From: a bacterium MS4
GTDB taxonomy: Bacteria > Bacillota > Clostridia > Oscillospirales > Acutalibacteraceae
Assembly: GCA_000752215.1 (NCBI GenBank)
Contig: CCFG01000005.1
Location: 62,001 to 126,000 of the forward strand
Reading direction: 5' to 3'
Length of the DNA stretch: 64,000 nucleotides
Under the pieces are notes generated by a model. The model had not been told where the DNA came from and did no database searches. It worked only from the letters and a program-made list of their open reading frames with translations. Both the position numbers and the translations under genes were made by a program. Numbering within the stretch: position 1 is the stretch's first letter; each line of letters starts with the position of its first letter. Positions 1 through 64,000 of the stretch are shown here, in pieces.

Positions 1-25
1 ATTGGCTCTTACTTAACATTTGATT

Positions 26-721
26 CTATTTGCAAAATACTTTAATGCTTTCAAAAAGAAACTCTAGTTTATCTACTTGCTTCTCTGTATGATAGTGACC
101 ACAGTACCATTTTTGATAAGTCAGGCGAGATTCAATCTTGTCCAGCCACTCTTCAGTAGATTTGTCCACGCCGGATTGATCGATGAAAGGCAGGAACACT
201 TCCGTTGGTTCATATTTGAGGGGGCAGGTATGGGTAAGAACCATATCAACTCTCCATTTTATGCTTTCTAATCTTGCCTCTACGGTTTGCTTCGTTTCAT
301 CATTCGGCTGCTCATCTGAGAACCACTTGAATCCCTTTTCCAGACGATAATATTTATCCACACTGTAGGCACCGCCGATGGCAAAGCACCGATAACCGCC
401 CAGCTCATAGATTTCGCCGTCTTTGGCAAATAACAGATTGGGATAAGTCGTTTCCCTATATGTCTGCCCACCATGCCAAGAGCACAATTCGTAAAGCCCG
501 GTAGAGGCAGGACGTGCCTCATGGTTACCATGTAGGCAGAACAGGGTGATAGGCAGTGCCGCCAGCTTTTCTTTCAGACGGATATCCTTTTTACCGCCGT
601 AATAGTTAATGCCTGCATCTCCTAAAATAATTAAAATGTCGTCACGGCAGGTATGCGAAGTTGCGCAAAAATCAACAATTCGTTCAAACTTGCCGTGAGT
701 GTCACCGGTGATATGGATCAA
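26..721 (-). CDS. Calcineurin-like metallophosphoesterase
   Basis: A 231-residue cytosolic metallophosphoesterase. The metal-binding series is visible in order: GDTHG near residue 6, GDAG near 34, HGNHE near 65, a LTHTCP block near 161 and CGHYH near 208, which together form the dinuclear metal site of the family. The start appears to be TTG at 721, preceded by an AAGGGGG ribosome site about 7 bases upstream; no in-frame ATG gives a better N terminus because the TTG directly precedes the first metal motif. No signal peptide or membrane segment is seen. It is the last of a minus-strand run of small accessory genes. Substrate (protein, nucleotide or other phosphoester) cannot be told from sequence. 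Confidence 0.85.
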   Translation of the reverse strand: MIHITGDTHGKFERIVDFCATSHTCRDDILIILGDAGINYYGGKKDIRLKEKLAALPITLFCLHGNHEARPASTGLYELCSWHGGQTYRETTYPNLLFAKDGEIYELGGYRCFAIGGAYSVDKYYRLEKGFKWFSDEQPNDETKQTVEARLESIKWRVDMVLTHTCPLKYEPTEVFLPFIDQSGVDKSTEEWLDKIESRLTYQKWYCGHYHTEKQVDKLEFLFESIKVFCK

Positions 722-827
722 GGCTATTCCCCCTTAAAAAAACAAATGCAGCCTTTTCAATATATCACATTACTTGATTTGTTGGCTGTTTTCTTAAACA
801 TTCGTACAGGCTACAATTGTAAGATTA

Positions 828-1013
828 TTAAATACTCTCCAGCTCTCTTACAATAAGCGACGATGCAATACACAGTGCTTTGATGCGGCGTATGAGCAGA
901 GTATGCTGAGAAGTGCCTTCTTTAAGCTTTGGTTGCACTTTTTCACATTTGCTGATTGTTGAAGCAATCGCCCGAAGAGCCTCTTCTAATTCTTCTTTTG
1001 TAAAGGTTTCCAT
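828..1013 (-). CDS. Small conserved-looking protein, unknown function
   Basis: A 61-residue protein starting METFTKEELEEAL, mostly helical and charged, with no cysteine pairs or membrane segment. The ATG at 1013 has a good AAAGGGTGA ribosome site 5-8 bases upstream. The composition (long amphipathic helix, RRIKAL and LIVREL stretches) resembles small clostridial proteins of unknown role that sit among accessory genes. It lies between the broken GNAT gene and the phosphoesterase on the same strand. Function not assigned. Confidence 0.6.
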   Translation of the reverse strand: METFTKEELEEALRAIASTISKCEKVQPKLKEGTSQHTLLIRRIKALCIASSLIVRELESI

Positions 1014-1064
1014 AGCTTCACCCTTTCGTAAACTGTTCGGTATGCCCTATGCCAATAGACTGCG

Positions 1065-1478
1065 TTAAAGGCAGACTTCAAATATAGAGCCTGCCCGTTC
1101 AAACCCTTGTTTTTCATAATATTCATTCACATCGCTCATGACGTAGACCGTATCATTCGGATAGTCCGCCCGCATCTGAACCATGAGTTGTCACCCGATC
1201 TGCTTTCCGCGGTGCGCCTTATCCACCAGCAGGTCATACACATAAATGCCGTAACCATCGTCATCGCGTCATCGGCAATAGCCGCAGAGTATATCCCGCT
1301 CATATGCAACATAGACAATGGAACTCTTCAATGCCGCCTTGTATTTATCAGAACTTTCTCCGCCCCAATAGCTCTTCCACTCTTCGCCCTCGTTTTTTAT
1401 TAGAGCAAACAAGGTGGATTCATGATCCGCACCATAGCGCTTTACGGTTATCATAAGTTTTTCTCCGCTTAGATTCAT
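1065..1478 (-). pseudogene. GNAT N-acetyltransferase, interrupted by two in-frame UGA codons
   Basis: Reading one continuous frame from the ATG at 1478 to TAA at 1065-1067 gives a 137-codon GNAT-like protein. TGA codons interrupt it at 1269-1271, after DILCGYCR, and at 1191-1193, after AHRGKQIG. The frame resumes at once with RDDDGYGIYVYDLLVDKAH and then QLMVQMRADYP to SIFEVCL. The acetyl-CoA binding loop (hRGKQIGxQLM) contains the second stop, at a position that is usually Arg; CGA to TGA is one transition. There is no frameshift. Its ATG overlaps the stop of the upstream GyrI-like gene (ATGA), so it was translationally coupled. Other genes here end normally with TGA, so code reassignment is unlikely and this is most simply a decayed gene. 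Confidence 0.8.
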
Positions 1479-2107
1479 ACATTTCGAACTGGATGGCGGA
1501 TAACAGTTTTCAGCTTGGAAACTTCCGTTTTGCGTGGATCGCTCAGATAAATCTCATGGTGATGCCGCTTATCGGTAATACCAATTGCATATCCGTTTTC
1601 TTTCGCGTACTGCTCCATCTCGCTGACGGTGGCCGGCTCGTCATCATATGAACCCAGATGCATGCACTGCACGCATAGCCCTTCATCATAGGTGAAAAAT
1701 TCTACAGACGAAAAGTCTGTTTTCTTTTTCTTCGTTGCCTCTTCCATCGCCCAATTAAAGTCGGAATTCTTCACAAAATCCGGCAGGCGAATCATAGAAA
1801 TCCACTGAAAGCTGTCCTTGCGGGAATAGTCAACCCCGCGGATGCCCTCCTGCCACCAAAGCCCCTCCAGCGGCGGAACGACATATTCAAAGAAGCCTTC
1901 GATTTGATGGGCACCCTTATAGCTCATCTTGATTGTATAGGCCATTCCGTAGAGAAGCTCCATGGCCTTTTTATATTCGCCGCCTTCTTCATTAGGGTCC
2001 CCTTTTCCACGGACGGCGAGAAAGTTCATCGCAGGAATCCGGGCGATGCCGGGATGCTTTGGCGGCATATAAAACTCCTTATACTCTTTTTTATAGTCAA
2101 ATGCCAT
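1475..2107 (-). CDS. GyrI-like / effector-binding domain protein
   Basis: A 210-residue protein of the GyrI-like small-molecule-binding superfamily, standalone without an HTH domain. Typical features are the N-terminal block with PAMNFLAVRGKGDPNEEGG, the YTIKMSYKG strand, the WWQEG segment and the C-terminal GYAIGITDKRHHHEIYLSDPR block, matching the tandem SHS2-like halves of the family. The start at 2107 has AGGAGG 8 bases upstream. Family members bind or modify small molecules, and some act as hydrolases or resistance proteins, but the ligand here is unknown. It is followed, with an ATGA overlap, by the broken acetyltransferase gene. Confidence 0.75.
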   Translation of the reverse strand: MAFDYKKEYKEFYMPPKHPGIARIPAMNFLAVRGKGDPNEEGGEYKKAMELLYGMAYTIKMSYKGAHQIEGFFEYVVPPLEGLWWQEGIRGVDYSRKDSFQWISMIRLPDFVKNSDFNWAMEEATKKKKTDFSSVEFFTYDEGLCVQCMHLGSYDDEPATVSEMEQYAKENGYAIGITDKRHHHEIYLSDPRKTEVSKLKTVIRHPVRNV

Positions 2108-2136
2108 GGTTATTCCTCCTCAATAACATAAACATA

Positions 2137-2664
2137 TTAGCAGCGCCAGTTTATCTTTGCCGGATTTTTCTCATCTTGCACCGCAACTGCGCGCAGAGTC
2201 GCTTCCATTTTGGCGCATTCCTCAGCGGCAATCCGGTCATAAACCTCAGGGGCTTCACTGATGCCAACCCGGTCATACGCGATAGCTGCAGCACCGTAAA
2301 AGGCAATTCCCAGCGAGTGCGTAGCCACATGAATTGTAGACGCTGCCTGTCCCACCGCTCTGGCTGCCGCCTGTGCCGCTGGATTCTCTTCCACTTCCCG
2401 CGCGGCGGCATGGGCGGTCAGAATCTTTTGCTTGGCGGCGGGCAGCTTGATCTTTCCCGCAAGCCAGTCATGGGCAGCGATTAAGGCTTCCCTCGGACGG
2501 ACATCCCCAGGACATGCCCGCTCATAAATCGGCAGGATATACTGTTGGGCATAGTCCACACACCAATTCACAATAGTTCCCTTGCTCTGGGTTTCAATCA
2601 GCCGCATCAGTGACACTATATAAGGAGAGTCAGCCGCACCCAGCATTTTTCGAAGCTTCGCCAT
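2137..2664 (-). CDS. Imm-5-like putative immunity protein
   Basis: A 175-residue, alanine-rich, helical cytosolic protein. The central block, ENPAAQAAARAVGQAASTIH followed by VATHSLGIAFYGAAAIAYD, is the segment I associate with proteins named putative immunity protein / Imm-5-like in Bacillota. The start at 2664 has GGAGGTAGGT before ATG. No cognate polymorphic toxin is present in the window, so an immunity role is inherited from family naming only. It sits between a DUF3795 gene and a GyrI-like gene on the same strand. Alternative: an uncharacterised helical repeat protein. Confidence 0.5.
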   Translation of the reverse strand: MAKLRKMLGAADSPYIVSLMRLIETQSKGTIVNWCVDYAQQYILPIYERACPGDVRPREALIAAHDWLAGKIKLPAAKQKILTAHAAAREVEENPAAQAAARAVGQAASTIHVATHSLGIAFYGAAAIAYDRVGISEAPEVYDRIAAEECAKMEATLRAVAVQDEKNPAKINWRC

Positions 2665-2691
2665 ACCTACCTCCGTTCATTTGTTCCCTTT

Positions 2692-3099
2692 CTATTTTCC
2701 ACATCCGCAAGCACTGCATTTTTGGTGGTGTTGATCTATAATCCCCCCGCACGCCTCGCAAAGGAATCTCTCCCGCTGTGCTTCCAAGAATGCCGCCATA
2801 TCTGCATGGGCATCCAATCCGTTCTGTATCAAATTAACATTGTAGTTTTCCCGGTAGCGTTTATCTAAGTTCTTCAACCTAGAACATGGAAACTTCCCGC
2901 ATTCAAAACACCAATTAAGCCCTTGCTCAAAAGCGCACAGCTTCTTGACGCAGCTTTGGCAACTTTTGCGTAGTTGCTCTTCTAAAGGTGATCGGCAGCC
3001 GGGGCAAGGTTTTTTGCCACTTAAGTGTGCGCTGCAGGCAAGACAGTTTACGCCGCAGGGAGCGATGAAATTTCTATCCAGCTTGTCAGGCATCTTCAT
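2692..3099 (-). CDS. DUF3795 cysteine-rich protein
   Basis: A 135-residue protein rich in cysteine. Pairs appear in order: PCGVNCLACSAH, KPCPGC, CQSCVKKLCAF, NWCFECGKFPC, then a C-terminal CEACGG...CSACG zinc-ribbon-like pair. This is the DUF3795 pattern, probably binding zinc or Fe-S. I chose the ATG at 3099 (MKMPDKLDRNF) because GAAAGGGCGG lies about 8 bases upstream. A GTG at 3153 would extend it by 18 residues but overlaps the upstream gene and has a poor ribosome site. Role unknown. Confidence 0.7.
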   Translation of the reverse strand: MKMPDKLDRNFIAPCGVNCLACSAHLSGKKPCPGCRSPLEEQLRKSCQSCVKKLCAFEQGLNWCFECGKFPCSRLKNLDKRYRENYNVNLIQNGLDAHADMAAFLEAQRERFLCEACGGIIDQHHQKCSACGCGK

Positions 3100-3145
3100 A
3101 TGCAAACCGCCCTTTCGTAATCTCTCTGCCGACACACCAAAGCTC

Positions 3146-3589
3146 TTATTCACTTTCCATCACTTGCAGCAAGCTTTGGATGTCTTTTTGTATGAGGCTG
3201 TGCATGGTATCCCTAAACTGCAGATAATCGAGGGTAAGCACTTTATCCCTTATTTTGCTATGCAATGCCTTTTTGTATCGAACAATATCCTCCAGGGCCT
3301 TTAGCTTTTGACGTACGGCGGTAGGCTTGTCATCATCCACTGCGTGTAAAATAGCTTCGATTTCCCGGTCAACTCTGTTCTCAGCATCCCACTTTGCCTG
3401 CTTGCACAGCAGACGGAATCCACGCACCCGAAGCAGATATTTCTCGCTTTCGAGCATAGACAGAAACTCATCAAGATAAGGATAAAGGTCGTCTGCCACT
3501 TCGGAAATGGACTCCAGCTCCTGCAAATACTTGTAGGCAACAGAAGAGTCTTTATCATACAGCAAGGCAATTTTGGAGTCCACTTCCAT
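3146..3589 (-). CDS. Helical-repeat protein (HEAT-like, often named SufBD protein)
   Basis: A 147-residue all-helical protein with repeat-like segments (DLYPYLDEFLSMLESEKYLL, RVRGFRLLCKQAKWD, AVRQKLKALEDIVRYK). These resemble short HEAT-type clostridial proteins that automatic pipelines call SufBD protein without functional support. The ATG at 3589 has AGGGGG 7 bases upstream and is preferred over an ATG at 3622. Likely a protein-protein interaction scaffold. It is the first gene of the minus-strand accessory run, upstream of DUF3795. No enzymatic motif is seen. Confidence 0.6.
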   Translation of the reverse strand: MEVDSKIALLYDKDSSVAYKYLQELESISEVADDLYPYLDEFLSMLESEKYLLRVRGFRLLCKQAKWDAENRVDREIEAILHAVDDDKPTAVRQKLKALEDIVRYKKALHSKIRDKVLTLDYLQFRDTMHSLIQKDIQSLLQVMESE

Positions 3590-3703
3590 GGCATGTCCCC
3601 CTAACTCCAAATATCCTAACAACTTTATGCCGAAAGTCTTTCAGTTTTATTGTACTGAATCTCCACGCAATTGTAAATAAAAAGCATAATGGGCGTGGGT
3701 TTA

Positions 3704-3732
3704 TTGAATTACGTGTCATGCAGTGGTAAAAT
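3704..3732 (+). promoter_or_regulatory. Candidate sigma-A promoter for the methyltransferase gene
   Basis: TTGAAT (3704-3709), 17-base spacer, TAAAAT (3727-3732), about 85 bases upstream of the ATG at 3817. Spacing is optimal and the -10 matches 5 of 6 consensus bases. Confidence 0.45.
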
Positions 3733-3816
3733 ATAAGTTAGATATAGCTAACCTTTTTATTGTATTAGCATCATAAGTCTATTACAAGCAGCTGATGGAC
3801 AAGGAGAGAACTACCT

Positions 3817-4611
3817 ATGAAAGAACAAATGAAGATTGATTACGCGAATTGGATACCTGCAAAGCTGCCGAGGACACTGGGTGTTACCGGTGCAGTGTTT
3901 ACGCTGCTGTTTATGCTGAGCTTTTTGCTTCCAGGCAGTATCCCTATTTTAATCCTGCGCGTTCTGCTGACTGCAGCTGCAATTATGATGTGGCTTTTTT
4001 TCGCTTACATGGCTTACGCCCGCAGGCTGCTCTCTTATGAGGGCGGCGGTGTTCAGAGTAAAATATTGGACAATGTGTTGCGGTATCTGGACTGGGAAGG
4101 AAACGGAACGCTACTGGACATTGGCTGTGGCAGCGGCGCGCTGACCATCAAGGCCGCAAAGAAGTATCCGGAGGCCAATTGCGTCGGCATGGATTACTGG
4201 GGTGCAATATGGGACTATGCCCAAAGCCAGTGTGAAACCAATGCGCGGCTGGAAGGCGTTGCCGACCGCACCTCCTTTCAGAAAGGAGATGCGGCGCATC
4301 TGGATTTTACAGACGGACACTTTGACGCAGCGGTGAGCAATTTTGTTTTTCACGAGGTCGGTTCTCAGCCTGATAAGCTCAAACTGATTCAGGAGGCTCT
4401 GCGGATCTTAAAGCCTGGCGCACCTTTTGCCTTTGAAGACATTTTCTATTCTCCAAGGAGCTACCCGGATTTGGATGCACTGATTCAAGCCCTCTCCAAG
4501 GAGGTAACCGAAATTCATTTTGTGGATACGCGGCAGAATGACTTCGTACCCAAGTTTTTGCGTACGCCATTTGTGGCAGGCGAAATGGGGCTAATTTGCG
4601 GCAGAAAATAG
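3817..4611 (+). CDS. Membrane-anchored class I SAM-dependent methyltransferase
   Basis: A 264-residue protein. Residues about 20-70 form two hydrophobic helices (LPRTLGVTGAVFTLLFMLSF and a second beginning IPILILRVLL), then a Rossmann methyltransferase domain. Motif I is LLDIGCGSGALTIKAAKKYP near residue 103, with an acidic residue at the end of strand 2 in VGMDYWG, a KGDAAHLDF motif II and a NFVFHEVG motif. It resembles UbiE/COQ5-type methyltransferases with an added membrane hairpin, so it probably works at the cytosolic membrane face. The start has AAGGAG 12 bases upstream. Transcribed alone, with a hairpin terminator just downstream. Substrate unknown. Confidence 0.85.
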   Translation: MKEQMKIDYANWIPAKLPRTLGVTGAVFTLLFMLSFLLPGSIPILILRVLLTAAAIMMWLFFAYMAYARRLLSYEGGGVQSKILDNVLRYLDWEGNGTLLDIGCGSGALTIKAAKKYPEANCVGMDYWGAIWDYAQSQCETNARLEGVADRTSFQKGDAAHLDFTDGHFDAAVSNFVFHEVGSQPDKLKLIQEALRILKPGAPFAFEDIFYSPRSYPDLDALIQALSKEVTEIHFVDTRQNDFVPKFLRTPFVAGEMGLICGRK

Positions 4612-4656
4612 GTCCCGACCATCACTTCCCTTTGTGGATTGAACGGTACAGGTTAT

Positions 4657-4875
4657 TCAGCATGAAATGGATCGCAACGGACTACTTTTATATTCAAAAG
4701 GCACGGTCATGGATAATTCATCACTCCATTTCCGTGCCTTTTTACGATTGTAGGCTTTTGGATTTTCTGGTTTGCGGGTAACAGGGTTTAGTCCGCACCA
4801 GTCTCTGCGCTGTTTGGCTGCAAGTTCTCTTTGCCTTCTCTTGGACAGTTTTTCATAAGGAATGAAGTTTTTCAT
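4657..4875 (-). CDS. Small basic protein, unknown function
   Basis: A 72-residue Lys/Arg-rich protein beginning MKNFIPYEKLSKRRQRELAA, with an NPVTRKPENPKAYNRKKARK segment. I have the impression of a widespread small clostridial protein with this signature and no known role; its basic character suggests nucleic-acid or ribosome association, which is inference only. The ATG at 4875 has a perfect AAGGAGG 7 bases upstream and is preferred over the ATG at 4917. Its last codons overlap the terminator of the convergent methyltransferase gene. Confidence 0.65.
   Translation of the reverse strand: MKNFIPYEKLSKRRQRELAAKQRRDWCGLNPVTRKPENPKAYNRKKARKWSDELSMTVPFEYKSSPLRSISC
4696..4743 (+). terminator. Rho-independent terminator (methyltransferase, overlaps convergent ORF end)
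   Basis: An 11-base inverted repeat, AAAAGGCACGG (4696-4706) and CCGTGCCTTTT (4732-4742), with the right arm running into T residues on the plus strand. It lies in the 3' coding end of the convergent small-protein gene. Confidence 0.6.
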
Positions 4876-4964
4876 AGCCGTATCCTCCTTGCTGGATAAC
4901 ACCTCACAGTATATCATGTATGCGCATAAGATGTGCCTGCTTTAATGTGTTGCTTTTTCGTCTG

Positions 4965-5798
4965 TTATTGTTGACGGCTGTCACACAAAGACAATTCATA
5001 TTGAATATATTTTTTCATTAAAGACCGGGTTTCATCTGGAACATATGTGTATTGATCAAATTCTTTAAGTTCTATTGCAGTAAGTACTGCAATAGCAAAA
5101 ACATGTGCATACATTTCAGTGGCCTCCTGCATTACAGCCTGACAATCCTCTGGAGATAGAATCAACTCATTGAATTTTTGAAAAGAAGCCGATGAAACTT
5201 CAATATCTCCGGTCAGGCTAACATTTAATACATGTCCCAGTTCATGAAGCAGAATGCATTCAGGCGGCGTTTTTATATCTTTTACTGCTCGCGGCATAAA
5301 GATGTCACAGAATGAGAAATGATCCGCATTGGTATACGGGCGGCAGAATGCATCAAAAACACGATGCCCACAGTCGGGTAATAAAACGAACATATGATTT
5401 CCGGATAATGTGTTGGATGAGAAATCATAATACTGATCCAAAAAAGATAAAAGTTTCGTCGCAGACTCTTCAGTAATTTGTGGGCCTTCCGCTGGAATAA
5501 AATCATTGCGAATCTCGTTTATGATCGATGAAAGGCGTTCAATGTTTTGTTTAAGATTTCGTACTTTCCCCCAAGATCGGTATAGATATACCTTGGAAGC
5601 TTGTATTCCACTGCAGACACTCCACGAAGGGTGTCCTTCTAAAAAAGAGTTCATCGCAATCCTTTCACAGGTGTGCTGCACCTCTAGGAATAATTTCTTC
5701 ATATCGCCTTGCGATAAATCGGGCTTAGTCAGGAAAAGTTCCAGATTATCTGCCAGTTCAAAAAAAGTATTAGCGCTCAACACTTCATAAGCGTTCAT
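4965..5798 (-). CDS. Putative zinc metallopeptidase-like protein with HELGH motif
   Basis: A 277-residue soluble protein with a zincin motif ILLHELGHVLN near residue 188 and a downstream acidic helix EATEMYAHVFAIA near 225 that could supply the third zinc ligand, as in gluzincins. The N-terminal 150 residues are helical and unlike any family I recognise. No signal peptide, so it acts in the cytoplasm if active. The start has AAAAGGAG 8 bases upstream. It is the last chromosomal gene before the degenerate tRNA-Arg repeats and the integrase, and resembles stand-alone metallopeptidase-fold proteins found on mobile elements. Activity and substrate unknown. Confidence 0.6.
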   Translation of the reverse strand: MNAYEVLSANTFFELADNLELFLTKPDLSQGDMKKLFLEVQHTCERIAMNSFLEGHPSWSVCSGIQASKVYLYRSWGKVRNLKQNIERLSSIINEIRNDFIPAEGPQITEESATKLLSFLDQYYDFSSNTLSGNHMFVLLPDCGHRVFDAFCRPYTNADHFSFCDIFMPRAVKDIKTPPECILLHELGHVLNVSLTGDIEVSSASFQKFNELILSPEDCQAVMQEATEMYAHVFAIAVLTAIELKEFDQYTYVPDETRSLMKKYIQYELSLCDSRQQ

Positions 5799-5923
5799 AA
5801 TGACAACTCCTTTTAATTATATTTTTATGACAAGAAAAGCAAGCGGCAGTTTGCTAATTTTACAGAATAAACTATGTAAATTGGATAGACTTATCACCTT
5901 TTTGCAAAATCAAAAATGATAAC

Positions 5924-6042
5924 TGGATAGAGCGACCGCCTCCTAAGAGAACCCAGACCGTTCGCTTTTGGCGGTACGCACCACCAAAAAATTATATATG
6001 TTTCCGTAGCTCAGTTGGATAGAGCGACCGCCTCCTAAGAGA
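5924..6042 (+). repeat. Two 27-base direct repeats derived from tRNA-Arg(CCT) (candidate attachment site)
   Basis: The same 27 bases, beginning TGGATAGAGCGACCG and ending CTAAGAGA, occur at 5924-5950 and 6016-6042, 92 bases apart. They correspond to the D-arm/anticodon region of a tRNA-Arg with CCT anticodon. They lie directly beyond the 3' end of the integrase gene, the usual place for an att core. This is read as tandem attachment-site scars; the reciprocal copy outside the window, if any, is not visible. Confidence 0.6.
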
Positions 6043-6066
6043 TAGGTCGGTGGTTCAACTCTTACA
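6001..6066 (+). pseudogene. Degenerate tRNA-Arg(CCT) fragment
   Basis: TTTCCGTAGCTCAGTTGGAT and the following CTCCTAA anticodon loop are tRNA-Arg-like. The anticodon stem does not close (ACCGC against GAGAT), the T stem is mismatched, and there is no 3' acceptor complement to the 5' TTTCCGT. It therefore cannot fold as a normal tRNA and is called a remnant left by integration or excision. The rest of 5799-6110 shows no gene. Confidence 0.65.
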
Positions 6067-6110
6067 CATTAAAACTTAAAAAAATTAAGATTTTGGCATA
6101 CTATTCACCT

Positions 6111-7325
6111 CTAATCTTTATAAAAATCCTGCTCAAATCGTACCGCGTTATCTCTGCGGCATTGATCCAGAATATGCCCATAGGTTTCTATAATCATATC
6201 CGCCTGAGCATGTCCGGAATCGCCCTGTACCGCTTTGATATTACCGCCGGATAAGATCAGCTTATAGGTAATGCTGCTATGTCTCAGACTATGAAAAGAT
6301 ACTTTGGGAAGCCCTGCCTGCTGAAGTGCTGCATGAAAATACTTGGTAAGGGTACTTTCCTGAATGGGGCGACCGTCCTCATAACAGAAGATCATATCCG
6401 GAGCATCTGATACAACAAAATAACTATTTTTTGATTGCAAGCTTTGATGGTTCTTCAAGGCTTGCAAAACTGTTTTTGGCAGGTAAACTATGCGTACACT
6501 GGCCTCTGTCTTAGGCTGCTTCAAAACCAACAGTGTCTGTAGTTCCCTGCCCGTTGGAGGGAATACAAATAAAATATCTTTTCCGTTAAGCTGTTCGGCT
6601 GCCTCCCTACTGATACGAGAAAGCGTCTTATTGATATGAATAGTGCCAGTATCAAAATCTACGTCTTCCCACGTAAGCGCCAAAAGCTCCCCCTTTCGAA
6701 GGGAGCCTGCAAAGGCCAAGTGAATTCCGAGTGATAATATTGGATCACAATGTGACAGAAGTGCTTCAATCTGCATTGGTGTGAGAAAATTCTGGTGTCT
6801 GGAATGCATTTTAGGTAGCGGGGCTCGATAAAATGGATTTCGAGTTACATATTCCCATAGAATAGCCTGCTCAAAAGCGCTGTGGAGAACCTTGTGTATG
6901 CTATGAAGCGTGCAGGCAGAAATGGTTTGCTCTTTCCAATGATGATAAGGGCTGTCAATCCGGGTCTGGGTAAGCAAACGCCGGTACAGTTCTGCTACTA
7001 CTCGGGGCGTTAGTTCTGTAAGCCTCATGGAACCGAGATGCGGTAAAATGTAGTGCCGAATGAGACCACAGTTTGCCTGATAGGTTGAAAAAGACCATCT
7101 TGGAATACCGTAGAGGTGAATATAGACCTCCATCAACTGCTCTACCGTTTCTACCCGATGTGTCTCCAGCGCTTTTTTGTGCCGACAGTACAGGTTAATT
7201 TGTTCCACACGGATTTTAGCTTTTTCCAAAGTGGAATAGGTTTCCCACCTCTGCTTACGAGCACCGTCTATCGTATCCATATAGACCACTGAATAACTTT
7301 TACCCCGCGTTACGATTGATGCCAT
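6111..7325 (-). CDS. Tyrosine-type site-specific integrase
   Basis: A 404-residue phage/ICE-type tyrosine recombinase. An N-terminal arm-binding domain (about 1-55) and a SAM-like core-binding domain (about 60-170) are followed by the catalytic domain. Catalytic residues are visible: Arg in SLRKGELLALTWEDV near 210, the HSLRHSS box near 345, His in GDSGHAQ near 371 and the nucleophile Tyr in ETYGHI near 382. The start overlaps the stop of a 26-codon ORF (TAATG), with AGGAGGAATC upstream. It sits next to tRNA-Arg-derived repeats, so it probably used a tRNA-Arg gene as target. Most like integrases of Tn916-type or prophage elements; the rest of such an element is reduced here. Confidence 0.93.
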   Translation of the reverse strand: MASIVTRGKSYSVVYMDTIDGARKQRWETYSTLEKAKIRVEQINLYCRHKKALETHRVETVEQLMEVYIHLYGIPRWSFSTYQANCGLIRHYILPHLGSMRLTELTPRVVAELYRRLLTQTRIDSPYHHWKEQTISACTLHSIHKVLHSAFEQAILWEYVTRNPFYRAPLPKMHSRHQNFLTPMQIEALLSHCDPILSLGIHLAFAGSLRKGELLALTWEDVDFDTGTIHINKTLSRISREAAEQLNGKDILFVFPPTGRELQTLLVLKQPKTEASVRIVYLPKTVLQALKNHQSLQSKNSYFVVSDAPDMIFCYEDGRPIQESTLTKYFHAALQQAGLPKVSFHSLRHSSITYKLILSGGNIKAVQGDSGHAQADMIIETYGHILDQCRRDNAVRFEQDFYKD

Positions 7326-7405
7326 TAAATAGATTCCTCCTGTTGGTTTTCATTGCTTAAAATAGCAAAGATATTTTCGCGTGTCTTGATCACAGTATTT
7401 GCCAT
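7325..7405 (-). CDS. Short leader ORF coupled to the integrase gene
   Basis: A 26-codon ORF starting MANTVIKTRENIFAIL, with GGGAGA upstream of the ATG at 7405. Its TAA stop overlaps the integrase ATG (TAATG), and the integrase ribosome site lies inside its last codons. This arrangement suggests translational coupling. No similarity recognised; too short to be an excisionase. Confidence 0.4.
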   Translation of the reverse strand: MANTVIKTRENIFAILSNENQQEESI

Positions 7406-7434
7406 AAGTGTCTCCCATCCTATAAACGCGCAAA

Positions 7435-7470
7435 ACGCCCGGAGCTTTCATTCCATGAAGCTCCGGGCGT
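7435..7470 (-). terminator. Rho-independent terminator downstream of the TA/ParB operon
   Basis: A 13-base perfect inverted repeat, ACGCCCGGAGCTT (7435-7447) with AAGCTCCGGGCGT (7458-7470), 10-base loop, followed on the minus strand by TTTT. It would end transcription coming from the HipA-like gene. Confidence 0.6.
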
Positions 7471-7564
7471 CGATTGGCACCAGATGCAAATAGGGACTGA
7501 TTGATGTCTTAGCATGTGCGGAGGCTGCGCAGCTCATTTTTCTAACATACAAGCAGTATCCTTT

Positions 7565-8383
7565 TCACAGAGTCTTCTGCCTAGTCAGGATGCACTCTGT
7601 CACCCGATCAGCAATGATACCGCGGTCACGCTCGGCATAATATTCCAGCATCGGCTGCAGCATGTCGCGGATCTCTTTGTCGCTTAGTTTCGGAATCATA
7701 AGCTGCTTTCCGTAGAGACTGCGCGCCGAGTTCATCTGGCGAGTAAACGTCGTATGAAATGGTCTGGCATGCAGTGTGGCAATAAGCGCCTTGGGTGCAA
7801 CGTCCATCTGCAGGATCTGTGTATTGGAGAGAAGCCCTGCGCCGTTATCGAAGATGGGGCAGTAATCATACATTCCCGATTGCTCAATCACTGCAATGTT
7901 GTTCAAATGCCGGTCGTCATTGCAGAACAGCGCATCAACCTCAAACAGCAGTGTCAGGTAGCGTGGGAACTCCGTCAGCCCAGTGTACTCGGCTGTAGCT
8001 TCCGCCAAATACGCGATGCGTCTTTTATCGCTGGGAAGCTGCATCAATTTTTGCTTTAGAGGCACGCCGAGATGGTTAGTTAACAGGCGGTTGATAGTAA
8101 TCAACGACTGTCCCGGTCTCAGAAAATTTTGGCTTACGCAGCCAGTGCGCTCCCGGTTGTGGACGTGCAGCTTCTCCATGCGGTAGCGCACGAAGATAAA
8201 GGGTGTATCCGTTTCGATACTGCTTTTTTCCAGCAAAACGGAGATCAGTGTTTCCGTCAGTGCCTCATAGCCGAACTGGTCGAGCTTGTACCAGCTGTCC
8301 ATAATGCTATCATACCACTTTTCCTGATTGCCCTTGGAGGAGGTCTCGGCGATCTTTTCATCAGACACAAGCCGTACCGTCAT
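7565..8383 (-). CDS. HipA-like kinase toxin (C-terminal kinase domain only)
   Basis: A 272-residue protein with the HipA catalytic signature: DALFCNDDRHLNN near residue 150 (catalytic Asp and metal-binding Asn) and CPIFDNGAGLL near 176 (DFG-like metal-binding Asp). It is shorter than full HipA (about 440) and lacks the N-subdomain, resembling short HipA-C/CtkA-like Ser/Thr kinases. Its ATG overlaps the stop of the upstream AbrB-like gene, typical of an antitoxin-toxin pair. Predicted to phosphorylate a cytosolic target and stop growth when free. The target (for example an aminoacyl-tRNA synthetase) is not deducible. Confidence 0.75.
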   Translation of the reverse strand: MTVRLVSDEKIAETSSKGNQEKWYDSIMDSWYKLDQFGYEALTETLISVLLEKSSIETDTPFIFVRYRMEKLHVHNRERTGCVSQNFLRPGQSLITINRLLTNHLGVPLKQKLMQLPSDKRRIAYLAEATAEYTGLTEFPRYLTLLFEVDALFCNDDRHLNNIAVIEQSGMYDYCPIFDNGAGLLSNTQILQMDVAPKALIATLHARPFHTTFTRQMNSARSLYGKQLMIPKLSDKEIRDMLQPMLEYYAERDRGIIADRVTECILTRQKTL

Positions 8384-8919
8384 TTCAGAATCTCCATTTC
8401 AAGCCACTGGTGATCTTCCGCCATGCGTCCAGCGGTCTTTCGAATGATCTCAAGGGGATCGTATTCACTCACGCCGATGGTTTCCAGATACTCTCGCAGC
8501 CCGGCCCTCTGTCTCGGTACGCAGCGCTCTTCTAAAAATGCTTGAAAATCCACCCAAGTTGGCAGCGCATTGTTGCCGAATGCGGTTTTGACGGGATCAT
8601 CCACATGGTTCTCTGTTGTCAGCGTTTCATCTGTGAAATCCGCATAAATCACGGTACATAGCTTGTCACCATCGTAGAAGCGCAGTAAACGGACATCATG
8701 TCCAGCCGCTATTTTCTGTGCAACGAATTCCTCGCTGGCCAAATGACGGGAGATGACAATCTGCTTTCCATCAAAAGAAAGCTCTACATCACGATGTTCC
8801 TCGCCAATGCCCAGCCCATTCATCCAAGAGGTTGGCATCGTAACTTTATAGGTCTTGGCACCTTTTGCCGCAGTTCCACCAGCGGAACTGATATTGATCT
8901 TTGCAATGCGTTGTTCCAT
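8380..8919 (-). CDS. AbrB/SpoVT-like antitoxin partner of HipA-like kinase
   Basis: A 179-residue protein. Residues about 12-50 contain a swapped-hairpin AbrB-type DNA-binding segment (GGTAAKGAKTYKVTMPTSW, LGIGEEHRDVELSFDGKQIV); the C-terminal 100 residues are helical and unassigned. The start at 8919 is set by GAGGTGA 5-8 bases upstream. The longer reading from 9003 runs through the promoter. It overlaps the HipA-like toxin gene by an ATGA. A palindrome inside its own promoter fits autorepression. Inferred antitoxin/repressor; AbrB-type antitoxins with HipA-like kinases are less usual than HipB-type (Xre) partners. Confidence 0.7.
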   Translation of the reverse strand: MEQRIAKINISSAGGTAAKGAKTYKVTMPTSWMNGLGIGEEHRDVELSFDGKQIVISRHLASEEFVAQKIAAGHDVRLLRFYDGDKLCTVIYADFTDETLTTENHVDDPVKTAFGNNALPTWVDFQAFLEERCVPRQRAGLREYLETIGVSEYDPLEIIRKTAGRMAEDHQWLEMEILK

Positions 8920-8938
8920 GAGTCTCACCTCTAAGATT

Positions 8939-8967
8939 ATTATAACTAATTCGGTACGAATTATCAA
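8939..8967 (-). promoter_or_regulatory. Sigma-A promoter with palindromic operator in the spacer (TA autoregulation)
   Basis: On the minus strand, TTGATA (8962-8967), 17-base spacer, TATAAT (8939-8944). The spacer is almost filled by a palindrome, TAATTCG (8947-8953) / CGAATTA (8957-8963), separated by 3 bases. This is the expected layout for repression by the antitoxin encoded immediately downstream. Confidence 0.7.
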
Positions 8968-9091
8968 GAAAAATAATAACTCACCTCGCGGTCCGCCCGT
9001 CAAGCGCTAACTGTCCAGATCTTAATATAAATGAGGAGCCACAAGTTATTACAATCAAACTTGTGACTCCCCATGACAGAAGTCGTTGCAA

Positions 9092-9955
9092 TTATTTTTT
9101 GGATAAGCCGCCAGAACGTTTCCACTCATCTAGCAGACGGAAGATAATCTTCTCCATTTGACGAGGTGTGGTTCCATGCGGAAAATACTGCATCAGCTGA
9201 TCTTCCCGCAGCTTTAGCCGATCCACCTGATTACCCTTTTGCTCACTCAGGATATCAAAAATTGTGTCTATATCGAGCTTTCCCTCCTGACTAAGCTTTT
9301 TCAGAGTTTGTGCCTGAGAAAGGGATGGGGTGGCCTCTTCGGTAATAATAGTCTCCAGCAGCATACACTGCTCATCGTGTTTGAGAAAAGATATCTCCAC
9401 CGCAGGGCCAAATGCGATGCGGCCTTCATCCACCATTCTCAATAGATTTTCTTCGAGGGAAGTCAAACGGATATAACGAAATACCTTATCGCGACTTTCA
9501 CCAGTTACTAAGCCGATCACAGAAGCTGAATCGCTTTTTCCTAACTTAGTCGCAACTTGCGACAAAGATGGCTTTCCCTGATGTTTCATCGCCTCCAGCT
9601 TCATACGGTAAGCAAACGCCTTTTCACTGGGAAGCAGATTTTCCCGCTGTTGATTAGCGTCCACCATCAGAATAGTAGCAGCATCGTCATCCAAATCCCT
9701 TACAATTGCCGGGATGGTCTTTCGCCCGATCAACCTGCAGGCGGCTACCCGGCGGTGACCGGACAGCAGTTCATAACCATCGCCATAGGGACTGGGGCGT
9801 ACGATGCAGGGCGTGAGCACGCCGTTTTCCTTAATGCTCTCGGCCAGTTGCTCCAAAGTATCATCTTCAACCACTCGGAATGGATGGCTTTCAAAGGGCT
9901 GTAGCTGCTCCAAGCGGACAGATACGCTTTTTTCTCCTGTGTTAGTTTTCATCAT
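9092..9955 (-). CDS. ParB/RepB/Spo0J-family protein
   Basis: A 287-residue protein with an N-terminal ParB/Srx-type nuclease-like domain: LQPFESHPFR, EQLAESIKENGVLTP, ELLSGHRRVAACRLIG with the GHRR box near 75, and DANQQRENLLPSEKAFAY. It is followed by a KorB-like HTH segment near 135-165 and a helical C terminus. Such proteins are common on conjugative elements and plasmids, where they regulate or partition DNA using CTP-dependent clamps. The ATG at 9955 has GAGG 6 bases upstream. It overlaps the end of the HTH gene and has no ParA partner in the window, suggesting an element-encoded regulator rather than a chromosome segregation system. Confidence 0.85.
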   Translation of the reverse strand: MMKTNTGEKSVSVRLEQLQPFESHPFRVVEDDTLEQLAESIKENGVLTPCIVRPSPYGDGYELLSGHRRVAACRLIGRKTIPAIVRDLDDDAATILMVDANQQRENLLPSEKAFAYRMKLEAMKHQGKPSLSQVATKLGKSDSASVIGLVTGESRDKVFRYIRLTSLEENLLRMVDEGRIAFGPAVEISFLKHDEQCMLLETIITEEATPSLSQAQTLKKLSQEGKLDIDTIFDILSEQKGNQVDRLKLREDQLMQYFPHGTTPRQMEKIIFRLLDEWKRSGGLSKK

Positions 9956-10406
9956 CGGAATCCTCGCTTTCATAAGGTCGCACCGTTACATACCGCTGCT
10001 TTACATGGCCGGGATACTCCGGAATAGTCATCCGGATCACGCCTTCTTCCAGCAGGGGATGCAGTACGGTGTCCCGGAAAAATTTCCGGTCGGATAAATC
10101 GAGGAATTCCTGAATTTGTTTGCGGCTCCTTGGGGTTTGGCAGTAGAGCGCCACTGCAGCCCGTCTCTGCTCGTGAAAACGCTGTTGTCGTTGAAATCCG
10201 TATTTCTGGATGTACTCGATGAGCCATAGCTTGGGTACCCGGACCCAGCGGTCGAACTTAATGCTGTTGATCTCGCCGGAACGAAGCATCCGGTAGACAC
10301 GCTTCTTGTCTAGATTCATGATGACCGCCACATCATCGACCGAAAGAATATCGTCATAGGTGGCGAACATCTGCAAATACAGCTCATCTATGGTAAGCTT
10401 CTTCAT
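9942..10406 (-). CDS. Excisionase-family HTH protein
   Basis: A 154-residue protein. Residues about 15-65 form an excisionase/MerR-like winged helix (DILSVDDVAVIMNLDKKRVYR, EINSIKFDRWVRVPKLWLIEY). Residues about 90-135 form a second winged-helix-like segment (RSRKQIQEFLDLSDRKFFRD, LLEEGVIRMTIP) like the C terminus of RecG-type/Fic-associated regulators. The ATG at 10406 is 9 bases after GGAGG. A TTG at 10415 abuts the ribosome site and is unlikely. It lies in one operon with the ParB-like gene, with overlapping ends, so it is probably a regulator or directionality factor of the integrated element. Confidence 0.75.
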   Translation of the reverse strand: MKKLTIDELYLQMFATYDDILSVDDVAVIMNLDKKRVYRMLRSGEINSIKFDRWVRVPKLWLIEYIQKYGFQRQQRFHEQRRAAVALYCQTPRSRKQIQEFLDLSDRKFFRDTVLHPLLEEGVIRMTIPEYPGHVKQRYVTVRPYESEDSDDEN

Positions 10407-10680
10407 GGGACGCAACCTCCGTTTCCTTGCTTTGTCGGCAGCAAAGAGTCGGAAATTGCTGGGGGGTAAATTGAGTTTATGGGATAGACTTGACGGGGAT
10501 TTGCTATCAATTCTCTATCGTTTCGACTCTGACATGGGGTAAAAGCTCCTCCTTTCTTATATTACCTGTATAGCGCGCCGCTTCAGCCTTTGTTGCCTAC
10601 AAACCCGCATGATATAAGGATTTTTCGGCATATTCAAAGGCCTTGAACGACCATGATCGGCCTCTCCGTACCTTTCCATT

Positions 10681-10742
10681 TGGTCGCTCGAAACCAGGTA
10701 GACCGCAAGGTCTTGCGGGTTCGAATCCCACCGCTTCCGCCA
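10681..10742 (+). pseudogene. tRNA-Ser-like 3' fragment (candidate integration scar)
   Basis: A sequence ending GGTTCGAATCCCACCGCTTCC then GCCA has a T loop, 3' acceptor strand and CCA of a class II tRNA. A GACC/GGTC variable-arm hairpin and a CTCGAAA anticodon loop (CGA, serine) precede it. The 5' half with the matching acceptor strand (GGAAGCG-type) is absent upstream, so it is not a functional tRNA. It marks the far side of the mobile remnant. The 10407-10680 stretch holds no recognisable gene. Confidence 0.55.
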
Positions 10743-10936
10743 ACGTCAGCCATGGAAGAATGCGCTTCATATCCACGCCCTCATCCAGTAGCAAAGCATA
10801 CCTGACCCTACAGAAAAACCGGGAATTTGCTACCCACACCCAGGAGATAGCCGCCCGAATCGGAGAACGATTAAGAGATGAAAATGGTGCAAATAATGCC
10901 GTAGAGATGATAGAAAAAGCACTTGCAAATAAATAA
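10743..10936 (+). pseudogene. C-terminal coding remnant, unknown family
   Basis: The open frame running through the tRNA-Ser scar codes, after 10743, for a protein-like tail (SSKAYLTLQKNREFATH, then TQEIAARIGERLRDENGANN and VEMIEKALANK) ending at TAA 10936. It has no ribosome site of its own and its upstream part reads through tRNA-derived sequence. I therefore treat it as the 3' end of a gene truncated by integration or excision. Helical, charged; not identified. Confidence 0.35.
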
Positions 10937-10996
10937 TAATTTTCACATGGGCCAACTTCGAGATATTGGAAGAACAGTAAAGTAAACTAAATAGCA

Positions 10997-11046
10997 AGCC
11001 ACCCGGTCAACTCAGAGTTGAACAGGTGGCTAGTTTAATTTTTTTG
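10997..11046 (+). terminator. Hairpin terminator, plus strand
   Basis: AGCCACC (10997-11003) pairs with GGTGGCT (11025-11031), with inner TCAACT/AGTTGA, followed on the plus strand by TTTAATTTTTTT. It separates the mobile remnant from the convergent ATP synthase operon. Confidence 0.6.
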
Positions 11047-11111
11047 TCTATACCTGTTGACTATTTCAACTAAAATCCGACCCGGCGAATGCCGCTTTCA
11101 GGCGTATCCTT

Positions 11112-11534
11112 TCATTTCGGCGTTTTTTCAGAGGATAAACGATAGGTCTTTTCTCTGGCCAAAGCCCTTTGAAGGCTTGCCTTAGCACGAAGCATATCGG
11201 TGGTTGGTTCCTTCCGTTCTATACGTTCCCTGGCCCTTCGTTCGGAGGCTTCGGCACGGGAAAGGTCAATATCCTGTGCTGCCTCGGCAGCGCGTACAAG
11301 CAGTGTGACGCTGTTTTCAAGCACATCCACTACTCCGTTTCCCACACAGACATACTCCGTCATATTCCCAAACTCGCATTTTACCGGGCCGTCTCTGACG
11401 GCGGCAAGCAGGGGAGCGTGACCGGCCAGAATACCGGCGTCTCCGTTTTCCAGCGGCAAACCTGCATAGTGCACTATTTTTTCGTATTTGACACCGGCAG
11501 AGGTCATCACACAAAGATGTATTCTGTCTTCCAC
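11112..11534 (-). CDS. atpC: ATP synthase F1 epsilon subunit
   Basis: A 140-residue F1 central-stalk subunit. The N-terminal beta-sandwich (VKYEKIVHYAGLPLENGDAG, ILAGHAPLLAAV) and the C-terminal helical hairpin (IDLSRAEASERRARERIERK) are both present. It couples rotation and can inhibit ATP hydrolysis. The start is GTG at 11534 with AAGGAGGGTT upstream. Last gene of the minus-strand atp operon, 11 bases after atpD. Length is normal. No clear terminator follows on the minus strand. Confidence 0.93.
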   Translation of the reverse strand: MEDRIHLCVMTSAGVKYEKIVHYAGLPLENGDAGILAGHAPLLAAVRDGPVKCEFGNMTEYVCVGNGVVDVLENSVTLLVRAAEAAQDIDLSRAEASERRARERIERKEPTTDMLRAKASLQRALAREKTYRLSSEKTPK

Positions 11535-11545
11535 AGGAACCCTCC

Positions 11546-12946
<1,401 letters not shown>

Positions 12947-12964
12947 TCAAAGGTACATTTTCTA

Positions 12965-13831
12965 TCATTTTTTATGCTTGAGTGCGGACGCACCGCCGGC
13001 GATTTCGGCAATCTCGGTGGTGATGGCCGCTTGACGCGCGCGGTTGAGCTTCAGCCTGAGTTCCGCAATCAACTCCTGTGTATTGTCCGACGCAGCGGTC
13101 ATTGCCCTCATCCTGGACGCGTGCTCCCCTGCCCTAGCTTCAAGCAGGGCCGAATAAACCGTGCTGTTGATATGCAGATGCAGCACGTTTTCAAGAATCG
13201 TCGGGCGGTCCGGCTCGAAGAGATACGCTTTATCTGTCGTTTTTTCTTCAGCCTCCTCCGGCTTTTCCGGCAGAAGCTGAGCTTTGCAGGGAGTCTGACT
13301 GAGGGCGTTGACAAATTTTTGGTAGACCAATACGACCTCATCCGCTTCGCCGTTCAGGTACATCCTCTTAAGATACTCGGCAAGCCGTATCCCCTGCTCC
13401 GCACTCGGCGTATCGCCTATGTCGTCAAAAACGCGTTCAACCGGAAGACCTGCCTTGCGGATTACGTCCTTCCCCCAACGGCCGCATACGACCACTGAAT
13501 ACGTGCGCTGGGCCGAAGCCGCCAGGTCGGCCATATAGCGGAGAAGATTGCTGTTATATGCCCCACACAGGCCGCGGTTGCTCACAAACAGCACATAACA
13601 GACCTTTTTCACCTCGCTTCTGGGCTGAATCAGTACGTTTGAATGAATTTCATCTCCGCCGGACAGTACCGCCAGTATTTCCCCACTCTTCCGGGTAAAA
13701 GGGCGCATGGCTTCCATGGCTGACTGCACCCTTCTCAGCTTTGATACCGACACCATTTTCATGGCCTTTGTTATTTTCTGAGTGCTTTTTACATTTTTGA
13801 TATGCGCGCGTATTTCGCGCATGGCTGCCAT
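12965..13831 (-). CDS. atpG: ATP synthase F1 gamma subunit
   Basis: A 288-residue rotor subunit. Both termini carry the coiled-coil shaft: N-terminal REIRAHIKNVKSTQKITKAM with KMVSVSKLRR, and C-terminal MRAMTAASDNTQELIAELRL with LNRARQAAITTEIAEI. The middle Rossmann-like domain includes SNRGLCGAYNSNLLRY. Length is normal. Follows the b/delta/alpha fusion gene and precedes atpD in canonical order. Confidence 0.95.
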   Translation of the reverse strand: MAAMREIRAHIKNVKSTQKITKAMKMVSVSKLRRVQSAMEAMRPFTRKSGEILAVLSGGDEIHSNVLIQPRSEVKKVCYVLFVSNRGLCGAYNSNLLRYMADLAASAQRTYSVVVCGRWGKDVIRKAGLPVERVFDDIGDTPSAEQGIRLAEYLKRMYLNGEADEVVLVYQKFVNALSQTPCKAQLLPEKPEEAEEKTTDKAYLFEPDRPTILENVLHLHINSTVYSALLEARAGEHASRMRAMTAASDNTQELIAELRLKLNRARQAAITTEIAEIAGGASALKHKK

Positions 13832-13890
13832 AAGCTGTCCCTCCCTTCAAAGCATCAAAAGGACCTGACGGCTGACCCAAATTGCAGCAA

Positions 13891-16131
13891 TCAGAACGAC
13901 TGCCTGAAGTCCCTGATCGCCTCACGGAGCTTGCTGAGAGTACCGGCGGACAGCTTCTTTCCTGTCATAATTTCCTCATACAGCGCCGGACACGCACAAT
14001 AGACATGATCCACAAGCTCCGATTCAAAGCGCGCAACGTCCTTTATGTCTACATCATCGATAAAGCCCTCGTTTGCCGCGAATATCTGGATGACCTGATC
14101 CTCCACGGACATGGGGGCGAACTGATCCTGCTTCAAAATCTCAGTCATCCGCGCGCCGCGCTCCAAAATCTCGCGGGTAGTCTTGTCAAGGTCGGACCCG
14201 AACTGGGTAAAGGCGGCCAGCTCCCTGTACTGGGCCAGATCCATTCTCAGCCGGCCCGCGACCTGCTTCATTGCGCTAATCTGTGCCGCACCGCCGACAC
14301 GGGACACCGACAGGCCGACGTTAACGGCGGGACGGATACCGGAATGGAAAAGGTCCGTCTCCAGAAAAATCTGGCCATCGGTGATGGAAATGACGTTCGT
14401 AGGAATATACGCGGAGATGTCGCCGGCCTGCGTCTCAATAATCGGCAGCGCCGTCATGCTTCCGCCGCCGGCCTCTTTGCTTAGCCTGGCCGCGCGTTCC
14501 AGCAGACGCGAGTGCAGGTAAAAGACGTCGCCGGGGTATGCTTCCCGTCCGGGCGGCCTCTGCAGGAGCAGGGAAATTTCACGGTACGCCACAGCCTGCT
14601 TGCTGAGGTCGTCATACACAACCAGAACATCCCTGCCGTTATACATGAAGTACTCACCCATCGCCGCGCCTGTATAGGGCGCAATATAAAGCATGGGTGC
14701 GGGTTCGGAGGCGTTGGCCGAAATGACAATGGTATAGTCCATCGCACCGTGAGCGCGGAGCTTTTCAACCACCCCGGCTACGGTGGACTCCTTCTGCCCG
14801 ATGGCAACATAGATACAGACCACGTTCTTGCCCTTTTGGTTGATGATCGTATCCAGCGCGATGGCCGTCTTGCCGGTTTGCCGGTCCCCTATGATGAGCT
14901 CGCGCTGACCGCGCCCGATAGGCACCAAAGCGTCAATGGCTTTGATACCGGTCTGAAGCGGTACGGATACGGGCAGTCTGGAAAGGACGCTCGGAGCGGG
15001 GCTCTCAATTGCTCTTCTTTCCGCTGCAGCGACAGGACCCTTATCGTCAATCGGAGTACCGAGGGCGTTGACCACACGGCCGATCATGCTCTCGCCGACA
15101 GGGACGTCGATGATCCTTCCCGTACGGCGCGCCTGTTCCCCTTCCTGCAGCCTTTCATAGTTTCCGAGCAGGATGACGCCGACATTGTCCCTGTCAAGGT
15201 CCTGAACCATGCCGCGCAGGCCGTTGCCGAACTCCAGCATCTCTCCCGCCATGACGTCAGCAAGGCCCGACACACGGCAGATGCCGTCTGCGACGGTCAC
15301 GACCGTTCCGGTCTGAAACACATCAATGCTGCTGTCAGCCGTCTTCAGCTTCTCCTTGATCCCTTCAATAATGCTCTGCATTTTCTTGTCCGACCTGCGG
15401 GTATTCTTTTCGACATCCCGGCTGAGCTTATCCAGAGAATTCGCAAGCGTGCCGTCATATACGGTGTCGCCCACCTTCATCCGGATGCCGCCGATGACGC
15501 GGTCGTCGACCTCATTGGTGCAGGAAAGGAAGGTCTCGCACATTATTTGTGTCAGCCGCTTCATTTCCTCCTCGGAAAGAGGCTCGGCGCTCGATACGGT
15601 AATATTCAGTTTCTTCAATTCATTCATATTCAAAATATCACTCGGCATTGCTGCCATCAAATCCTCAATTTTTTCTATAAATGCGTCTGTAAGGGCCTGC
15701 CTTGATGAAGCGAACAAATCCTGTTTCAGTGTGTTTTCCGCCAGCGCCACTACTTTCTTTACCGCTTCGGCGCCCACTTTTCCCACCATCTCCTGGCGCA
15801 GCAGATGCTCGGTTTCAGAGGCGTTGGCAAGAATGATTTCCGCTTCATGCTCGCTGAGTTCCACGGCCGACTTACTGCTTAACTGCGCCTGCGCTTTCGC
15901 GCGCTCAATGATTTCCTTCTGCTGTTCCTCGGCGGAAAGCGCAGCGCTTTCCATGTCGGACATCAAGGCTTTTGCCTGTTTTCTGCCTTCTTCGGATCGT
16001 TTCAGTTCCGCTTGTACTTTTTCCCTGTGTCCCCGAACTGCTTTCTTAACACTCTTTCCGACAAAGAAATACAGAGCGGCAAACAAAATCAGGAAGTTCA
16101 TAACGGCATAGAAAAATTGCAATCCGGTCAT
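13891..16131 (-). CDS. atpA: ATP synthase b-like / delta-C-like / alpha fusion protein
   Basis: One uninterrupted 746-codon frame. Residues about 1-25 are a single membrane helix ([20 protein letters not shown]) followed by a long charged b-type stalk to about 150. Residues about 165-235 resemble only the C-terminal part of delta/OSCP ([44 protein letters not shown]). From about 241 ([13 protein letters not shown]) a complete alpha subunit follows: [32 protein letters not shown] Walker A, SISDGQ-type regions and a normal C terminus. The operon also has a separate atpF but no separate atpH. An internal start at the alpha methionine is possible, but only a weak AGGTCGG precedes it. If translated whole, alpha would be covalently tied to the peripheral stalk. 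Confidence 0.9.
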
Positions 16132-16215
16132 CCGGCTTCATCCCTCCCTTCCCTGTTATGGATTTACACCGGCAAATCCTCTTTACCGGTCTTGCATGGA
16201 AAATCCGTTTTTCCG

Positions 16216-16650
16216 TTACCCGGCAGGCTCTGCCTCACCGAGAAGGTGGAAAGTAAGCACGGACACAAGCTCCGGCAGGCTTTTCCCCACGTCTTTTCTT
16301 GCGGCTTCTTCCTCCTCGGCTATACGTCTATTAGCGGAACTGCGCATGGAAGCCGCACTTTCATTCGCCCTGTTAAGAATTACGGCTTTTGTCTGCTCGT
16401 CGGCAGCCCTGGACTCGCTTAAAATCCGTCTGGCCTCGATGCTGCTTTTTTGCAGATTCTCAGCCAGCTGTTTTGCATTCTCTTCCTTCGCCTGACCGGC
16501 TTTTTCCCCTTCGGCGATCCCTTCGTCGATTCGGGCTTTCTGTGCGTCCATAAATTTCAGAAGAGGGGTATACAGGAAAATCTTCAACAGAAACATCAGC
16601 AGAAGAAAATTGATGATGGTCCATACCATCTCTGATAGATCGAGCTTCAA
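16216..16650 (-). CDS. atpF: ATP synthase Fo b subunit
   Basis: A 144-residue peripheral-stalk subunit: N-terminal membrane helix MVWTIINFLLLMFLLKIFL, then a charged coiled coil (ARIDEGIAEGEKAGQAKEEN, ADEQTKAVILNRANESAASM). Slightly shorter than typical b (155-170) and ending near AEPAG, so it may rely on the second b-like stalk encoded by the next gene to reach F1. Lies between atpE and the fusion gene. Confidence 0.9.
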   Translation of the reverse strand: MKLDLSEMVWTIINFLLLMFLLKIFLYTPLLKFMDAQKARIDEGIAEGEKAGQAKEENAKQLAENLQKSSIEARRILSESRAADEQTKAVILNRANESAASMRSSANRRIAEEEEAARKDVGKSLPELVSVLTFHLLGEAEPAG

Positions 16651-16686
16651 AGTATGTATCCTCCTCTTTCAGTGTTTACGGCGCAA

Positions 16687-16914
16687 TCATATCTTTGCAA
16701 CCAGCATAAACGCGATCAGCAGTCCGTAGATGGTGAGCGCTTCCAAAAGAGCCATTGCCAAAATCATGCTGGTCCGCAGGGTGCCGGCCATTTCCGGCTG
16801 GCGGGCCATTGCCTCCAGCGCTTTGGACGCCACGAGACCCTGTCCTATTGCCGGACCCAATGTACTCAGCGAAATGGCCAGGGCCGCTGCGATTGCAATC
16901 ATGTCTGAACCCAT
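16687..16914 (-). CDS. atpE: ATP synthase Fo c subunit
   Basis: A 75-residue two-helix rotor proteolipid. Helix 1 carries GPAIGQGLVASKALEAMARQP with the polar-loop ARQP. Helix 2 carries MALLEALTIYGLLIAFML with the ion-binding Glu. The Gln in GQG is the residue used by sodium c-rings, but the Ser/Thr that normally follow Glu in sodium enzymes are Ala-Leu here, so proton coupling is more likely. The start at 16914 fits the family; an overlapping longer frame is a shadow. Confidence 0.95.
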   Translation of the reverse strand: MGSDMIAIAAALAISLSTLGPAIGQGLVASKALEAMARQPEMAGTLRTSMILAMALLEALTIYGLLIAFMLVAKI

Positions 16915-16956
16915 GTTTTTTCCTCCTGACTGTCATCTTTATTTTTTTACTACCAA

Positions 16957-17640
16957 TTACTCTTCTTCCCCGGTTGCTTCGCTTACAAAAATTGCGAGCA
17001 GCATGGTAAACACCATGGCTTGGATCAGACAGAACAGCAGACTCAGCACCTGCATCACCAGTGGCAGCAAAACAGGGAACATGGCTGCCAACTGCTCTGT
17101 CACCTGTTCTTCCCCGAAGAGGTTGCCGTAAAGCCGCAGAGCCAGCGAAAAAGGCCGAACGAGCTGCTCTATAAGAATCAGCGGCAGCAGAAAAGCAACC
17201 GGTTTAAGAAACGACTTGAGATATCTACTTAATCCCTGGCATCGGATTCCTATGGTATGGGTCGTAAAAAAAGATACCACCGCAAGTCCGCCTGTGACGG
17301 ACAGGCCGGCTGTGGGAACGGAAAACAGGTGTCCGGCGCCGGGGAACAGCCCTGAATAATTTGATACGACAATAAACAGGAACAAAGTGGCAAATACGGG
17401 AAAGTATCTGCGCATAGGCTGATACCCCATAATGTCCGCAAAAAAGCCCTCCAGCTTCTCCACCGCCATCTCCGCCAAATTTTGCAGAGGTCCCGGCACA
17501 TCCCTCAGGCTTCTTGTCGCAAGGATGGAAAACAGTACCAGAACCAGCATGATTACCCACGTCGTCACCACGGACTTTGTGACCGCAAGGCCAAGGATCG
17601 AGAACAGGACATTTGATTGTTCTTCCAAGCTTCTTATCAC
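16957..17640 (-). CDS. atpB: ATP synthase Fo a subunit
   Basis: A 227-residue integral membrane stator subunit with five to six hydrophobic segments. The essential arginine is in RPFSLALRLYGNLFGEEQV near residue 168, with the second-half signature VMQVLSLLFCLIQAMVFTML. It forms the ion half-channels with the c-ring. First core gene of the operon, followed by atpE after 42 bases. Confidence 0.95.
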   Translation of the reverse strand: MIRSLEEQSNVLFSILGLAVTKSVVTTWVIMLVLVLFSILATRSLRDVPGPLQNLAEMAVEKLEGFFADIMGYQPMRRYFPVFATLFLFIVVSNYSGLFPGAGHLFSVPTAGLSVTGGLAVVSFFTTHTIGIRCQGLSRYLKSFLKPVAFLLPLILIEQLVRPFSLALRLYGNLFGEEQVTEQLAAMFPVLLPLVMQVLSLLFCLIQAMVFTMLLAIFVSEATGEEE

Positions 17641-17664
17641 CTCCGTTCAGCAAACGAATCAGTT

Positions 17665-18072
17665 CTATTTGTGGCACCTTGAAAGATGCAGGATCAATAG
17701 TGTGGACACGGCGGAAAGGCCCAGAGACGTACCGATCACGACGGCCGCAAAGGGCCACGGCAGGAGATCGCGCAGAAAAAATACGACCGCAAGGGCAACA
17801 GCGTTAATCAGCATCCTGGCAAAACTGACGCCCATGACGGAAATTATTCCATTTTTTCCGCTGCCGTTCCGGCTTCTTTCCATATATGATTTGCTGATAC
17901 GGTAATTCAGGAAGGCTGCGAGGCTTCCGAAGATCAGGCCGGCCATACCTCCGGCTGCTACCTCTATCATCACGGCATTACAACCCAAATTTCGTGTGAG
18001 CTTTTGCGCTTTTCCATATTTGCTCTCATGGTTTTGATTTCCCATTCCTTTCATTGCATCCGGTTTCAGCAT
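17665..18072 (-). CDS. AtpI-like membrane protein (ATP synthase I-type)
   Basis: Up to 135 residues, with hydrophobic segments at VAAGGMAGLIFGSLAAFLNY, MLINAVALAVVFFL and FAAVVIGTSLGLSAVSTLLI, giving four potential helices, as in AtpI, which assists c-ring assembly and sits first in atp operons. Twenty-four bases upstream of atpB. The start is uncertain: ATG at 18072 has no strong ribosome site, and internal ATGs near 18054 and 18045 are possible. Family assignment rests on position and topology more than sequence. Confidence 0.6.
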   Translation of the reverse strand: MLKPDAMKGMGNQNHESKYGKAQKLTRNLGCNAVMIEVAAGGMAGLIFGSLAAFLNYRISKSYMERSRNGSGKNGIISVMGVSFARMLINAVALAVVFFLRDLLPWPFAAVVIGTSLGLSAVSTLLILHLSRCHK

Positions 18073-18324
18073 TTTGAAGTGCTTTCGCCGAGGGGTATCC
18101 TCTTTTCCCTTTTGCTATTACAAGTTCTTGCCAAGCCCGTCTTTAAAAGTGTATAACGGATTCCCTTGTAAAGAAACCGGACTGTAGTTGTAATTTGTAC
18201 CGACAGTCGTACCAATCATAAGATTAAGGTCGTATAAGGATTCGCCGTTTAGTCGTCAGGTCCGACGGCCGAGCAGCAGAAATCAGATCTGCCGCCCCGC
18301 TCACTGGAAACCTAATAAAAGCAG
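18073..18324. other. Intergenic region upstream of atp operon
   Basis: No gene seen. It holds GTACCGACAGTCGTAC (an interrupted GTAC/GTAC repeat) at about 18197-18212, and a 16-base stretch at 18185-18200 that recurs inverted at 28897-28912. The promoter of the atp operon must lie here, but no convincing -35/-10 pair was identified. Confidence 0.4.
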
Positions 18325-18359
18325 AGAACGTGCATCCCTTCGAGCGGGATGCACGTTCT
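18325..18359. terminator. Strong hairpin terminator after the HD-GYP gene
   Basis: A 14-base perfect inverted repeat, AGAACGTGCATCCC (18325-18338) and GGGATGCACGTTCT (18346-18359), 7-base loop. The plus strand runs into TTATTTTT and the minus strand into CTGCTTTTATT, so it can work both ways. It ends the pocR-kinase-regulator operon. Confidence 0.7.
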
Positions 18360-18430
18360 TTATTTTTACGCTGTTATAATCTGCCCTGCACACTGCCGGG
18401 CAGCAGCTTTTATCAAGTCACGATTCAATT

Positions 18431-19339
18431 CTACATAGAAGCAATCCGCTTTTTAAAGTCGGCGTCTCTGATTACCTGTTTCAGCGCGTCGGATACTTCC
18501 GTACTCCAATACCCTTTTTTGCATTCCTGACTCAATTTTAAGAATGCTTCGTTTTCATCTCCGCATTCTTCCATAAGTCCCATAAATCGGTTGATTGTCA
18601 CCATGATTTTCAGATTGAGCGGCATCTGTCTGGCGGTCAATCCGTCCGGATAACCCTCTCCATTCAGCTTTTCATGATGGCTCCGGACATATGAGTCCAG
18701 CCAGGTGTGCATATTCAGAGGCGAAATGATTTTTAAGCCCTCCTCAATATGCTCGTCGGGATCGTCGGTAATGATTTTCCCAATATCATGCAGGCAGCTT
18801 CCTACGACCAGTTGATGCATATTCTCATCGATGACATATAGAATCCTGCCCACACTTTCACAGTAGTGGCTCAGATTGACAGAATGAAGATAGGCTTTGT
18901 AATTCAGGGCCTGAAGAGTGTTAAGAAGGGCTTTTACGACCGCATTCCCGGGCTCCATCACTTCGAGCGTCTTTTTATACCGTACCGCCCACTCCACCCG
19001 GTTTTTCAGTTCCTCGTATTTTACAGGCTTTGATAAAAACGCATCCGCCCCCATATTGAAGGCGTGAATCCGGTCCTCCATATCGTTCAGGGCCGTAAGA
19101 ATAATAATCGGTATCTTATGTGTCTCCTCAAAGGTTCTCAATTTGTTGCAGATAGCAAATCCGTTCATCCCCGGGAGCATGATGTCCAGCAAAATGACGT
19201 CGGGTTTAAAATCCACCACACAGTCGAAGACCTCCAAACTGTTGGTGCACACTTTTGTATGATAGCCCCACGTCGTCAATAAGTCGTCTATGATCTCGAT
19301 GGCAAGTTTATTGTCATCGACAATAAGAACGTTATCCAT
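18431..19339 (-). CDS. Response regulator with HD-GYP phosphodiesterase-type output
   Basis: A 302-residue two-domain protein. The receiver (about 1-120) has acidic pocket VLIVDDNK, phospho-acceptor Asp in VILLDIMLPGMNGF near 52, and Lys in AFLSKPVKYEEL near 104. The HD domain (about 150-280) has HDIGK and HHEKLNGEGYPDGL, the HD-GYP variant that hydrolyses cyclic di-GMP. The start at 19339 has AGGAG 8 bases upstream; a GTG at 19348 overlaps the ribosome site. Third gene of the operon with the sensor kinase and PocR-LuxR regulator, so it likely receives phosphate from that kinase. Whether the catalytic metal ligands are complete was not verified by alignment. Confidence 0.85.
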   Translation of the reverse strand: MDNVLIVDDNKLAIEIIDDLLTTWGYHTKVCTNSLEVFDCVVDFKPDVILLDIMLPGMNGFAICNKLRTFEETHKIPIIILTALNDMEDRIHAFNMGADAFLSKPVKYEELKNRVEWAVRYKKTLEVMEPGNAVVKALLNTLQALNYKAYLHSVNLSHYCESVGRILYVIDENMHQLVVGSCLHDIGKIITDDPDEHIEEGLKIISPLNMHTWLDSYVRSHHEKLNGEGYPDGLTARQMPLNLKIMVTINRFMGLMEECGDENEAFLKLSQECKKGYWSTEVSDALKQVIRDADFKKRIASM

Positions 19340-19390
19340 ACCGGTCACTCCTAAATCTTCCTAAACAAAAAGCGTACTTTGCGGCGTACA

Positions 19391-21436
<2,046 letters not shown>

Positions 21437-21441
21437 CCAAT

Positions 21442-22170
21442 TCAGCTAATACAATTTTTACAGTAAAGGATCACTTCCAGCCTGTCCTTTAATTTCAGCT
21501 TTCTCAATATGTTCGACATATGCGTCTTCACTGTCTTTTCGCTGATATTGAGTTTCATGGAGATTTCTTTGTTGGACAGCCCGTAATTAATAAACCTGAC
21601 AACCTCCAGTTCCCTCATCGTCAGCTTATTTTTCAAAAGCAGCAGATCATTTGCCGGGCTTTTCTCCTGATGGCCGCCGTTCTCTTTTTCCTCAACATTC
21701 TCTATCGGGCTTAAAATATTGACAACACAGTCTATCAGATTGATAATTTCATCCAGCTTTTCCTTCGCGATTTTCGGAATATCCCGCAACATGCTCTGTT
21801 CCCTGCCGGGTCCGTCATCCACCGCTATTCCGCCGCCGAGGCATACGGCTACCAATTCCCCGCAATAGAGAACGGGACAGGCAAAATTAACGATTCCCAT
21901 ATAACACGTACTTTTGACGGGTTTATGTTTTTCGCAGACATATTTTAAGATACGCTGCCGTTCACGCATGCAGCTCTCCGTATTCCCCGATTCGATTTTC
22001 TCGCAGACCAGCAGCGAATTTGACCAGACAGTAATAGGCTCGCCGTCAAGGGATACAAACCCTAAGCTAATATTAAACAAAGTCGCGCAGCTGTCCTGCA
22101 GCAATTGCAGCTTGTTTTTCCCGAAAAGAGAAATCCATTCTCTGCATCTCATTTGAGCTTCGGCTTTCAT
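21442..22170 (-). CDS. PocR-domain LuxR-type transcriptional regulator
   Basis: A 242-residue cytosolic regulator. The N-terminal PocR ligand-binding domain (about 10-160) has NISLGFVSLDGEPITVWSN, a conserved Cys-containing CYMGIVNFACPVLYCGELV stretch and GGGIAVDDGPGREQ. The C-terminal LuxR/GerE HTH (about 180-240) has LTMRELEVVRFINYGLSNKE and ISEKTVKTHMSNILRKL. The start at 22170 has GGGGAGG 6 bases upstream. PocR domains bind small hydrocarbon-like ligands in known cases, which fits control of the divergent hpd operon, but this is inference from position. First gene of an operon with the kinase and HD-GYP regulator. Confidence 0.88.
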   Translation of the reverse strand: MKAEAQMRCREWISLFGKNKLQLLQDSCATLFNISLGFVSLDGEPITVWSNSLLVCEKIESGNTESCMRERQRILKYVCEKHKPVKSTCYMGIVNFACPVLYCGELVAVCLGGGIAVDDGPGREQSMLRDIPKIAKEKLDEIINLIDCVVNILSPIENVEEKENGGHQEKSPANDLLLLKNKLTMRELEVVRFINYGLSNKEISMKLNISEKTVKTHMSNILRKLKLKDRLEVILYCKNCIS

Positions 22171-22353
22171 AGGAGCCTCCCCGATCAATCTGTCAAGGTC
22201 ATTTTTATTTCAGCTACCATTATATCTTGCAAAAGTGACAAAATCAACTGCGAAACAGCATAAAAATACTATAAATTGACAAAAGTTTCGCGAAACCGGG
22301 CATCTTGTGCAATAAGCCAAAAAATCGACGCCGTAATTTTGGCAGCAAATTTC

Positions 22354-22380
22354 ACAATGTGTACACTTTGCACACATTGT
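22354..22380. promoter_or_regulatory. Candidate operator upstream of hpdB
   Basis: A perfect 9-base inverted repeat, ACAATGTGT (22354-22362) / ACACATTGT (22372-22380), spacer 9 bases. A related half-site AATGTGCACTT follows near 22410. It lies between the divergent pocR and hpdB genes, a good place for the PocR-LuxR protein to bind. Confidence 0.55.
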
Positions 22381-22444
22381 TCAAATTATTTATTTTTCAT
22401 CATGAGATAATGTGCACTTTTTACTAATTGGCTTGCAAAGCACG

Positions 22445-22453
22445 TGTTATGAT
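22445..22453 (+). promoter_or_regulatory. Candidate extended -10 promoter element for hpdB
   Basis: TGTTATGAT at 22445-22453 is an extended -10 (TGn plus TATGAT) 47 bases before the hpdB ATG. No good -35 is present, as expected for an activator-dependent promoter downstream of the 22354-22380 palindrome. Confidence 0.4.
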
Positions 22454-22499
22454 TTGTGTGCATATTTGGAGCCTACAAAGAATATTAAGGAGGATCATA

Positions 22500-25190
22500 A
22501 TGGAAAATGAATCAAGGGTTCAGGAAATTCTGAAGAGACGCGGTCTGGATGTCACACCGGTTGATAATTTCACCGAGGCGGATGTCCCCGAACCGACCGA
22601 GCGCTTTACGAAGCTGATCAACATTTACTACCTTATGAAGAACACCGTCGACATGGAAATTCCGTATTGGTACAACCGCTTTTGGTGGGAAAATGAAGGC
22701 GACGTTCCCGTCATCCGCCGGGCGAAGGCTTACGGTGCCGCTCTTTCCCGCCACACGCCCACCATCTGGCCGGGGGAAAAGCTCGTTATGAACAAGACCA
22801 AGAACTGGCGCGGCGCTTTCCCGTTCCCCTGGGTAGACGCTTCCTTTTTCAATGCTGCTGCCGAAGCCCTTATGAACGAGGTCGACGCTCCCCCGGAAGC
22901 CGCTGCCGATGCTGTTTCCATCGTCGGCGCCGGCGGCGGAAACGTCACCCAGAGCTATGGCAACGTTGTTTCCATCGCCAAGAAGTTCGGTATGCGCAAA
23001 GAGGAGATCCCCTGCCTGGTGAAGGTTTCCAAGTACTGGGACAACGGTTCCGTTGAGTCCGTCAGCGACCGTTACTCCAAGCTCGTTCCGGAATTCAAGA
23101 AGTGGAAGGCATACAGAGACAGCGTTCTGATCATGTTCGACTCCTGGGCGATCCCTCAGGGCCGCGAGGTCATCAATTACTATATGCCTTTGCAGTATGG
23201 CTTCGACCGCATCATTGAGCTGTGCGACGAGAAGATCGCCGAAACCCTCGGTGAAGCCGGTGACGACGGTATCCTCGGCATGAGCCGCGGTTACTACTAC
23301 ACAGCCATGAAGGAAACCGCCAAGGGCATGTCCCATTGGGCCGAAAACTACGCCAAGCGCGCTGCCTATCTGGCCGGTCTTGAGAGCGATCCCATTCAGA
23401 AAAAGGAATACGAAGAAATCGCCGACGTCATGCACAATGTCGCTCACAAGAAGCCCGCTTCCTTCCGTGAAGCCCTGCAGATGACCTTCCTGTGCCACCT
23501 CGGCGTTGTGAACGAAGACCCGCAGTCAGGCCAGTCGATCGGCCGTCTGGGCCAGGTTTTGCAGCCCTTCTATGCAAAGGATCTTGCCGACGGCACCACC
23601 ACCGAAGAAGAAGTCATTGAATTGCTTGAACTGTACCGTCTCAAAATCACCTCCATCGAGTGCTTCGCTTCCTCCGGTGTCACCGGCGGTGTTTTGTCCG
23701 GCAACACCTTCAACAATCTGTCCATGGGCGGTTTGAACTACGATGGTTTGACCGCCGTTACTCCGCTGGAGTACCTGATTGTCGAAGCCGGTATGAGAGC
23801 CAGGACCCCACAGCCAACGCTATCCGTCCTGTACGATGAGAAGACACCCGAGGATTTCCTCATGAAGTGCGCCCGCTGCTGCAAGCTCGGCATGGGCTAT
23901 CCCGCATGGATGAACAATCAGGGCGGCATGAACTATATGCTCCGTCAGTATCACGACGAAGGCATGAACATTTACGACGCCCGCGCGTGGTGTCTTGGCG
24001 GCTGCCTTGAATCCTCCCCCGGCTGCTTCCAGCCGCTGGAGTACAACGGCAGGGTTTGGATGATCCCCGGCGGCGCCGCTCCTACAGCCGGTACCGGTAT
24101 CCACTTTACTGGCCTGCCCAAGCTGCTTGAACTGGTTCTCACCAACGGCGTTGACAAACGTACGGGCATCAAGGTGTTCGAGCCCCACAACAAAAAGCTT
24201 GAAACCTTTGAGGAAGTCTGGGAAGTCTGGATGTCTTGGATGCGCGAGCTTCTGGAAGTCTCCAACAAGATCAACAACATTCAGATGGACGTCTGGAGAA
24301 AGATCAATCCTCCTGTTGTCCAGTCCCTTCTGAAGGCCGACTGTTTTAAGAAGGGCCAGCACATCGGCGACTGCGGCGCCCGCTACAATGGCTCCATCAA
24401 CTTTGAGTCCTGCGGCACCATCAACTTCATCAACTCCATGGCCTCTCTGAAAAAGAACGTGTACGACGACAAGAAATACACAATTGAAGAAATGACCGAT
24501 GCCCTGATGGACAATTTCGGCTTCAAGACTGCTTTTGAGACAGGTGTATTCTCTCCCGACCGCCGCGAGGCCACCGAGAATGCTTCCAAGTATGAGCAGA
24601 TCTTTTACGATTGCGTCAATGCCCCCAAGTACGGCAACGCCGATCCTTACGCCGACAGCATCCTGAAGGATTACGAGGACCGCATGCTGCCGGAAATGCT
24701 CAGACTGCGCTCCTATTACGGCAAGCAGTACTATATGTGCCAGATTTCCGTTTCCACCCACGGCCCGCAGGGCGCTATCACCCTTGCTACTTCCGACGGC
24801 CGTCTCGCCGGTACCACTTACGCCGATGGCTCCATGTCCCCCGCTCCCACCACCGACAAGAACGGTATCTACGCCGTGTTTGAGTCCGCCACCTGCTACG
24901 ACCACGCGATGTGCCAGAACTCCCAGATGAACGTCAAGATTCATCCGACCGCCGTCAAGGGCATTAACGGTACCAAGAAGCTGCTTGACGTCATCCGCGC
25001 CTATATGCGCAAGGGCGGATTCCATGTCCAGTTCAACATCACTTCTTCCCAGACGCTCCGCACCGCGCAGCAGAAGCCCGATGATTACCGCGATCTGATG
25101 GTCCGCGTCGCCGGCTTCACGCAGTACTGGTGCGAGATCGGCAAGCCGATTCAGGACGAGGTTATCTACAGAACCGAATATGACGCCTGA
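22500..25190 (+). CDS. hpdB: 4-hydroxyphenylacetate decarboxylase, glycyl-radical large subunit
   Basis: An 896-residue glycyl-radical enzyme converting 4-hydroxyphenylacetate to p-cresol and CO2. The radical site is VRVAGFTQYW with Gly872. The active-site loop GGCLESSPGCF gives Cys502 and Glu504. Residues recalled for the clostridial enzyme (Ser344, Cys503, Glu505, His536, Glu637, Gly873) are all found here at a constant offset of minus one: Ser343, Cys502, Glu504, His535, Glu636, Gly872. The start at 22500 follows AAGGAGG 7 bases away; the frame also opens 24 codons earlier without a ribosome site. Codon choice is strongly biased to C/G-ending codons, suggesting high expression. Followed by hpdC and hpdA in the classic order. 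A related arylacetate substrate remains possible. Confidence 0.92.
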   Translation: MENESRVQEILKRRGLDVTPVDNFTEADVPEPTERFTKLINIYYLMKNTVDMEIPYWYNRFWWENEGDVPVIRRAKAYGAALSRHTPTIWPGEKLVMNKTKNWRGAFPFPWVDASFFNAAAEALMNEVDAPPEAAADAVSIVGAGGGNVTQSYGNVVSIAKKFGMRKEEIPCLVKVSKYWDNGSVESVSDRYSKLVPEFKKWKAYRDSVLIMFDSWAIPQGREVINYYMPLQYGFDRIIELCDEKIAETLGEAGDDGILGMSRGYYYTAMKETAKGMSHWAENYAKRAAYLAGLESDPIQKKEYEEIADVMHNVAHKKPASFREALQMTFLCHLGVVNEDPQSGQSIGRLGQVLQPFYAKDLADGTTTEEEVIELLELYRLKITSIECFASSGVTGGVLSGNTFNNLSMGGLNYDGLTAVTPLEYLIVEAGMRARTPQPTLSVLYDEKTPEDFLMKCARCCKLGMGYPAWMNNQGGMNYMLRQYHDEGMNIYDARAWCLGGCLESSPGCFQPLEYNGRVWMIPGGAAPTAGTGIHFTGLPKLLELVLTNGVDKRTGIKVFEPHNKKLETFEEVWEVWMSWMRELLEVSNKINNIQMDVWRKINPPVVQSLLKADCFKKGQHIGDCGARYNGSINFESCGTINFINSMASLKKNVYDDKKYTIEEMTDALMDNFGFKTAFETGVFSPDRREATENASKYEQIFYDCVNAPKYGNADPYADSILKDYEDRMLPEMLRLRSYYGKQYYMCQISVSTHGPQGAITLATSDGRLAGTTYADGSMSPAPTTDKNGIYAVFESATCYDHAMCQNSQMNVKIHPTAVKGINGTKKLLDVIRAYMRKGGFHVQFNITSSQTLRTAQQKPDDYRDLMVRVAGFTQYWCEIGKPIQDEVIYRTEYDA

Positions 25191-25252
25191 TTTGGGCGGC
25201 CGGGTCAGCTCCGAACAGTTTGAACTGCAAGTAAATTAATGGAGGTAAAATT

Positions 25253-25513
25253 ATGAAACATAATGACTGCGCTAATTTTCTGAACCTTGACTGCGAAAAG
25301 GGAATGTGCGCCCTCACCAAGGGGATCGTTCCCCTTGACGGCGAAGGCAGCGACGCCTGTCCCCAATTCAGGGAAGGCTTCCATTGCGCCAACTGCAAAA
25401 ATTTTTCCGAGCCGGATAAATACGGCATCGGCACCTGCTCTGGCTTTGAAAAGGAGAACTGGACCTACGCGCAGAACGGTGCTTTCTGCTGTGAGCATTA
25501 TCTGCAGAAATAA
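25253..25513 (+). CDS. hpdC: 4-hydroxyphenylacetate decarboxylase small Fe-S subunit
   Basis: An 86-residue cysteine-rich subunit. His3, Cys6, Cys19 and Cys36 match the first [4Fe-4S] ligand set known for HpdC. Cys45, Cys48, Cys62 and Cys80 match the second set with a two-residue shift. The tandem pseudo-repeat NDCANFLNLDCEKGMC and NCKNF...GIGTCSGFEKENW is family-typical. The subunit binds the large subunit and regulates its oligomeric state and activity. Its presence separates this system from phenylacetate and indoleacetate decarboxylases, which, as far as I recall, lack it. GGAGG lies 8 bases before the ATG. Confidence 0.93.
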   Translation: MKHNDCANFLNLDCEKGMCALTKGIVPLDGEGSDACPQFREGFHCANCKNFSEPDKYGIGTCSGFEKENWTYAQNGAFCCEHYLQK

Positions 25514-25537
25514 AAAACAGGAAAGGGAAGCAACTCA

Positions 25538-26479
25538 ATGGATGATCTAACCGGTATGATCTTTGACATTCAGAGTTACTCCGTTCATGATGGTCCGGGC
25601 TGCAGGACGAATGTGTTCTTCGTTGGATGTCCGCTGCGGTGCAGATGGTGCGCCAATCCGGAAAGCTGGGGGCGTAAGAAGCATCTTATGTTTTCAGAGC
25701 GGTCCTGCAAATGGGATCAGGGCTGCCGGGCGTGTGAAAATGCATGTCCGGCCGGCTCCATCAAATTTGATGAAGCCGGAAAGCCTTCCCTGAACTGGGT
25801 CATCTGCAATGAATGTGAAACAATTGAATGTTCTAAATCCTGTGCAGCCAACAGCCTCAAGCAGTGTGTGCGTTTTTTGACCGTTGAAGATCTGATACAT
25901 ATCCTCCTGCGCGATTTTGCCAACTGGGGATCGGACGGCGGCGTGACGTTCAGCGGCGGTGAGCCGCTTCTGCAGCACGAATATCTGCTCGAAGTGCTCA
26001 AACGGTGCCATGAGCTGCAGATGCACACGGCGATAGAGACCTGCGGCTTTGCGAAACAGGAGATCTTTCTCAGCATCATGCGGTACATTAATTTCGCATT
26101 TATCGATGTAAAAAACATGGACGACGAGAAGCACAGGTGGGGAACCGGCGTCAGCAACGAGCCGATCCTCTCCAACATCTCCTCCCTTGCGCAGTCCCGC
26201 TGGGAAGGCAGGCTGGTGCTCCGTCAGCCCACGATTCACGGCTACAACGACAGCACGGAAAATGCACTGAAGGTCATCGATTTCATGAACGAGAACAATC
26301 TCTACGAGATCAATCTTCTCAAATTCCATCGCATGGGCGGAACGAAGTGGGAACAGCTCGGCACGCCTTATGAATATGCCGACCACGGCGATATGACCGA
26401 TGAGCGTATGAAAGAGCTGCAGGAGCTCTATCTGCAAAACGATATTGCATGCTATATCGGTGAAGACACCCCGTTTTAG
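25538..26479 (+). CDS. hpdA: Glycyl-radical enzyme activase (radical SAM)
   Basis: A 313-residue activase generating the glycyl radical on HpdB. The radical-SAM cluster motif CPLRCRWC lies near residue 31, preceded by the GRE-activase signature SVHDGPGCRTNVFF. A ferredoxin-like insert with CKWDQGCRACENACPAG and CNECETIECSKSCA near 58-105 carries two extra Fe-S clusters. SAM-binding FSGGEPLLQ lies near 139. Length and inserts match HpdA. It begins 24 bases after hpdC with AGGAAAGGG upstream, clearly the same operon. Confidence 0.92.
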   Translation: MDDLTGMIFDIQSYSVHDGPGCRTNVFFVGCPLRCRWCANPESWGRKKHLMFSERSCKWDQGCRACENACPAGSIKFDEAGKPSLNWVICNECETIECSKSCAANSLKQCVRFLTVEDLIHILLRDFANWGSDGGVTFSGGEPLLQHEYLLEVLKRCHELQMHTAIETCGFAKQEIFLSIMRYINFAFIDVKNMDDEKHRWGTGVSNEPILSNISSLAQSRWEGRLVLRQPTIHGYNDSTENALKVIDFMNENNLYEINLLKFHRMGGTKWEQLGTPYEYADHGDMTDERMKELQELYLQNDIACYIGEDTPF

Positions 26480-26677
26480 TCCGTTAAAGACAGACCCGAT
26501 CCTGTATCTACCGGTACGGGCATGACATACAGCGTGCCCGTACCCAGAAGAAAACAGCGAAATAAAACGCAAAACAACTTTAGAACCCGTTTGATTTCCT
26601 TTTGCGTCTTAGAGACGCAAATTCTCCTTATATTGCAAAGTCAAAATAAAAACGTTGTTAAATTGGAGGAAAAATCA

Positions 26678-27991
26678 ATGGCACCTATCTCCGAGAAGCA
26701 AGCCAAAACTTATGGTCTCATGACCGTTGTTTCCGCCTGGCTGGCCGTTTTCTGTCTGTTTGGTTACCGTTCCAGCTTTTCGATTATGCAGAAAATGATT
26801 ATCGCCGACACCGGCTGGACCACCATTCAGGTTTCTCTTGGCTACTGCTTAATGATGACCGTTTACGCCATCACAGCTTTCTTCAGCGGGTCCCTTGTCG
26901 ACAAGAAGGGCTGCAGACCGACCTACGCCATCGGCGCCGTCTGCTGTTTTCTCGGCTTCTTCCTGACTTCTCTCGTCAACGTAGCCACACCGGCCGGATT
27001 CTACATTTACCTGTTTACTTACGGTCTGTTTGCCGGTGTCGGCACCGGCATGCTGTGGGTCTCCTCCACTGTTTCCTGCAGAAAATGGTATGTCGGCGCC
27101 CGTTACGGCACCATGTGGGGCCTTGCTTTCATGGGCGCTCCTATGGCACAGCTTCTGCTCACACTGGTTCTGAAGAGCGTTCTCGTCAGCATGGGCTGGC
27201 GTGCAGGCATGAAGATTCTATCCGTTATTATGGCTGTTTTCCTCATCGTCGCCTCTGTGATCGCCAAACAGACCCCCGACAAATATGGCGTCGAGGCCTT
27301 TGGTCTGGAATCTGTCAAGAACAAGGGCCCTGCACCCGCCAGGAAGAAAGTCTGGACGGTTGGCGAGGCGTTTAAGACCTACGCCATCTGGGCAACCATT
27401 CTCTGCTTTCTGACCGCTATGGCCGGCGAATTCCTCGTATGGTCCCAGGTCGTCAGCTTTTTCCAGACGGACATGGGCATGAACCTCGACCAGGCTTCCA
27501 ACATCTATCTGATTATCGGCATTGCCGGTATTTTCGCTATGCCATTGACCGGCAAGCTGTCCGACAACCTTGTCAAGTCCTTCGGCAACGAACGGAAGGC
27601 CCGCAAACTCATGCTCGTCGTCGGACCGGCCTGCGGCGCTGCCGGCGTTGCCCTGCTTCTCACAAAGAACCTGACTATGTGCTTTATCTCTATGGTTCTC
27701 CTCGCCATCTACTGGGGTATTGAACCCGGCGGATGCGCAGGTTACGCCGGTTCCATTTTCGGCGGCGCGACTCTCGGACGCATCTGGGGTCTGGCGACTC
27801 TGGTCGTCATGGGGATCGGCCCCTCCTTCGGAACCTTTATGGGCGCGTGGTTCAAGGATCATTTCGGCTCCTATATTCCCGCTCTGATCTTCTGCCTGGT
27901 CGCTTACCTCATCTCCATGTTCCTGGCATTCACCATGCCGCTTAAGATCAAGGGTGAAGAAGTCTCCGACGAGGGGAAAACCATTGCATAA
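26678..27991 (+). CDS. MFS transporter of the hpd operon (OFA-like)
   Basis: A 437-residue major-facilitator protein with about 12 membrane helices, a central basic loop near 195-235 (KQTPDKYGVEAF), and the DKKGCRPTYAIGA type A-motif between helices 2 and 3. It resembles the oxalate/formate-antiporter branch of monocarboxylate carriers. The start at 26678 has GGAGG 9 bases upstream; an earlier ATG at 26522 only adds unrelated leader. Located directly after hpdA, so it most likely imports the arylacetate substrate, or exchanges it for product. Direction and substrate are inference. Confidence 0.85.
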   Translation: MAPISEKQAKTYGLMTVVSAWLAVFCLFGYRSSFSIMQKMIIADTGWTTIQVSLGYCLMMTVYAITAFFSGSLVDKKGCRPTYAIGAVCCFLGFFLTSLVNVATPAGFYIYLFTYGLFAGVGTGMLWVSSTVSCRKWYVGARYGTMWGLAFMGAPMAQLLLTLVLKSVLVSMGWRAGMKILSVIMAVFLIVASVIAKQTPDKYGVEAFGLESVKNKGPAPARKKVWTVGEAFKTYAIWATILCFLTAMAGEFLVWSQVVSFFQTDMGMNLDQASNIYLIIGIAGIFAMPLTGKLSDNLVKSFGNERKARKLMLVVGPACGAAGVALLLTKNLTMCFISMVLLAIYWGIEPGGCAGYAGSIFGGATLGRIWGLATLVVMGIGPSFGTFMGAWFKDHFGSYIPALIFCLVAYLISMFLAFTMPLKIKGEEVSDEGKTIA

Positions 27992-28035
27992 CACAATCGA
28001 GCCTCTGATTTTTCGAAAATAAGATAGGGGAAACC

Positions 28036-28659
28036 ATGAAAGAAGCTATAGAAAATATCGTGCAAAAGGAATATGCGATGCTCGATAAGGTGAATAACAC
28101 CGGAGGCAGGGCATGGTGTCAGGATGATTTTGACGCTTTCAGGCTGATGCGCGCAAGCCAGTTTCTGGTCTGGCCGGATCAGATTCTGGAAAGTTATCTT
28201 GACGACTTGAAGGATGCGGAAAGAATCGGCCGAAATCTGCTCTTTGAGAAGTACGCATGGATGATGATGTTTGCGCTCCCGGAGGAATTTGAAAAGGTAG
28301 AACATGTCCTTCCCGTATTCTCGGTGGACAAAATTTGCCGGATGGAGGAAACCATAGCGCTTCAGGCCGCGTGGGCCGAGGAATTTGCAAACCGTTATCC
28401 CTTCATCGGCGGGCAGGGACGCCCGGTTTACTCCTCGCAGGACACCCCGGACGATATTTCGGTGGAAACCTATATGCGCGGGGAATTGTCCACCTATTCG
28501 GACAAAACAGAGATACTCTACCATGATTTTGTTCTTTGCTGCAAAGCGGAAGGACGTAATCTGACCACAGAGGCCAGGCGTAACCAGCTGCACTTTCAGG
28601 GCTGGGAATCCCTTGAGCAAGCCGAAAGGCGATACGCGGCACGGAAAACAAAAAGATAA
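28036..28659 (+). CDS. DUF4125 family protein
   Basis: A 207-residue soluble protein with the DUF4125 signature: IVQKEYAMLDKVNNTGGRAW followed by CQDDFDAFRLMRASQFLVWP, ESYLDDLKDAERIGRNLL and EKYAWMMMF. These proteins are seen near glycyl-radical and corrinoid enzymes in anaerobes; biochemical role unknown to me. Begins 44 bases after the MFS gene with GATAGGGGA upstream and ends before a hairpin, so it is likely the last gene of the hpd operon. Possibly an accessory or repair factor. Confidence 0.75.
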   Translation: MKEAIENIVQKEYAMLDKVNNTGGRAWCQDDFDAFRLMRASQFLVWPDQILESYLDDLKDAERIGRNLLFEKYAWMMMFALPEEFEKVEHVLPVFSVDKICRMEETIALQAAWAEEFANRYPFIGGQGRPVYSSQDTPDDISVETYMRGELSTYSDKTEILYHDFVLCCKAEGRNLTTEARRNQLHFQGWESLEQAERRYAARKTKR

Positions 28660-28723
28660 GAAAGAGGATGGACCGCGCAAAGGAACTAGTTTGAAAAAAT
28701 CAGGCGAAGCCATCAGTGGCTGA

Positions 28724-28760
28724 AAAGGCTGTTGTACCGTAAAGGGAGACAGCAGCCTTT
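28724..28760 (+). terminator. Hairpin after DUF4125, probable end of hpd operon
   Basis: AAAGGCTGTTGT (28724-28735) pairs with ACAGCAGCCTTT (28749-28760) with one G-U pair; 13-base loop. Only a short T stretch follows, so termination efficiency is uncertain. Confidence 0.5.
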
Positions 28761-28883
28761 AAGCCGGCTTACACGCGGTGACGGCTCACCACAAACGGTC
28801 ATTACGGGGATGCTTTCCCTTTTTAATCAGTATCCGAACTACTGCCTATAACCACGGTTTTCTAAGACTTCAGTCGCATATTT

Positions 28884-28928
28884 GGGCCTGTTGTAAGTAC
28901 AAATTACAACTATGGCCTAATTTTTTTT
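28884..28928 (+). terminator. Hairpin with T-run; also contains a GTTGTAA/TTACAAC palindrome
   Basis: GTTGTAA (28890-28896) and TTACAAC (28904-28910), spaced by 7, are enclosed by GGCC/GGCC and followed by TAATTTTTTTT. This can act as a second terminator or as a leader attenuator for the regulator gene downstream. The palindrome could instead be a regulator-binding site. The rest of 28660-29119 shows no gene. Confidence 0.5.
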
Positions 28929-29119
28929 GAAAGGAATCGGTTGTATTCTTTGTGAAGGAAGATTTAAAAAATCAGGTGTCTTTTGTGTACTTGCGATAAC
29001 TATTCAATCGGGACGAGCCCAGGAGCGTCTTCCCGTGAATAGACAGAGCAGGTGAAAGGACATTGACCGTCAACACGTACCGGGCCAGACCGGCTCAAAG
29101 GCGAAGTAGGGGTAGGGAT

Positions 29120-29776
29120 ATGAAACTTGAGGATACGACAATTTATCCGTTCATCAAAAGTTATCCCGAGCTGTGTAAGCTATATAAATTCAGTCGGAAC
29201 AAGTATATCACCCGTGTAGTCTGGAATGACGAAGATGTCTGGTATTTGGTCAGTGGCAGTGTGAAAGTGGAAGCGACTGCCCAGAATGGGAAAAAGCTGC
29301 TGGTAGATATCGTCTGCGAAGACAATTATGTCGGACATTTAAGTAATTTCTACGGTCAAAACTTTTATTGCGACTGTGTTGCCATGATTTCCAGCACCCT
29401 GATCCGAATTCCGGCGGAAATGTTCCGCGGCCTGCTGAACACACAGGAGTTCAGCCGCCACTTTTACATGAAGACCAGCGCCCGCCTATACGACATGTAT
29501 AAAAAAGAGTTGATGAGAGGTCTGTTCACGCAGCGCCAGCAATTCGCATTTTATGTCATTGACAAAACCAAGGACGGCATCTGCCGGATTCACAGCATCT
29601 ATTATATCTGCGAATATCTGAAAATCAGCCGGCGAAACCTGTACAACCTGCTGGCCCGCTTCGAAGAGGATGGCATTATGGAACGCTTAGAGACAGGCGA
29701 TATCCAAGTGCTTGATATGGAAGCACTGTTCGAAATCGCAAAGCCTGTCGCTGACTTCTGCCACAACAAAATCTGA
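29120..29776 (+). CDS. Crp/Fnr-family transcriptional regulator
   Basis: A 218-residue regulator. The N-terminal cyclic-nucleotide-like beta-roll (about 25-110) includes VWYLVSGSVKVEATAQNGKK and VDIVCEDNYVGHLSNFYG. A long dimerisation helix comes next, then a C-terminal winged HTH with YICEYLKISRRNLYNLLARF. No N-terminal FNR cysteine cluster; closest in style to YeiL-like proteins. The start at 29120 uses AGGGG 7 bases upstream. A TTG at 29063 is an alternative. Twenty-two bases before a trigger-factor-like gene, probably co-transcribed. Confidence 0.8.
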   Translation: MKLEDTTIYPFIKSYPELCKLYKFSRNKYITRVVWNDEDVWYLVSGSVKVEATAQNGKKLLVDIVCEDNYVGHLSNFYGQNFYCDCVAMISSTLIRIPAEMFRGLLNTQEFSRHFYMKTSARLYDMYKKELMRGLFTQRQQFAFYVIDKTKDGICRIHSIYYICEYLKISRRNLYNLLARFEEDGIMERLETGDIQVLDMEALFEIAKPVADFCHNKI

Positions 29777-29798
29777 TGATTTCCCGGAGGCTATTGAA

Positions 29799-30707
29799 AT
29801 GACAAAATATACTGTGGAGCAGACAGACCACAACCATGTCCGGTTCCGTTTTATCGTTCCGTCCGCAGAATTTGACACAATGCTGGAAACCGCATACCGG
29901 GTAAACAAAGATAAGTACGAAATACCCGGAGTACGAAAAGGCAAGGCGGAGCGAAAAATGGCAGAAGCTTATTTGGGCAGGGCAGTCTTTACCAAGCCAG
30001 TTGTCGACAAAATTGTTTCGGAGGCTTACTGCAAGGCTGCTTCCGAATACCCGGAGGAAATCTATTACTCCCCCGTGATAACCATAGAACAAAACGAACC
30101 GGGCAGGGATTTTATGTTTTCCGCACGGGTCAGAATCCGCCCCGAAGCCAAGCTGTGCAATTACCGGTCCGTTCTCCTGACGGAGGAAGACCGGAAAAAG
30201 GCCGACGAAACCGTTTGCGATATTCCGGAGAGCGAGCAGAATTCCACACGCCAGTATTTACTGCAGTCCGCCCTGATTAACCGTATTGCTGACCAAAGTA
30301 CTATTGAAATTCCGGAAACCATGATTTTAGAGCGGGCAGTAAACATGGCAAGGGAATTTGAACGGCGTTTGGAAACGGATCAGAAATCACTGAAGGATTA
30401 TTATCAAGAATGCGGCTCCGATGAGAAAACAATGCTTGCGGAATTTGCCTCAGACGCAAAAAAGCAACTGCGCTCCCGGCTGACGCTGCTGGCCATTGCC
30501 CGGTCGGAAGGGCTGGAAGCAACCGGCGAGGAATATGATGCGGAAATCCGGAGGTTGAGCGCCATGTACCTGATGACGACAGAACAGCTCAAAAAGTTTT
30601 TTGCAAACCGGGAAGGCTCAAAACTTAAAGAGGATATCGCAGTTTCCAAAGCTGCCGAATTCATCAACCAAACGGTTCAGCGGCAAAGCCAAAACAATGA
30701 GGCGTAG
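29799..30707 (+). CDS. Trigger-factor-like chaperone lacking the PPIase domain
   Basis: A 302-residue protein. The N-terminal domain has the trigger-factor pattern (DTMLETAYRVNKDKYEIPGV and RKGKAERKMAEAYLG), where RKGK matches the ribosome-docking loop. The C-terminal half is the helical chaperone-arm type (IEIPETMILERAVNMAREFE, TLLAIARSEGLEATGEEYDA). The roughly 85-residue FKBP-like PPIase domain normally between them is missing: the N domain runs directly into EEDRKKADETVCDIPES. Normal Tig is about 430 residues. The start has CCGGAGG upstream. Adjacent to a Crp/Fnr-type gene, not to clpP/clpX as housekeeping tig usually is, so it is likely a paralogue. Confidence 0.8.
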   Translation: MTKYTVEQTDHNHVRFRFIVPSAEFDTMLETAYRVNKDKYEIPGVRKGKAERKMAEAYLGRAVFTKPVVDKIVSEAYCKAASEYPEEIYYSPVITIEQNEPGRDFMFSARVRIRPEAKLCNYRSVLLTEEDRKKADETVCDIPESEQNSTRQYLLQSALINRIADQSTIEIPETMILERAVNMAREFERRLETDQKSLKDYYQECGSDEKTMLAEFASDAKKQLRSRLTLLAIARSEGLEATGEEYDAEIRRLSAMYLMTTEQLKKFFANREGSKLKEDIAVSKAAEFINQTVQRQSQNNEA

Positions 30708-30857
30708 CAGTGTCAAAACTCGGAAAATTTTCGTGAAAAAACTTTAAAAATCCGATATGGCTTGCGGCTGTTTTTGACATTTAGCGAGCCATTCCGGAAA
30801 GCAGTCTGTAATAGTGGGTAGCGGCTTTACTCTTCGATATGGTTGCAAACAAAGTAT

Positions 30858-31010
30858 AAGTCGGAAAGGAACCCTTATGACAACGCTGTGATCGAATCTT
30901 CTTACCGAACATTAAAAAGGGGACTTGTTCAGGATGCTGATTATAGCAATCCTGAACAAGCCCCCATGGATATCTTTAAATATTCTGCATTGGACTGGCT
31001 AAGTCCTATT
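30858..31010 (+). mobile_element. IS3-family transposase (OrfB) remnant with internal deletion
   Basis: About 50 codons match the C-terminal catalytic part of IS3/IS150-type OrfB: RNPYDNAVIESSYRTLKRGL, then QDADYSNPEQAPMDIFKY. The frame then jumps to SALDWLSPI, which normally lies about 13 residues later, so the segment containing YYNTKRMHS is deleted. No start codon, OrfA or terminal repeats are visible. Its end abuts the 3' end of the alanine dehydrogenase gene. Confidence 0.75.
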
Positions 31011-32124
31011 TTAACACGGCCTCTGCATCGGTATATTCGATGTTAAGACTCTCTGCAACCGCCTTATTGGTAAGATGCCCATCAAAGGTATTCAGGCCGC
31101 GCAATAATGCCTTATCCTCCAGCAAGGCTGCTTTTGCACCTTTTTGGGCAATTTGAAATAAATACCCGATCGTGGAACCGGTCAATGCATAGGTTGAAGT
31201 TCTGGCCATGGAACCCGGCATATTTGCAACGGAATAGTGAATGACACCGTATTTTTCATAGATCGGGTTATCATGTGTCGTCGCTTTATCAATTGTTTCA
31301 ATGCTGCCGCCCTGATCGATCGCGACATCGACAATAACCGCGCCTTTTTTCATGGTCTTAACCATTTCGGCCGTAACGACCTTTGGTGCCTTTTTACCCG
31401 GAACAAGGACACAACCGATCAGTACATCCGCTTTTTTGACGGCCTGTGCTATTTCATATTCACTGGAAAGGACCGTCGTAACCTTCCCGCCAAAAATATC
31501 GTCCAGATAGCTTAATCTCTTTTTACTCACATCAAAGACGGTAACATGCGCACGCATGCCCACGGCGATCTTAGCAGCGTTCGTACCGACACTTCCTCCA
31601 CCGACAATCACAACTTCCGCCGGCGCCACGCCGGGCACACCGCTTAAAAGGACTCCTTCTCCGCCGTAAAAAGACTGAAGATAATTTGCCGCTACCTGTA
31701 CGGACATACGTCCTGCGATTTCACTCATCGGCAACAGCAGAGGCAAAGACCCATCCTCCGTCTCCACGGTTTCATAGGCGATCCCGGTTACTTTTTTCTC
31801 CAGCAGGGCATTGGTAAGAGCCGGATTAGGGGCAAGGTGCAGATATGTATAGAGGATTTGCCCCTCTTTAAAATAATGATATTCACTTTCCAGCGGCTCT
31901 TTGACTTTTACGATGATGTCGGACTGGGAGAAAACTTCTGATACATCCTTTTCGATAGCGGCACCTGCCGCTTCATATTCCGCATCGGCTATTCCGCTTC
32001 CAAGTCCGGCCGACTCCTCAACGATTACCTTGTGGCCCGCACTCACGAGTCTATGGACACCGGAAGGGGTCATCGAAACGCGGTTCTCATTGTTTTTGAT
32101 TTCCTTAGGAACTCCAATAATCAT
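31006..32124 (-). CDS. ald: Alanine dehydrogenase
   Basis: A 372-residue NAD-dependent alanine dehydrogenase (alanine + NAD to pyruvate + NH4+). N-terminal signature MIIGVPKEIKNNENRVSMTP, substrate-binding Lys in IIVKVKEPLESEY, catalytic His in YTYLHLAPNP, Rossmann VVIVGGGSVGTNAAKIAVGM near 170, and C-terminal GSMARTSTYALTGSTIGYLF. GAGGAAATTATC precedes the ATG. Its last codons (YTDAEAVLK) overlap the IS3 remnant zone, but the length is normal. Probably monocistronic; may recycle redox or feed amino groups. Confidence 0.95.
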   Translation of the reverse strand: MIIGVPKEIKNNENRVSMTPSGVHRLVSAGHKVIVEESAGLGSGIADAEYEAAGAAIEKDVSEVFSQSDIIVKVKEPLESEYHYFKEGQILYTYLHLAPNPALTNALLEKKVTGIAYETVETEDGSLPLLLPMSEIAGRMSVQVAANYLQSFYGGEGVLLSGVPGVAPAEVVIVGGGSVGTNAAKIAVGMRAHVTVFDVSKKRLSYLDDIFGGKVTTVLSSEYEIAQAVKKADVLIGCVLVPGKKAPKVVTAEMVKTMKKGAVIVDVAIDQGGSIETIDKATTHDNPIYEKYGVIHYSVANMPGSMARTSTYALTGSTIGYLFQIAQKGAKAALLEDKALLRGLNTFDGHLTNKAVAESLNIEYTDAEAVLK

Positions 32125-32223
32125 GATAATTTCCTCTTTTCAATAATAAGTATTCCATATTAACCCACTGATTTATGTAGATATTTCGCTCTTGTCTCGC
32201 AGCGAAAATATCCTGCCGGGTTT

Positions 32224-32325
32224 CTATGGGGTACGAATTATTTCGATTTCCTCTTTTACTCCGTTTAAGAACAATTTCATATCTGGTGCTATTGTAAAGA
32301 TGATTTTTTTGAAATTAGTTTTCAT
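32224..32325 (-). CDS. Possible 33-residue small protein
   Basis: Starts MKTNFKKIIFTIAPDMKLFL after a good AAGAAGGTGAG ribosome site, between the second FGGY kinase gene and ald. No homologue recognised. It may be a real small protein or a leader peptide for ald. Confidence 0.3.
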   Translation of the reverse strand: MKTNFKKIIFTIAPDMKLFLNGVKEEIEIIRTP

Positions 32326-32445
32326 ATATCTCACCTTCTTTCTGTAGACCCGAATTAGGGAAGGGATGGGTTGGCCTGCAAAGGTCTCCCGTAAAGCATC
32401 CAATGAGCTGTATAAAGATATCATGAATGGCTGTACGCGTACCGA

Positions 32446-34059
32446 TCATTCTCCGGAACTGCCCAACAGCTTTGCGGCAGCCTTTTCTATGGGAAGACAA
32501 TCGACATAACGTTTCATATAGGCTTGAAATCCAGCCGCACCGTCAGGATTTGGGCCCAACTGGGTGCCTTCGGCATTCGCATACACACAGTCGGCCAAAA
32601 ACATTTCCAGAGATTCCCCTTCTGCATGGCTGTGTAAATAAGCAGCCAGCAATGCCATACCCCACGCTCCTCCCTCACCGGCAGTCGACATAACAGAAAC
32701 GGGAACGCCAATCGCATCGGCAAGAAACTGTTGCCCCGCACAGGATCGTTTGAACAGTCCCCCATGGCCGCAGATATGATCAAGCTGCACCTGCTCCTGC
32801 TGTACTAAGATGTCAAGTCCGATTTTCAGCGTGCTCAATGCGCTATAAAGGTTCATACGCATAAAATTGGCCAAAGTAAATTCGCTTTGGAGCGGGCGGA
32901 GCAACAATGGGCATCCATTTTCCATGCCTGTAACAGGTTCTCCGGACAAATAGTTATAGGATAATAATCCGCCGCAGTCGGGGGCTCCCGCAACAGCTGC
33001 GCCGTATAAGGTGCCGAACACGGCGCCTATGTCAGACTCAATGCCCAGATGGGCTGTGAATTCCTGGAACAGCTTCGCCCAGGCATCTATGTCCGAAGTA
33101 CAGTTGTTGCAGTGTACCATGGCGACTGCTGCCCCGGAAGGCGTTGTTACCAGATCAATTTCAGGATGTATGCCGGATAAAGGCTTTTTCAGGACAATCA
33201 TTGCGAAAACGGAGGTACCGGCGGACACGTTGCCTGTGTGGACAGCTACAGAGTTTGTCGCTACCATGCCGGTCCCGGCGTCTCCCTCGGGTGGGCAGAA
33301 AGGAATTCCTGCCTGCAGCGTACCCGTGGGGTCAAGCAGGCTTGCTCCGCTTTCCGTCAGCACACCGGCCTGCTCGCCAGCTGGCAGCACCCGCGGCAGG
33401 ATATCTTCGATGCCCCAGCAGAACTTCTTCTCACCGATCAAATCATCAAACTTTCTCATCATCGCCTGATCGTAGGTTCCGGTGGTGCTGTTGATCGGGA
33501 ACATACCTGACGCGTCACCTATCCCCAAGACCTTCCGGCCAGTCAAAAGCCAGTGGACATAGCCGGCCAGAGTGGTAAGATATGCGATATCCTTAACGTG
33601 AGGCTCGCCGTTCAAAATAGCCTGATACAGGTGGGCGATGCTCCATCGCTGCGGGATGTTGAAATGAAATTGCTCCGTCAGGATCTCCGAGGCTTGACCG
33701 GTTATGGTATTGCGCCAGGTGCGAAAGGGTACCAGCAATTGCCCGTTTTTGTCAAAGGCCAGATAGCCGTGCATCATGGCAGAGATGCCTATAGCGCCCA
33801 CGGAAGTCAGTTCGATGTCATATTTACCGCGCACATCGGCGGCCAAGGCCCGGTAGCTGGACTGCAAACCGGCACAGATTTCATCCTGACTGTAGGTCCA
33901 TACCCCATCCTTTTGCCGGTTCTCCCAGGCGTGACTGCCGGAAGCGATCGGTACAAAGTCTTCTCCGATCAACACGGCTTTGATCCGGGTAGAACCCAGT
34001 TCAATTCCGAGAGATGTTTTACCGGCGGATATGGCATGTTTGATCTGATCTGTTTTCAT
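32446..34059 (-). CDS. FGGY-family carbohydrate kinase (xylulokinase/ribulokinase-like)
   Basis: A 537-residue sugar kinase with two actin-like halves. N-terminal phosphate-1 loop [17 protein letters not shown] near 17, [16 protein letters not shown] near 88, and the C-terminal adenosine-loop [20 protein letters not shown] near 435 with [17 protein letters not shown]. Length is nearer AraB-type ribulokinases than the roughly 490 of XylB. Follows the AraD-like epimerase gene by 57 bases with AGGAGCG upstream, so it probably phosphorylates a ketopentose feeding the same route. Exact sugar not deducible. Confidence 0.75.
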
Positions 34060-34116
34060 TATCTTTCGCTCCTATCTTACAATAAAAAGCACTCACCCGA
34101 TTCGCTTGCTGTTTAT

Positions 34117-34815
34117 TTATTTCTGTCCGTAATAGGCGTTTGAACCATGTTTACGGAAGTAATGCTTTTCCATCAGACACCGGGGCGCCGTTTCCACTTT
34201 GCTGCTGCCCAGGTCCTGAGTCAGAAGCGCCATGTGGCACACCTCGTCCAGTACCAACGCGTTCTCCACCGCTTTCTGCGCCGAGGGTCCCCATGCGAAG
34301 GGGCCGTGCTTGTTCACCAGCACCGCCGGCATTGCCGCCGGATCGATCTCCCGGTTCCGGAATGTCTCCACGATCACCCGTCCCGTGTTGCGCTCATAGT
34401 CCTCCCTGATTTCCCGCTCCGACAGTGGGCGCGTACACGGTACGCTGCCGTAGAAATGGTCAGCATGGGTCGTGCCGTAGCAGGACAGGTCCTTTTCTGC
34501 CTGCGCAAATGCGGTCGCCCACCGGGAATGGGTATGCACCACGCTGTGGACCTGCGGAAAGCAGCGGTATAGCTCCAGGTGTGTAGGCAGGTCCGACGAG
34601 GGGTTCAGATTGCTCTCGACCACATTACCAGCCAAATCCGTCACCACCATCTGTTCCGGACACATGGTGGAATAGTCCACCCCGCTGGGTTTGATCACAA
34701 CATACAGCCGGTCCGGCGTAATGGCCGACACATTTCCCCAGGTCAGCGTCACCAGATTGTGCTCCGCCAAAAACAGATTCGCCTTGCAGACTTCCTGCTT
34801 CAATTTTTCCAGCAT
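34117..34815 (-). CDS. araD: L-ribulose-5-phosphate 4-epimerase (AraD/UlaF/SgbE family)
   Basis: A 232-residue zinc-dependent aldolase-class II epimerase interconverting L-ribulose-5-P and D-xylulose-5-P. Signatures: TLTWGNVSAI, VIKPSGVDYSTM, SSDLPTHLELYRCFP, metal-binding VVHTHSRWATAFAQA and CYGTTHADHFYGSVPCTR, third ligand His in VLVNKHGPFAWG. GAGGAGGAG precedes the ATG, which abuts the kinase stop. Works after UlaE-like and L-xylulokinase-like enzymes encoded just upstream. Confidence 0.9.
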   Translation of the reverse strand: MLEKLKQEVCKANLFLAEHNLVTLTWGNVSAITPDRLYVVIKPSGVDYSTMCPEQMVVTDLAGNVVESNLNPSSDLPTHLELYRCFPQVHSVVHTHSRWATAFAQAEKDLSCYGTTHADHFYGSVPCTRPLSEREIREDYERNTGRVIVETFRNREIDPAAMPAVLVNKHGPFAWGPSAQKAVENALVLDEVCHMALLTQDLGSSKVETAPRCLMEKHYFRKHGSNAYYGQK

Positions 34816-36357
34816 TTACGATTTCTCCTCCTCAATCAGCGCCTGCATCTGCGGCCACAAACCATCCAGACAGTGAATGGTCCTGCGGTAGAGCGCGTAT
34901 TTTTTGTCGTAAATATCCCTGACCTTCGGGTCCGGTTCAGCGCGTGTGGAAACATTGCACATCCGTGCCGCCGCGGCCGAAAGAGACGGATCGTCCCCAA
35001 TCGCCGCGGCCACCGCGATCGCACAGCCCATGGCACCCGTCTCATTGGCCGTAACCGTTTCCACCGGCAGCCCCATGACGTCTGCGAACATCTGCACCCA
35101 GACTGTGGAATGCGCCGCGCCTCCGGCCAGACGGATACAGGCCGGTTTTCCTGCGGGCCAGGACCGCATCAGCTTCTCAAAGTGATAGCGGTGGGAAAAC
35201 ACAATCCCCTCATAGATGCTGCGGCAAAGGTGTTTCCGGGTATGAGAAGCCGTCATGCCTACGAAGGCTCCCCTGGCATTGGGGTGAACGTTGCTGGCCA
35301 GCAGGAACGGCAGGAATACCGGCACAAATTCCTCCGGCGGAATTTCCGTTACCCAGCCGTCCATGATCTTGTAGGCGGATTTTCCTTCCGCCTTTGCCGT
35401 CCGGTGCAGTTCCGGCAGCAGCTGACGGAGAAACCACGCGTGGTTTCCCGCCGACGTAGGGCTGGATTCTTCAATGAGATAGTACTCCGGCAGGCAAAAC
35501 AGGGAATTCATCAATACACTGCCGTTCATCACCGCTTCCCGTCGCAGATACTCGTTGATAGACCAGGTTCCCGCGATCATACACAGATTCCGCTCATCCG
35601 TCACGCCTGCCGCCAGGGCGCAGGCGTCAATGTCAAACATGCCGCCGATTACCGGCGTCCCTTCCCTGAGTCCGCAGTCCCGTGCCGCCTGTTCTGTTAC
35701 ATAGCCAAAGACTTCGGCCGACCGGCAAAGCGGCGGAAGGGCGTTACGGATTGATTCCAGACCGAACATTTTCAAAAGTTCGTCATCATAGTCCCGGGTA
35801 TGCAGATTCAAAAGGCTGGTGCCGGAAATATCCGTTAGCTCTGCGCCTGCTTTTCCTGTCAGCCGAAAGCGCACGTAATCCTTACACTCAAACACCCATT
35901 GGATTTCCGGCATCACCTCCGGCTCATGATCCCGCAGCCACGCCAGCAGCGCCACCGGCTGACAGGACAGGATTTTCTGGCAGGTCTTTTGAAAGGCCTT
36001 TTTCTCTGTGCCGTCCTTCCGCCAGTGTTGTGGATATTCATATGCGCGGTTGTCTGTAGAAATGATACCGTTTCTCGCCGGTCTGCCGTCCCGCCCCCAT
36101 AAATAGAGCCCCTTCCCATGGCCGCAGATGCCGATACCTGCAACATCCGCCGGGTCTGCCCCGGTCTGCTTCAGGGCAGACCGGATTACGCAGCAGTTGG
36201 CCTGCCACATCTCCTCCATATCCCGTTCCACAAACCCGGGGCGAGGCGTAAGCATAGCAGTGTCCACAGAGCATACGCCTGTTTCTTTTCCGTCTGCCGT
36301 AAACAGAGCCGCCTTGGTGGAGGTGCCGCCGTTGTCCAGTCCCAGATAATACCGCAT
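34816..36357 (-). CDS. L-xylulokinase-like FGGY kinase
   Basis: A 513-residue FGGY kinase resembling LyxK. N-terminal YYLGLDNGGTSTKAALF phosphate loop, VAGIGICGHGKGLYLWG, TDNRAYEYPQHWR, Asp in GGMFDIDACALAAG, and RLAGGAAHSTVWVQMFADVM with ETGAMGCAIAVAAA near the C terminus. The start at 36357 has GGAGGG 8 bases upstream and sits just after the UlaE-like stop. Predicted reaction: L-xylulose + ATP to L-xylulose-5-P. Gene order with UlaE-like and AraD supports this. Confidence 0.78.
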   Translation of the reverse strand: MRYYLGLDNGGTSTKAALFTADGKETGVCSVDTAMLTPRPGFVERDMEEMWQANCCVIRSALKQTGADPADVAGIGICGHGKGLYLWGRDGRPARNGIISTDNRAYEYPQHWRKDGTEKKAFQKTCQKILSCQPVALLAWLRDHEPEVMPEIQWVFECKDYVRFRLTGKAGAELTDISGTSLLNLHTRDYDDELLKMFGLESIRNALPPLCRSAEVFGYVTEQAARDCGLREGTPVIGGMFDIDACALAAGVTDERNLCMIAGTWSINEYLRREAVMNGSVLMNSLFCLPEYYLIEESSPTSAGNHAWFLRQLLPELHRTAKAEGKSAYKIMDGWVTEIPPEEFVPVFLPFLLASNVHPNARGAFVGMTASHTRKHLCRSIYEGIVFSHRYHFEKLMRSWPAGKPACIRLAGGAAHSTVWVQMFADVMGLPVETVTANETGAMGCAIAVAAAIGDDPSLSAAAARMCNVSTRAEPDPKVRDIYDKKYALYRRTIHCLDGLWPQMQALIEEEKS

Positions 36358-36359
36358 GG

Positions 36360-37223
36360 TCAGCCCTCCAGAGCGGTATAGAACTGCCGCTCTATAAACG
36401 CCTTGCTTTTCCGGACCTGCTCCATGTCGTCCTGACCGGGCTGGTGCCACATCTCCATCAGATACGGCCCAAGATAGCCCAACCTTTCCAACTGATCAAA
36501 CCGCGCCGGAAAATCCACGCAGCCGGAGCCAAACTCCACACATTTGAACTGGCCAGGATATTCTCCTTTAACCGCTTTGGTTTCCTTTATATGGACTCCG
36601 ACAATGCTGGAAATCCCTTTCGCCAGCTCCGCCGCGGGGTCATTCTCCGGCCATGCGCTCAGATTGCCCAGATCCGGATACACTTTATACCATGGCGACC
36701 GAATCTTACGTTCATAATGCAGGTACTTTGTGATCGAGTTCAGGAATGGTGTATCCATGATCTCCATGGCCAGCATCACCTGGCTTTTTTCAGCCTGCCT
36801 GGCCGCCCATGTCATCCCTTTCACGAACCGTTCCACACTCTCCGGCGTGGACGGTTCGTAGTACACATCATATCCCGCCAGCTGGATCACCCGCACTCCC
36901 AGATCACAGGCAAACTCAATAGCCCGGGACATCAGGTCGCAGGCCTTTTCCCTCAACGCAGGGTCGGCGCTTCCAAAGGGAAAGCGGCGGTGAGCGCTCA
37001 AACACATAGATCGCAGGGGCATCTCATAATGGAAGGTCTGGCGGTAGAGCTGCAGCCGCTGGTGCCGGCTCCAGTACAGCCGCTCGATCCGGTCGTCCTG
37101 CTCGTCAACGCTGATTTCCATATAGTCAAACCCAGCGTTCTTCGCCTTCTGAAGCCGCACAGGCCATATATCCGACTGATTGAACGCTTTCTCATAAATT
37201 CCAAGCAAATGTCTGCCCAGCAT
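36360..37223 (-). CDS. ulaE: L-xylulose-5-phosphate 3-epimerase (UlaE/SgbU-like)
   Basis: A 287-residue TIM-barrel epimerase converting L-xylulose-5-P to L-ribulose-5-P. Family landmarks: LLGIYEKAF at the start, DYMEISVDEQDDRIERLYWS, SMCLSAHRRFPFGS, VIQLAGYDVYYE, catalytic Glu in MLAMEIMDTPFLNS, KVYPDLGNLSAWPE, VHIKETKAVKG and YLMEMWHQP. The start at 37223 with GAGGTG upstream is chosen because the family begins at this residue; an open frame extends to 37412 without support. Confidence 0.88.
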   Translation of the reverse strand: MLGRHLLGIYEKAFNQSDIWPVRLQKAKNAGFDYMEISVDEQDDRIERLYWSRHQRLQLYRQTFHYEMPLRSMCLSAHRRFPFGSADPALREKACDLMSRAIEFACDLGVRVIQLAGYDVYYEPSTPESVERFVKGMTWAARQAEKSQVMLAMEIMDTPFLNSITKYLHYERKIRSPWYKVYPDLGNLSAWPENDPAAELAKGISSIVGVHIKETKAVKGEYPGQFKCVEFGSGCVDFPARFDQLERLGYLGPYLMEMWHQPGQDDMEQVRKSKAFIERQFYTALEG

Positions 37224-37293
37224 ACTTATTACACCTCGATATCGGTTCCAGGATATTTCAACCGGGAAAGTAAATTGTCCTGGACCTCTCCTG

Positions 37294-38319
37294 TTACAGT
37301 TGAATCGTATATCTGGCTGTTTCATTCCGGCCGTGATTGGCCGCGTATAATACCACAGCATCCCCTTGCTGCTGCACAAGGATATTGGAAGCGCCAACGT
37401 CCAGGTCCACATGGATGCTATCCATGTTCAGCCTCCCGCCGTTCCAGAATGGCCGGTAGAGAACTGTGTTGCGTTCCCCGCCGCGGCTGCAGGCGAGGAT
37501 GACGGGTGTACCGCCACACAGTCCACACCATACGGCGTGGCCGAAGTCCAATTTCTCTTCTGTCAGCGTATCCCATCCGTCCCCGCTTTTTTTCAGGACC
37601 TTGAGCGTATCCCCATGAAACGGCGTGATACAGACCATTTCATCCCTATCGTCGCCGTCCACATCAAACATACACAGATCGCTGACAGGCTCGCCGCAGA
37701 GTTTCCGGGTCCCGCCCTGGGCATCGATAGCCCAGACGCCCTCGGTGCCGCTGACCAGAACATAGGTGCCATTGGCCTTTTGATACTGAAACATCCCGTG
37801 GTTCTTATGAATGCCTTCCAACAGAACCTTCCTGTCAAGGACCTCCAGATTTTCATTCAGGCAGTACTCATAAACCGCGCCCGGTTGAGACCAATCATCG
37901 GTATATTCCTTACTTTGGCACAGCGTGGCGGCCACGAGCTTCCGCGCTCCCGGACTCCCGGTCAGTGCAATGCGGTGTACGTACGGCAGCTTTGCCACGG
38001 TCCGTACAGACGCGGGAAGGACTTCTCCCTCCAGGCGCTCCAGGCGGCAATGGACAATCTCCGCTTCTTTGGAATCGAAAACGGGGTAAAACCGCTGGAT
38101 GGCCAGGAACTCCCCTTCCCTCTCCGGGATGGGCAAAACGCTCATGACGCCGCCGGCCAGCCCCGCCACCTTCTGCACATTTTTGGTCTGTGTGTCGATA
38201 AGCAGCATCTCCCCGTCCCGGTCCTCAGATGCCGTGATGCAGTACTGACGTCCCCGGATTTTTATCAGGTTGATGCAATAGCCCATGGGTAAAACGGCAA
38301 GTTTTTCTTTTATAATCAT
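37294..38319 (-). CDS. Unidentified protein, beta-propeller-like repeats
   Basis: A 341-residue protein without signal peptide or membrane helix. Repeated beta-strand units are suggested by CITASEDRDGEMLLIDTQ, GGVMSVLPIPEREGEFLAIQ, LVSGTEGVWAIDAQGG and MFDVDGDDRDEMVCIT. The last resembles an FG-GAP/VCBS calcium loop (DVDGDDRDE). Predicted cytosolic propeller. It sits between a TIM-barrel isomerase and the UlaE-like gene, so it is probably a sugar-pathway lactonase, sensor or binding protein. No known catalytic motif seen; I do not recognise the family. Confidence 0.6.
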   Translation of the reverse strand: MIIKEKLAVLPMGYCINLIKIRGRQYCITASEDRDGEMLLIDTQTKNVQKVAGLAGGVMSVLPIPEREGEFLAIQRFYPVFDSKEAEIVHCRLERLEGEVLPASVRTVAKLPYVHRIALTGSPGARKLVAATLCQSKEYTDDWSQPGAVYEYCLNENLEVLDRKVLLEGIHKNHGMFQYQKANGTYVLVSGTEGVWAIDAQGGTRKLCGEPVSDLCMFDVDGDDRDEMVCITPFHGDTLKVLKKSGDGWDTLTEEKLDFGHAVWCGLCGGTPVILACSRGGERNTVLYRPFWNGGRLNMDSIHVDLDVGASNILVQQQGDAVVLYAANHGRNETARYTIQL

Positions 38320-38383
38320 AATAAAGCCTCACAAATTCTTCGGGTGTTTTTCGTCAGCTTTGCTCTGACCGGAAATCCAGCAA

Positions 38384-39307
38384 TCAAATCGCCATACCCG
38401 CCAATTCAAAGCACTTGCACAGGAACTCCCTGGAGTTGCGCTCCTTGAGCCACAGGTCGTCGCCGGGATGCCCCAGAACCTCTACGGAAACGTAGACATT
38501 CTTGACACCGGCGGGCTTATCATAGGAAGCGATTTTCTCTAATATCTTCGCTCCGACAGCCGGCGTCAGGAATCCCTCCATCTTAAAATCAGGCGCCACG
38601 CCGCAATCCATGTGCAGATCTCCGAAGCACGGATGGTCTTCATCCAGAATGGCGTTGCAAAGGTGAAATTGAGCAATATACGGAGAAGCCAACTCGATGG
38701 ACTGCATCAGATCGGTTTTGCTCAGAGCTTCATGGGCGCTGTCCCAGTGGATGTAAGCGTTTGGACAGGCCTCGTGGATGGGTGCGAACCAAAGCATAGA
38801 TTCCCTGATGGGGCCGATAAGCTGCTTTTTATAAGCGTACCGGTCCAGGGGCTCCAGGGTCAGGTTCAGTCCCAGCGTCTTGCAGTAGTCGGCGGCCTCT
38901 ATCATGGAATCCTCCAAAACCTTTTTTGCTTCCGTCCGTTTTGCATCGCCGGGATCGTCTCCGCTGCAAACACCCAAATTGGTGTAGCCGCTGTCTGCAA
39001 CATAGCCCGCCAATTGTTTGACCAGTTCTACGGCTTTTCTGCGTCGGTCTCCGTCCAGATCCGACAGGCTCAGCTTCTGGTCTTTTAAGTATGGGGTGGC
39101 AAAAGTGGTGCCGTTAAGTCTGTTCGTTTCAAGAATTTCCCGAACGTACATGCGGTTATAGCGGTCAAAGAAGACTCCCAGTTCGACCCCTCTATAAAAG
39201 TTCAGTTCCACAGCCTTGCGCAGAACGTTCAGCATTCGCGCCTCATCTCCACGGTAAGGCATGAAAATTTCTAAGAAATGTCCGGAAGGCAATAATTTTT
39301 GTGACAT
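38384..39307 (-). CDS. Sugar phosphate isomerase/epimerase (TIM barrel, xylose-isomerase-like)
   Basis: A 307-residue AP-endonuclease-2/xylose-isomerase-like TIM barrel. Putative metal and catalytic residues: Glu in LNLTLEPLDRYAYKKQLIGP near 159, Asp/His in AYIHWDSAHEALSK near 195, His in QFHLCNAI near 222, and Glu in VYVSVEVLGHPGDD near 285. The start MSQKLLP at 39307 has GGAGG 8 bases upstream; two earlier ATGs at 39322 and 39313 lie too close to it. Between the SDR and the propeller-like gene. Probably a keto-sugar 3-epimerase or isomerase; the reaction is not fixed. Confidence 0.75.
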   Translation of the reverse strand: MSQKLLPSGHFLEIFMPYRGDEARMLNVLRKAVELNFYRGVELGVFFDRYNRMYVREILETNRLNGTTFATPYLKDQKLSLSDLDGDRRRKAVELVKQLAGYVADSGYTNLGVCSGDDPGDAKRTEAKKVLEDSMIEAADYCKTLGLNLTLEPLDRYAYKKQLIGPIRESMLWFAPIHEACPNAYIHWDSAHEALSKTDLMQSIELASPYIAQFHLCNAILDEDHPCFGDLHMDCGVAPDFKMEGFLTPAVGAKILEKIASYDKPAGVKNVYVSVEVLGHPGDDLWLKERNSREFLCKCFELAGMAI

Positions 39308-39328
39308 ATCCATATCCTCCATTAGTAA

Positions 39329-40090
39329 TTAAATCAAGAAAGCACTGCTGATCCCGCCATCCACCACCAGGTCGATGCCGGTGATGAACCGGGCAGCGTC
39401 GGACGCCAAAAATGCCGCCGCCATACCCAGGTCCTTCGTTTGCGTGAAGCCGCGCATAGGTGTGCGGCCTTTGATTTCCTCCAGGCGTTCCGGCGTCTTC
39501 AGATTCGTGTTTTTCAGCATATCCGTATAGACAAATCCCGGATTCAAGCTGTTTACACGAATGCCGTAGGGACCGAGATCACGCGCGAGGCTTCTGGTCA
39601 GACCCTTTATTCCGCTCTTACAGACCGTATACGCCTGGATGTCATGCATTCCCAGAAGAGCCGCCAGGGACGAAATGAAAAGGATGCACCCTTTGCCGCG
39701 CCGCTTCATATGCCTGGCCACAGCCTGTGAAAGCATAAACGGAGCTTTGGCCTGCGTCGCAGCAATGGCGTCAAATTCTTCAGCTGTAAAATCGAAATAG
39801 TCCTTTTTATTGTTCACGCCGGCATTGTTAACCAAGATATCCACGGGAGCCTGATCCTCCAGCATTTGAATAAACGCGCTGTGCTCTTCGGTATTTGTTA
39901 CGTCGAACGGATACCAGCTGCAAAGCTCTCCCAGGCGTTCGGCAGCATCGCGCAGGACCTGTTTCCGCCGGCCGACAAGGACCACATGTGCGCCGGCGTC
40001 GCAGAATTCAGACGCGATGGAAAATCCGATACCGGTGGCCCCGCCGGTGACCAGCGCTGTCTTTCCCACAAGTGAAATTTCCTGCAGCAT
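39329..40090 (-). CDS. SDR-family oxidoreductase (polyol/sugar dehydrogenase-like)
   Basis: A 253-residue classical short-chain dehydrogenase. Cofactor loop ALVTGGATGIGFSIASEFCD near 12, DILVNNAGVNNKKDYF near 84, active-site Ser in FISSLAALLG and Tyr/Lys in AYTVCKSGIKGL near 155, C-terminal DLVVDGGISS. The residues after strand 2 (VLVGRRKQ) favour NADP or are neutral. Lies between livF and the isomerase gene. Likely oxidises a polyol or reduces a keto-sugar feeding the L-xylulose route; inference from context. Confidence 0.85.
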   Translation of the reverse strand: MLQEISLVGKTALVTGGATGIGFSIASEFCDAGAHVVLVGRRKQVLRDAAERLGELCSWYPFDVTNTEEHSAFIQMLEDQAPVDILVNNAGVNNKKDYFDFTAEEFDAIAATQAKAPFMLSQAVARHMKRRGKGCILFISSLAALLGMHDIQAYTVCKSGIKGLTRSLARDLGPYGIRVNSLNPGFVYTDMLKNTNLKTPERLEEIKGRTPMRGFTQTKDLGMAAAFLASDAARFITGIDLVVDGGISSAFLI

Positions 40091-40102
40091 TCTTTTTTCT
40101 CC

Positions 40103-40810
40103 TTAGCCCATACCCAGATAGGCTTTCTGGACTTCCTCGTTGTTCATCAGTTCCTTTGCGGTACCCTCAATGGCCGTTTCACCGTTGGCAATCACATAGG
40201 CATAGTCGGAAAAAGACAGCGTTTTTTCCGCATTCTGCTCAATGATGACAATGGTTACGCCCATTTTGTTGATCTTTTTAATAAACTCAAAGATCTCGTC
40301 CACCAGCTTAGGCATGATGCCAAGAGACGGTTCGTCCAGAATCAGCAGCTCCGGATTGCTCATCAGAGCGCGCCCGATGGCGGCCATCTGCTGCTCGCCT
40401 CCGGACATGGTTCCGGCCAGCTGATTTTTACGTTCCTCCAGAATGGGGAATATCTCGTAAATCGTGTTCAGTGTCTTTTTGATCAGTTCCTTATCCTTGA
40501 TCGAGTAGGCGCCCATTTTTAAATTGTCGTAGATGGACATCTTGGGAAACAGATGGCGGCCTTCCGGCACCATACTGATACCTTTGGCGACTATTTTATA
40601 CGACGGGACGCCGATCAGGCTTTCCCCCTTGTAGGTGATGCTGCCGGACATCGCCGGCAGAACGCCGGTCACCGTTTTTAACATGGTGGTTTTTCCGGCG
40701 CCGTTGGACCCAAGGATCGCAACGATCTGCCCTTTCTCCACCTTAAATGAAATTCCATGGATTACAGGCGTCTCTGAATAGCCGGAAACCAGATCCTTAA
40801 CAACCAGCAT
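40103..40810 (-). CDS. livF: Branched-chain-type ABC importer ATPase
   Basis: A 235-residue ATPase of the HAAT importer family. Walker A GSNGAGKTTML near 36, the LivF-type PEGRHLFPKMSIYDNL segment, signature MSGGEQQMAAIGRAL, Walker B LLILDEPSLGIMP, and His switch in IVIIEQNAEKTL as usual for LivF. The ATG at 40810 has GGAGG 8 bases upstream and overlaps livG. In an importer with livG, M, H and J encoded upstream. Substrate need not be an amino acid; neighbours suggest otherwise. Confidence 0.92.
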   Translation of the reverse strand: MLVVKDLVSGYSETPVIHGISFKVEKGQIVAILGSNGAGKTTMLKTVTGVLPAMSGSITYKGESLIGVPSYKIVAKGISMVPEGRHLFPKMSIYDNLKMGAYSIKDKELIKKTLNTIYEIFPILEERKNQLAGTMSGGEQQMAAIGRALMSNPELLILDEPSLGIMPKLVDEIFEFIKKINKMGVTIVIIEQNAEKTLSFSDYAYVIANGETAIEGTAKELMNNEEVQKAYLGMG

Positions 40811-41528
40811 TGTGTCCACCTCCAAGGTATGCGTTGATCACAGCCGGATCGGATGTAACCTTCCGCGGAGCATCCTCAATAAGCTTCTTGCCGGAGACAA
40901 TCACAACGACTTTTTCCGACACGCTCATGATGACTTCCATCACGTGCTCGATCATCAGGATCGTAATTCCCTTTGCTTTGATATTACGGATCAGTTCAAT
41001 TGCCTGCACACGTTCCACGCCGTTCAGACCTGCCATTGTCTCGTCCAGAAGCAGCAGCTTGGGCTCGCCGGCCAGCGCACGGGCAATTTCCAGACGTTTT
41101 TTCTGCATAACGTTCAGACTGACCGATATTTTTTCGTTCATTTCCGAAAGGCCGCAGAACGCCGAAATCTCTTCGGCAAAGGCTCTTGCCTCATGTACCT
41201 TTGATCTTCTCAGCAGCGCGCCGACCACGATGTTGTCAAGGACGGTCATGTCCTCAAGAGCCTGAGGGATCTGGTATGTACGGCCCATCCCCAGACAGCA
41301 CGCCTGATAAGCGTGAAGCTTTGTAATATCTTTTCCGTCAAAAATAATCTGACCGGAGGTTAAATTATGGGCGCGGCTGATAGAGTTGAATAATGTGGTT
41401 TTACCGGCGCCGTTTGGGCCGACAACACCGACGATGGTACCTTCCTCCACCTCAAAGGAGATGTCTTCATTGGCTTTCAAGCCACCGAACACTTTGGTGG
41501 CTTGCCTGATTTCCAGCAATTCCGCCAT
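40797..41528 (-). CDS. livG: Branched-chain-type ABC importer ATPase
   Basis: A 243-residue partner ATPase. Walker A GPNGAGKTTLFNSI near 36, GMGRTYQIPQALEDMTVLDN typical of LivG, a degenerate signature region SLNVMQKKRLEIARAL (the usual LSxGxQ is reduced to LNVMQK), Walker B LLLLDETMAGLN, and switch His in ILMIEHVMEVIM. The start at 41528 has GGAGGCGTAAC upstream; the longer frame to 41645 overlaps livM. The unusual signature loop could affect ATPase behaviour of this subunit. Confidence 0.92.
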   Translation of the reverse strand: MAELLEIRQATKVFGGLKANEDISFEVEEGTIVGVVGPNGAGKTTLFNSISRAHNLTSGQIIFDGKDITKLHAYQACCLGMGRTYQIPQALEDMTVLDNIVVGALLRRSKVHEARAFAEEISAFCGLSEMNEKISVSLNVMQKKRLEIARALAGEPKLLLLDETMAGLNGVERVQAIELIRNIKAKGITILMIEHVMEVIMSVSEKVVVIVSGKKLIEDAPRKVTSDPAVINAYLGGGHNAGC

Positions 41529-41529
41529 G

Positions 41530-42549
41530 TTACGCCTCCTCCGTCTTTGTCTTTTTGTGGAACAGCTTCTTTCTGAGTGCTTCCAGCCTTTCCTCGGTAA
41601 AGAGGGAAACAATGCCCTTCGGCAGGAACAGCACGATGAAGACAACCAGCACCCCGTAGATGAACAGATTCAGGCCGGCGACCTGGTTAAACAACGCACG
41701 CGCGTACTGGTTGATAAACGTCATGATAAAAGCTCCCAGCACCGGTCCCCAGATCGTGCCGATGCCGCCCATCACGACAACCAGGACGATCAGCATTGAG
41801 TTGGAGAGCGGGAGCATCGAACCGGGATCGATATATTGAAAAAGCTGACCATACAGGATGCCGCCAATGGCCACGATGCCCGCACTGATCATATAAGCCC
41901 AGCGTTTGTAGAACGCGGAGTTGATGCCGGAGCTTTCCGCGGATTCCTGGTTTGCCTTGATTGCACGGCAGTAGTAACCGAATTTGGATTTTTCCAGAAC
42001 ACGCGACAGGATAATAAAAATCAACATAAAGCCCAAACAGATGTAATAGAAGGAGATGCGGTTTGCAAACTGCATCGAGTAGAGTTCGGAGTGGGTCTTG
42101 TCATAAAACATGACGCCGGTAGCGCCCCCGATGAGCTTCCAGTTTGTGAAGATGATGCGTACGCATTCCACGATCGCCATCGTCGCAATGGCGAAATAGT
42201 GTCCGCGCAGGCGCAGAAGCGGATAACCGACAACCAGCGCCACGACCATGCAGAGGATCACCGCGATCCACATGGTGAGCCAGGGGGACAGTCCGTACCA
42301 CTTCAGCCCCAGAGCGCCCACATAGGCACCGATGCCAAAATACATGGCGTGGCCGTTGGACGTCTGCCCCGCGTAGCCGCCGACCACATTCCAGCCGAGA
42401 CCCATGATTCCCCATACCAGGGAAAGACAGAGAGTTACAGCAAAAAACTCGTCCTGGGAAATTACAGGGGCCAGAATCAGGATCGTCAAGATCACAGAAG
42501 ACTGCCTGATAAATCCCTTTTCGGACTTCAGTAATGATTTCAATTTCAT
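41530..42549 (-). CDS. livM: Branched-chain-type ABC importer permease
   Basis: A 339-residue permease with about 8-10 hydrophobic helices. LivM signatures: MGLGWNVVGGYAGQTSNGHA near 52, LRGHYFAIATMAIVE, and VVMGGIGTIWGPVLGAFIMT. The start MKLKSLL at 42549 is 8 bases after GGAGG; an ATG at 42555 is 2 bases away from it and unlikely. Two bases before livG. Confidence 0.92.
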   Translation of the reverse strand: MKLKSLLKSEKGFIRQSSVILTILILAPVISQDEFFAVTLCLSLVWGIMGLGWNVVGGYAGQTSNGHAMYFGIGAYVGALGLKWYGLSPWLTMWIAVILCMVVALVVGYPLLRLRGHYFAIATMAIVECVRIIFTNWKLIGGATGVMFYDKTHSELYSMQFANRISFYYICLGFMLIFIILSRVLEKSKFGYYCRAIKANQESAESSGINSAFYKRWAYMISAGIVAIGGILYGQLFQYIDPGSMLPLSNSMLIVLVVVMGGIGTIWGPVLGAFIMTFINQYARALFNQVAGLNLFIYGVLVVFIVLFLPKGIVSLFTEERLEALRKKLFHKKTKTEEA

Positions 42550-42554
42550 ATTCA

Positions 42555-43406
42555 TTACCTCCCGAACAGCCCTTTGGGCCTGAATGATACGATCAGCATA
42601 AAAATGACGGAGACGGCAAGATATTTAAACGCGACGCTGAGATAGGTACCGGTGAATACGTCGATCATGCCCATAATCAGTCCGCCGATGAATGCGCCGC
42701 CGATGCTGCCGAACCCGCCGAGACATACGGCAATGAAGCCAAAAATCATAAAGTTGGTACCGATGCTGGGCATAAAATAGTAATAATACGTCATTGCACA
42801 GCCGCCGGCGCCGGCAATCGCGGCACAAAGGCCGAAGGTAACCATATAGGCAACCTGTGTATTAATACCGACAAGGCCGGCGGCTTCTTTATCCTGCGAG
42901 GTCGCACGAATGGCCTTTCCGATTTTCGTCCAGTTCATAAAGAAGAAGAGCAGGCCTGTGACGGCCAAAGAGGTGATGATCAACACCAGCTTCTGTTTGC
43001 TGGCCGTGATGAAGCCGAGATTCATGTCGCCCGAGAACAGCAGATGCGGGATACTCTTGGTCTGGCCTCCAACCAGCAGGGTCACACCGTTAACAAGAAC
43101 AAGGCTCAGCGCAAACGTAATCAGTCGTTGACCAAGAATTGGTCCGCGGAGCGCACGCGCAATGATCAGATTATAAATAAGGAGGCCAAGCAGGAACATC
43201 ACAATGATGACGACCGGCATCGCCATCAACGGATCCCAGTTCATAAACTTATTGATGAAGAAAGTGATGTACATGGCGACCATCATAAATTCTCCCTGCG
43301 AAAAACTCAGGATGTTCATCACTCCCCATACGAGTGCGATGCCCATGGCCAGCAGCGCGTAGATGGTTCCCATTGTAAGGCCTTCATATAACACCTGTGC
43401 AAACAT
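42555..43406 (-). CDS. livH: Branched-chain-type ABC importer permease
   Basis: A 283-residue permease with about 8 helices. LivH signatures: YEGLTMGTIYALLAMGIALV at the N terminus, GVMNILSFSQGEFMMVAMYI, TSQDKEAAGLVGINTQ, and FIAVCLGGFGSIGGAFIGGL. GAAAGGGG precedes the ATG. Follows livJ by 117 bases and ends directly before livM. Confidence 0.92.
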   Translation of the reverse strand: MFAQVLYEGLTMGTIYALLAMGIALVWGVMNILSFSQGEFMMVAMYITFFINKFMNWDPLMAMPVVIIVMFLLGLLIYNLIIARALRGPILGQRLITFALSLVLVNGVTLLVGGQTKSIPHLLFSGDMNLGFITASKQKLVLIITSLAVTGLLFFFMNWTKIGKAIRATSQDKEAAGLVGINTQVAYMVTFGLCAAIAGAGGCAMTYYYYFMPSIGTNFMIFGFIAVCLGGFGSIGGAFIGGLIMGMIDVFTGTYLSVAFKYLAVSVIFMLIVSFRPKGLFGR

Positions 43407-43523
43407 AAATTACCCCTTTCCCAATCTGTTTTAGATAAAGAAGGACCAGAGGCGTGCCTGTTCATTGTCCGGAGCACTCCTCTGTCCTATAGAGAAGCCT
43501 GATCAAGAATCAAGCAGATAAAA

Positions 43524-44825
43524 TCAGCGCTCGTTCCAGCCTTTGGCGGGATAGGCAGCTTCCGCAGTGGAAGCAGCTTGAGGATAAATCGTCTTTAGGG
43601 ATTTATTCATATACTGCAATATGATGGCCTTGCCGTACACGTTCTGACCGCTCTCGTCAAATTTGTAGCCTTCCAGCGCGAAAGGATCTTCCGCCTTATC
43701 AATTTTTATCCCTTCGGACATAACCTTGCGCATGGCGTCCGCATCCGTGGAACCGGCCTGGTTGGCAATAGCGGCAAGCAGAACGCCGTCCCAGGCGGAG
43801 TTCAGGACGTCACCTGACAAGGGAAATCCCATCTTGTCGTAGAACAGTTTGGCGACGGTCTTAGAGGCTTCGTTGTTGATATCGGTGTTCCAGCGTGCGG
43901 TAGTCATCACGTAGTCGGAATCGCTGCCCAGATTCTTAAGGAAATCCGAGGTCATGAATCCGCCGCGCTGCCCGAACAGCATTTTGGGAAAGTAGTTCAT
44001 CTCCTTGTAAGTGGACATGAACAGCAAGGCGTCGGCCGCGTAGGAACTCATAATAACGACGTCGGGGTTGGCATTCTTCAGACGCAAAACCTCGGAGGTG
44101 ACGTTAGTGGCAGACGCGCTGTAATAAATGTCCTCGACCTGTTTGAAACCGTGTTTGGGGATTTCGGTTCTCTCAAGACCGGCAATGTAGGTCCCGAACT
44201 CGGAGTCTTCGGAAACCAGAGCGACCGTCTTGATACCGGCATTCTTTGTCTTGTTCAGCTGATCCAGGTAATCGAAGGTGTCTTTGACAAAATCATTGTC
44301 ACCGGGAAAAGCACGGCCGTAGTACTGATAGCCGGCTTGGGTCAAAGTATTGGAAGTACCCTCGGAAAGCACGATCCGGTGATACTTTTCAGCAGGGACC
44401 ATCGCCGTCTTGGTACTGGCAGAAGCAAAGTTGCCGCAGAGACCGATGACGTTTTGCTGGGTGATCAGACGCTCAGCCTCACTCATGGCAATATCGGGAG
44501 AACTCAGATCGCCGGTAACAAATTCGACCTTGGCGCCTCCCAGATTGGGCAGGCCTTCTCCCTTAGCAAAGGGAAGGTTTAGATCCGGATGGTCGTTGTT
44601 GATAATGTCTGCAAAGATTTCCGCCAAAGCCTTGACTTCCTGTCCGGCCTGGACGCCGGTGCCGGTCAGAGGAACCATCAGGCCAATCTTGATGGTTTTC
44701 CCATTGCCGCCTGCAGACGCCCCTGTGGATCCCCCTCCGGACTGCGTACCCTTCTGGCCGCATCCTGCGGTTGATCCCATGACCACGATTGCCGACAGCA
44801 GCGCCGCCAATAATTTTTTCTTCAT
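43524..44825 (-). CDS. livJ: Branched-chain-type ABC importer substrate-binding lipoprotein
   Basis: A 433-residue lipoprotein. Signal peptide MKKKLLAALLSAIVVMGSTA with lipobox STAGC (Cys27 lipidated), a Gly/Ser linker, then a periplasmic-binding-protein type I fold (IKIGLMVPLTGTGVQAGQEV, DVVIMSSYAADALLFMSTYK). Captures the solute outside the membrane and delivers it to LivHM. The start at 44825 has GGGAGG 8 bases upstream. The 274 bases between it and the upstream gene hold no ORF I trust and may contain a separate promoter. Confidence 0.92.
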   Translation of the reverse strand: MKKKLLAALLSAIVVMGSTAGCGQKGTQSGGGSTGASAGGNGKTIKIGLMVPLTGTGVQAGQEVKALAEIFADIINNDHPDLNLPFAKGEGLPNLGGAKVEFVTGDLSSPDIAMSEAERLITQQNVIGLCGNFASASTKTAMVPAEKYHRIVLSEGTSNTLTQAGYQYYGRAFPGDNDFVKDTFDYLDQLNKTKNAGIKTVALVSEDSEFGTYIAGLERTEIPKHGFKQVEDIYYSASATNVTSEVLRLKNANPDVVIMSSYAADALLFMSTYKEMNYFPKMLFGQRGGFMTSDFLKNLGSDSDYVMTTARWNTDINNEASKTVAKLFYDKMGFPLSGDVLNSAWDGVLLAAIANQAGSTDADAMRKVMSEGIKIDKAEDPFALEGYKFDESGQNVYGKAIILQYMNKSLKTIYPQAASTAEAAYPAKGWNER

Positions 44826-45099
44826 AACAATACCTCCCACTTTTTATATGACTCACAGGATATATTTTTATATCCTAATTTAACCACCAGTGATCTGACG
44901 GGCTTACAGCCAACCTGTTGTGGGGTTCGCATCAGCCCGCCTCCAACTGGATTTTGATAAGCGAGGGATTCGATGTTCCGGTATGGTGGTTATTGCCAAG
45001 CCGATGGACTTAAAATTGGGGGGATGAGATACTGAGAAATTATTTCGATTTCGACTCCGACGAGTAATACGCGAAGATTCCAAGCGTGAAGGATTCCCT

Positions 45100-46380
45100 T
45101 TACAGCTTTGCGATTTCCGCAGATGCACGCAAAAACTGATCGATCTCCTCCGTAGAATTACAGTGAATGGGGGAAACACGGATCACGCCGTCCAGGCCAA
45201 AGGATTCCACGATTCTTTTGGAGTAATGATTGGGTGCCTTACGCTCAAATACATATACACCGCGCTTTACATACTCTTCAACAGCCGAGGTGACATCCAT
45301 ATTGTCGAACGTGATCGGCAGGATAAAATCTCTTTGAGTCAGGTCCGGATTGTCACACTGGACATGAACACCCTCAATTTTTCTCAGTCCGGGCAGTTCA
45401 TCGGTACCCTCAAGGGCACGATGCAGCAGCGCACGTTCGTGCAGAGAAATCCGATGCATCCCTTCCACAAACAGTTCCCGGCGGTTATCGCTCTGGATAA
45501 ACTGAGAACCAAGCCATGCCACATAATCCACGATGGCCGTATAATTGGCAAACAGATGGGGGGCGGTAGAACCCAATTCCCATGTATCCTTGGAATAGCA
45601 GAGGATACGGTTGTGGGGAAGTACCGCGCAGCGCTCGGAAACCCAGCCGATGCCGGAGCCGCGGAGACCGAAGAACTTATAGGGCGCAAAGTCCATGGCA
45701 TCGATATCCAAGTTCTCCAGATCCACCACGCTGTGGGGCATATGCTGAACCGCGTCGACCACAATATAGATATCAGGTTTGATTCTTCTGGCTGCCTTGA
45801 CGAAAGCCGGAATATCATTGACAGCGCCGGTAATATTGCAGGAATACATACAGCTGAGCAGTACGGTGTCTTTGTCTACCAGGCGCTCTACTTCAGAAAC
45901 GTCAATTCCGCCGGTAGCGGGATTGCTCTGGAGAACGCGCAATTCCAGACCGTAACGCTCGGCGTAATACTCTACAGAGTCAAAGCCGGAGGGATGCTCC
46001 AGAACGGAAACAACCATATTTTTTCCGGGAATGGCCGCCGCGATCGCACCGATGATATTGAACATGACCTGAGAAGCGGAGAGATAAGTGATAATGGAGC
46101 CCTTTTCGGTACCAAAAATCGTATGTATATCGCGATATCCCTGTTCCACGTAAGAGTTTTGGATATCGGCCTGTTTCTGATGACGGTTTGGGCAATCGGG
46201 ATGGGCATCCACCTTCATGGCCGTTTCGGCGCATGCCTTCAGGCGAAGGGCACCGCCGGAATTCTCAAAGAAGGCCCTTGGACCATAACTGTCGGCGTCT
46301 ACATTGCAGAAATGATCCCTAACCTGTTGCTGCAGCTCCGGGGAAAACAGAATCCCCTGAGGATAATCGTTCGGATTCAT
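45100..46380 (-). CDS. Class V PLP-dependent aminotransferase/cysteine-desulfurase-like enzyme
   Basis: A 426-residue PLP enzyme. Recognisable blocks: FFENSGGALRLKACAE near 35, a SASQVMFNIIGAIAAAIPGK cofactor region, VLEHPSGFDSVEYYAE (His stacking on PLP), IVVDAVQHMPHSVVDLENLD (PLP-ring Asp and His) near 200, and the Schiff-base Lys in DFAPYKFFGLRGSGIGWV near 220. The start MNPNDYPQG at 46380 has GGAGTG upstream. Sequence style is that of kynureninase/cysteine-desulfurase relatives acting on small amino compounds. Its real substrate may be the compound handled by the neighbouring NicX-like and AroE-like enzymes. Confidence 0.8.
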   Translation of the reverse strand: MNPNDYPQGILFSPELQQQVRDHFCNVDADSYGPRAFFENSGGALRLKACAETAMKVDAHPDCPNRHQKQADIQNSYVEQGYRDIHTIFGTEKGSIITYLSASQVMFNIIGAIAAAIPGKNMVVSVLEHPSGFDSVEYYAERYGLELRVLQSNPATGGIDVSEVERLVDKDTVLLSCMYSCNITGAVNDIPAFVKAARRIKPDIYIVVDAVQHMPHSVVDLENLDIDAMDFAPYKFFGLRGSGIGWVSERCAVLPHNRILCYSKDTWELGSTAPHLFANYTAIVDYVAWLGSQFIQSDNRRELFVEGMHRISLHERALLHRALEGTDELPGLRKIEGVHVQCDNPDLTQRDFILPITFDNMDVTSAVEEYVKRGVYVFERKAPNHYSKRIVESFGLDGVIRVSPIHCNSTEEIDQFLRASAEIAKL

Positions 46381-46450
46381 TTGGTTCACTCCTAAATTAT
46401 AGTTTTCATCGCGTGTGCAGGCCCGAAAGATCAAAGCTTTAAGGTTTCAA

Positions 46451-47410
46451 TCAGACTGTCAGCTTGCCGTCCTTGAGGATCTCCCTGCCGTCAACCGTCA
46501 GGGTGGGATTGCGGAACACCGCATCCAAATGCACCGGACAGGAGTTCGTACCCTTGAAGCCGCGGTCATCGCCGATGCCAAAATGTACCGTGCCGTAGCA
46601 GCCTTCATCCTCCAGCATTCTGCCGGTCAGTTCACAGGCGGGGTTCATCCCAATACCGATCTCACCAATGTGGTACACCTTTGGGTCGTTGAGGCTCTTC
46701 AGGAGTTCGCTCAGTCTGTCCGCGTCTTTTCCGCCGCTGATGCTGATAATCTTACTTCCCTTGACCTCAAGGCGGATCGGCTCCCCGATCAGGCCGAGCA
46801 TCGGATGAGGGATGGAACCATCGATGTAGGCTACGCCGTTCATGGTGCCGTCGTTAGCGCCAATGGCGCACTCGATATCCGGAGGTGAGGAGGACTGGCC
46901 GGGAACGATACTGCGTCCGTACTGGGGTAAATTGAAGCGTCCGGTGATGCTGGCCGTGATATGAGTGCCGCTGGGGGTGGTGATCGTTACGTCGTTTCCC
47001 TGATATGCCTCGGCTACACAGTCCATCACAGGGCTCAGGCCCTCAAAGTCCGCATATAGACCGCCGCTCTCCAGCATCCGCATATCGTAGTCGGAGCAGT
47101 TCAGGTCTCGGGCGCCTTTGGCACAGGCGTTACGCTTGGCCTCGGTAGAAGAAATGGAGAACGTGGTGGGGCGGAAAATGACGTCCGCCTCAAGCATAGC
47201 CGCCGCCACCAGATCTGTGGGCTCCTGGCCGTGCATGGTTTGGGTCGGCATCATGATCAGACTTCTGTTGGGATACTCTTCCGCAGCATCCCAGAGGGCC
47301 TGCGCAATAGGTAAAGCGCCGGGGTCGGTCACAATGAGAATTTTCTCATCTTTCTTACATTGCGCACACACTTCGAGAAGTGTTTTGCAGGCCTTGTAGA
47401 TTTTTTTCAT
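46451..47410 (-). CDS. M29-aminopeptidase / NicX-like metalloenzyme
   Basis: A 319-residue protein like the M29 leucyl aminopeptidase and 2,5-dihydroxypyridine dioxygenase (NicX) superfamily. The conserved features are LIVTDPGALPIAQALWDAAE, RPTTFSISSTEAKRNACAKG, IGEIGIGMNPACELTGRMLE (metal Glu), and CYGTVHFGIGDDRGFKG (metal His, Asp). It is slightly shorter than M29 peptidases. Peptidase versus ring-cleavage function cannot be decided by eye; the catabolic setting makes a non-peptidase role plausible. AGGGAG upstream of the ATG at 47410. Forty-four bases after the AroE-like gene. Confidence 0.65.
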   Translation of the reverse strand: MKKIYKACKTLLEVCAQCKKDEKILIVTDPGALPIAQALWDAAEEYPNRSLIMMPTQTMHGQEPTDLVAAAMLEADVIFRPTTFSISSTEAKRNACAKGARDLNCSDYDMRMLESGGLYADFEGLSPVMDCVAEAYQGNDVTITTPSGTHITASITGRFNLPQYGRSIVPGQSSSPPDIECAIGANDGTMNGVAYIDGSIPHPMLGLIGEPIRLEVKGSKIISISGGKDADRLSELLKSLNDPKVYHIGEIGIGMNPACELTGRMLEDEGCYGTVHFGIGDDRGFKGTNSCPVHLDAVFRNPTLTVDGREILKDGKLTV

Positions 47411-47454
47411 GCTTTTGCTCCCTTTCTTGATGTTTTACTGTTTTTATCCCTAAT

Positions 47455-48357
47455 TCAGTTTTTAAAACCGAAATAGTTATAAACATTTTTTCTGGCCGCT
47501 TCCATAGATTCCGGCGCAGGCTTGAATCCGTAGCAGAACTCAAAGATTTCGCCCAACTGGCCCAGCATCATATCCACTCCGTAGATCAGCTTGTGGCCGT
47601 TTTTCCTGGCCCTGGCCGCAAATTTCGTCAAGGGCGGGTTTACGATATTCTCCATCACTACAGCCTCGGGTCTCAGATGGTCCAGAAAACCGAGATATTC
47701 ATGATCCTGCGGGAATCCGTACAGACCCAGCGGTGTAGCCTGCATGAAAAAATCACAGGACTCCGCCGCACGGTCCAGATTCTCATTGGTAAACGGCAGG
47801 AAAGCAATCTCCATATCCGTATACTCCCGGACCGTTTCTATCAGCTTCTGAGCCCGTTCCTCCGAGCGGTTAATCAAGGTTACCTTTTTTGCGCCATGCT
47901 CAGCCATCTGCAGGAGAATAACACCCACAATGCTGCCTGCGCCAAGAATCGCTACATCCATGCCGTGAACATCCACTCCCGCGTTGACAATGGCCGCCAT
48001 ATTGCCCTTACCGTCCATTCCAATACCGACCGTTTTCCCGTCCTTACCTACCTTGACCACGTTGACTGAGTTAAAAATTCGGGAATGCTCGTCTACTTTG
48101 TCCAGATAGGGAATGATTGCGGACTTATGCGGCATCGTCAGACAGAAATGCTTCATGCCCAGTGTCTTGAAAGCAACCATAAAGTCTCCCAAGGCGCCTA
48201 CAGGAATTTCGACCGGCCACATAATTTCGTCGATCCCATTCCCCGCAAACAGAGGATTGTAGCCGTAGGAAGCGCTGCTTTGTCCCATCGGACAGCCGAT
48301 GATCGGGAAAAGTTTCGTATCCATCGTGAATGACAGGTGATCGATTTTTATACTCAT
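47455..48357 (-). CDS. Shikimate/quinate dehydrogenase-like oxidoreductase
   Basis: A 300-residue AroE-family protein. N-terminal IIGCPMGQSSASYGYNPLF, catalytic-Lys block CLTMPHKSAIIPYLDKVDEH, FNSVNVVKV, Rossmann VAILGAGSIVGVILLQMAEH near 135, LINRSEERAQ, and C-terminal VDMMLGQLGEIFEFCYG. The usual NTD of shikimate enzymes is VGIGMDGKG here, indicating a catabolic paralogue rather than aromatic biosynthesis. First gene after the LacI operator; likely NAD(P)-dependent on a cyclic polyol or quinate-like acid (inference). Confidence 0.78.
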   Translation of the reverse strand: MSIKIDHLSFTMDTKLFPIIGCPMGQSSASYGYNPLFAGNGIDEIMWPVEIPVGALGDFMVAFKTLGMKHFCLTMPHKSAIIPYLDKVDEHSRIFNSVNVVKVGKDGKTVGIGMDGKGNMAAIVNAGVDVHGMDVAILGAGSIVGVILLQMAEHGAKKVTLINRSEERAQKLIETVREYTDMEIAFLPFTNENLDRAAESCDFFMQATPLGLYGFPQDHEYLGFLDHLRPEAVVMENIVNPPLTKFAARARKNGHKLIYGVDMMLGQLGEIFEFCYGFKPAPESMEAARKNVYNYFGFKN

Positions 48358-48435
48358 GTCATTACCTCCACCAGTTAATTTACATATTTCTAAGCGTCGA
48401 GTCTTCCAGACTCTTTCGTTCCAGAGTCTCTATTT

Positions 48436-48465
48436 AAGATATTTACTCGAGTAAATAACGGACAA
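48436..48465 (-). promoter_or_regulatory. Palindromic LacI-type operator overlapping a candidate promoter
   Basis: A perfect 18-base palindrome with core TTTACTCGAGTAAA spans 48440-48457. On the minus strand it lies between TTGTCC (48460-48465) and TATCTT (48436-48441), an 18-base spacer, so a bound repressor would cover the promoter of the AroE-like gene and the operon behind it. Confidence 0.7.
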
Positions 48466-48471
48466 AAAAAT

Positions 48472-49473
48472 TTAGCTGCTGCCACCCGGAATAAAATGTG
48501 TCTGGAAAAATACGTCTTGCGGATCGAAAACCTGCTCTTTGTCAAGAAGCATGCTGTTTACGACACATTTCGCAACCTCTTCTTTGGAAAAACCCATTGT
48601 TGTCAGTCTGGGGGACACGTTTACAGAAGAAGCGGTCGCATCCATCCCTACAATGGCAAAATCCCTCAGAGGAAGCATTCCTTGCTGTATGAAGTGATTC
48701 ATAACGATCGTAGCCAAATAGTCGTTCCCCGCCACGAAAGCAATGGGCGTGTCTGTTTTTTTCCGCTCATATACGCTGGAAGCAAAGTTAAGGATAGAAG
48801 CATAACTCTGCGTATCAAAGCATACCAAGCCTTCATCGATCGGGATATTATGAGATATCAACGCATCACAGTAGCCTCTGTAACGATAATCATCACATTT
48901 CAATTGCTGTAGTGCCGAATAAATAGGGGGCAGAAAGGCAATTTGTTTATAGCCTCTTTCAATCAGGTGATTGGTAAGCACGCGTGCGGTGCCGCGATAA
49001 TCCACGCAAACGCATTTTATGGAATCGTCAAGCTTGTGGTATTCCCGTGCCTTGTAAAGGACAACCGGCATTTTCCCGCTCGCGAGATAATTCAGCTGCT
49101 CCGATTTGTAAATACTTGTTGCAATGAATATACCGTCCATCTTGCGATGCATCAGCATGCGGAGAAATTTATCATCCTCATGACTGCTGCAAAGGAAAAC
49201 ATTATAGCCATGCTCATAGGCCTGCTGCTCCATGTGATAAGCAATATCAGAAAAGAGCTCGCTTCGGATGTCATCACATACCAAAGCAAAATTATAAGTA
49301 CGATTCGTCTTTAAACTTAATGCGAGATAATTAGGCTGATAGTTTAGCTGCTTGATCGCAGCCAAAACCTTCTCCCTGGTTTCTTTGCTTACATAATTGG
49401 ATTTATTCAGCACATAAGTCACAACAGCAGGAGACACCCCTGCCAATTCTGCTACGTCTTTTCTTGTCGCCAA
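48472..49473 (-). CDS. LacI-family transcriptional regulator
   Basis: A 333-residue repressor-type protein. N-terminal HTH ATRKDVAELAGVSPAVVTYV with the hinge TREKVLAAIKQLNYQPNYLA, then a periplasmic-binding-like effector domain (NFALVCDDIRSELFSDIAYH, FVAGNDYLATIVMNHF, FAIVGMDATASSVNVSPRLT). It directly precedes the AroE-like gene on the same strand and is flanked by two copies of the same palindrome, so it probably controls both itself and the operon. Effector unknown. Confidence 0.93.
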   Translation of the reverse strand: MATRKDVAELAGVSPAVVTYVLNKSNYVSKETREKVLAAIKQLNYQPNYLALSLKTNRTYNFALVCDDIRSELFSDIAYHMEQQAYEHGYNVFLCSSHEDDKFLRMLMHRKMDGIFIATSIYKSEQLNYLASGKMPVVLYKAREYHKLDDSIKCVCVDYRGTARVLTNHLIERGYKQIAFLPPIYSALQQLKCDDYRYRGYCDALISHNIPIDEGLVCFDTQSYASILNFASSVYERKKTDTPIAFVAGNDYLATIVMNHFIQQGMLPLRDFAIVGMDATASSVNVSPRLTTMGFSKEEVAKCVVNSMLLDKEQVFDPQDVFFQTHFIPGGSS

Positions 49474-49489
49474 GTAATCATTTCCTTTA

Positions 49490-49505
49490 TATTTACTCGA
49501 GTAAT
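49490..49505. promoter_or_regulatory. Second LacI-type operator in front of lacI
   Basis: TATTTACTCGAGTAAT at 49490-49505 shares its first 15 bases with the 48440-48457 palindrome; the 12-base core TTACTCGAGTAA is perfectly symmetric. It lies 17 bases downstream of the -10 element and before the lacI start, fitting autorepression. Confidence 0.7.
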
Positions 49506-49521
49506 TTTTTAGTACACATTT

Positions 49522-49550
49522 TTTATAACATATATTTTTGAAATTGTCAA
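49522..49550 (-). promoter_or_regulatory. Sigma-A promoter of lacI
   Basis: Minus strand: TTGACA (49545-49550), 17-base spacer, TATAAA (49522-49527). Consensus -35 and near-consensus -10. Confidence 0.7.
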
Positions 49551-49692
49551 TAATTTTTATATCTATTATTTATAATTTTAGCTATAATCTCAGAAGCTCT
49601 TTCATCTGCCCTGCAGGGACATTTTTTTTCGCATTGCCGTTGTATCGGTTTCTTGTATAAATACACGATAGCAAATACACCCGCTTATTTTG

Positions 49693-49721
49693 TTGACAGA
49701 TTTCAAAGTCAGAGGTATAAT
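49693..49721 (+). promoter_or_regulatory. Consensus sigma-A promoter of the riboflavin operon
   Basis: TTGACA (49693-49698), 17-base spacer, TATAAT (49716-49721): perfect consensus, 18 bases before the FMN riboswitch. The 49551-49692 stretch shows no gene. Confidence 0.85.
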
Positions 49722-49738
49722 ATCATTAATTAAATAAA

Positions 49739-49843
49739 ATCTTCGGGGCAAGGTGAAATTCCCGACCGGTGGTATAGCCCACGAACCGCGAGGTTGATTC
49801 GGTTAAATTCCGAAGCCGACAGTAAAGTCTGATAGTAGAAGAT
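49739..49843 (+). ncRNA. FMN riboswitch (RFN element)
   Basis: P1 is formed by ATCTTC (49739-49744) and GAAGAT (49838-49843). Conserved internal stretches follow in order: GGGGCAAGGTGAAATTCCCG, ACCGGTGGTATAGCCCACGA and GCCGACAGTAAAGTCTG. FMN binding should favour the following terminator and shut off the ribDEBAH operon. Confidence 0.95.
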
Positions 49844-49881
49844 AAAGGAAGATTCGCGTTTTTGCGTGGATATGCGTTTAT

Positions 49882-49915
49882 GCTCTGAAATGAATTGTCA
49901 TTTCAGAGCTTTTTT
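49882..49915 (+). terminator. Riboswitch-linked Rho-independent terminator
   Basis: Perfect 12-base stem GCTCTGAAATGA (49882-49893) / TCATTTCAGAGC (49898-49909), 4-base loop, then TTTTTT. The expected expression platform of the FMN riboswitch; no alternative antiterminator pairing was worked out. Confidence 0.85.
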
Positions 49916-49951
49916 GTATATATCCTTGCGCGCGATTGCGACCCGCTTTGT

Positions 49952-49990
49952 AAAAATGCCTTGAACAATTAGTGTTCAAGGCATTTTTTT
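49952..49990 (+). terminator. Second tandem terminator-like hairpin before ribD
   Basis: A 15-base stem AAAAATGCCTTGAAC (49952-49966) / GTTCAAGGCATTTTT (49974-49988) with a 7-base loop and T-run. It lies 36 bases after the first terminator. Confidence 0.75.
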
Positions 49991-50040
49991 GCGGATTGGC
50001 TTCCGGCGTGTGTGTGGTAGAACCATTGTTCATATCACCT

Positions 50041-50070
50041 GCCCTGAACATTTTGTTCAGGGCGTTTTTT
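50041..50070 (+). terminator. Third tandem terminator-like hairpin before ribD
   Basis: Stem GCCCTGAAC (50041-50049) / GTTCAGGGC (50055-50063), 5-base loop, followed by GTTTTTT. It ends 20 bases before the ribD start codon. Confidence 0.75.
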
Positions 50071-50089
50071 CATTTTACGGAGGTGCTAT

Positions 50090-51190
50090 ATGGAAGAAAT
50101 AGAATACATGCGACTTGCAATTCAACTTGCAAAACAGGGCTGCGGATGGGTAAACCCGAACCCCATGGTTGGTGCGGTAATTGTAAAGGACGGCGAGATG
50201 ATCGGGCAGGGCTACCACAAAAAATATGGAGAACTCCATGCAGAACGAAACGCATTGGCTAATTGTCAGACACCGCCAACCGGCGCAATCCTTTATGTGA
50301 CACTGGAGCCCTGCTGTCATCATGGAAGAACGCCCCCTTGTACCGAAGCAATCATAGAAAGCGGTATCAGCCGAGTGGTAATCGGTTCGCACGACCCCAA
50401 TCCTCTGGTTGACGGTAAAGGTATTGCGATTTTGCGTTCCCATGGTATTGAGGTAACAGAGAATGTTGCAAAGGATGAATGTGACAAGATAAACGAGAGC
50501 TTTTTCCATTACATTCAAGACAGAACGCCCTATGTGGTCATGAAATATGCCATGACCATGGATGGGAAAATCGCCACGCGCACCGGCGAATCACAATGGA
50601 TCACCGGCGAAAAGGCACGCCGCCGTGTACATGAGGACCGGCACCGCTACTCTGCCATCATGGTTGGTGTAGGCACGGTTCTTGCAGACGATCCCATGCT
50701 GACCTGTCGGCTGGAAAACAGCAGAAATCCGCTGCGCATCATCTGCGATACCGGTCTGAGAACGCCGCTGCAGGCAAGAACTGTCTCTACAACGGATACT
50801 GCTTCTACCCTCATCGCTACGGCGATAACAGATACCAACAGGCATCAACCCTATCTTGATGCAGGCTGCGAGATCATGGTTCTTCCTCAAAAGGATAACC
50901 ATATTGATTTAAACTGCCTGATGCAAAGATTGGGTGAAAAGCAGATTGACAGTCTTCTGCTGGAAGGCGGCGGCACACTCAATTGGTCCTCCCTGCAAAG
51001 CGGCATTGTAAATAAGGTACAGGCATATGTCGCGCCCAAGCTGTTTGGCGGCAGCGGAAAGACTCCGGTAGCGGGTTTAGGTGTTGACCATCCCGAAGGA
51101 GCTTTTCTACTAAGTAAACCGATCATCACACAGGTGGGTAAAGATATTTTATTAGAAAGTGAGGTAATTTGGTGTTTACAGGAATCATAG
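50090..51190 (+). CDS. ribD: Bifunctional pyrimidine deaminase / uracil reductase
   Basis: A 366-residue enzyme for steps 2 and 3 of riboflavin synthesis. N-terminal CMP/dCMP-type deaminase: zinc motif LHAERNALANC near 48 and EPCCHHGRTPPC near 74. C-terminal reductase (about 148-366) with VMKYAMTMDGKIATRTGESQ and LLLEGGGTLNWS. CGGAGG 8 bases before the ATG at 50090. First gene of the rib operon; overlaps ribE by 19 bases. Confidence 0.96.
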   Translation: MEEIEYMRLAIQLAKQGCGWVNPNPMVGAVIVKDGEMIGQGYHKKYGELHAERNALANCQTPPTGAILYVTLEPCCHHGRTPPCTEAIIESGISRVVIGSHDPNPLVDGKGIAILRSHGIEVTENVAKDECDKINESFFHYIQDRTPYVVMKYAMTMDGKIATRTGESQWITGEKARRRVHEDRHRYSAIMVGVGTVLADDPMLTCRLENSRNPLRIICDTGLRTPLQARTVSTTDTASTLIATAITDTNRHQPYLDAGCEIMVLPQKDNHIDLNCLMQRLGEKQIDSLLLEGGGTLNWSSLQSGIVNKVQAYVAPKLFGGSGKTPVAGLGVDHPEGAFLLSKPIITQVGKDILLESEVIWCLQES

Positions 51191-51804
51191 AAGAGATCGG
51201 CAAAATACAGGGTATTCAAAAAGGGGCAAGGTCGGCTGTCCTATCGGTTCAGGCATCGGAAATTCTGGAGGATGTCCACCTTGGCGACAGCGTTGCAGTA
51301 AACGGTATCTGCCTTACCGTTACTTCCATTTCATCAAACGGCTTTACCGCCGATGTGATGCATGAAACGCTGAACCGTTCTTCCCACCTGCGGATAGGAA
51401 GCTCTGTTAATTTGGAACGGGCAATGGCGGCAAACGGCAGATTCGGCGGCCACATCGTTTCCGGGCATATCGACGGCACCGGCACAGTTTCAGATATTCG
51501 CAGGGATGATAACGCTGTCTGGTATACGGTCAAAACACCCTTGCCGGTTCTTCGCTATATCATTGAAAAAGGCTCGATTGCCATTGACGGGATCAGTCTG
51601 ACTGTGGCAAAGGTGCATAAAGACAGCTTCAGTGTTTCCATCATACCGCACACGGCTTCCTTAACAACGCTATCCAGCCGCCGTGTTGGGGATTCGGTCA
51701 ATTTGGAAAATGACTGTATCGGCAAATATGTGGAACGTCTGATGGGAAAAGGATCGCGAAACCGCGATATTACAGCCGGATTTCTTACAAAATACGGCTT
51801 TTAG
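51172..51804 (+). CDS. ribE: Riboflavin synthase alpha chain
   Basis: A 210-residue enzyme dismuting two lumazines to riboflavin. Two similar lumazine-binding barrels: VFTGIIEEIG, AVNGICLTVTSI, MHETLNRSS, FGGHIVSGHIDGTG in the first, and YIIEKGSIAIDGISLTVAKV, IPHTASLTTL, VNLENDCIGKYVERL in the second. The start is GTG at 51172 with GAGGT 7 bases upstream; TTG at 51169 is less likely. Overlaps the end of ribD. Confidence 0.95.
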   Translation: MFTGIIEEIGKIQGIQKGARSAVLSVQASEILEDVHLGDSVAVNGICLTVTSISSNGFTADVMHETLNRSSHLRIGSSVNLERAMAANGRFGGHIVSGHIDGTGTVSDIRRDDNAVWYTVKTPLPVLRYIIEKGSIAIDGISLTVAKVHKDSFSVSIIPHTASLTTLSSRRVGDSVNLENDCIGKYVERLMGKGSRNRDITAGFLTKYGF

Positions 51805-51816
51805 GAGGAATCAAAA

Positions 51817-53016
51817 ATGTTTGAATTTAGCACTATCGAAGAGGTGTTGGAAGACCTTCGCTTTGGAAAGATCATTCTGGTTACAGACGATGAGGACAGA
51901 GAAAACGAGGGTGACTTTATCTGCGCTGCTGAGTTTGCTACAACCGAAAACGTAAATTTTATGGCGGTTCATGGCAAAGGTTTGATTTGTATGCCTATGA
52001 GCGAAGCACTTTGTCGAAAGCTGCAATTTCCCCAAATGGTCAGCGACAACAAGGATAACCACGAAACAGCGTTTACGGTATCCGTTGACCATGTGGACAC
52101 CACCACCGGCATTTCGGCAGTAGAGCGGAGCATTACCGCCTTGAAATGCGTAGCGGAGGATGCCAAGCCGGAGGATTTCCGTCGCCCTGGTCATATGTTT
52201 CCGCTCCGCGCGAAGAGAAACGGTGTACTGGATCGAAACGGACACACCGAAGCCACTGTGGATTTAATGCGGCTGGCCGGGCTAAAAGAATGCGGCCTTT
52301 GCTGCGAAATCATGCGGGAGGACGGAACTATGATGCGCACATCGGAGCTGATGGAGCTGGCGCAGAAATGGAGCCTTAAAATGATTACCATAAAAGCCCT
52401 TCAGGAATACCGAAAAAGAAATGATAAGCTTGTGGAACAGGTAACTTGTACCCCTATGCCTACAAAGTACGGCGATTTTAAGGCTTACGGATACATCAGC
52501 AAGCTCAACGGAGAACATCATGTGGCGCTGGTCAAGGGTGAGATCGGTGATGGAGAGAATCTGTTATGCCGGGTTCATTCTGAGTGCCTGACTGGGGATA
52601 CGTTTGGCTCCACGCGTTGTGACTGCGGTCAGCAGTTTGCAGCAGCCATGACACAAATCGAAAAAGAAGGACGGGGTATTCTGCTTTACATGCGTCAGGA
52701 AGGACGGGGTATTGGGCTCATTAATAAGCTACGCGCCTATGCGCTTCAGGATCAGGGAATGGATACTTTAGAAGCGAATCTTGCCCTTGGTTTTCCTGGA
52801 GATCGGCGGGAATACTTTATCGGCGCACAGATTCTTCGTGATCTTGGTGCAAAGAAATTACGCTTGCTTACCAATAACCCTGACAAGGTTTATCAGCTTT
52901 CTGGCTTCGGCATGGAAATCGCCGAGCGCGTTCCTATCCAAATGGAGGCTACTGAGCATGATTTATTCTATCTGCAAACCAAGCAGAAAAAAATGGGTCA
53001 CATTTTAAACTACTAA
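51817..53016 (+). CDS. ribBA: Bifunctional DHBP synthase / GTP cyclohydrolase II
   Basis: A 399-residue fusion providing both precursors of lumazine. The DHBP synthase half (about 1-200) has [28 protein letters not shown] and [16 protein letters not shown]. The GTP cyclohydrolase II half (about 205-399) has [20 protein letters not shown] with the three zinc cysteines, [20 protein letters not shown] and [19 protein letters not shown] precedes the ATG, 12 bases after ribE. Confidence 0.96.
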
Positions 53017-53036
53017 GAATAAAGGAGATTACAACA

Positions 53037-53504
53037 ATGAAAACCTTTGAAGGAGAACTCGTATCCAAGGACATTCGGATTGGTATTGTTGCTGCACGAT
53101 TCAATGAATTTATTACAAACAAGCTGCTGAGCGGCGCTCTTGATGGGCTGAAACGCCATGAAGTCAGCGAGGAAAGCATTGATCTTGCATGGGTTCCCGG
53201 TGCATTTGAAATTCCGCTCATCGCTTCCAAAATGGCCAAAAGCGGAAAATATGATGCGGTCATCTGCCTTGGCGCCGTGATTCGCGGCAGCACCACCCAC
53301 TACGACTATGTGTGCAGTGAGGTATCCAAGGGGATTGCCCATGTGTCCCTGAACAGTGATGTTCCGGTGATGTTCGGTGTGTTAACAACAGAAAATATTG
53401 AACAGGCGATTGAGCGGGCTGGCACCAAGGCCGGAAACAAGGGCTTCGACTGTGCGGTTGGTGCGATTGAAATGGTAAACCTGATTCGAAATATGCAAGG
53501 CTGA
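53037..53504 (+). CDS. ribH: 6,7-dimethyl-8-ribityllumazine synthase
   Basis: A 155-residue enzyme that forms icosahedral or pentameric shells. Signatures: [52 protein letters not shown] with catalytic His, [20 protein letters not shown] and [21 protein letters not shown] before the ATG. Last intact gene of the riboflavin operon. Confidence 0.96.
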
Positions 53505-53505
53505 T

Positions 53506-53775
53506 ATGGCGAATCTGATTTTTGATTATGACGGCACCTTGCACGAAAGTCTGTACATCTACGCACCCGCTTTCCGTCTCGGCTATTCGCATCTTATCAG
53601 GAAGGGGCTGATCCCCGACAAAGATTTTTCCGACACTGGAATCAGCTCTGGCTTGATTTTTCCGCAAAAGACAGTGGGGAAACTTGATACCCGGGTTGCC
53701 ACAGATGGAAAGAGATTTGTGCAGGGATCATTGGCGGGAGATGATACGTTCTCGTCAGACAGCGCATGGAGATAA
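53506..53775 (+). pseudogene. HAD-family hydrolase, truncated
   Basis: Begins ANLIFDYDGTLHESLYIYAP, the DxDGT phospho-aspartate motif of HAD phosphatases. Similarity stops after about 45 codons (LIPDKDFSDTG); motifs II-IV are absent and the remaining codons are unlike any HAD core. It starts 1 base after ribH, so the original gene was the fifth member of the rib operon, possibly a nucleotide phosphatase. A 3' truncation by deletion is the simplest reading. Confidence 0.7.
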
Positions 53776-53843
53776 TAAGGAGTAGTGTTGGGAAAAAAAT
53801 TTGGGAATCGAGAGCTAAAACACCCGATTCCCAAATATCACTT

Positions 53844-54818
53844 TTATCCTTGTCGCTCCCACATGGCTTTTCGGAATTCCAGGGGCAATACGCCCTTGGC
53901 ACTACGGAACAGCTCGGCGAAATGCCCTGCGGCGGTATAGCCCACAGCTTTTGCCACCTCTCCAACCGGCAGGTCGGTATAGGCCAACAGATGCTCCGCT
54001 TGGTCAATGCGCACCCGCTGGATGTAGTCGGCCACAGTGCAGTCAAAGTAGATTTTGAAACTGCGTTTGAGCTTGGTTGTACCCATACAGGCAATCTTTG
54101 CCAGCATCTCGATGGAAAGGGAATCGGCATAATGGTCGCCGATGTAAGCTGAGAGACTCTGGAGCATGACCTGGTCCGACTCTGGAACAGGCACTGTCCT
54201 GCGTTCATTTAGCTTCCGGTGCCGTTCGAAGACCAGAGAGAGTGCCTCTGCTGCCTTGGCATCATAATAAAGTGTAGCGGGCAGGCCCTGCCCCTGATAT
54301 CGCCACAGTTCCCGCAGCAGCCGGGACATTTCAGGAAAGTCAGCTGTCTCGTCCAGGCTCCGAAAGGCGTCGGCAGGACTCTGGTAGAGATCGCCGAACT
54401 GTTCCTTTAAATAGGCCTCATAATAGGCCGGGCGGTATTCGATGCCGATGGAGCGGATGGGCACGCCCCGGTGAATGAGGGCGCGATAGGGATGATAGCC
54501 CCCGAGAAAGCTCTTGACTACATGGCAGTTCAGCTTCCGGTAGGGCTGAAGCTCTTCCCCGGAGATAGATTCATACCAGGTCACACTCAGGCATTCAGGG
54601 ATAGACATGTTCGTTACCGTGTCCTCCCGAAACCAGAAGTCGTGGATTTTGATGTTATAGCGGTCTCCCGCTTCGTAAACCCAGTAGTATCCGCCGCCGC
54701 CATCGCCTGTCAACTGCCAGCATTCACCCTCTGCAGGAAAACCCTCCGGCACGGAGCAGGGCTTGAAGTGCATTGCTTCAAACAACTTCCGGTAGTAACT
54801 GCTTTTCGTTTCTTTCAT
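53844..54818 (-). CDS. AraC-family transcriptional regulator
   Basis: A 324-residue regulator. The C-terminal double HTH (about 220-320) reads LSIEMLAKIACMGTTKLKRS, YIQRVRIDQAEHLLAYTDLP, VGEVAKAVGYTAAGHFAELF and RSAKGVLPLEFRK. The N-terminal 200 residues are a YbtA/PchR-like sensor-type region of unknown ligand. The start at 54818 has AGGAGG 6 bases upstream. Divergent from two ABC transporter genes that it likely controls; the same layout is familiar from metallophore transport clusters. Confidence 0.9.
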   Translation of the reverse strand: MKETKSSYYRKLFEAMHFKPCSVPEGFPAEGECWQLTGDGGGGYYWVYEAGDRYNIKIHDFWFREDTVTNMSIPECLSVTWYESISGEELQPYRKLNCHVVKSFLGGYHPYRALIHRGVPIRSIGIEYRPAYYEAYLKEQFGDLYQSPADAFRSLDETADFPEMSRLLRELWRYQGQGLPATLYYDAKAAEALSLVFERHRKLNERRTVPVPESDQVMLQSLSAYIGDHYADSLSIEMLAKIACMGTTKLKRSFKIYFDCTVADYIQRVRIDQAEHLLAYTDLPVGEVAKAVGYTAAGHFAELFRSAKGVLPLEFRKAMWERQG

Positions 54819-54881
54819 GGACGCCTCCTGTTCCAATCGGACGTTTCTTTACCACAAAAAGACCGACTCTGTTAAAAGACA

Positions 54882-54910
54882 TTGTACCAGAAAACCGATC
54901 GATATACAAT
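54882..54910 (+). promoter_or_regulatory. Candidate promoter for the ABC/ECF operon
   Basis: TTGTAC (54882-54887), 17-base spacer, TACAAT (54905-54910), 33 bases before the first ABC gene. The imperfect -35 fits activation by the divergent AraC protein. Confidence 0.5.
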
Positions 54911-54942
54911 ACAGTCAGGCCAAATGAAAGGAGGGATTTCCC

Positions 54943-56703
54943 ATGAAATCCGATAAAAAGGGCTTTGCACTGCTGCTGGAATGGGCAGGAAAAGATCGGC
55001 GGTATCTCTATGCCTCAATCGTTCTGGCTCTGCTGTCCAGTCTCAGTACCATTGTCCCCTATTTTGCATTTTATAAAATCATCGACGCCGTGGTGCTGGG
55101 AACCTGCGACCTTGCCTTCGCCTTAAAATGGGCGGCCATCGTACTCATCGCCACGGCTGTAAGAGTGTGCTGCAACCTGGCGGCCACCCTCGCCTCCCAC
55201 AGGGGCGCCTACAACACCCTGTTCCGGGTGCGCTGCATGGTGACCGAACATATGGCAAAGATGCCGCTGGGCGCCTTGAATGAACGCAGCACCGGCGAGA
55301 TCAAGTACGTGATGAACGAGAGTATCGAAAAGCTGGAGTTGTTTTTGGCCCATAACCTGCCGGAGCTGGTGCTCTATCTTTCCGGGCCCATCGTTATGTT
55401 TCTCTATCTGCTCACGGTAAACGCGGCGCTGGCCCTGCTCAGTATTGTGCCGATCTTCCTTGTAGCCGCAGTGATGGCCCTTATGTTTCAGCGCTTCGGC
55501 AAGTTCATGCCCGAGGTCAACGCGAGCAGCGGCAATCTGTCCAGCTCCATCCATGAGTATGTGAACGGCATGCGCCTCATCAAGGCCTATCACATGGGCG
55601 CGCAGTCCTTCAAAAAGTATTCCTCCGCCATCGAGGCGCAGCACAGGATGTGGGGCGCCATTTCCAAAGCCACCGGGCCCCTTTACGCCGCCTATGTGGT
55701 GTTGCTGGAATGTGGTATTTTATTTCTTGTTCCTCTTGGCGGGTATTTTTTCGTCCGCGGCTCCATCAGCGCCGGCGTGCTGCTGCTCTTCGCCTTTGTG
55801 GGAACGCAGTATCTCACCGATATCCGTCCGTTACAGGAGCTGGGGTCCAATTTGTCCTATGTGCTCAATGGAGTCAATCAGGTGAAGGAAATCCTGGAAA
55901 CCCCAGTGTTCGGCGACGGCCGGCCCTTTCCAAAACGGCACGACATCGAGCTTCGGAACGTATCCTTTTCTTATACGGAGGGCGAACCGGTACTGGAGCA
56001 TGTGGATCTGCATATTGCCCACGGTGAGCGGGTCGCCTTCGTGGGGGTGTCCGGCGCAGGCAAAAGTACGCTGGTGCAGCTCATTTCCCGGTTCTACGAT
56101 GTATCGGAGGGCAGCATCGCCATCGGAGGCGTGGATGTAAAGGATATCGACTACGAGCAGCTTTTGCAGAACATCTCGGTGGTGTTCCAGAGTAGTTTCT
56201 TAACCCGTGGAAGCGTGTTTGAAAACATTGCTATGGGTAACCAAGCCGTCACGCTGGAGGAGGTTCGTACCGCGGCACGAGAGGCTCAAATCGACGGGTT
56301 CATCATGTCTCTGCCGGACGGATATGAAACCAAAGTGGGCAGCTATGGCACCCGCTTCTCCGGGGGACAGAAGCAGCGCATCTGCATCGCCCGGGCCATC
56401 CTCAAAAATGCGCCTATCCTCATTCTGGATGAGGCAACCAGTGCCGCCGACCCGGAAAACCAGGTGGAGATTGACCGGGCTATTGAAAATCTCTGTCAGG
56501 GAAAAACCGTCATTATCGTGGCTCACCGGCTGGGCATTGTCCAGGGCTGTGACCGCATTGCGGTGGTGGAAAAACGCGGCATCAGCCGGATCGGCAGCTT
56601 TGACGATATGAGGGAGAGCAGTCCCTATTTCGCGGGGGCCTGGCGAGACTACAACGCCGCCCGGAGCATCCGCTACAGCCTGAAGGGAGGAAAAGAAGAA
56701 TGA
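54943..56703 (+). CDS. ABC transporter, fused permease-ATPase (subunit 1 of a heterodimer)
   Basis: A 586-residue type IV ABC half-transporter. Six membrane helices in residues about 20-300, then an ATPase with Walker A FVGVSGAGKSTLVQLISRFY near 368, signature FSGGQKQRICIARAIL, Walker B ILILDEATSAAD and switch His in VIIVAHRLGIV. AAAGGAGGG precedes the ATG. Overlaps the next half-transporter by 4 bases, so they form a heterodimer. YbtP/YbtQ-type pairs import metallophores despite the exporter fold; direction here is not certain. Confidence 0.92.
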   Translation: MKSDKKGFALLLEWAGKDRRYLYASIVLALLSSLSTIVPYFAFYKIIDAVVLGTCDLAFALKWAAIVLIATAVRVCCNLAATLASHRGAYNTLFRVRCMVTEHMAKMPLGALNERSTGEIKYVMNESIEKLELFLAHNLPELVLYLSGPIVMFLYLLTVNAALALLSIVPIFLVAAVMALMFQRFGKFMPEVNASSGNLSSSIHEYVNGMRLIKAYHMGAQSFKKYSSAIEAQHRMWGAISKATGPLYAAYVVLLECGILFLVPLGGYFFVRGSISAGVLLLFAFVGTQYLTDIRPLQELGSNLSYVLNGVNQVKEILETPVFGDGRPFPKRHDIELRNVSFSYTEGEPVLEHVDLHIAHGERVAFVGVSGAGKSTLVQLISRFYDVSEGSIAIGGVDVKDIDYEQLLQNISVVFQSSFLTRGSVFENIAMGNQAVTLEEVRTAAREAQIDGFIMSLPDGYETKVGSYGTRFSGGQKQRICIARAILKNAPILILDEATSAADPENQVEIDRAIENLCQGKTVIIVAHRLGIVQGCDRIAVVEKRGISRIGSFDDMRESSPYFAGAWRDYNAARSIRYSLKGGKEE

Positions 56704-58403
56704 ACCATAATGTTTTTAAAATGGGAGGAAAACTGAAGGCCTCTATTGCGGGCGTTGTGATCGAAGGTTTGCTCGGCGGCTGCAATTTTCTGGTGCTGTT
56801 TCAGGTACTGCACCTGATCTTTGACCAAAGCATCGGCTTTGCCGATATATTGCGGGCCACCGGCATGCTGGTGCTGCTCTTTGCGCTTCGTCTCATCCTC
56901 TATATGACGGCTTATACCGGCAGCCAGACCGGCGGCGCGGATGCAAGCCGGAATATCCGCATTGCTATTGGAGATAAGCTCAAGCGCATCCCACTGGGCC
57001 TGTTCACCAAAAACCGTACCGGCTTTTACATCAACGCCGCCACCAGCGAGGTCGGGGATTACGAGCAGATATTGACACACAAGGCTGCGGACATCACTAA
57101 ATACTGCATCTTGTTGTTTATGGTGGGACTCTATGCCTGCACCCTATCCCTGCCTATCGGACTCATCGTCCTGATATCGACACTGCTGATTATCCCGGCC
57201 ATGGCGATGTCCATCCGGCAGGTACATAGCTACGGCACCCGAAAAAACCAGGCACGGGAAGAAAATGTCAGCGCCATTACCGAGTATCTCACCGGCAGCC
57301 AGACACTGCGCTCCTATGCGCTGGTGGGTGCCAAAAACGAGTCGGTGACCGAGGCCATGCGGGAATATTCCAATGTCAGTTACGAATATGAAAAGGCGAT
57401 TCTACCAATCGGATTCGGTTTTGTCTTCTGCAGCTATGTGGCGTTGGCGGCGGCCATCATACTGTCGGTGCAGGGTTGGCTTTCCGGAACGCTGGAGCCG
57501 GCCGCCGTGATTTTACTGATTATGCTGCCCATCTTTGTGGCGAAACTGAACCTGACTCTGTTTATTGACCTGACAGCCTACCGCAATTTGCTTATCTCCA
57601 AAAAGAAGATCAGCGGCATCCTTGCGGAAGAGGAGGAACCGGCCGAAGATGCATCCTTCTCCCCCAAGAGCACCGAGATTCGGTTTGAGGACGTGGACTT
57701 CTCCTATGTTGAGGGAGAGCCGGTACTGCGCGGGGCCAGCTTTACCATTCCCGCGCGCAGCCTTACCGCCATCGTGGGCGACTCCGGCGCGGGCAAATCC
57801 ACCATACTCAACCTAATCTCCAAGTATTACGCGCCCCAGCGCGGGAGCGTCACCATCGGCGGCTGCAACATTGCAAACGCTCCGTCCGAGCAGGTACTGT
57901 CGTATATCAGCCTGGTAGATCAGGATGTATTCCTCTTCAACGATACGGTCCGCAATAACATCCGCTATGCCCGGCCGGGCGCCACTGATGCGGACATTGA
58001 GGCTGCCTGCCGTCTTTCCAACTGTGACGGTTTTATTCAAGCGATGGAACAGGGCTACGACACCGGGATCGGTGAAAACGGCAACCGGCTCTCGGGCGGC
58101 GAGCGCCAGCGGCTCAGCGTGGCGCGGGCCATCCTGAAGGACAGCCCCATCATTTTGCTCGATGAGGCCACCGCCTCTCTGGATATCGAAAACGAACTGC
58201 TGGTGAAGCAGGCGGTGACAAATCTGCTGGATGCCGATAAAACCGTGGTGATGATTGCCCACACCCTGCCTATTGTGAAGCACGCGGACAAGATCCTGGT
58301 ATTGGACGGCGGCTGCGTGACGGAGACCGGCACCCATGATGAACTGATTGCCGCCGGCGGGAAGTATGCGGCCATGTGGGCGGCGTCTCAGACATTGAGA
58401 TAG
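56700..58403 (+). CDS. ABC transporter, fused permease-ATPase (subunit 2 of a heterodimer)
   Basis: A 567-residue partner with six N-terminal membrane helices, Walker A IVGDSGAGKSTILNLIS near 360, signature LSGGERQRLSVARAIL, Walker B IILLDEATASLD and His in VVMIAHTLPIV. Both nucleotide sites have complete consensus residues, unlike many degenerate heterodimers. GGAGG before the ATG. The next gene follows after 277 bases that contain a long palindromic element. Confidence 0.92.
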   Translation: MNHNVFKMGGKLKASIAGVVIEGLLGGCNFLVLFQVLHLIFDQSIGFADILRATGMLVLLFALRLILYMTAYTGSQTGGADASRNIRIAIGDKLKRIPLGLFTKNRTGFYINAATSEVGDYEQILTHKAADITKYCILLFMVGLYACTLSLPIGLIVLISTLLIIPAMAMSIRQVHSYGTRKNQAREENVSAITEYLTGSQTLRSYALVGAKNESVTEAMREYSNVSYEYEKAILPIGFGFVFCSYVALAAAIILSVQGWLSGTLEPAAVILLIMLPIFVAKLNLTLFIDLTAYRNLLISKKKISGILAEEEEPAEDASFSPKSTEIRFEDVDFSYVEGEPVLRGASFTIPARSLTAIVGDSGAGKSTILNLISKYYAPQRGSVTIGGCNIANAPSEQVLSYISLVDQDVFLFNDTVRNNIRYARPGATDADIEAACRLSNCDGFIQAMEQGYDTGIGENGNRLSGGERQRLSVARAILKDSPIILLDEATASLDIENELLVKQAVTNLLDADKTVVMIAHTLPIVKHADKILVLDGGCVTETGTHDELIAAGGKYAAMWAASQTLR

Positions 58404-58538
58404 AACGGCGTGTTCCAAACGGACGCTTTTTTATTACATTTGGACGAACTCCTTTCACTCCAATTGCGAAAGCGCATCATATTTTGTATGATGGGTTTTG
58501 GGTTAGCAATGTCTAACCAAATACATATTGCCTCTTTC

Positions 58539-58644
58539 CTACAGCAATTCCATTTCAGTTTGCGAGACAAAACACGTTCTTTCCCCCGCCTTCGGCGGGG
58601 GAAAGAACGCAACCTTGTTGCAAAATCGACTGGAAATGCTGTAG
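58539..58644. repeat. 106-base palindromic element (MITE/REP-like hairpin)
   Basis: A long imperfect inverted repeat. The outer arms begin CTACAGCAATTCCA on the left and end TGGAAATGCTGTAG on the right. The centre is a perfect 15-base stem GTTCTTTCCCCCGCC (58576-58590) / GGCGGGGGAAAGAAC (58594-58608) with a 3-base loop. No ORF inside. It looks like a small mobile palindrome inserted between the ABC pair and the ECF genes. Confidence 0.65.
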
Positions 58645-58680
58645 TTACAGGACGGGGCAATGGCAAGAGGAGGTTTCTAC

Positions 58681-59292
58681 ATGGTAAATCAAAAAGTTTC
58701 CAATCAAAAGGGACTGACGGTCAAAGACCTGGTGACTACCGGTATTTTTGCAGCGCTTATTTGGGTGACGATGCTGATCGGCGGTCTGCCCTTTGCGCCG
58801 AATCCACTGCTGACATTTTATATGCCTTTGGGCGGCGCGCTGCTGGGTGGTCCTGTCTTTCTGCTGCTGGTGGCCAAGGTGCCCAAGCGCGGCCCCATTT
58901 CCATCGTCGGCATTTTAGCCGGTTTGATTTTTTTTGCCACCGGTATGCACTGGGCCATGGATCTGGGATATGTTCTGGGCGGCCTTCTGGGTGATCTGAT
59001 TGCCGGAACCAAAAAGTACCGCAGCGTGAAGCTCAACATCGTGGCGTATATCTGCCTGTGTCTGGGAGCTACCGGCTCCTACATAGCGTTTTTTGCGGAT
59101 CCCACTGCGTGGAGCAGCCTGATGCTCAACGGGGGCACGGCCCAAAGCTATCTGGACGCCATGAACGGCGCGGCGCAGGGATGGATGCTGCCGGTGATCC
59201 TGCTGGGTACCGTTGTGGTCGGCGCTTTCAGCGGCTACGTGGGCAGCAAACTGCTGAAGAAGCAGTTTGAAAAGGCTGGCATTACCGCATGA
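58681..59292 (+). CDS. MptD/Trep_Strep-type ECF transporter substrate-binding (S) component
   Basis: A 203-residue membrane protein with about 5-6 helices: VKDLVTTGIFAALIWVTMLI, the conserved PLGGALLGGPVFLLLVAKVP, IVGILAGLIFFATGMHWAMD and VVVGAFSGYVGSKLLKKQF. Matches the uncharacterised MptD family of ECF S components. The start at 58681 has AGAGGAGG 7 bases upstream. Followed by T and A components, giving a complete group I ECF module. Substrate unknown; the linked ABC pair and AraC protein suggest metal-chelate uptake. Confidence 0.85.
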   Translation: MVNQKVSNQKGLTVKDLVTTGIFAALIWVTMLIGGLPFAPNPLLTFYMPLGGALLGGPVFLLLVAKVPKRGPISIVGILAGLIFFATGMHWAMDLGYVLGGLLGDLIAGTKKYRSVKLNIVAYICLCLGATGSYIAFFADPTAWSSLMLNGGTAQSYLDAMNGAAQGWMLPVILLGTVVVGAFSGYVGSKLLKKQFEKAGITA

Positions 59293-60008
59293 GCGGTAAA
59301 ATAAAAGCGGGACTGTGGTTTGATCCGAGGACAAAACTCCTTTTGCTGCTTTTGACTGCACTGGGCGCCACTATGGCGCCCAGTCTTATGTATGAGCTGG
59401 GTCTGGTGATGCTGGTGGCCTTGATGGCGCTGGTGTGCGGTGAGTGGAGGAAGTCCGCCCTCGGCCTTCCGGCTTACCTGCTTTTTTATCTGCTGACCCT
59501 TGCCGTTATGCAAACAGACGGTTCGTCACTCCAAACCACGTTGATGGCTTTTCTGGGCCTTTTCCATAAGGTCTATCCCTGTGGTTTTTTGGCAGGGGTT
59601 ATGATCTCCACAACAAAAGTCAGCGAGTTCCTCTCTGCCATGAGCCGTATCCACGCGCCGAAAAAGTTGGTGATCCCCTTCGCCGTGATGCTGCGCTATA
59701 TGCCCGCCATCCGGGAGGACTGGCATTTTATCAAGGATGCCATGCAGCTGCGGGATGTGTCCCCCAACCTTGCGGGACTTCTGACCCACCCGGTCAGAAC
59801 GGTAGAGTGCGTATATGTTCCCCTGATGATGGCGGCTTCCAAGGCAGCGGACGAGCTCTCCATCGCCTCGGTCACCCGGGGCATTGAAAATCCCCGCCCC
59901 CGCACCTGCCTGGTGCAAATCTGTTTTCGGGCCGCAGACCTACTCGCTGTTGTATGCTTCGCCGCGTATCTTGCGGCAGGACTGTTTTGGAAGGAGGCGT
60001 TTTTATGA
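59289..60008 (+). CDS. ECF transporter transmembrane (T) component, CbiQ/EcfT-like
   Basis: A 239-residue membrane protein with N-terminal helices (LLLLLLTALGATMAPSLMYE, LVMLVALMALVCG) and the EcfT coupling motifs near the C terminus: IREDWHFIKDAMQLRDVSPN and AADELSIASVTRGIENPRPR (the Ala-Arg-Gly-type motifs). Starts within the stop of the S-component gene (ATGA) and overlaps the ATPase gene similarly. Confidence 0.88.
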   Translation: MSGKIKAGLWFDPRTKLLLLLLTALGATMAPSLMYELGLVMLVALMALVCGEWRKSALGLPAYLLFYLLTLAVMQTDGSSLQTTLMAFLGLFHKVYPCGFLAGVMISTTKVSEFLSAMSRIHAPKKLVIPFAVMLRYMPAIREDWHFIKDAMQLRDVSPNLAGLLTHPVRTVECVYVPLMMAASKAADELSIASVTRGIENPRPRTCLVQICFRAADLLAVVCFAAYLAAGLFWKEAFL

Positions 60009-61465
60009 TCGAATGGAAGGGCGTTTCCTTCACCTACCCCGGTCAGGAATCCGATGGGTTGCAGCAGGTAAACCTCAGCATTTCCGAGGGCGAGTGCGTT
60101 CTTTTCTGCGGTCGCAGCGGCTGCGGAAAAACCACCATGCTGAGGCTGGTCAACGGCCTGATTCCGAGCTTCTTTCCCGGCGAGGGAGACGGCGCGGCGT
60201 ATTTGGAAGGGCAGGACTGCTCGGAAATCCCAATGTACCGTCTGGCGGAACGTGTTGGATCGGTATTCCAGAATCCGCGAACGCAGTTTTTCAACGTAGA
60301 TACCGACAGTGAGATCGCCTTTGGCATGGAAAACCAGGCACTTCCGCCGACGGAATTGGCGCGGCGGGTGGAGCAGACCGCCCGAGAACTGAACCTTGAG
60401 GCGCTGCGGGGCAGAAGTATCTTTGCCCTTTCCGGCGGGGAGAAGCAAAAAATCGCTTTTGCCTCCGTCTATGCCATGAATCCGGACATCTATTTGCTGG
60501 ATGAACCCTCCTCCAATCTGGATATGGACTCCATTCGCGCGCTCAAGGAGTACTTAAAGCTCATCAAGGCCCAGGGGAAAACCATCCTGATTGCGGAACA
60601 TCGGCTTTACTACCTCATGGAGCTGGTGGACAAAATCATCTATCTGGAGCGTGGGCGGATCAAAGGAATCTATACGCCAAAAGAACTGGCCGCGCTTTCA
60701 CAGGGGCAACGGGCTTCCATGGGCCTGCGCGCCGTGAATCTGCAGCAGCTTCGTCCTCAAAAACGTGCGAAAAGCGCACAGGTACCGATTCTAGCACTTA
60801 AAAATGTAAGGCTATGCTACCAGAAAAAGACGGTGCTGGAAAACATCTGCCTGCAGGCCGCCCGCGGCGAAATCATCGCCGTGGTAGGGCACAACGGCAC
60901 CGGCAAGACCACCTTTTCCCGGGCTCTCTGCGGCCTGCACAAGGGCTGCGAGGGAGAGTTTCTTTGGGGCGGGAAGCCTCTCAACGCCAAGACTCGCCGA
61001 AAACGGTCTTATCTCGTTATGCAGGATGTGGGATACCAATTGTTTGCGGAAAGCGTGGAAAAGGAGTGTGTGTTCGGGATCAAAAACCCGAATGCGGCGC
61101 TGGCGGACAGGACATTGGAGGATCTGGGGCTCTCTTCTTTCCGGGAGAAGCACCCCAACACCCTGTCCGGCGGACAGAAGCAGCGGCTGGCGGTGGCGGT
61201 GAGTATGGTGTGCGGCAAGGACATTCTGGTGTTCGACGAGCCGACCAGCGGCCTCGATCACGACAGCATGACCCAGGTGGCAGCCCTGATGGAGCGGTTG
61301 GCGGAGCAGGGCGGCATCCTGTTTGTGGTGACCCACGATTATGAGCTGGTTTGCCGGGTCTGTACCCGGGTTGTCCATTTTGATGAAGGCGAAATGCCGG
61401 ACGATCTGCCCGTTACAGTGGAGAACGAGGGGAAAATACGAGAACTGTTTCATCTTCAACCGTAA
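60005..61465 (+). CDS. ECF transporter double ATPase (fused EcfA-type domains)
   Basis: A 486-residue protein with two ATPase domains. Domain 1 (about 1-230): Walker A CGRSGCGKTTMLRLVNGL, signature LSGGEKQKIAFASVYA, Walker B IYLLDEPSSNLD, switch His in ILIAEHRLYYL. Domain 2 (about 255-486): Walker A VGHNGTGKTTFSRAL, signature LSGGQKQRLAVAVSM, Walker B ILVFDEPTSGLD, FVVTHDYELV. It powers the adjacent S/T pair. GGAGG precedes the ATG at 60005, which overlaps the T-component stop. Confidence 0.9.
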   Translation: MIEWKGVSFTYPGQESDGLQQVNLSISEGECVLFCGRSGCGKTTMLRLVNGLIPSFFPGEGDGAAYLEGQDCSEIPMYRLAERVGSVFQNPRTQFFNVDTDSEIAFGMENQALPPTELARRVEQTARELNLEALRGRSIFALSGGEKQKIAFASVYAMNPDIYLLDEPSSNLDMDSIRALKEYLKLIKAQGKTILIAEHRLYYLMELVDKIIYLERGRIKGIYTPKELAALSQGQRASMGLRAVNLQQLRPQKRAKSAQVPILALKNVRLCYQKKTVLENICLQAARGEIIAVVGHNGTGKTTFSRALCGLHKGCEGEFLWGGKPLNAKTRRKRSYLVMQDVGYQLFAESVEKECVFGIKNPNAALADRTLEDLGLSSFREKHPNTLSGGQKQRLAVAVSMVCGKDILVFDEPTSGLDHDSMTQVAALMERLAEQGGILFVVTHDYELVCRVCTRVVHFDEGEMPDDLPVTVENEGKIRELFHLQP

Positions 61466-61467
61466 TT

Positions 61468-61602
61468 ATGGCGTCGGTTCCTGGGACACCAGCGATTCGC
61501 CATCATATCAGTGAGATTCGCAAGGCTTTGGTGGAGTTGACCGAGCGGGACTGCATTGAAACAGTTTGGGGCATTGGGTATAGGTTCCAGGAAGAGAAAT
61601 AG
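61468..61602 (+). pseudogene. Remnant of an OmpR-type response regulator DNA-binding domain
   Basis: A 44-codon stretch coding IRHHISEIRKALVELTERDC then IETVWGIGYRFQEEK and stop. The ending matches the recognition helix and wing (RxhIxxLRxKL...IxTVxGxGYRF) of OmpR/PhoB-type regulators. No receiver domain or ribosome site precedes it; it begins in the spacer after the ECF ATPase. A 3' fragment left by deletion. Confidence 0.65.
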
Positions 61603-61645
61603 ATAGGAAGGATCGGCGCTGTTGCCGATCCTTCCTATTTTATCG
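61603..61645 (+). terminator. Strong Rho-independent terminator
   Basis: Perfect 15-base stem ATAGGAAGGATCGGC (61603-61617) / GCCGATCCTTCCTAT (61624-61638), 6-base loop, followed by TTTATCGTTT. Ends plus-strand transcription of the ABC/ECF operon. The interval 61646-61822 shows no gene. Confidence 0.75.
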
Positions 61646-61822
61646 TTTCCTGTCGGGTACTTATACTTTCCTTCTAATCGATTTACGAAAATCTAATATT
61701 TGACTCATGATATTTAGGACAACACCGCATAACGGGAGAAAAGGACCTGCGAGAAAGAACAAACGGAGTACGATTTTTCAAATACAGAATTGTGACCGGG
61801 GCTGCGGATACCCTTTGCCTTT

Positions 61823-62908
61823 TCACCTGTTGTGGATACCATCCTGGTCCGCAAGCGCGGCGGAAATGGCATCCGCTGTCGGCGGGCACCCTTTCACCTG
61901 CTTTGATGCACCATCGCAGCAGCGGCCGATGCCTAATCCCTCAAATTTCTTTCCTCTCCAACCCTGACCGATGGCGATGGGAATGTCGTGATCTCCGCCG
62001 CAAGCATACAGCGCGCGCACCAGGCCCGCGTAGCATGCCGAACAGGCCGAATCCTGCCGAACGCCGGCTGTGAGCCGCGCCACTTTTCCGCTCGGCTTCG
62101 GGTATCCGCCGCCCTGCGTAGGGTCGTTCAAACGGATCATATCTTCCTCGCGGAGCTCTGCTGTACCGGCTCCCCACTGTTCGGCCAGCTTAATATAAGG
62201 GACGTCGGAAAGAGAAAGCCCCATCAGTCGGCAGCCGTAGGCGTCCAGCTGAACCGGGTCCTCCCCCAGATACATGCGTCCGGTGAAAACGGGATTTCCC
62301 CCTTCTTCAAAGTCCAGATCGCCGCAGATGCTGTCCACAATCGTAAGGGACGGCCGCAAAACGCTCGCAAGAGCGGCAATCGGTTTCATGAGCCCCTCTG
62401 CATGGAAACGCCGCTTCTCCCGATCGGGAAGACAGCCCTTACAGTTTTTCAGGGCACAGGTCATGACCGTCTGACAGTGGCCCTTCAGAACGGGCAGATT
62501 GATCAGATACCCCGCGTCCAGGGCACGGTTGCAGATTTCCATCGGCCGAAACGGGGTATCCACGGTCCGCGCCTGATCACGCTTGAGGTCGTAAAAGGGA
62601 ACGCTGTATTTACGGCTGACCTCTTCATACCCGGCAGCCCGGCAAGCCCGGTCGGTCCTGTCTCCGACCCAGGAGCCTTCGATAATGCTGATCTTCCGGA
62701 TGCCGTGATCCTTCAGATATTCGATTGCCCCGGACAGGACGCCCGCATGGGTGGTGGCCCCGGATTCAGCGGACTTTGCCACCACCAGATTGGGTTTGAG
62801 AGCTACCTCAGCGCCCGAAGGAATTTTCTTAACGACTTCGGCCGCCTCCATAAGGGCCTTCGTCATGGAAAATGCATCGCTGCCAAAGATCTCATAGATT
62901 TTACCCAT
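61823..62908 (-). CDS. DUF362 domain protein
   Basis: A 361-residue soluble protein of the DUF362 family. Blocks: EVALKPNLVVAKSAESGATT near 33, GIRKISIIEGSWVGDRTDRA, LINLPVLKGHCQTVMTCALK, NCKGCLPDREKRRFHAEGL, TIVDSICGDLDFEEGGNPV and LGEDPVQLDAYGCRLMGL. C-terminal cysteines (CSACYAGLVRALYACGG, RCCDGASKQVKGCPP) may bind a metal or Fe-S cluster. No signal peptide. Biochemical role not assigned; relatives are sometimes called iron-sulfur proteins. Faces away from the ECF operon; the gene start lies in a palindromic AAATGATCATTT context. Confidence 0.8.
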   Translation of the reverse strand: MGKIYEIFGSDAFSMTKALMEAAEVVKKIPSGAEVALKPNLVVAKSAESGATTHAGVLSGAIEYLKDHGIRKISIIEGSWVGDRTDRACRAAGYEEVSRKYSVPFYDLKRDQARTVDTPFRPMEICNRALDAGYLINLPVLKGHCQTVMTCALKNCKGCLPDREKRRFHAEGLMKPIAALASVLRPSLTIVDSICGDLDFEEGGNPVFTGRMYLGEDPVQLDAYGCRLMGLSLSDVPYIKLAEQWGAGTAELREEDMIRLNDPTQGGGYPKPSGKVARLTAGVRQDSACSACYAGLVRALYACGGDHDIPIAIGQGWRGKKFEGLGIGRCCDGASKQVKGCPPTADAISAALADQDGIHNR

Positions 62909-62980
62909 GAAATGATCATTTCCTTTCTAAAACTGTTTTGGGGACACATGGAAAGATGATTCACACGTTCTTGCCTCTTT

Positions 62981-63556
62981 TTAGATCGTCATGGCGATGG
63001 AGATGCCTGCCGTGACCAGCGCCGCCATGAAAAGCGGAATCATGCCGTCGAAATATCCCGCTCGGTCTCCAAGATTGTAGTACAGCACATAGCAGACGAG
63101 GCTGATCAGCGTGGCGACTCCGATCACAACGGCGGAGACGACCGCCGACTCATGCGGGAACCGGCCCGCTCCATAAAGCGTGTTGATCTCCGACAGCGCC
63201 AGCACCGCCCACCCGACGATGAGCAACAGCTCCGTCGTCACCTGCCTCTGAAGGAGCAGACCCGTGACCGCCAGCAGGACGAGATAAGCGGCGATACCGC
63301 CCCATAAAAGCAGCCCGCTAGGAAAAAGTGCTGCCTCGACGGATGCAGATCGGAGCCCTTTTACCGCCAGAACGATTGCGGCCAGTCCCGCGACAAAGGC
63401 TGGAATCAGGAGCCATCCCGTTTTCATGCCCTTAATAGCTCCGGTGGGTTTGAAGGCCAGCAGCCACCAGGCCAGGTAAAATGCACAGCAGATGATCAGG
63501 AGAATATTGCCCCAAAAAATCTGCCTTTCAGAAAAATCCAGATTACGAATCGCCAA
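62981..63556 (-). CDS. Integral membrane protein, unknown function
   Basis: A 191-residue protein with six predicted membrane helices: IFWGNILLIICCAFYLAWWL, WLLIPAFVAGLAAIVLAVKG, LLLWGGIAAYLVLLAVTGLL, ELLLIVGWAVLALSEINTLY, AVVSAVVIGVATLISLVCYV and PLFMAALVTAGISIAMTI. The cytosolic loops are short. No motif of a known transporter. AAAGGGGTG lies upstream of the ATG. Upstream of the DUF362 gene on the same strand, possibly co-transcribed with it. Confidence 0.7.
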   Translation of the reverse strand: MAIRNLDFSERQIFWGNILLIICCAFYLAWWLLAFKPTGAIKGMKTGWLLIPAFVAGLAAIVLAVKGLRSASVEAALFPSGLLLWGGIAAYLVLLAVTGLLLQRQVTTELLLIVGWAVLALSEINTLYGAGRFPHESAVVSAVVIGVATLISLVCYVLYYNLGDRAGYFDGMIPLFMAALVTAGISIAMTI

Positions 63557-63766
63557 ATCTTGTCACCCCTTTGTTTTTCAGAGCTATCTGCTCCGGGAAC
63601 ACCCCAATTTTATTTCTATTTTACCATTCCTTTGCGTATAAGAAAAGACAAAGTACCTTTTTCAGATACTTTGTCTTCAGACCAAACGGAGGCCATCTGG
63701 CCAATTCATGCGGCACGAAACGTCATTTATAAACGCAATCAAAAGAAAAATTTATTACACGACCCC

Positions 63767-63795
63767 TTGTTATATTCGTTTATTTATGTTAAAAT
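63767..63795 (+). promoter_or_regulatory. Candidate sigma-A promoter of the GntR-family gene
   Basis: TTGTTA (63767-63772), 17-base spacer, TAAAAT (63790-63795), about 115 bases upstream of the start codon. The 63557-63910 interval otherwise contains only this and the inverted repeat below. Confidence 0.5.
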
Positions 63796-63847
63796 AAGCA
63801 CAAAGTAATGACATACGATGTCCTACATAATATTTGCTTTTTGAATT

Positions 63848-63883
63848 CGAATAGCGACGATTGAACGGAATGTCGCCTATTCG
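63848..63883. promoter_or_regulatory. Inverted repeat, candidate autoregulatory operator
   Basis: CGAATAGCGAC (63848-63858) and GTCGCCTATTCG (63872-63883) are near-perfect inverted arms, 13 bases apart, in the leader of the GntR-type gene. Confidence 0.45.
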
Positions 63884-63910
63884 GTGAAATAAAACAACGA
63901 GGTGTGAACT

Positions 63911-64000
63911 ATGTTTGAAGTTGTGGCCGAGAATCAAAAACCTTTAGCTGAACAGGTGGCCGATCAAATTATTCAGTTAATCGTCAGTCAAAATCTTATA
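63911..64000 (+). CDS. GntR-family transcriptional regulator, N-terminal part (cut by window end)
   Basis: The first 30 codons read MFEVVAENQKPLAEQVADQI and IQLIVSQNLI, the opening helix of a GntR winged-helix domain (normally continued by PGDRLPSE). GAGGTG lies 6 bases before the ATG. The C-terminal effector domain, and so the subfamily (FadR, HutC or MocR), is outside the window. Confidence 0.7.
   Translation, partial: MFEVVAENQKPLAEQVADQIIQLIVSQNLI

Follow-up and report, generated by a model that had tools for sequence, protein, structure and literature searches.

Bacterial F-type ATP synthases are usually taken to have one stalk and one a subunit, and the N-terminal domain of delta normally sits on the three-fold axis, with one stalk per enzyme. 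This arrangement has been altered by engineering. Ueno et al. (2025) deleted the N-terminal domain of delta in the FoF1 of Bacillus PS3 and joined the remaining C-terminal domain to alpha; the resulting delta(dN)-alpha enzyme carried up to three stalks, each with an a subunit, contained 2.2- and 1.8-fold the wild-type amounts of a and b, and had an H+/ATP ratio of 5.8 (PMC12229609). According to the authors, it is the delta N-domain that limits the number of stalks to one; they propose that the number of protons per turn equals the number of c subunits times the number of a subunits, quote measured H+/ATP ratios of about 3 to 4, and suggest that nature may also use multi-stalk enzymes (PMC12229609). 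The engineered particles often lost stalks during cryo-EM preparation, and the stalks that were observed always kept their a subunit (PMC12229609).

Natural relatives of these designs have been described. Natural delta(dN)-alpha fusions are reported in the same paper (Acidaminococcus fermentans, UniProt G4Q3K6 and A0A1I2C5T3; PMC12229609). Fusions of b to delta, which an earlier note on the DNA studied here had mentioned for actinobacteria, are described from Gordonia and Mycobacterium, where a second b gene is present, in a paper that also mentions Clostridia transcription units without delta (PMC5709465); in the accessible part of that paper, the “b-delta-alpha” strings are gene orders. The joining of the delta C-terminal domain to alpha with loss of the N-terminal domain is therefore already known, and a literature search found no b.delta.alpha fusion in the accessible parts of the printed sources.

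One reading frame joins b, the C-terminal domain of delta and alpha

We analyzed a stretch of 64,000 nucleotides (the window) from the bacterium MS4 (contig CCFG01000005.1, positions 62,001 to 126,000), which contains the following gene and parts:

13891 to 16131, minus strand: b.deltaC.alpha triple-fusion gene, one open frame of 746 codons (746 aa) with an ATG start and no internal stop
15652 to 16131, minus strand: b-like part, about residues 1-160, a long stalk helix preceded by a hydrophobic helix at the N terminus
15394 to 15645, minus strand: delta/OSCP C-terminal domain, residues 163-246 (Pfam OSCP, modelled strands and helices, Foldseek matches to delta/OSCP chains)
15319 to 15453, minus strand: linker between the delta-C motif and the beta-barrel of alpha, residues 227-271, of fixed length and containing Met251
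13891 to 15384, minus strand: complete F1 alpha, residues 250-746 (TIGR00962, 798 bits, over cut-off)

The claim of the earlier note that a b-like stalk, the C-terminal part of delta and a whole alpha share one frame is borne out by the open reading frame, Pfam and TIGR00962 alike. The profile search of the N-terminal region that it had proposed matched both ATP-synt_B (residues 6-135, 4.4e-10) and OSCP (residues 169-238, 1.1e-11), the latter at profile positions 97-170 of 172 only, and Pfam placed the three alpha domains at residues 274-742. Profile and PDB matches show that the delta N-domain is absent from the fusion and that the delta C-domain is joined to the N terminus of alpha; with only this part of OSCP matched in a single frame, the proposed loss of the delta N-domain and the covalent link between alpha and a stalk part both stand. 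The internal methionine that had been put near residue 241 is at residue 251. All 84 distinct fused genes that we collected (the window's included) encode a strongly hydrophobic N terminus. We regard the triple fusion in the window as confirmed.

An AlphaFold2 model of the full-length protein, based on 70 sequences, reached a pLDDT of 77 and a pTM of 0.63, and a model of the N-terminal 247 residues a pLDDT of 82.6 and a pTM of 0.52. The b part was modelled as a helix of residues 3-135 in the former and as 2 helices (3-59 and 67-136) in the latter. When the full-length model was compared to the PDB using Foldseek, the top three matches were chains of 9JC1, an entry titled “Engineering of ATP synthase” in which chain I is a delta-alpha fusion, and which presumably represents the engineered enzyme of Ueno et al. 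(PMC12229609). The same chain I was the best PDB match with phmmer, collinear over query residues 180-745 and only 5.5 bits above a plain alpha. Matches of the N-terminal model were mycobacterial b-delta, delta/OSCP and V-ATPase stalk chains, with TM scores mostly of 0.2-0.5 and large rmsd. The relative placement of domains in these models is not reliable: the full-length model fitted 9jc1_I with an rmsd of 23.8 A and a TM score of 0.45. Considering this rmsd and the pTM of 0.63, we set aside a model of how the delta C-domain docks on alpha.

Operon and genome context

The other genes of the operon are:

17665 to 18072, minus strand: AtpI-like small membrane protein, a weak match (PF03899, 0.0094, below its cut-off)
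16957 to 17640, minus strand: a subunit, 227 aa, with SLALRLYGN (Pfam; TIGR01131 over cut-off)
16687 to 16914, minus strand: c subunit, 75 aa, with GQG and LEALTIY (TIGR01260 over cut-off)
16216 to 16650, minus strand: separate short b subunit, 144 aa, TTG start (ATP-synt_B, 1.5e-17)
12965 to 13831, minus strand: gamma subunit (TIGR01146, 280 bits, over cut-off)
11546 to 12931, minus strand: beta subunit (TIGR01039, 800 bits, over cut-off)
11112 to 11534, minus strand: epsilon subunit, both domains (Pfam; TIGR01216 over cut-off)

Together with the fusion, these genes are ordered AtpI-like-a-c-b-(b.deltaC.alpha)-gamma-beta-epsilon, all on the minus strand. The retention of a separate atpF, noted earlier, is confirmed by the Pfam match of the 144-aa b gene, which scored just below TIGR01144 (59.8 vs 65.5), yet above the Pfam cut-off; its product is presumably the partner of the fused b helix. 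Alpha, beta and gamma all scored over the cut-offs of their F-type models, and the gene order is the classic one. The arginine motif of the a subunit, of the type SLALRL(Y/F)GN, is present in the window and in the loci of 74 of the 80 relatives described below. In these 80 loci, 78 c subunits were found with phmmer, of which 73 carry MEALTIY. We take the alanine that follows the carboxylate in c (EALTIY) to be a proton-type signature. This alanine would speak against sodium coupling. Judged by these sequence features, the operon encodes an F-type, probably proton-coupled ATP synthase or ATPase.

For the relatives, we took as epsilon the frame nearest the end of beta, which gave a set of 69 of the 80 loci after dropping 11 in which beta or the following frame is missing or cut. 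The N-terminal epsilon model (Pfam) matched 69 of the 70 frames scanned (the window and 69 relatives). The C-terminal inhibitory domain PF00401 was matched in the window only (1 of 70, E<=0.01) and in none of the relatives.

The operon is immediately preceded, on the same strand (18431-21436), by genes for a response regulator with an HD domain and a large histidine kinase. Downstream of it, a phage-type integrase gene (6111-7325) and a small frame that appears to resemble a DNA-binding excisionase (9942-10415) possibly represent an integrated element adjoining the operon.

We also searched the source genome as a whole (3.74 Mb, 17 contigs, 98.61% complete). A profile search found no atpH or other free delta: the sole OSCP match in the genome is the part inside the fusion, in agreement with the absence of atpH claimed before. 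Likewise, no second F-type alpha was found in the whole genome, the other six alpha-related matches being the window's beta, a FliI and two V-type A/B gene sets (contigs 13 and 17). RnfC scored over its cut-off, and a search for hydrogenase gave a partial match only. Given the presence of RnfC, an ion-pumping complex of this anaerobe may feed the operon's enzyme.

Distribution, selection and origin

The survey of oversized atpA genes that had been proposed earlier was carried out on 394 sampled genomes of the order, 206 of which have an F-type alpha at E<=1e-100. At least 17 of the 394, the source genome included, carry the triple fusion (a frame of at least 736 aa, with the N-terminal query covered), spread over four families (f1, f19, f20 and f21 in our numbering), and in one further genome (G142) the fusion is cut by the contig end; the frames of the 16 other genomes and of G142 were read. 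In samples of the class (391 genomes) and the phylum (398 genomes), a complete b.deltaC.alpha was found in the source genome only, among the matches listed. Among those listed for the class, 24 had stop-free frames of 583-691 aa, of which one (L115) was read. The surveys of order, class and phylum cover the best-scoring rows, and fusions with lower scores may have escaped them.

Among 171 relatives in named genome records, 80 were kept, all of which are metagenome-assembled genomes (MAGs), and in many the sample name refers to ruminants, “Lapin” or horse; some genomes occur both in this set and in the order sample (e.g. as L120 and G059, respectively). A frame with both parts was present in 78 of the 80 loci, complete in 76 and cut in 2; in the remaining 2 loci, the contig ends within alpha. 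As far as the contigs extend, the relatives' operon reads (I)-a-c-b-fusion-gamma-beta. All 80 loci have a b frame next to the fusion (mostly 138-147 aa, a few cut or longer), and no plain alpha was found on any of the 80 stretches. Two genomes, G091 (loci L047 and L057) and G375 (L049 and L058), combine an operon that carries the fusion with a second, classic one in which a full delta is encoded separately. In total, there are 83 distinct fused genes besides that of the window.

These 83 genes, together with the open junction in a congener, rule out an error of sequencing or assembly, or chance. A stop between the segments, which the earlier note had named as refuting evidence, is absent from the junction in the window, in the congener (G770) and in the 83 other genes. 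That note had known of no b-delta-alpha fusion; this agrees with our literature search as far as the sources were accessible, but the fusion is not an isolated case, since the 80 relatives and the tree described below place it in a conserved clade.

Of the 11 genomes of the genus, 4 gave an F-type alpha match at E<=1e-100; the 7 genomes without one include incomplete genomes. In the congener G770 (87% identity), the junction is equally open and alpha is broken by ambiguous assembly bases. Two other genus genomes (L203 and L204) encode an alpha fused to a nearly whole delta (677-683 aa; OSCP profile positions 23-172 and 26-172). The genus thus mixes ATP synthase designs. Comparison with the congener gave a dN/dS of 0.06 in alpha (residues 272-630), 0.09 in delta-C (161-226), 0.135 in the linker (227-271), 0.26 in the stalk (31-160) and 0.14 in residues 1-30. 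The linker value indicates purifying selection.

For the history of the fusion, we built a quick maximum-likelihood tree of 92 alpha rows, consisting of 27 b.deltaC.alpha (a chosen subset of the 84 distinct genes), 3 deltaC.alpha, 59 taken as plain and 3 N-ATPase. All 27 b.deltaC.alpha rows fall on one side of a branch with an SH-aLRT of 99, the window being the deepest, while the three deltaC.alpha rows stand at separate places and need three changes. In a genome of another order (G408), b and a downstream deltaC.alpha share one frame and are separated by a single stop, which plausibly pictures the step before fusion.

One chain or two

If nothing is processed, all three alphas of an enzyme are tied to a stalk part, rather than one F1 subunit to one stalk as the earlier note had it. 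The same note had rightly posed the alternatives of three stalks or an internal start that makes free alpha, and the comparative data favor three tethered alphas. Among the 84 distinct fused genes, both anchors of the linker were found in 83. In 81 of these, 45 residues separate the end of the delta-C motif from the alpha barrel (44 and 47 in the other two), even though the linker sequence is variable; in another count, the motif-to-barrel spacing is 53 in every row of the fusion clade that was read. An in-frame ATG, GTG or TTG occurs at the junction in 68 of the 83 genes, at differing positions, and is absent from 15; counting ATG only, 45 genes have one and 38 have none. The best Shine-Dalgarno energy at the junction has a median of -2.2, with 27% of genes at -4 or below (no start being counted as 0), as against a median of -4.7 and 71% at true starts, and a median of -3.0 and 35% in 748 control windows within alpha. 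Considering that the start positions differ, that 15 of 83 genes have no start at all and that the Shine-Dalgarno energies are weaker than those of true starts, we found no conserved internal start for free alpha at the junction of these 83 genes. In the window itself, Met251 is a possible internal start: its Shine-Dalgarno energy of -4.1 is near the true-start median, a value of -4 being reached by 35% of the control windows as well.

An internal start of this kind, or proteolysis, would yield a mixture of alphas, with one tethered alpha per enzyme in a normal single-stalk F1Fo that merely has an unusual clamp. Apart from Met251, such a mixture would have the merit of preserving the conventional stoichiometry, and a long membrane anchor on each alpha would presumably be costly. 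We nevertheless consider it unlikely, as the junction has neither a conserved start codon nor a conserved Shine-Dalgarno sequence, and the linker is kept at a fixed length under purifying selection. Moreover, a single-stalk enzyme would be expected, from what is reported of the engineered enzyme, to keep the delta N-domain that is lost here (PMC12229609).

A candidate three-stalk enzyme

Provided that the encoded protein is made in full and left uncut, every alpha must carry a stalk. We favor, with a fair degree of confidence, the reading that every alpha brings its own b, which would make this a natural three-stalk F-type enzyme with a conserved, covalently anchored multi-stalk design. Each of the three alphas would be preceded in its own chain by a membrane-anchored b helix and the delta C-domain, and each fused b would pair with one separate short b, forming up to three b/b stalks. 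With the delta N-domain gone, three stalks could coexist, as in the engineered 9JC1 enzyme; because the fusion shares the two changes made in that enzyme and adds b to the chain, three tethered stalks of fused b and free b would be expected. Each of these stalks could hold its own a subunit, and more a subunits would raise the H+/ATP ratio, so that the enzyme might still function when the proton-motive force is low, or pump steeply in reverse. The observations behind this reading are the gene and its conservation, the fixed linker with its purifying selection, the lack of a free delta and of a second F-type alpha in the genome, and the match to 9JC1. We infer the single polypeptide in the cell, the three stalks, the several a subunits and the energetic effect from the genes and their known counterparts.

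It may also be that only one of the three b pairs has an a subunit. In another possible arrangement, all three alphas are tethered, with only one stalk formed with the free b and the single a, and two b anchors left passive. The operon has only one a gene and one separate b gene, and the stalks of the engineered particles were often lost in preparation (PMC12229609), both of which would suit this arrangement. However, the three sites are equivalent once the delta N-domain is gone, and every stalk observed in the engineered enzyme came with a, the contents of a and b being 2.2 and 1.8 times those of the wild type (PMC12229609), so we judge passive anchors to be distinctly improbable. A decaying locus or an assembly join, in an organism that relies on its two V-type ATPases, would fit the two V-type A/B sets and the 7 of 11 genus genomes (some of them incomplete) without an F-type alpha match at E<=1e-100, but given the complete operon, a dN/dS of 0.06-0.26 along the gene and 83 other distinct fused genes, we give it hardly any credence.

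Returning to the three-stalk reading, its stronger form, in which the natural F-type enzymes of this gut Clostridia-like clade have three a subunits and as many covalently anchored stalks, is put forward more tentatively, at a little under even chances. If it is true, the H+/ATP ratio would, by the relation of Ueno et al. (PMC12229609), equal the number of c subunits in the ring, far above about 3 to 4, and ATP could be made at a very low proton-motive force. A covalently attached b would also remove the loss of stalks seen with the engineered enzyme, and the fusion would thus offer a natural design for a stably multi-stalked enzyme. The clade is a widespread candidate for natural multi-stalk synthases whose H+/ATP ratio is set by the number of a subunits, and this is directly testable.

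Comparison with known systems

V-ATPase stalk chains, presumably subunit E, were among the Foldseek matches of the N-terminal model, with TM scores of only 0.2-0.4. In V-ATPases, three E/G stalks stand on the non-catalytic subunits, which would be a shared plan; unlike these stalks, the fusion consists of F-type subunits throughout, with a membrane-spanning b and a covalent link. Among F-type enzymes, that of Chloroflexus aurantiacus (PDB 9ITJ and others) may be a natural case with two stalks, as there are 72 b chains in 18 of its entries, or four in each, and 12 delta chains in 6, or two in each.

N-ATPases are like the fusion in having no delta (PMC5706428), and the N-ATPase b model TIGR03321 (246 positions) aligns end to end with fusion residues 9-241. 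Assignment of the locus to the N-ATPases was rejected: alpha scored 658.2 against a TIGR03324 cut-off of 750.5, b scored 71.9 against a TIGR03321 cut-off of 224.7, and the N-ATPase order beta-epsilon-...-a-c-b-alpha-gamma (cf. Picosynechococcus) is found neither in the window nor in its relatives. N-ATPase b and alpha are separate in Picosynechococcus and in A. ramasamyi (L201), in the latter annotated as two overlapping genes. On plasmid pAB510c of Azospirillum sp. B510 (L199, ~5470-7761), N-ATPase b and alpha lie in one open frame of which only alpha is annotated, with b matched at 9.9e-14 and the C-terminal part of OSCP just below cut-off; this b has been marked as missing, probably misannotated as part of alpha (PMC4154653).

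The mycobacterial b-delta protein (e.g. PDB 7JG5) resembles the fusion in that delta follows a b helix within a single chain and that a second b gene exists. It differs in that its 445 aa comprise a full delta and its alpha is separate, whereas the window's fusion has no delta N-domain and includes alpha. The 445-aa chain presumably also contains an extra part. The natural delta(dN)-alpha fusions, to which we add those of L056, L090 and L115 (586-611 aa stop-to-stop), share deltaC.alpha without the delta N-domain and differ by their unfused b. The delta-less Clostridia units of PMC5709465 may include fusions such as the one described here.

The engineered delta(dN)-alpha FoF1 has in common with our locus the lack of a delta N-domain, the delta C-domain on the N terminus of alpha and the absence of a free delta, and the linker of 9JC1 aligns with that of the window's fusion with a one-residue gap. 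Its epsilon C-domain was deleted by design, and this domain is unmatched in 69 relatives and matched in the window. In the engineered enzyme, b forms separate homodimers, whereas here one b helix per stalk would be supplied within the alpha chain itself, alongside one free b gene.
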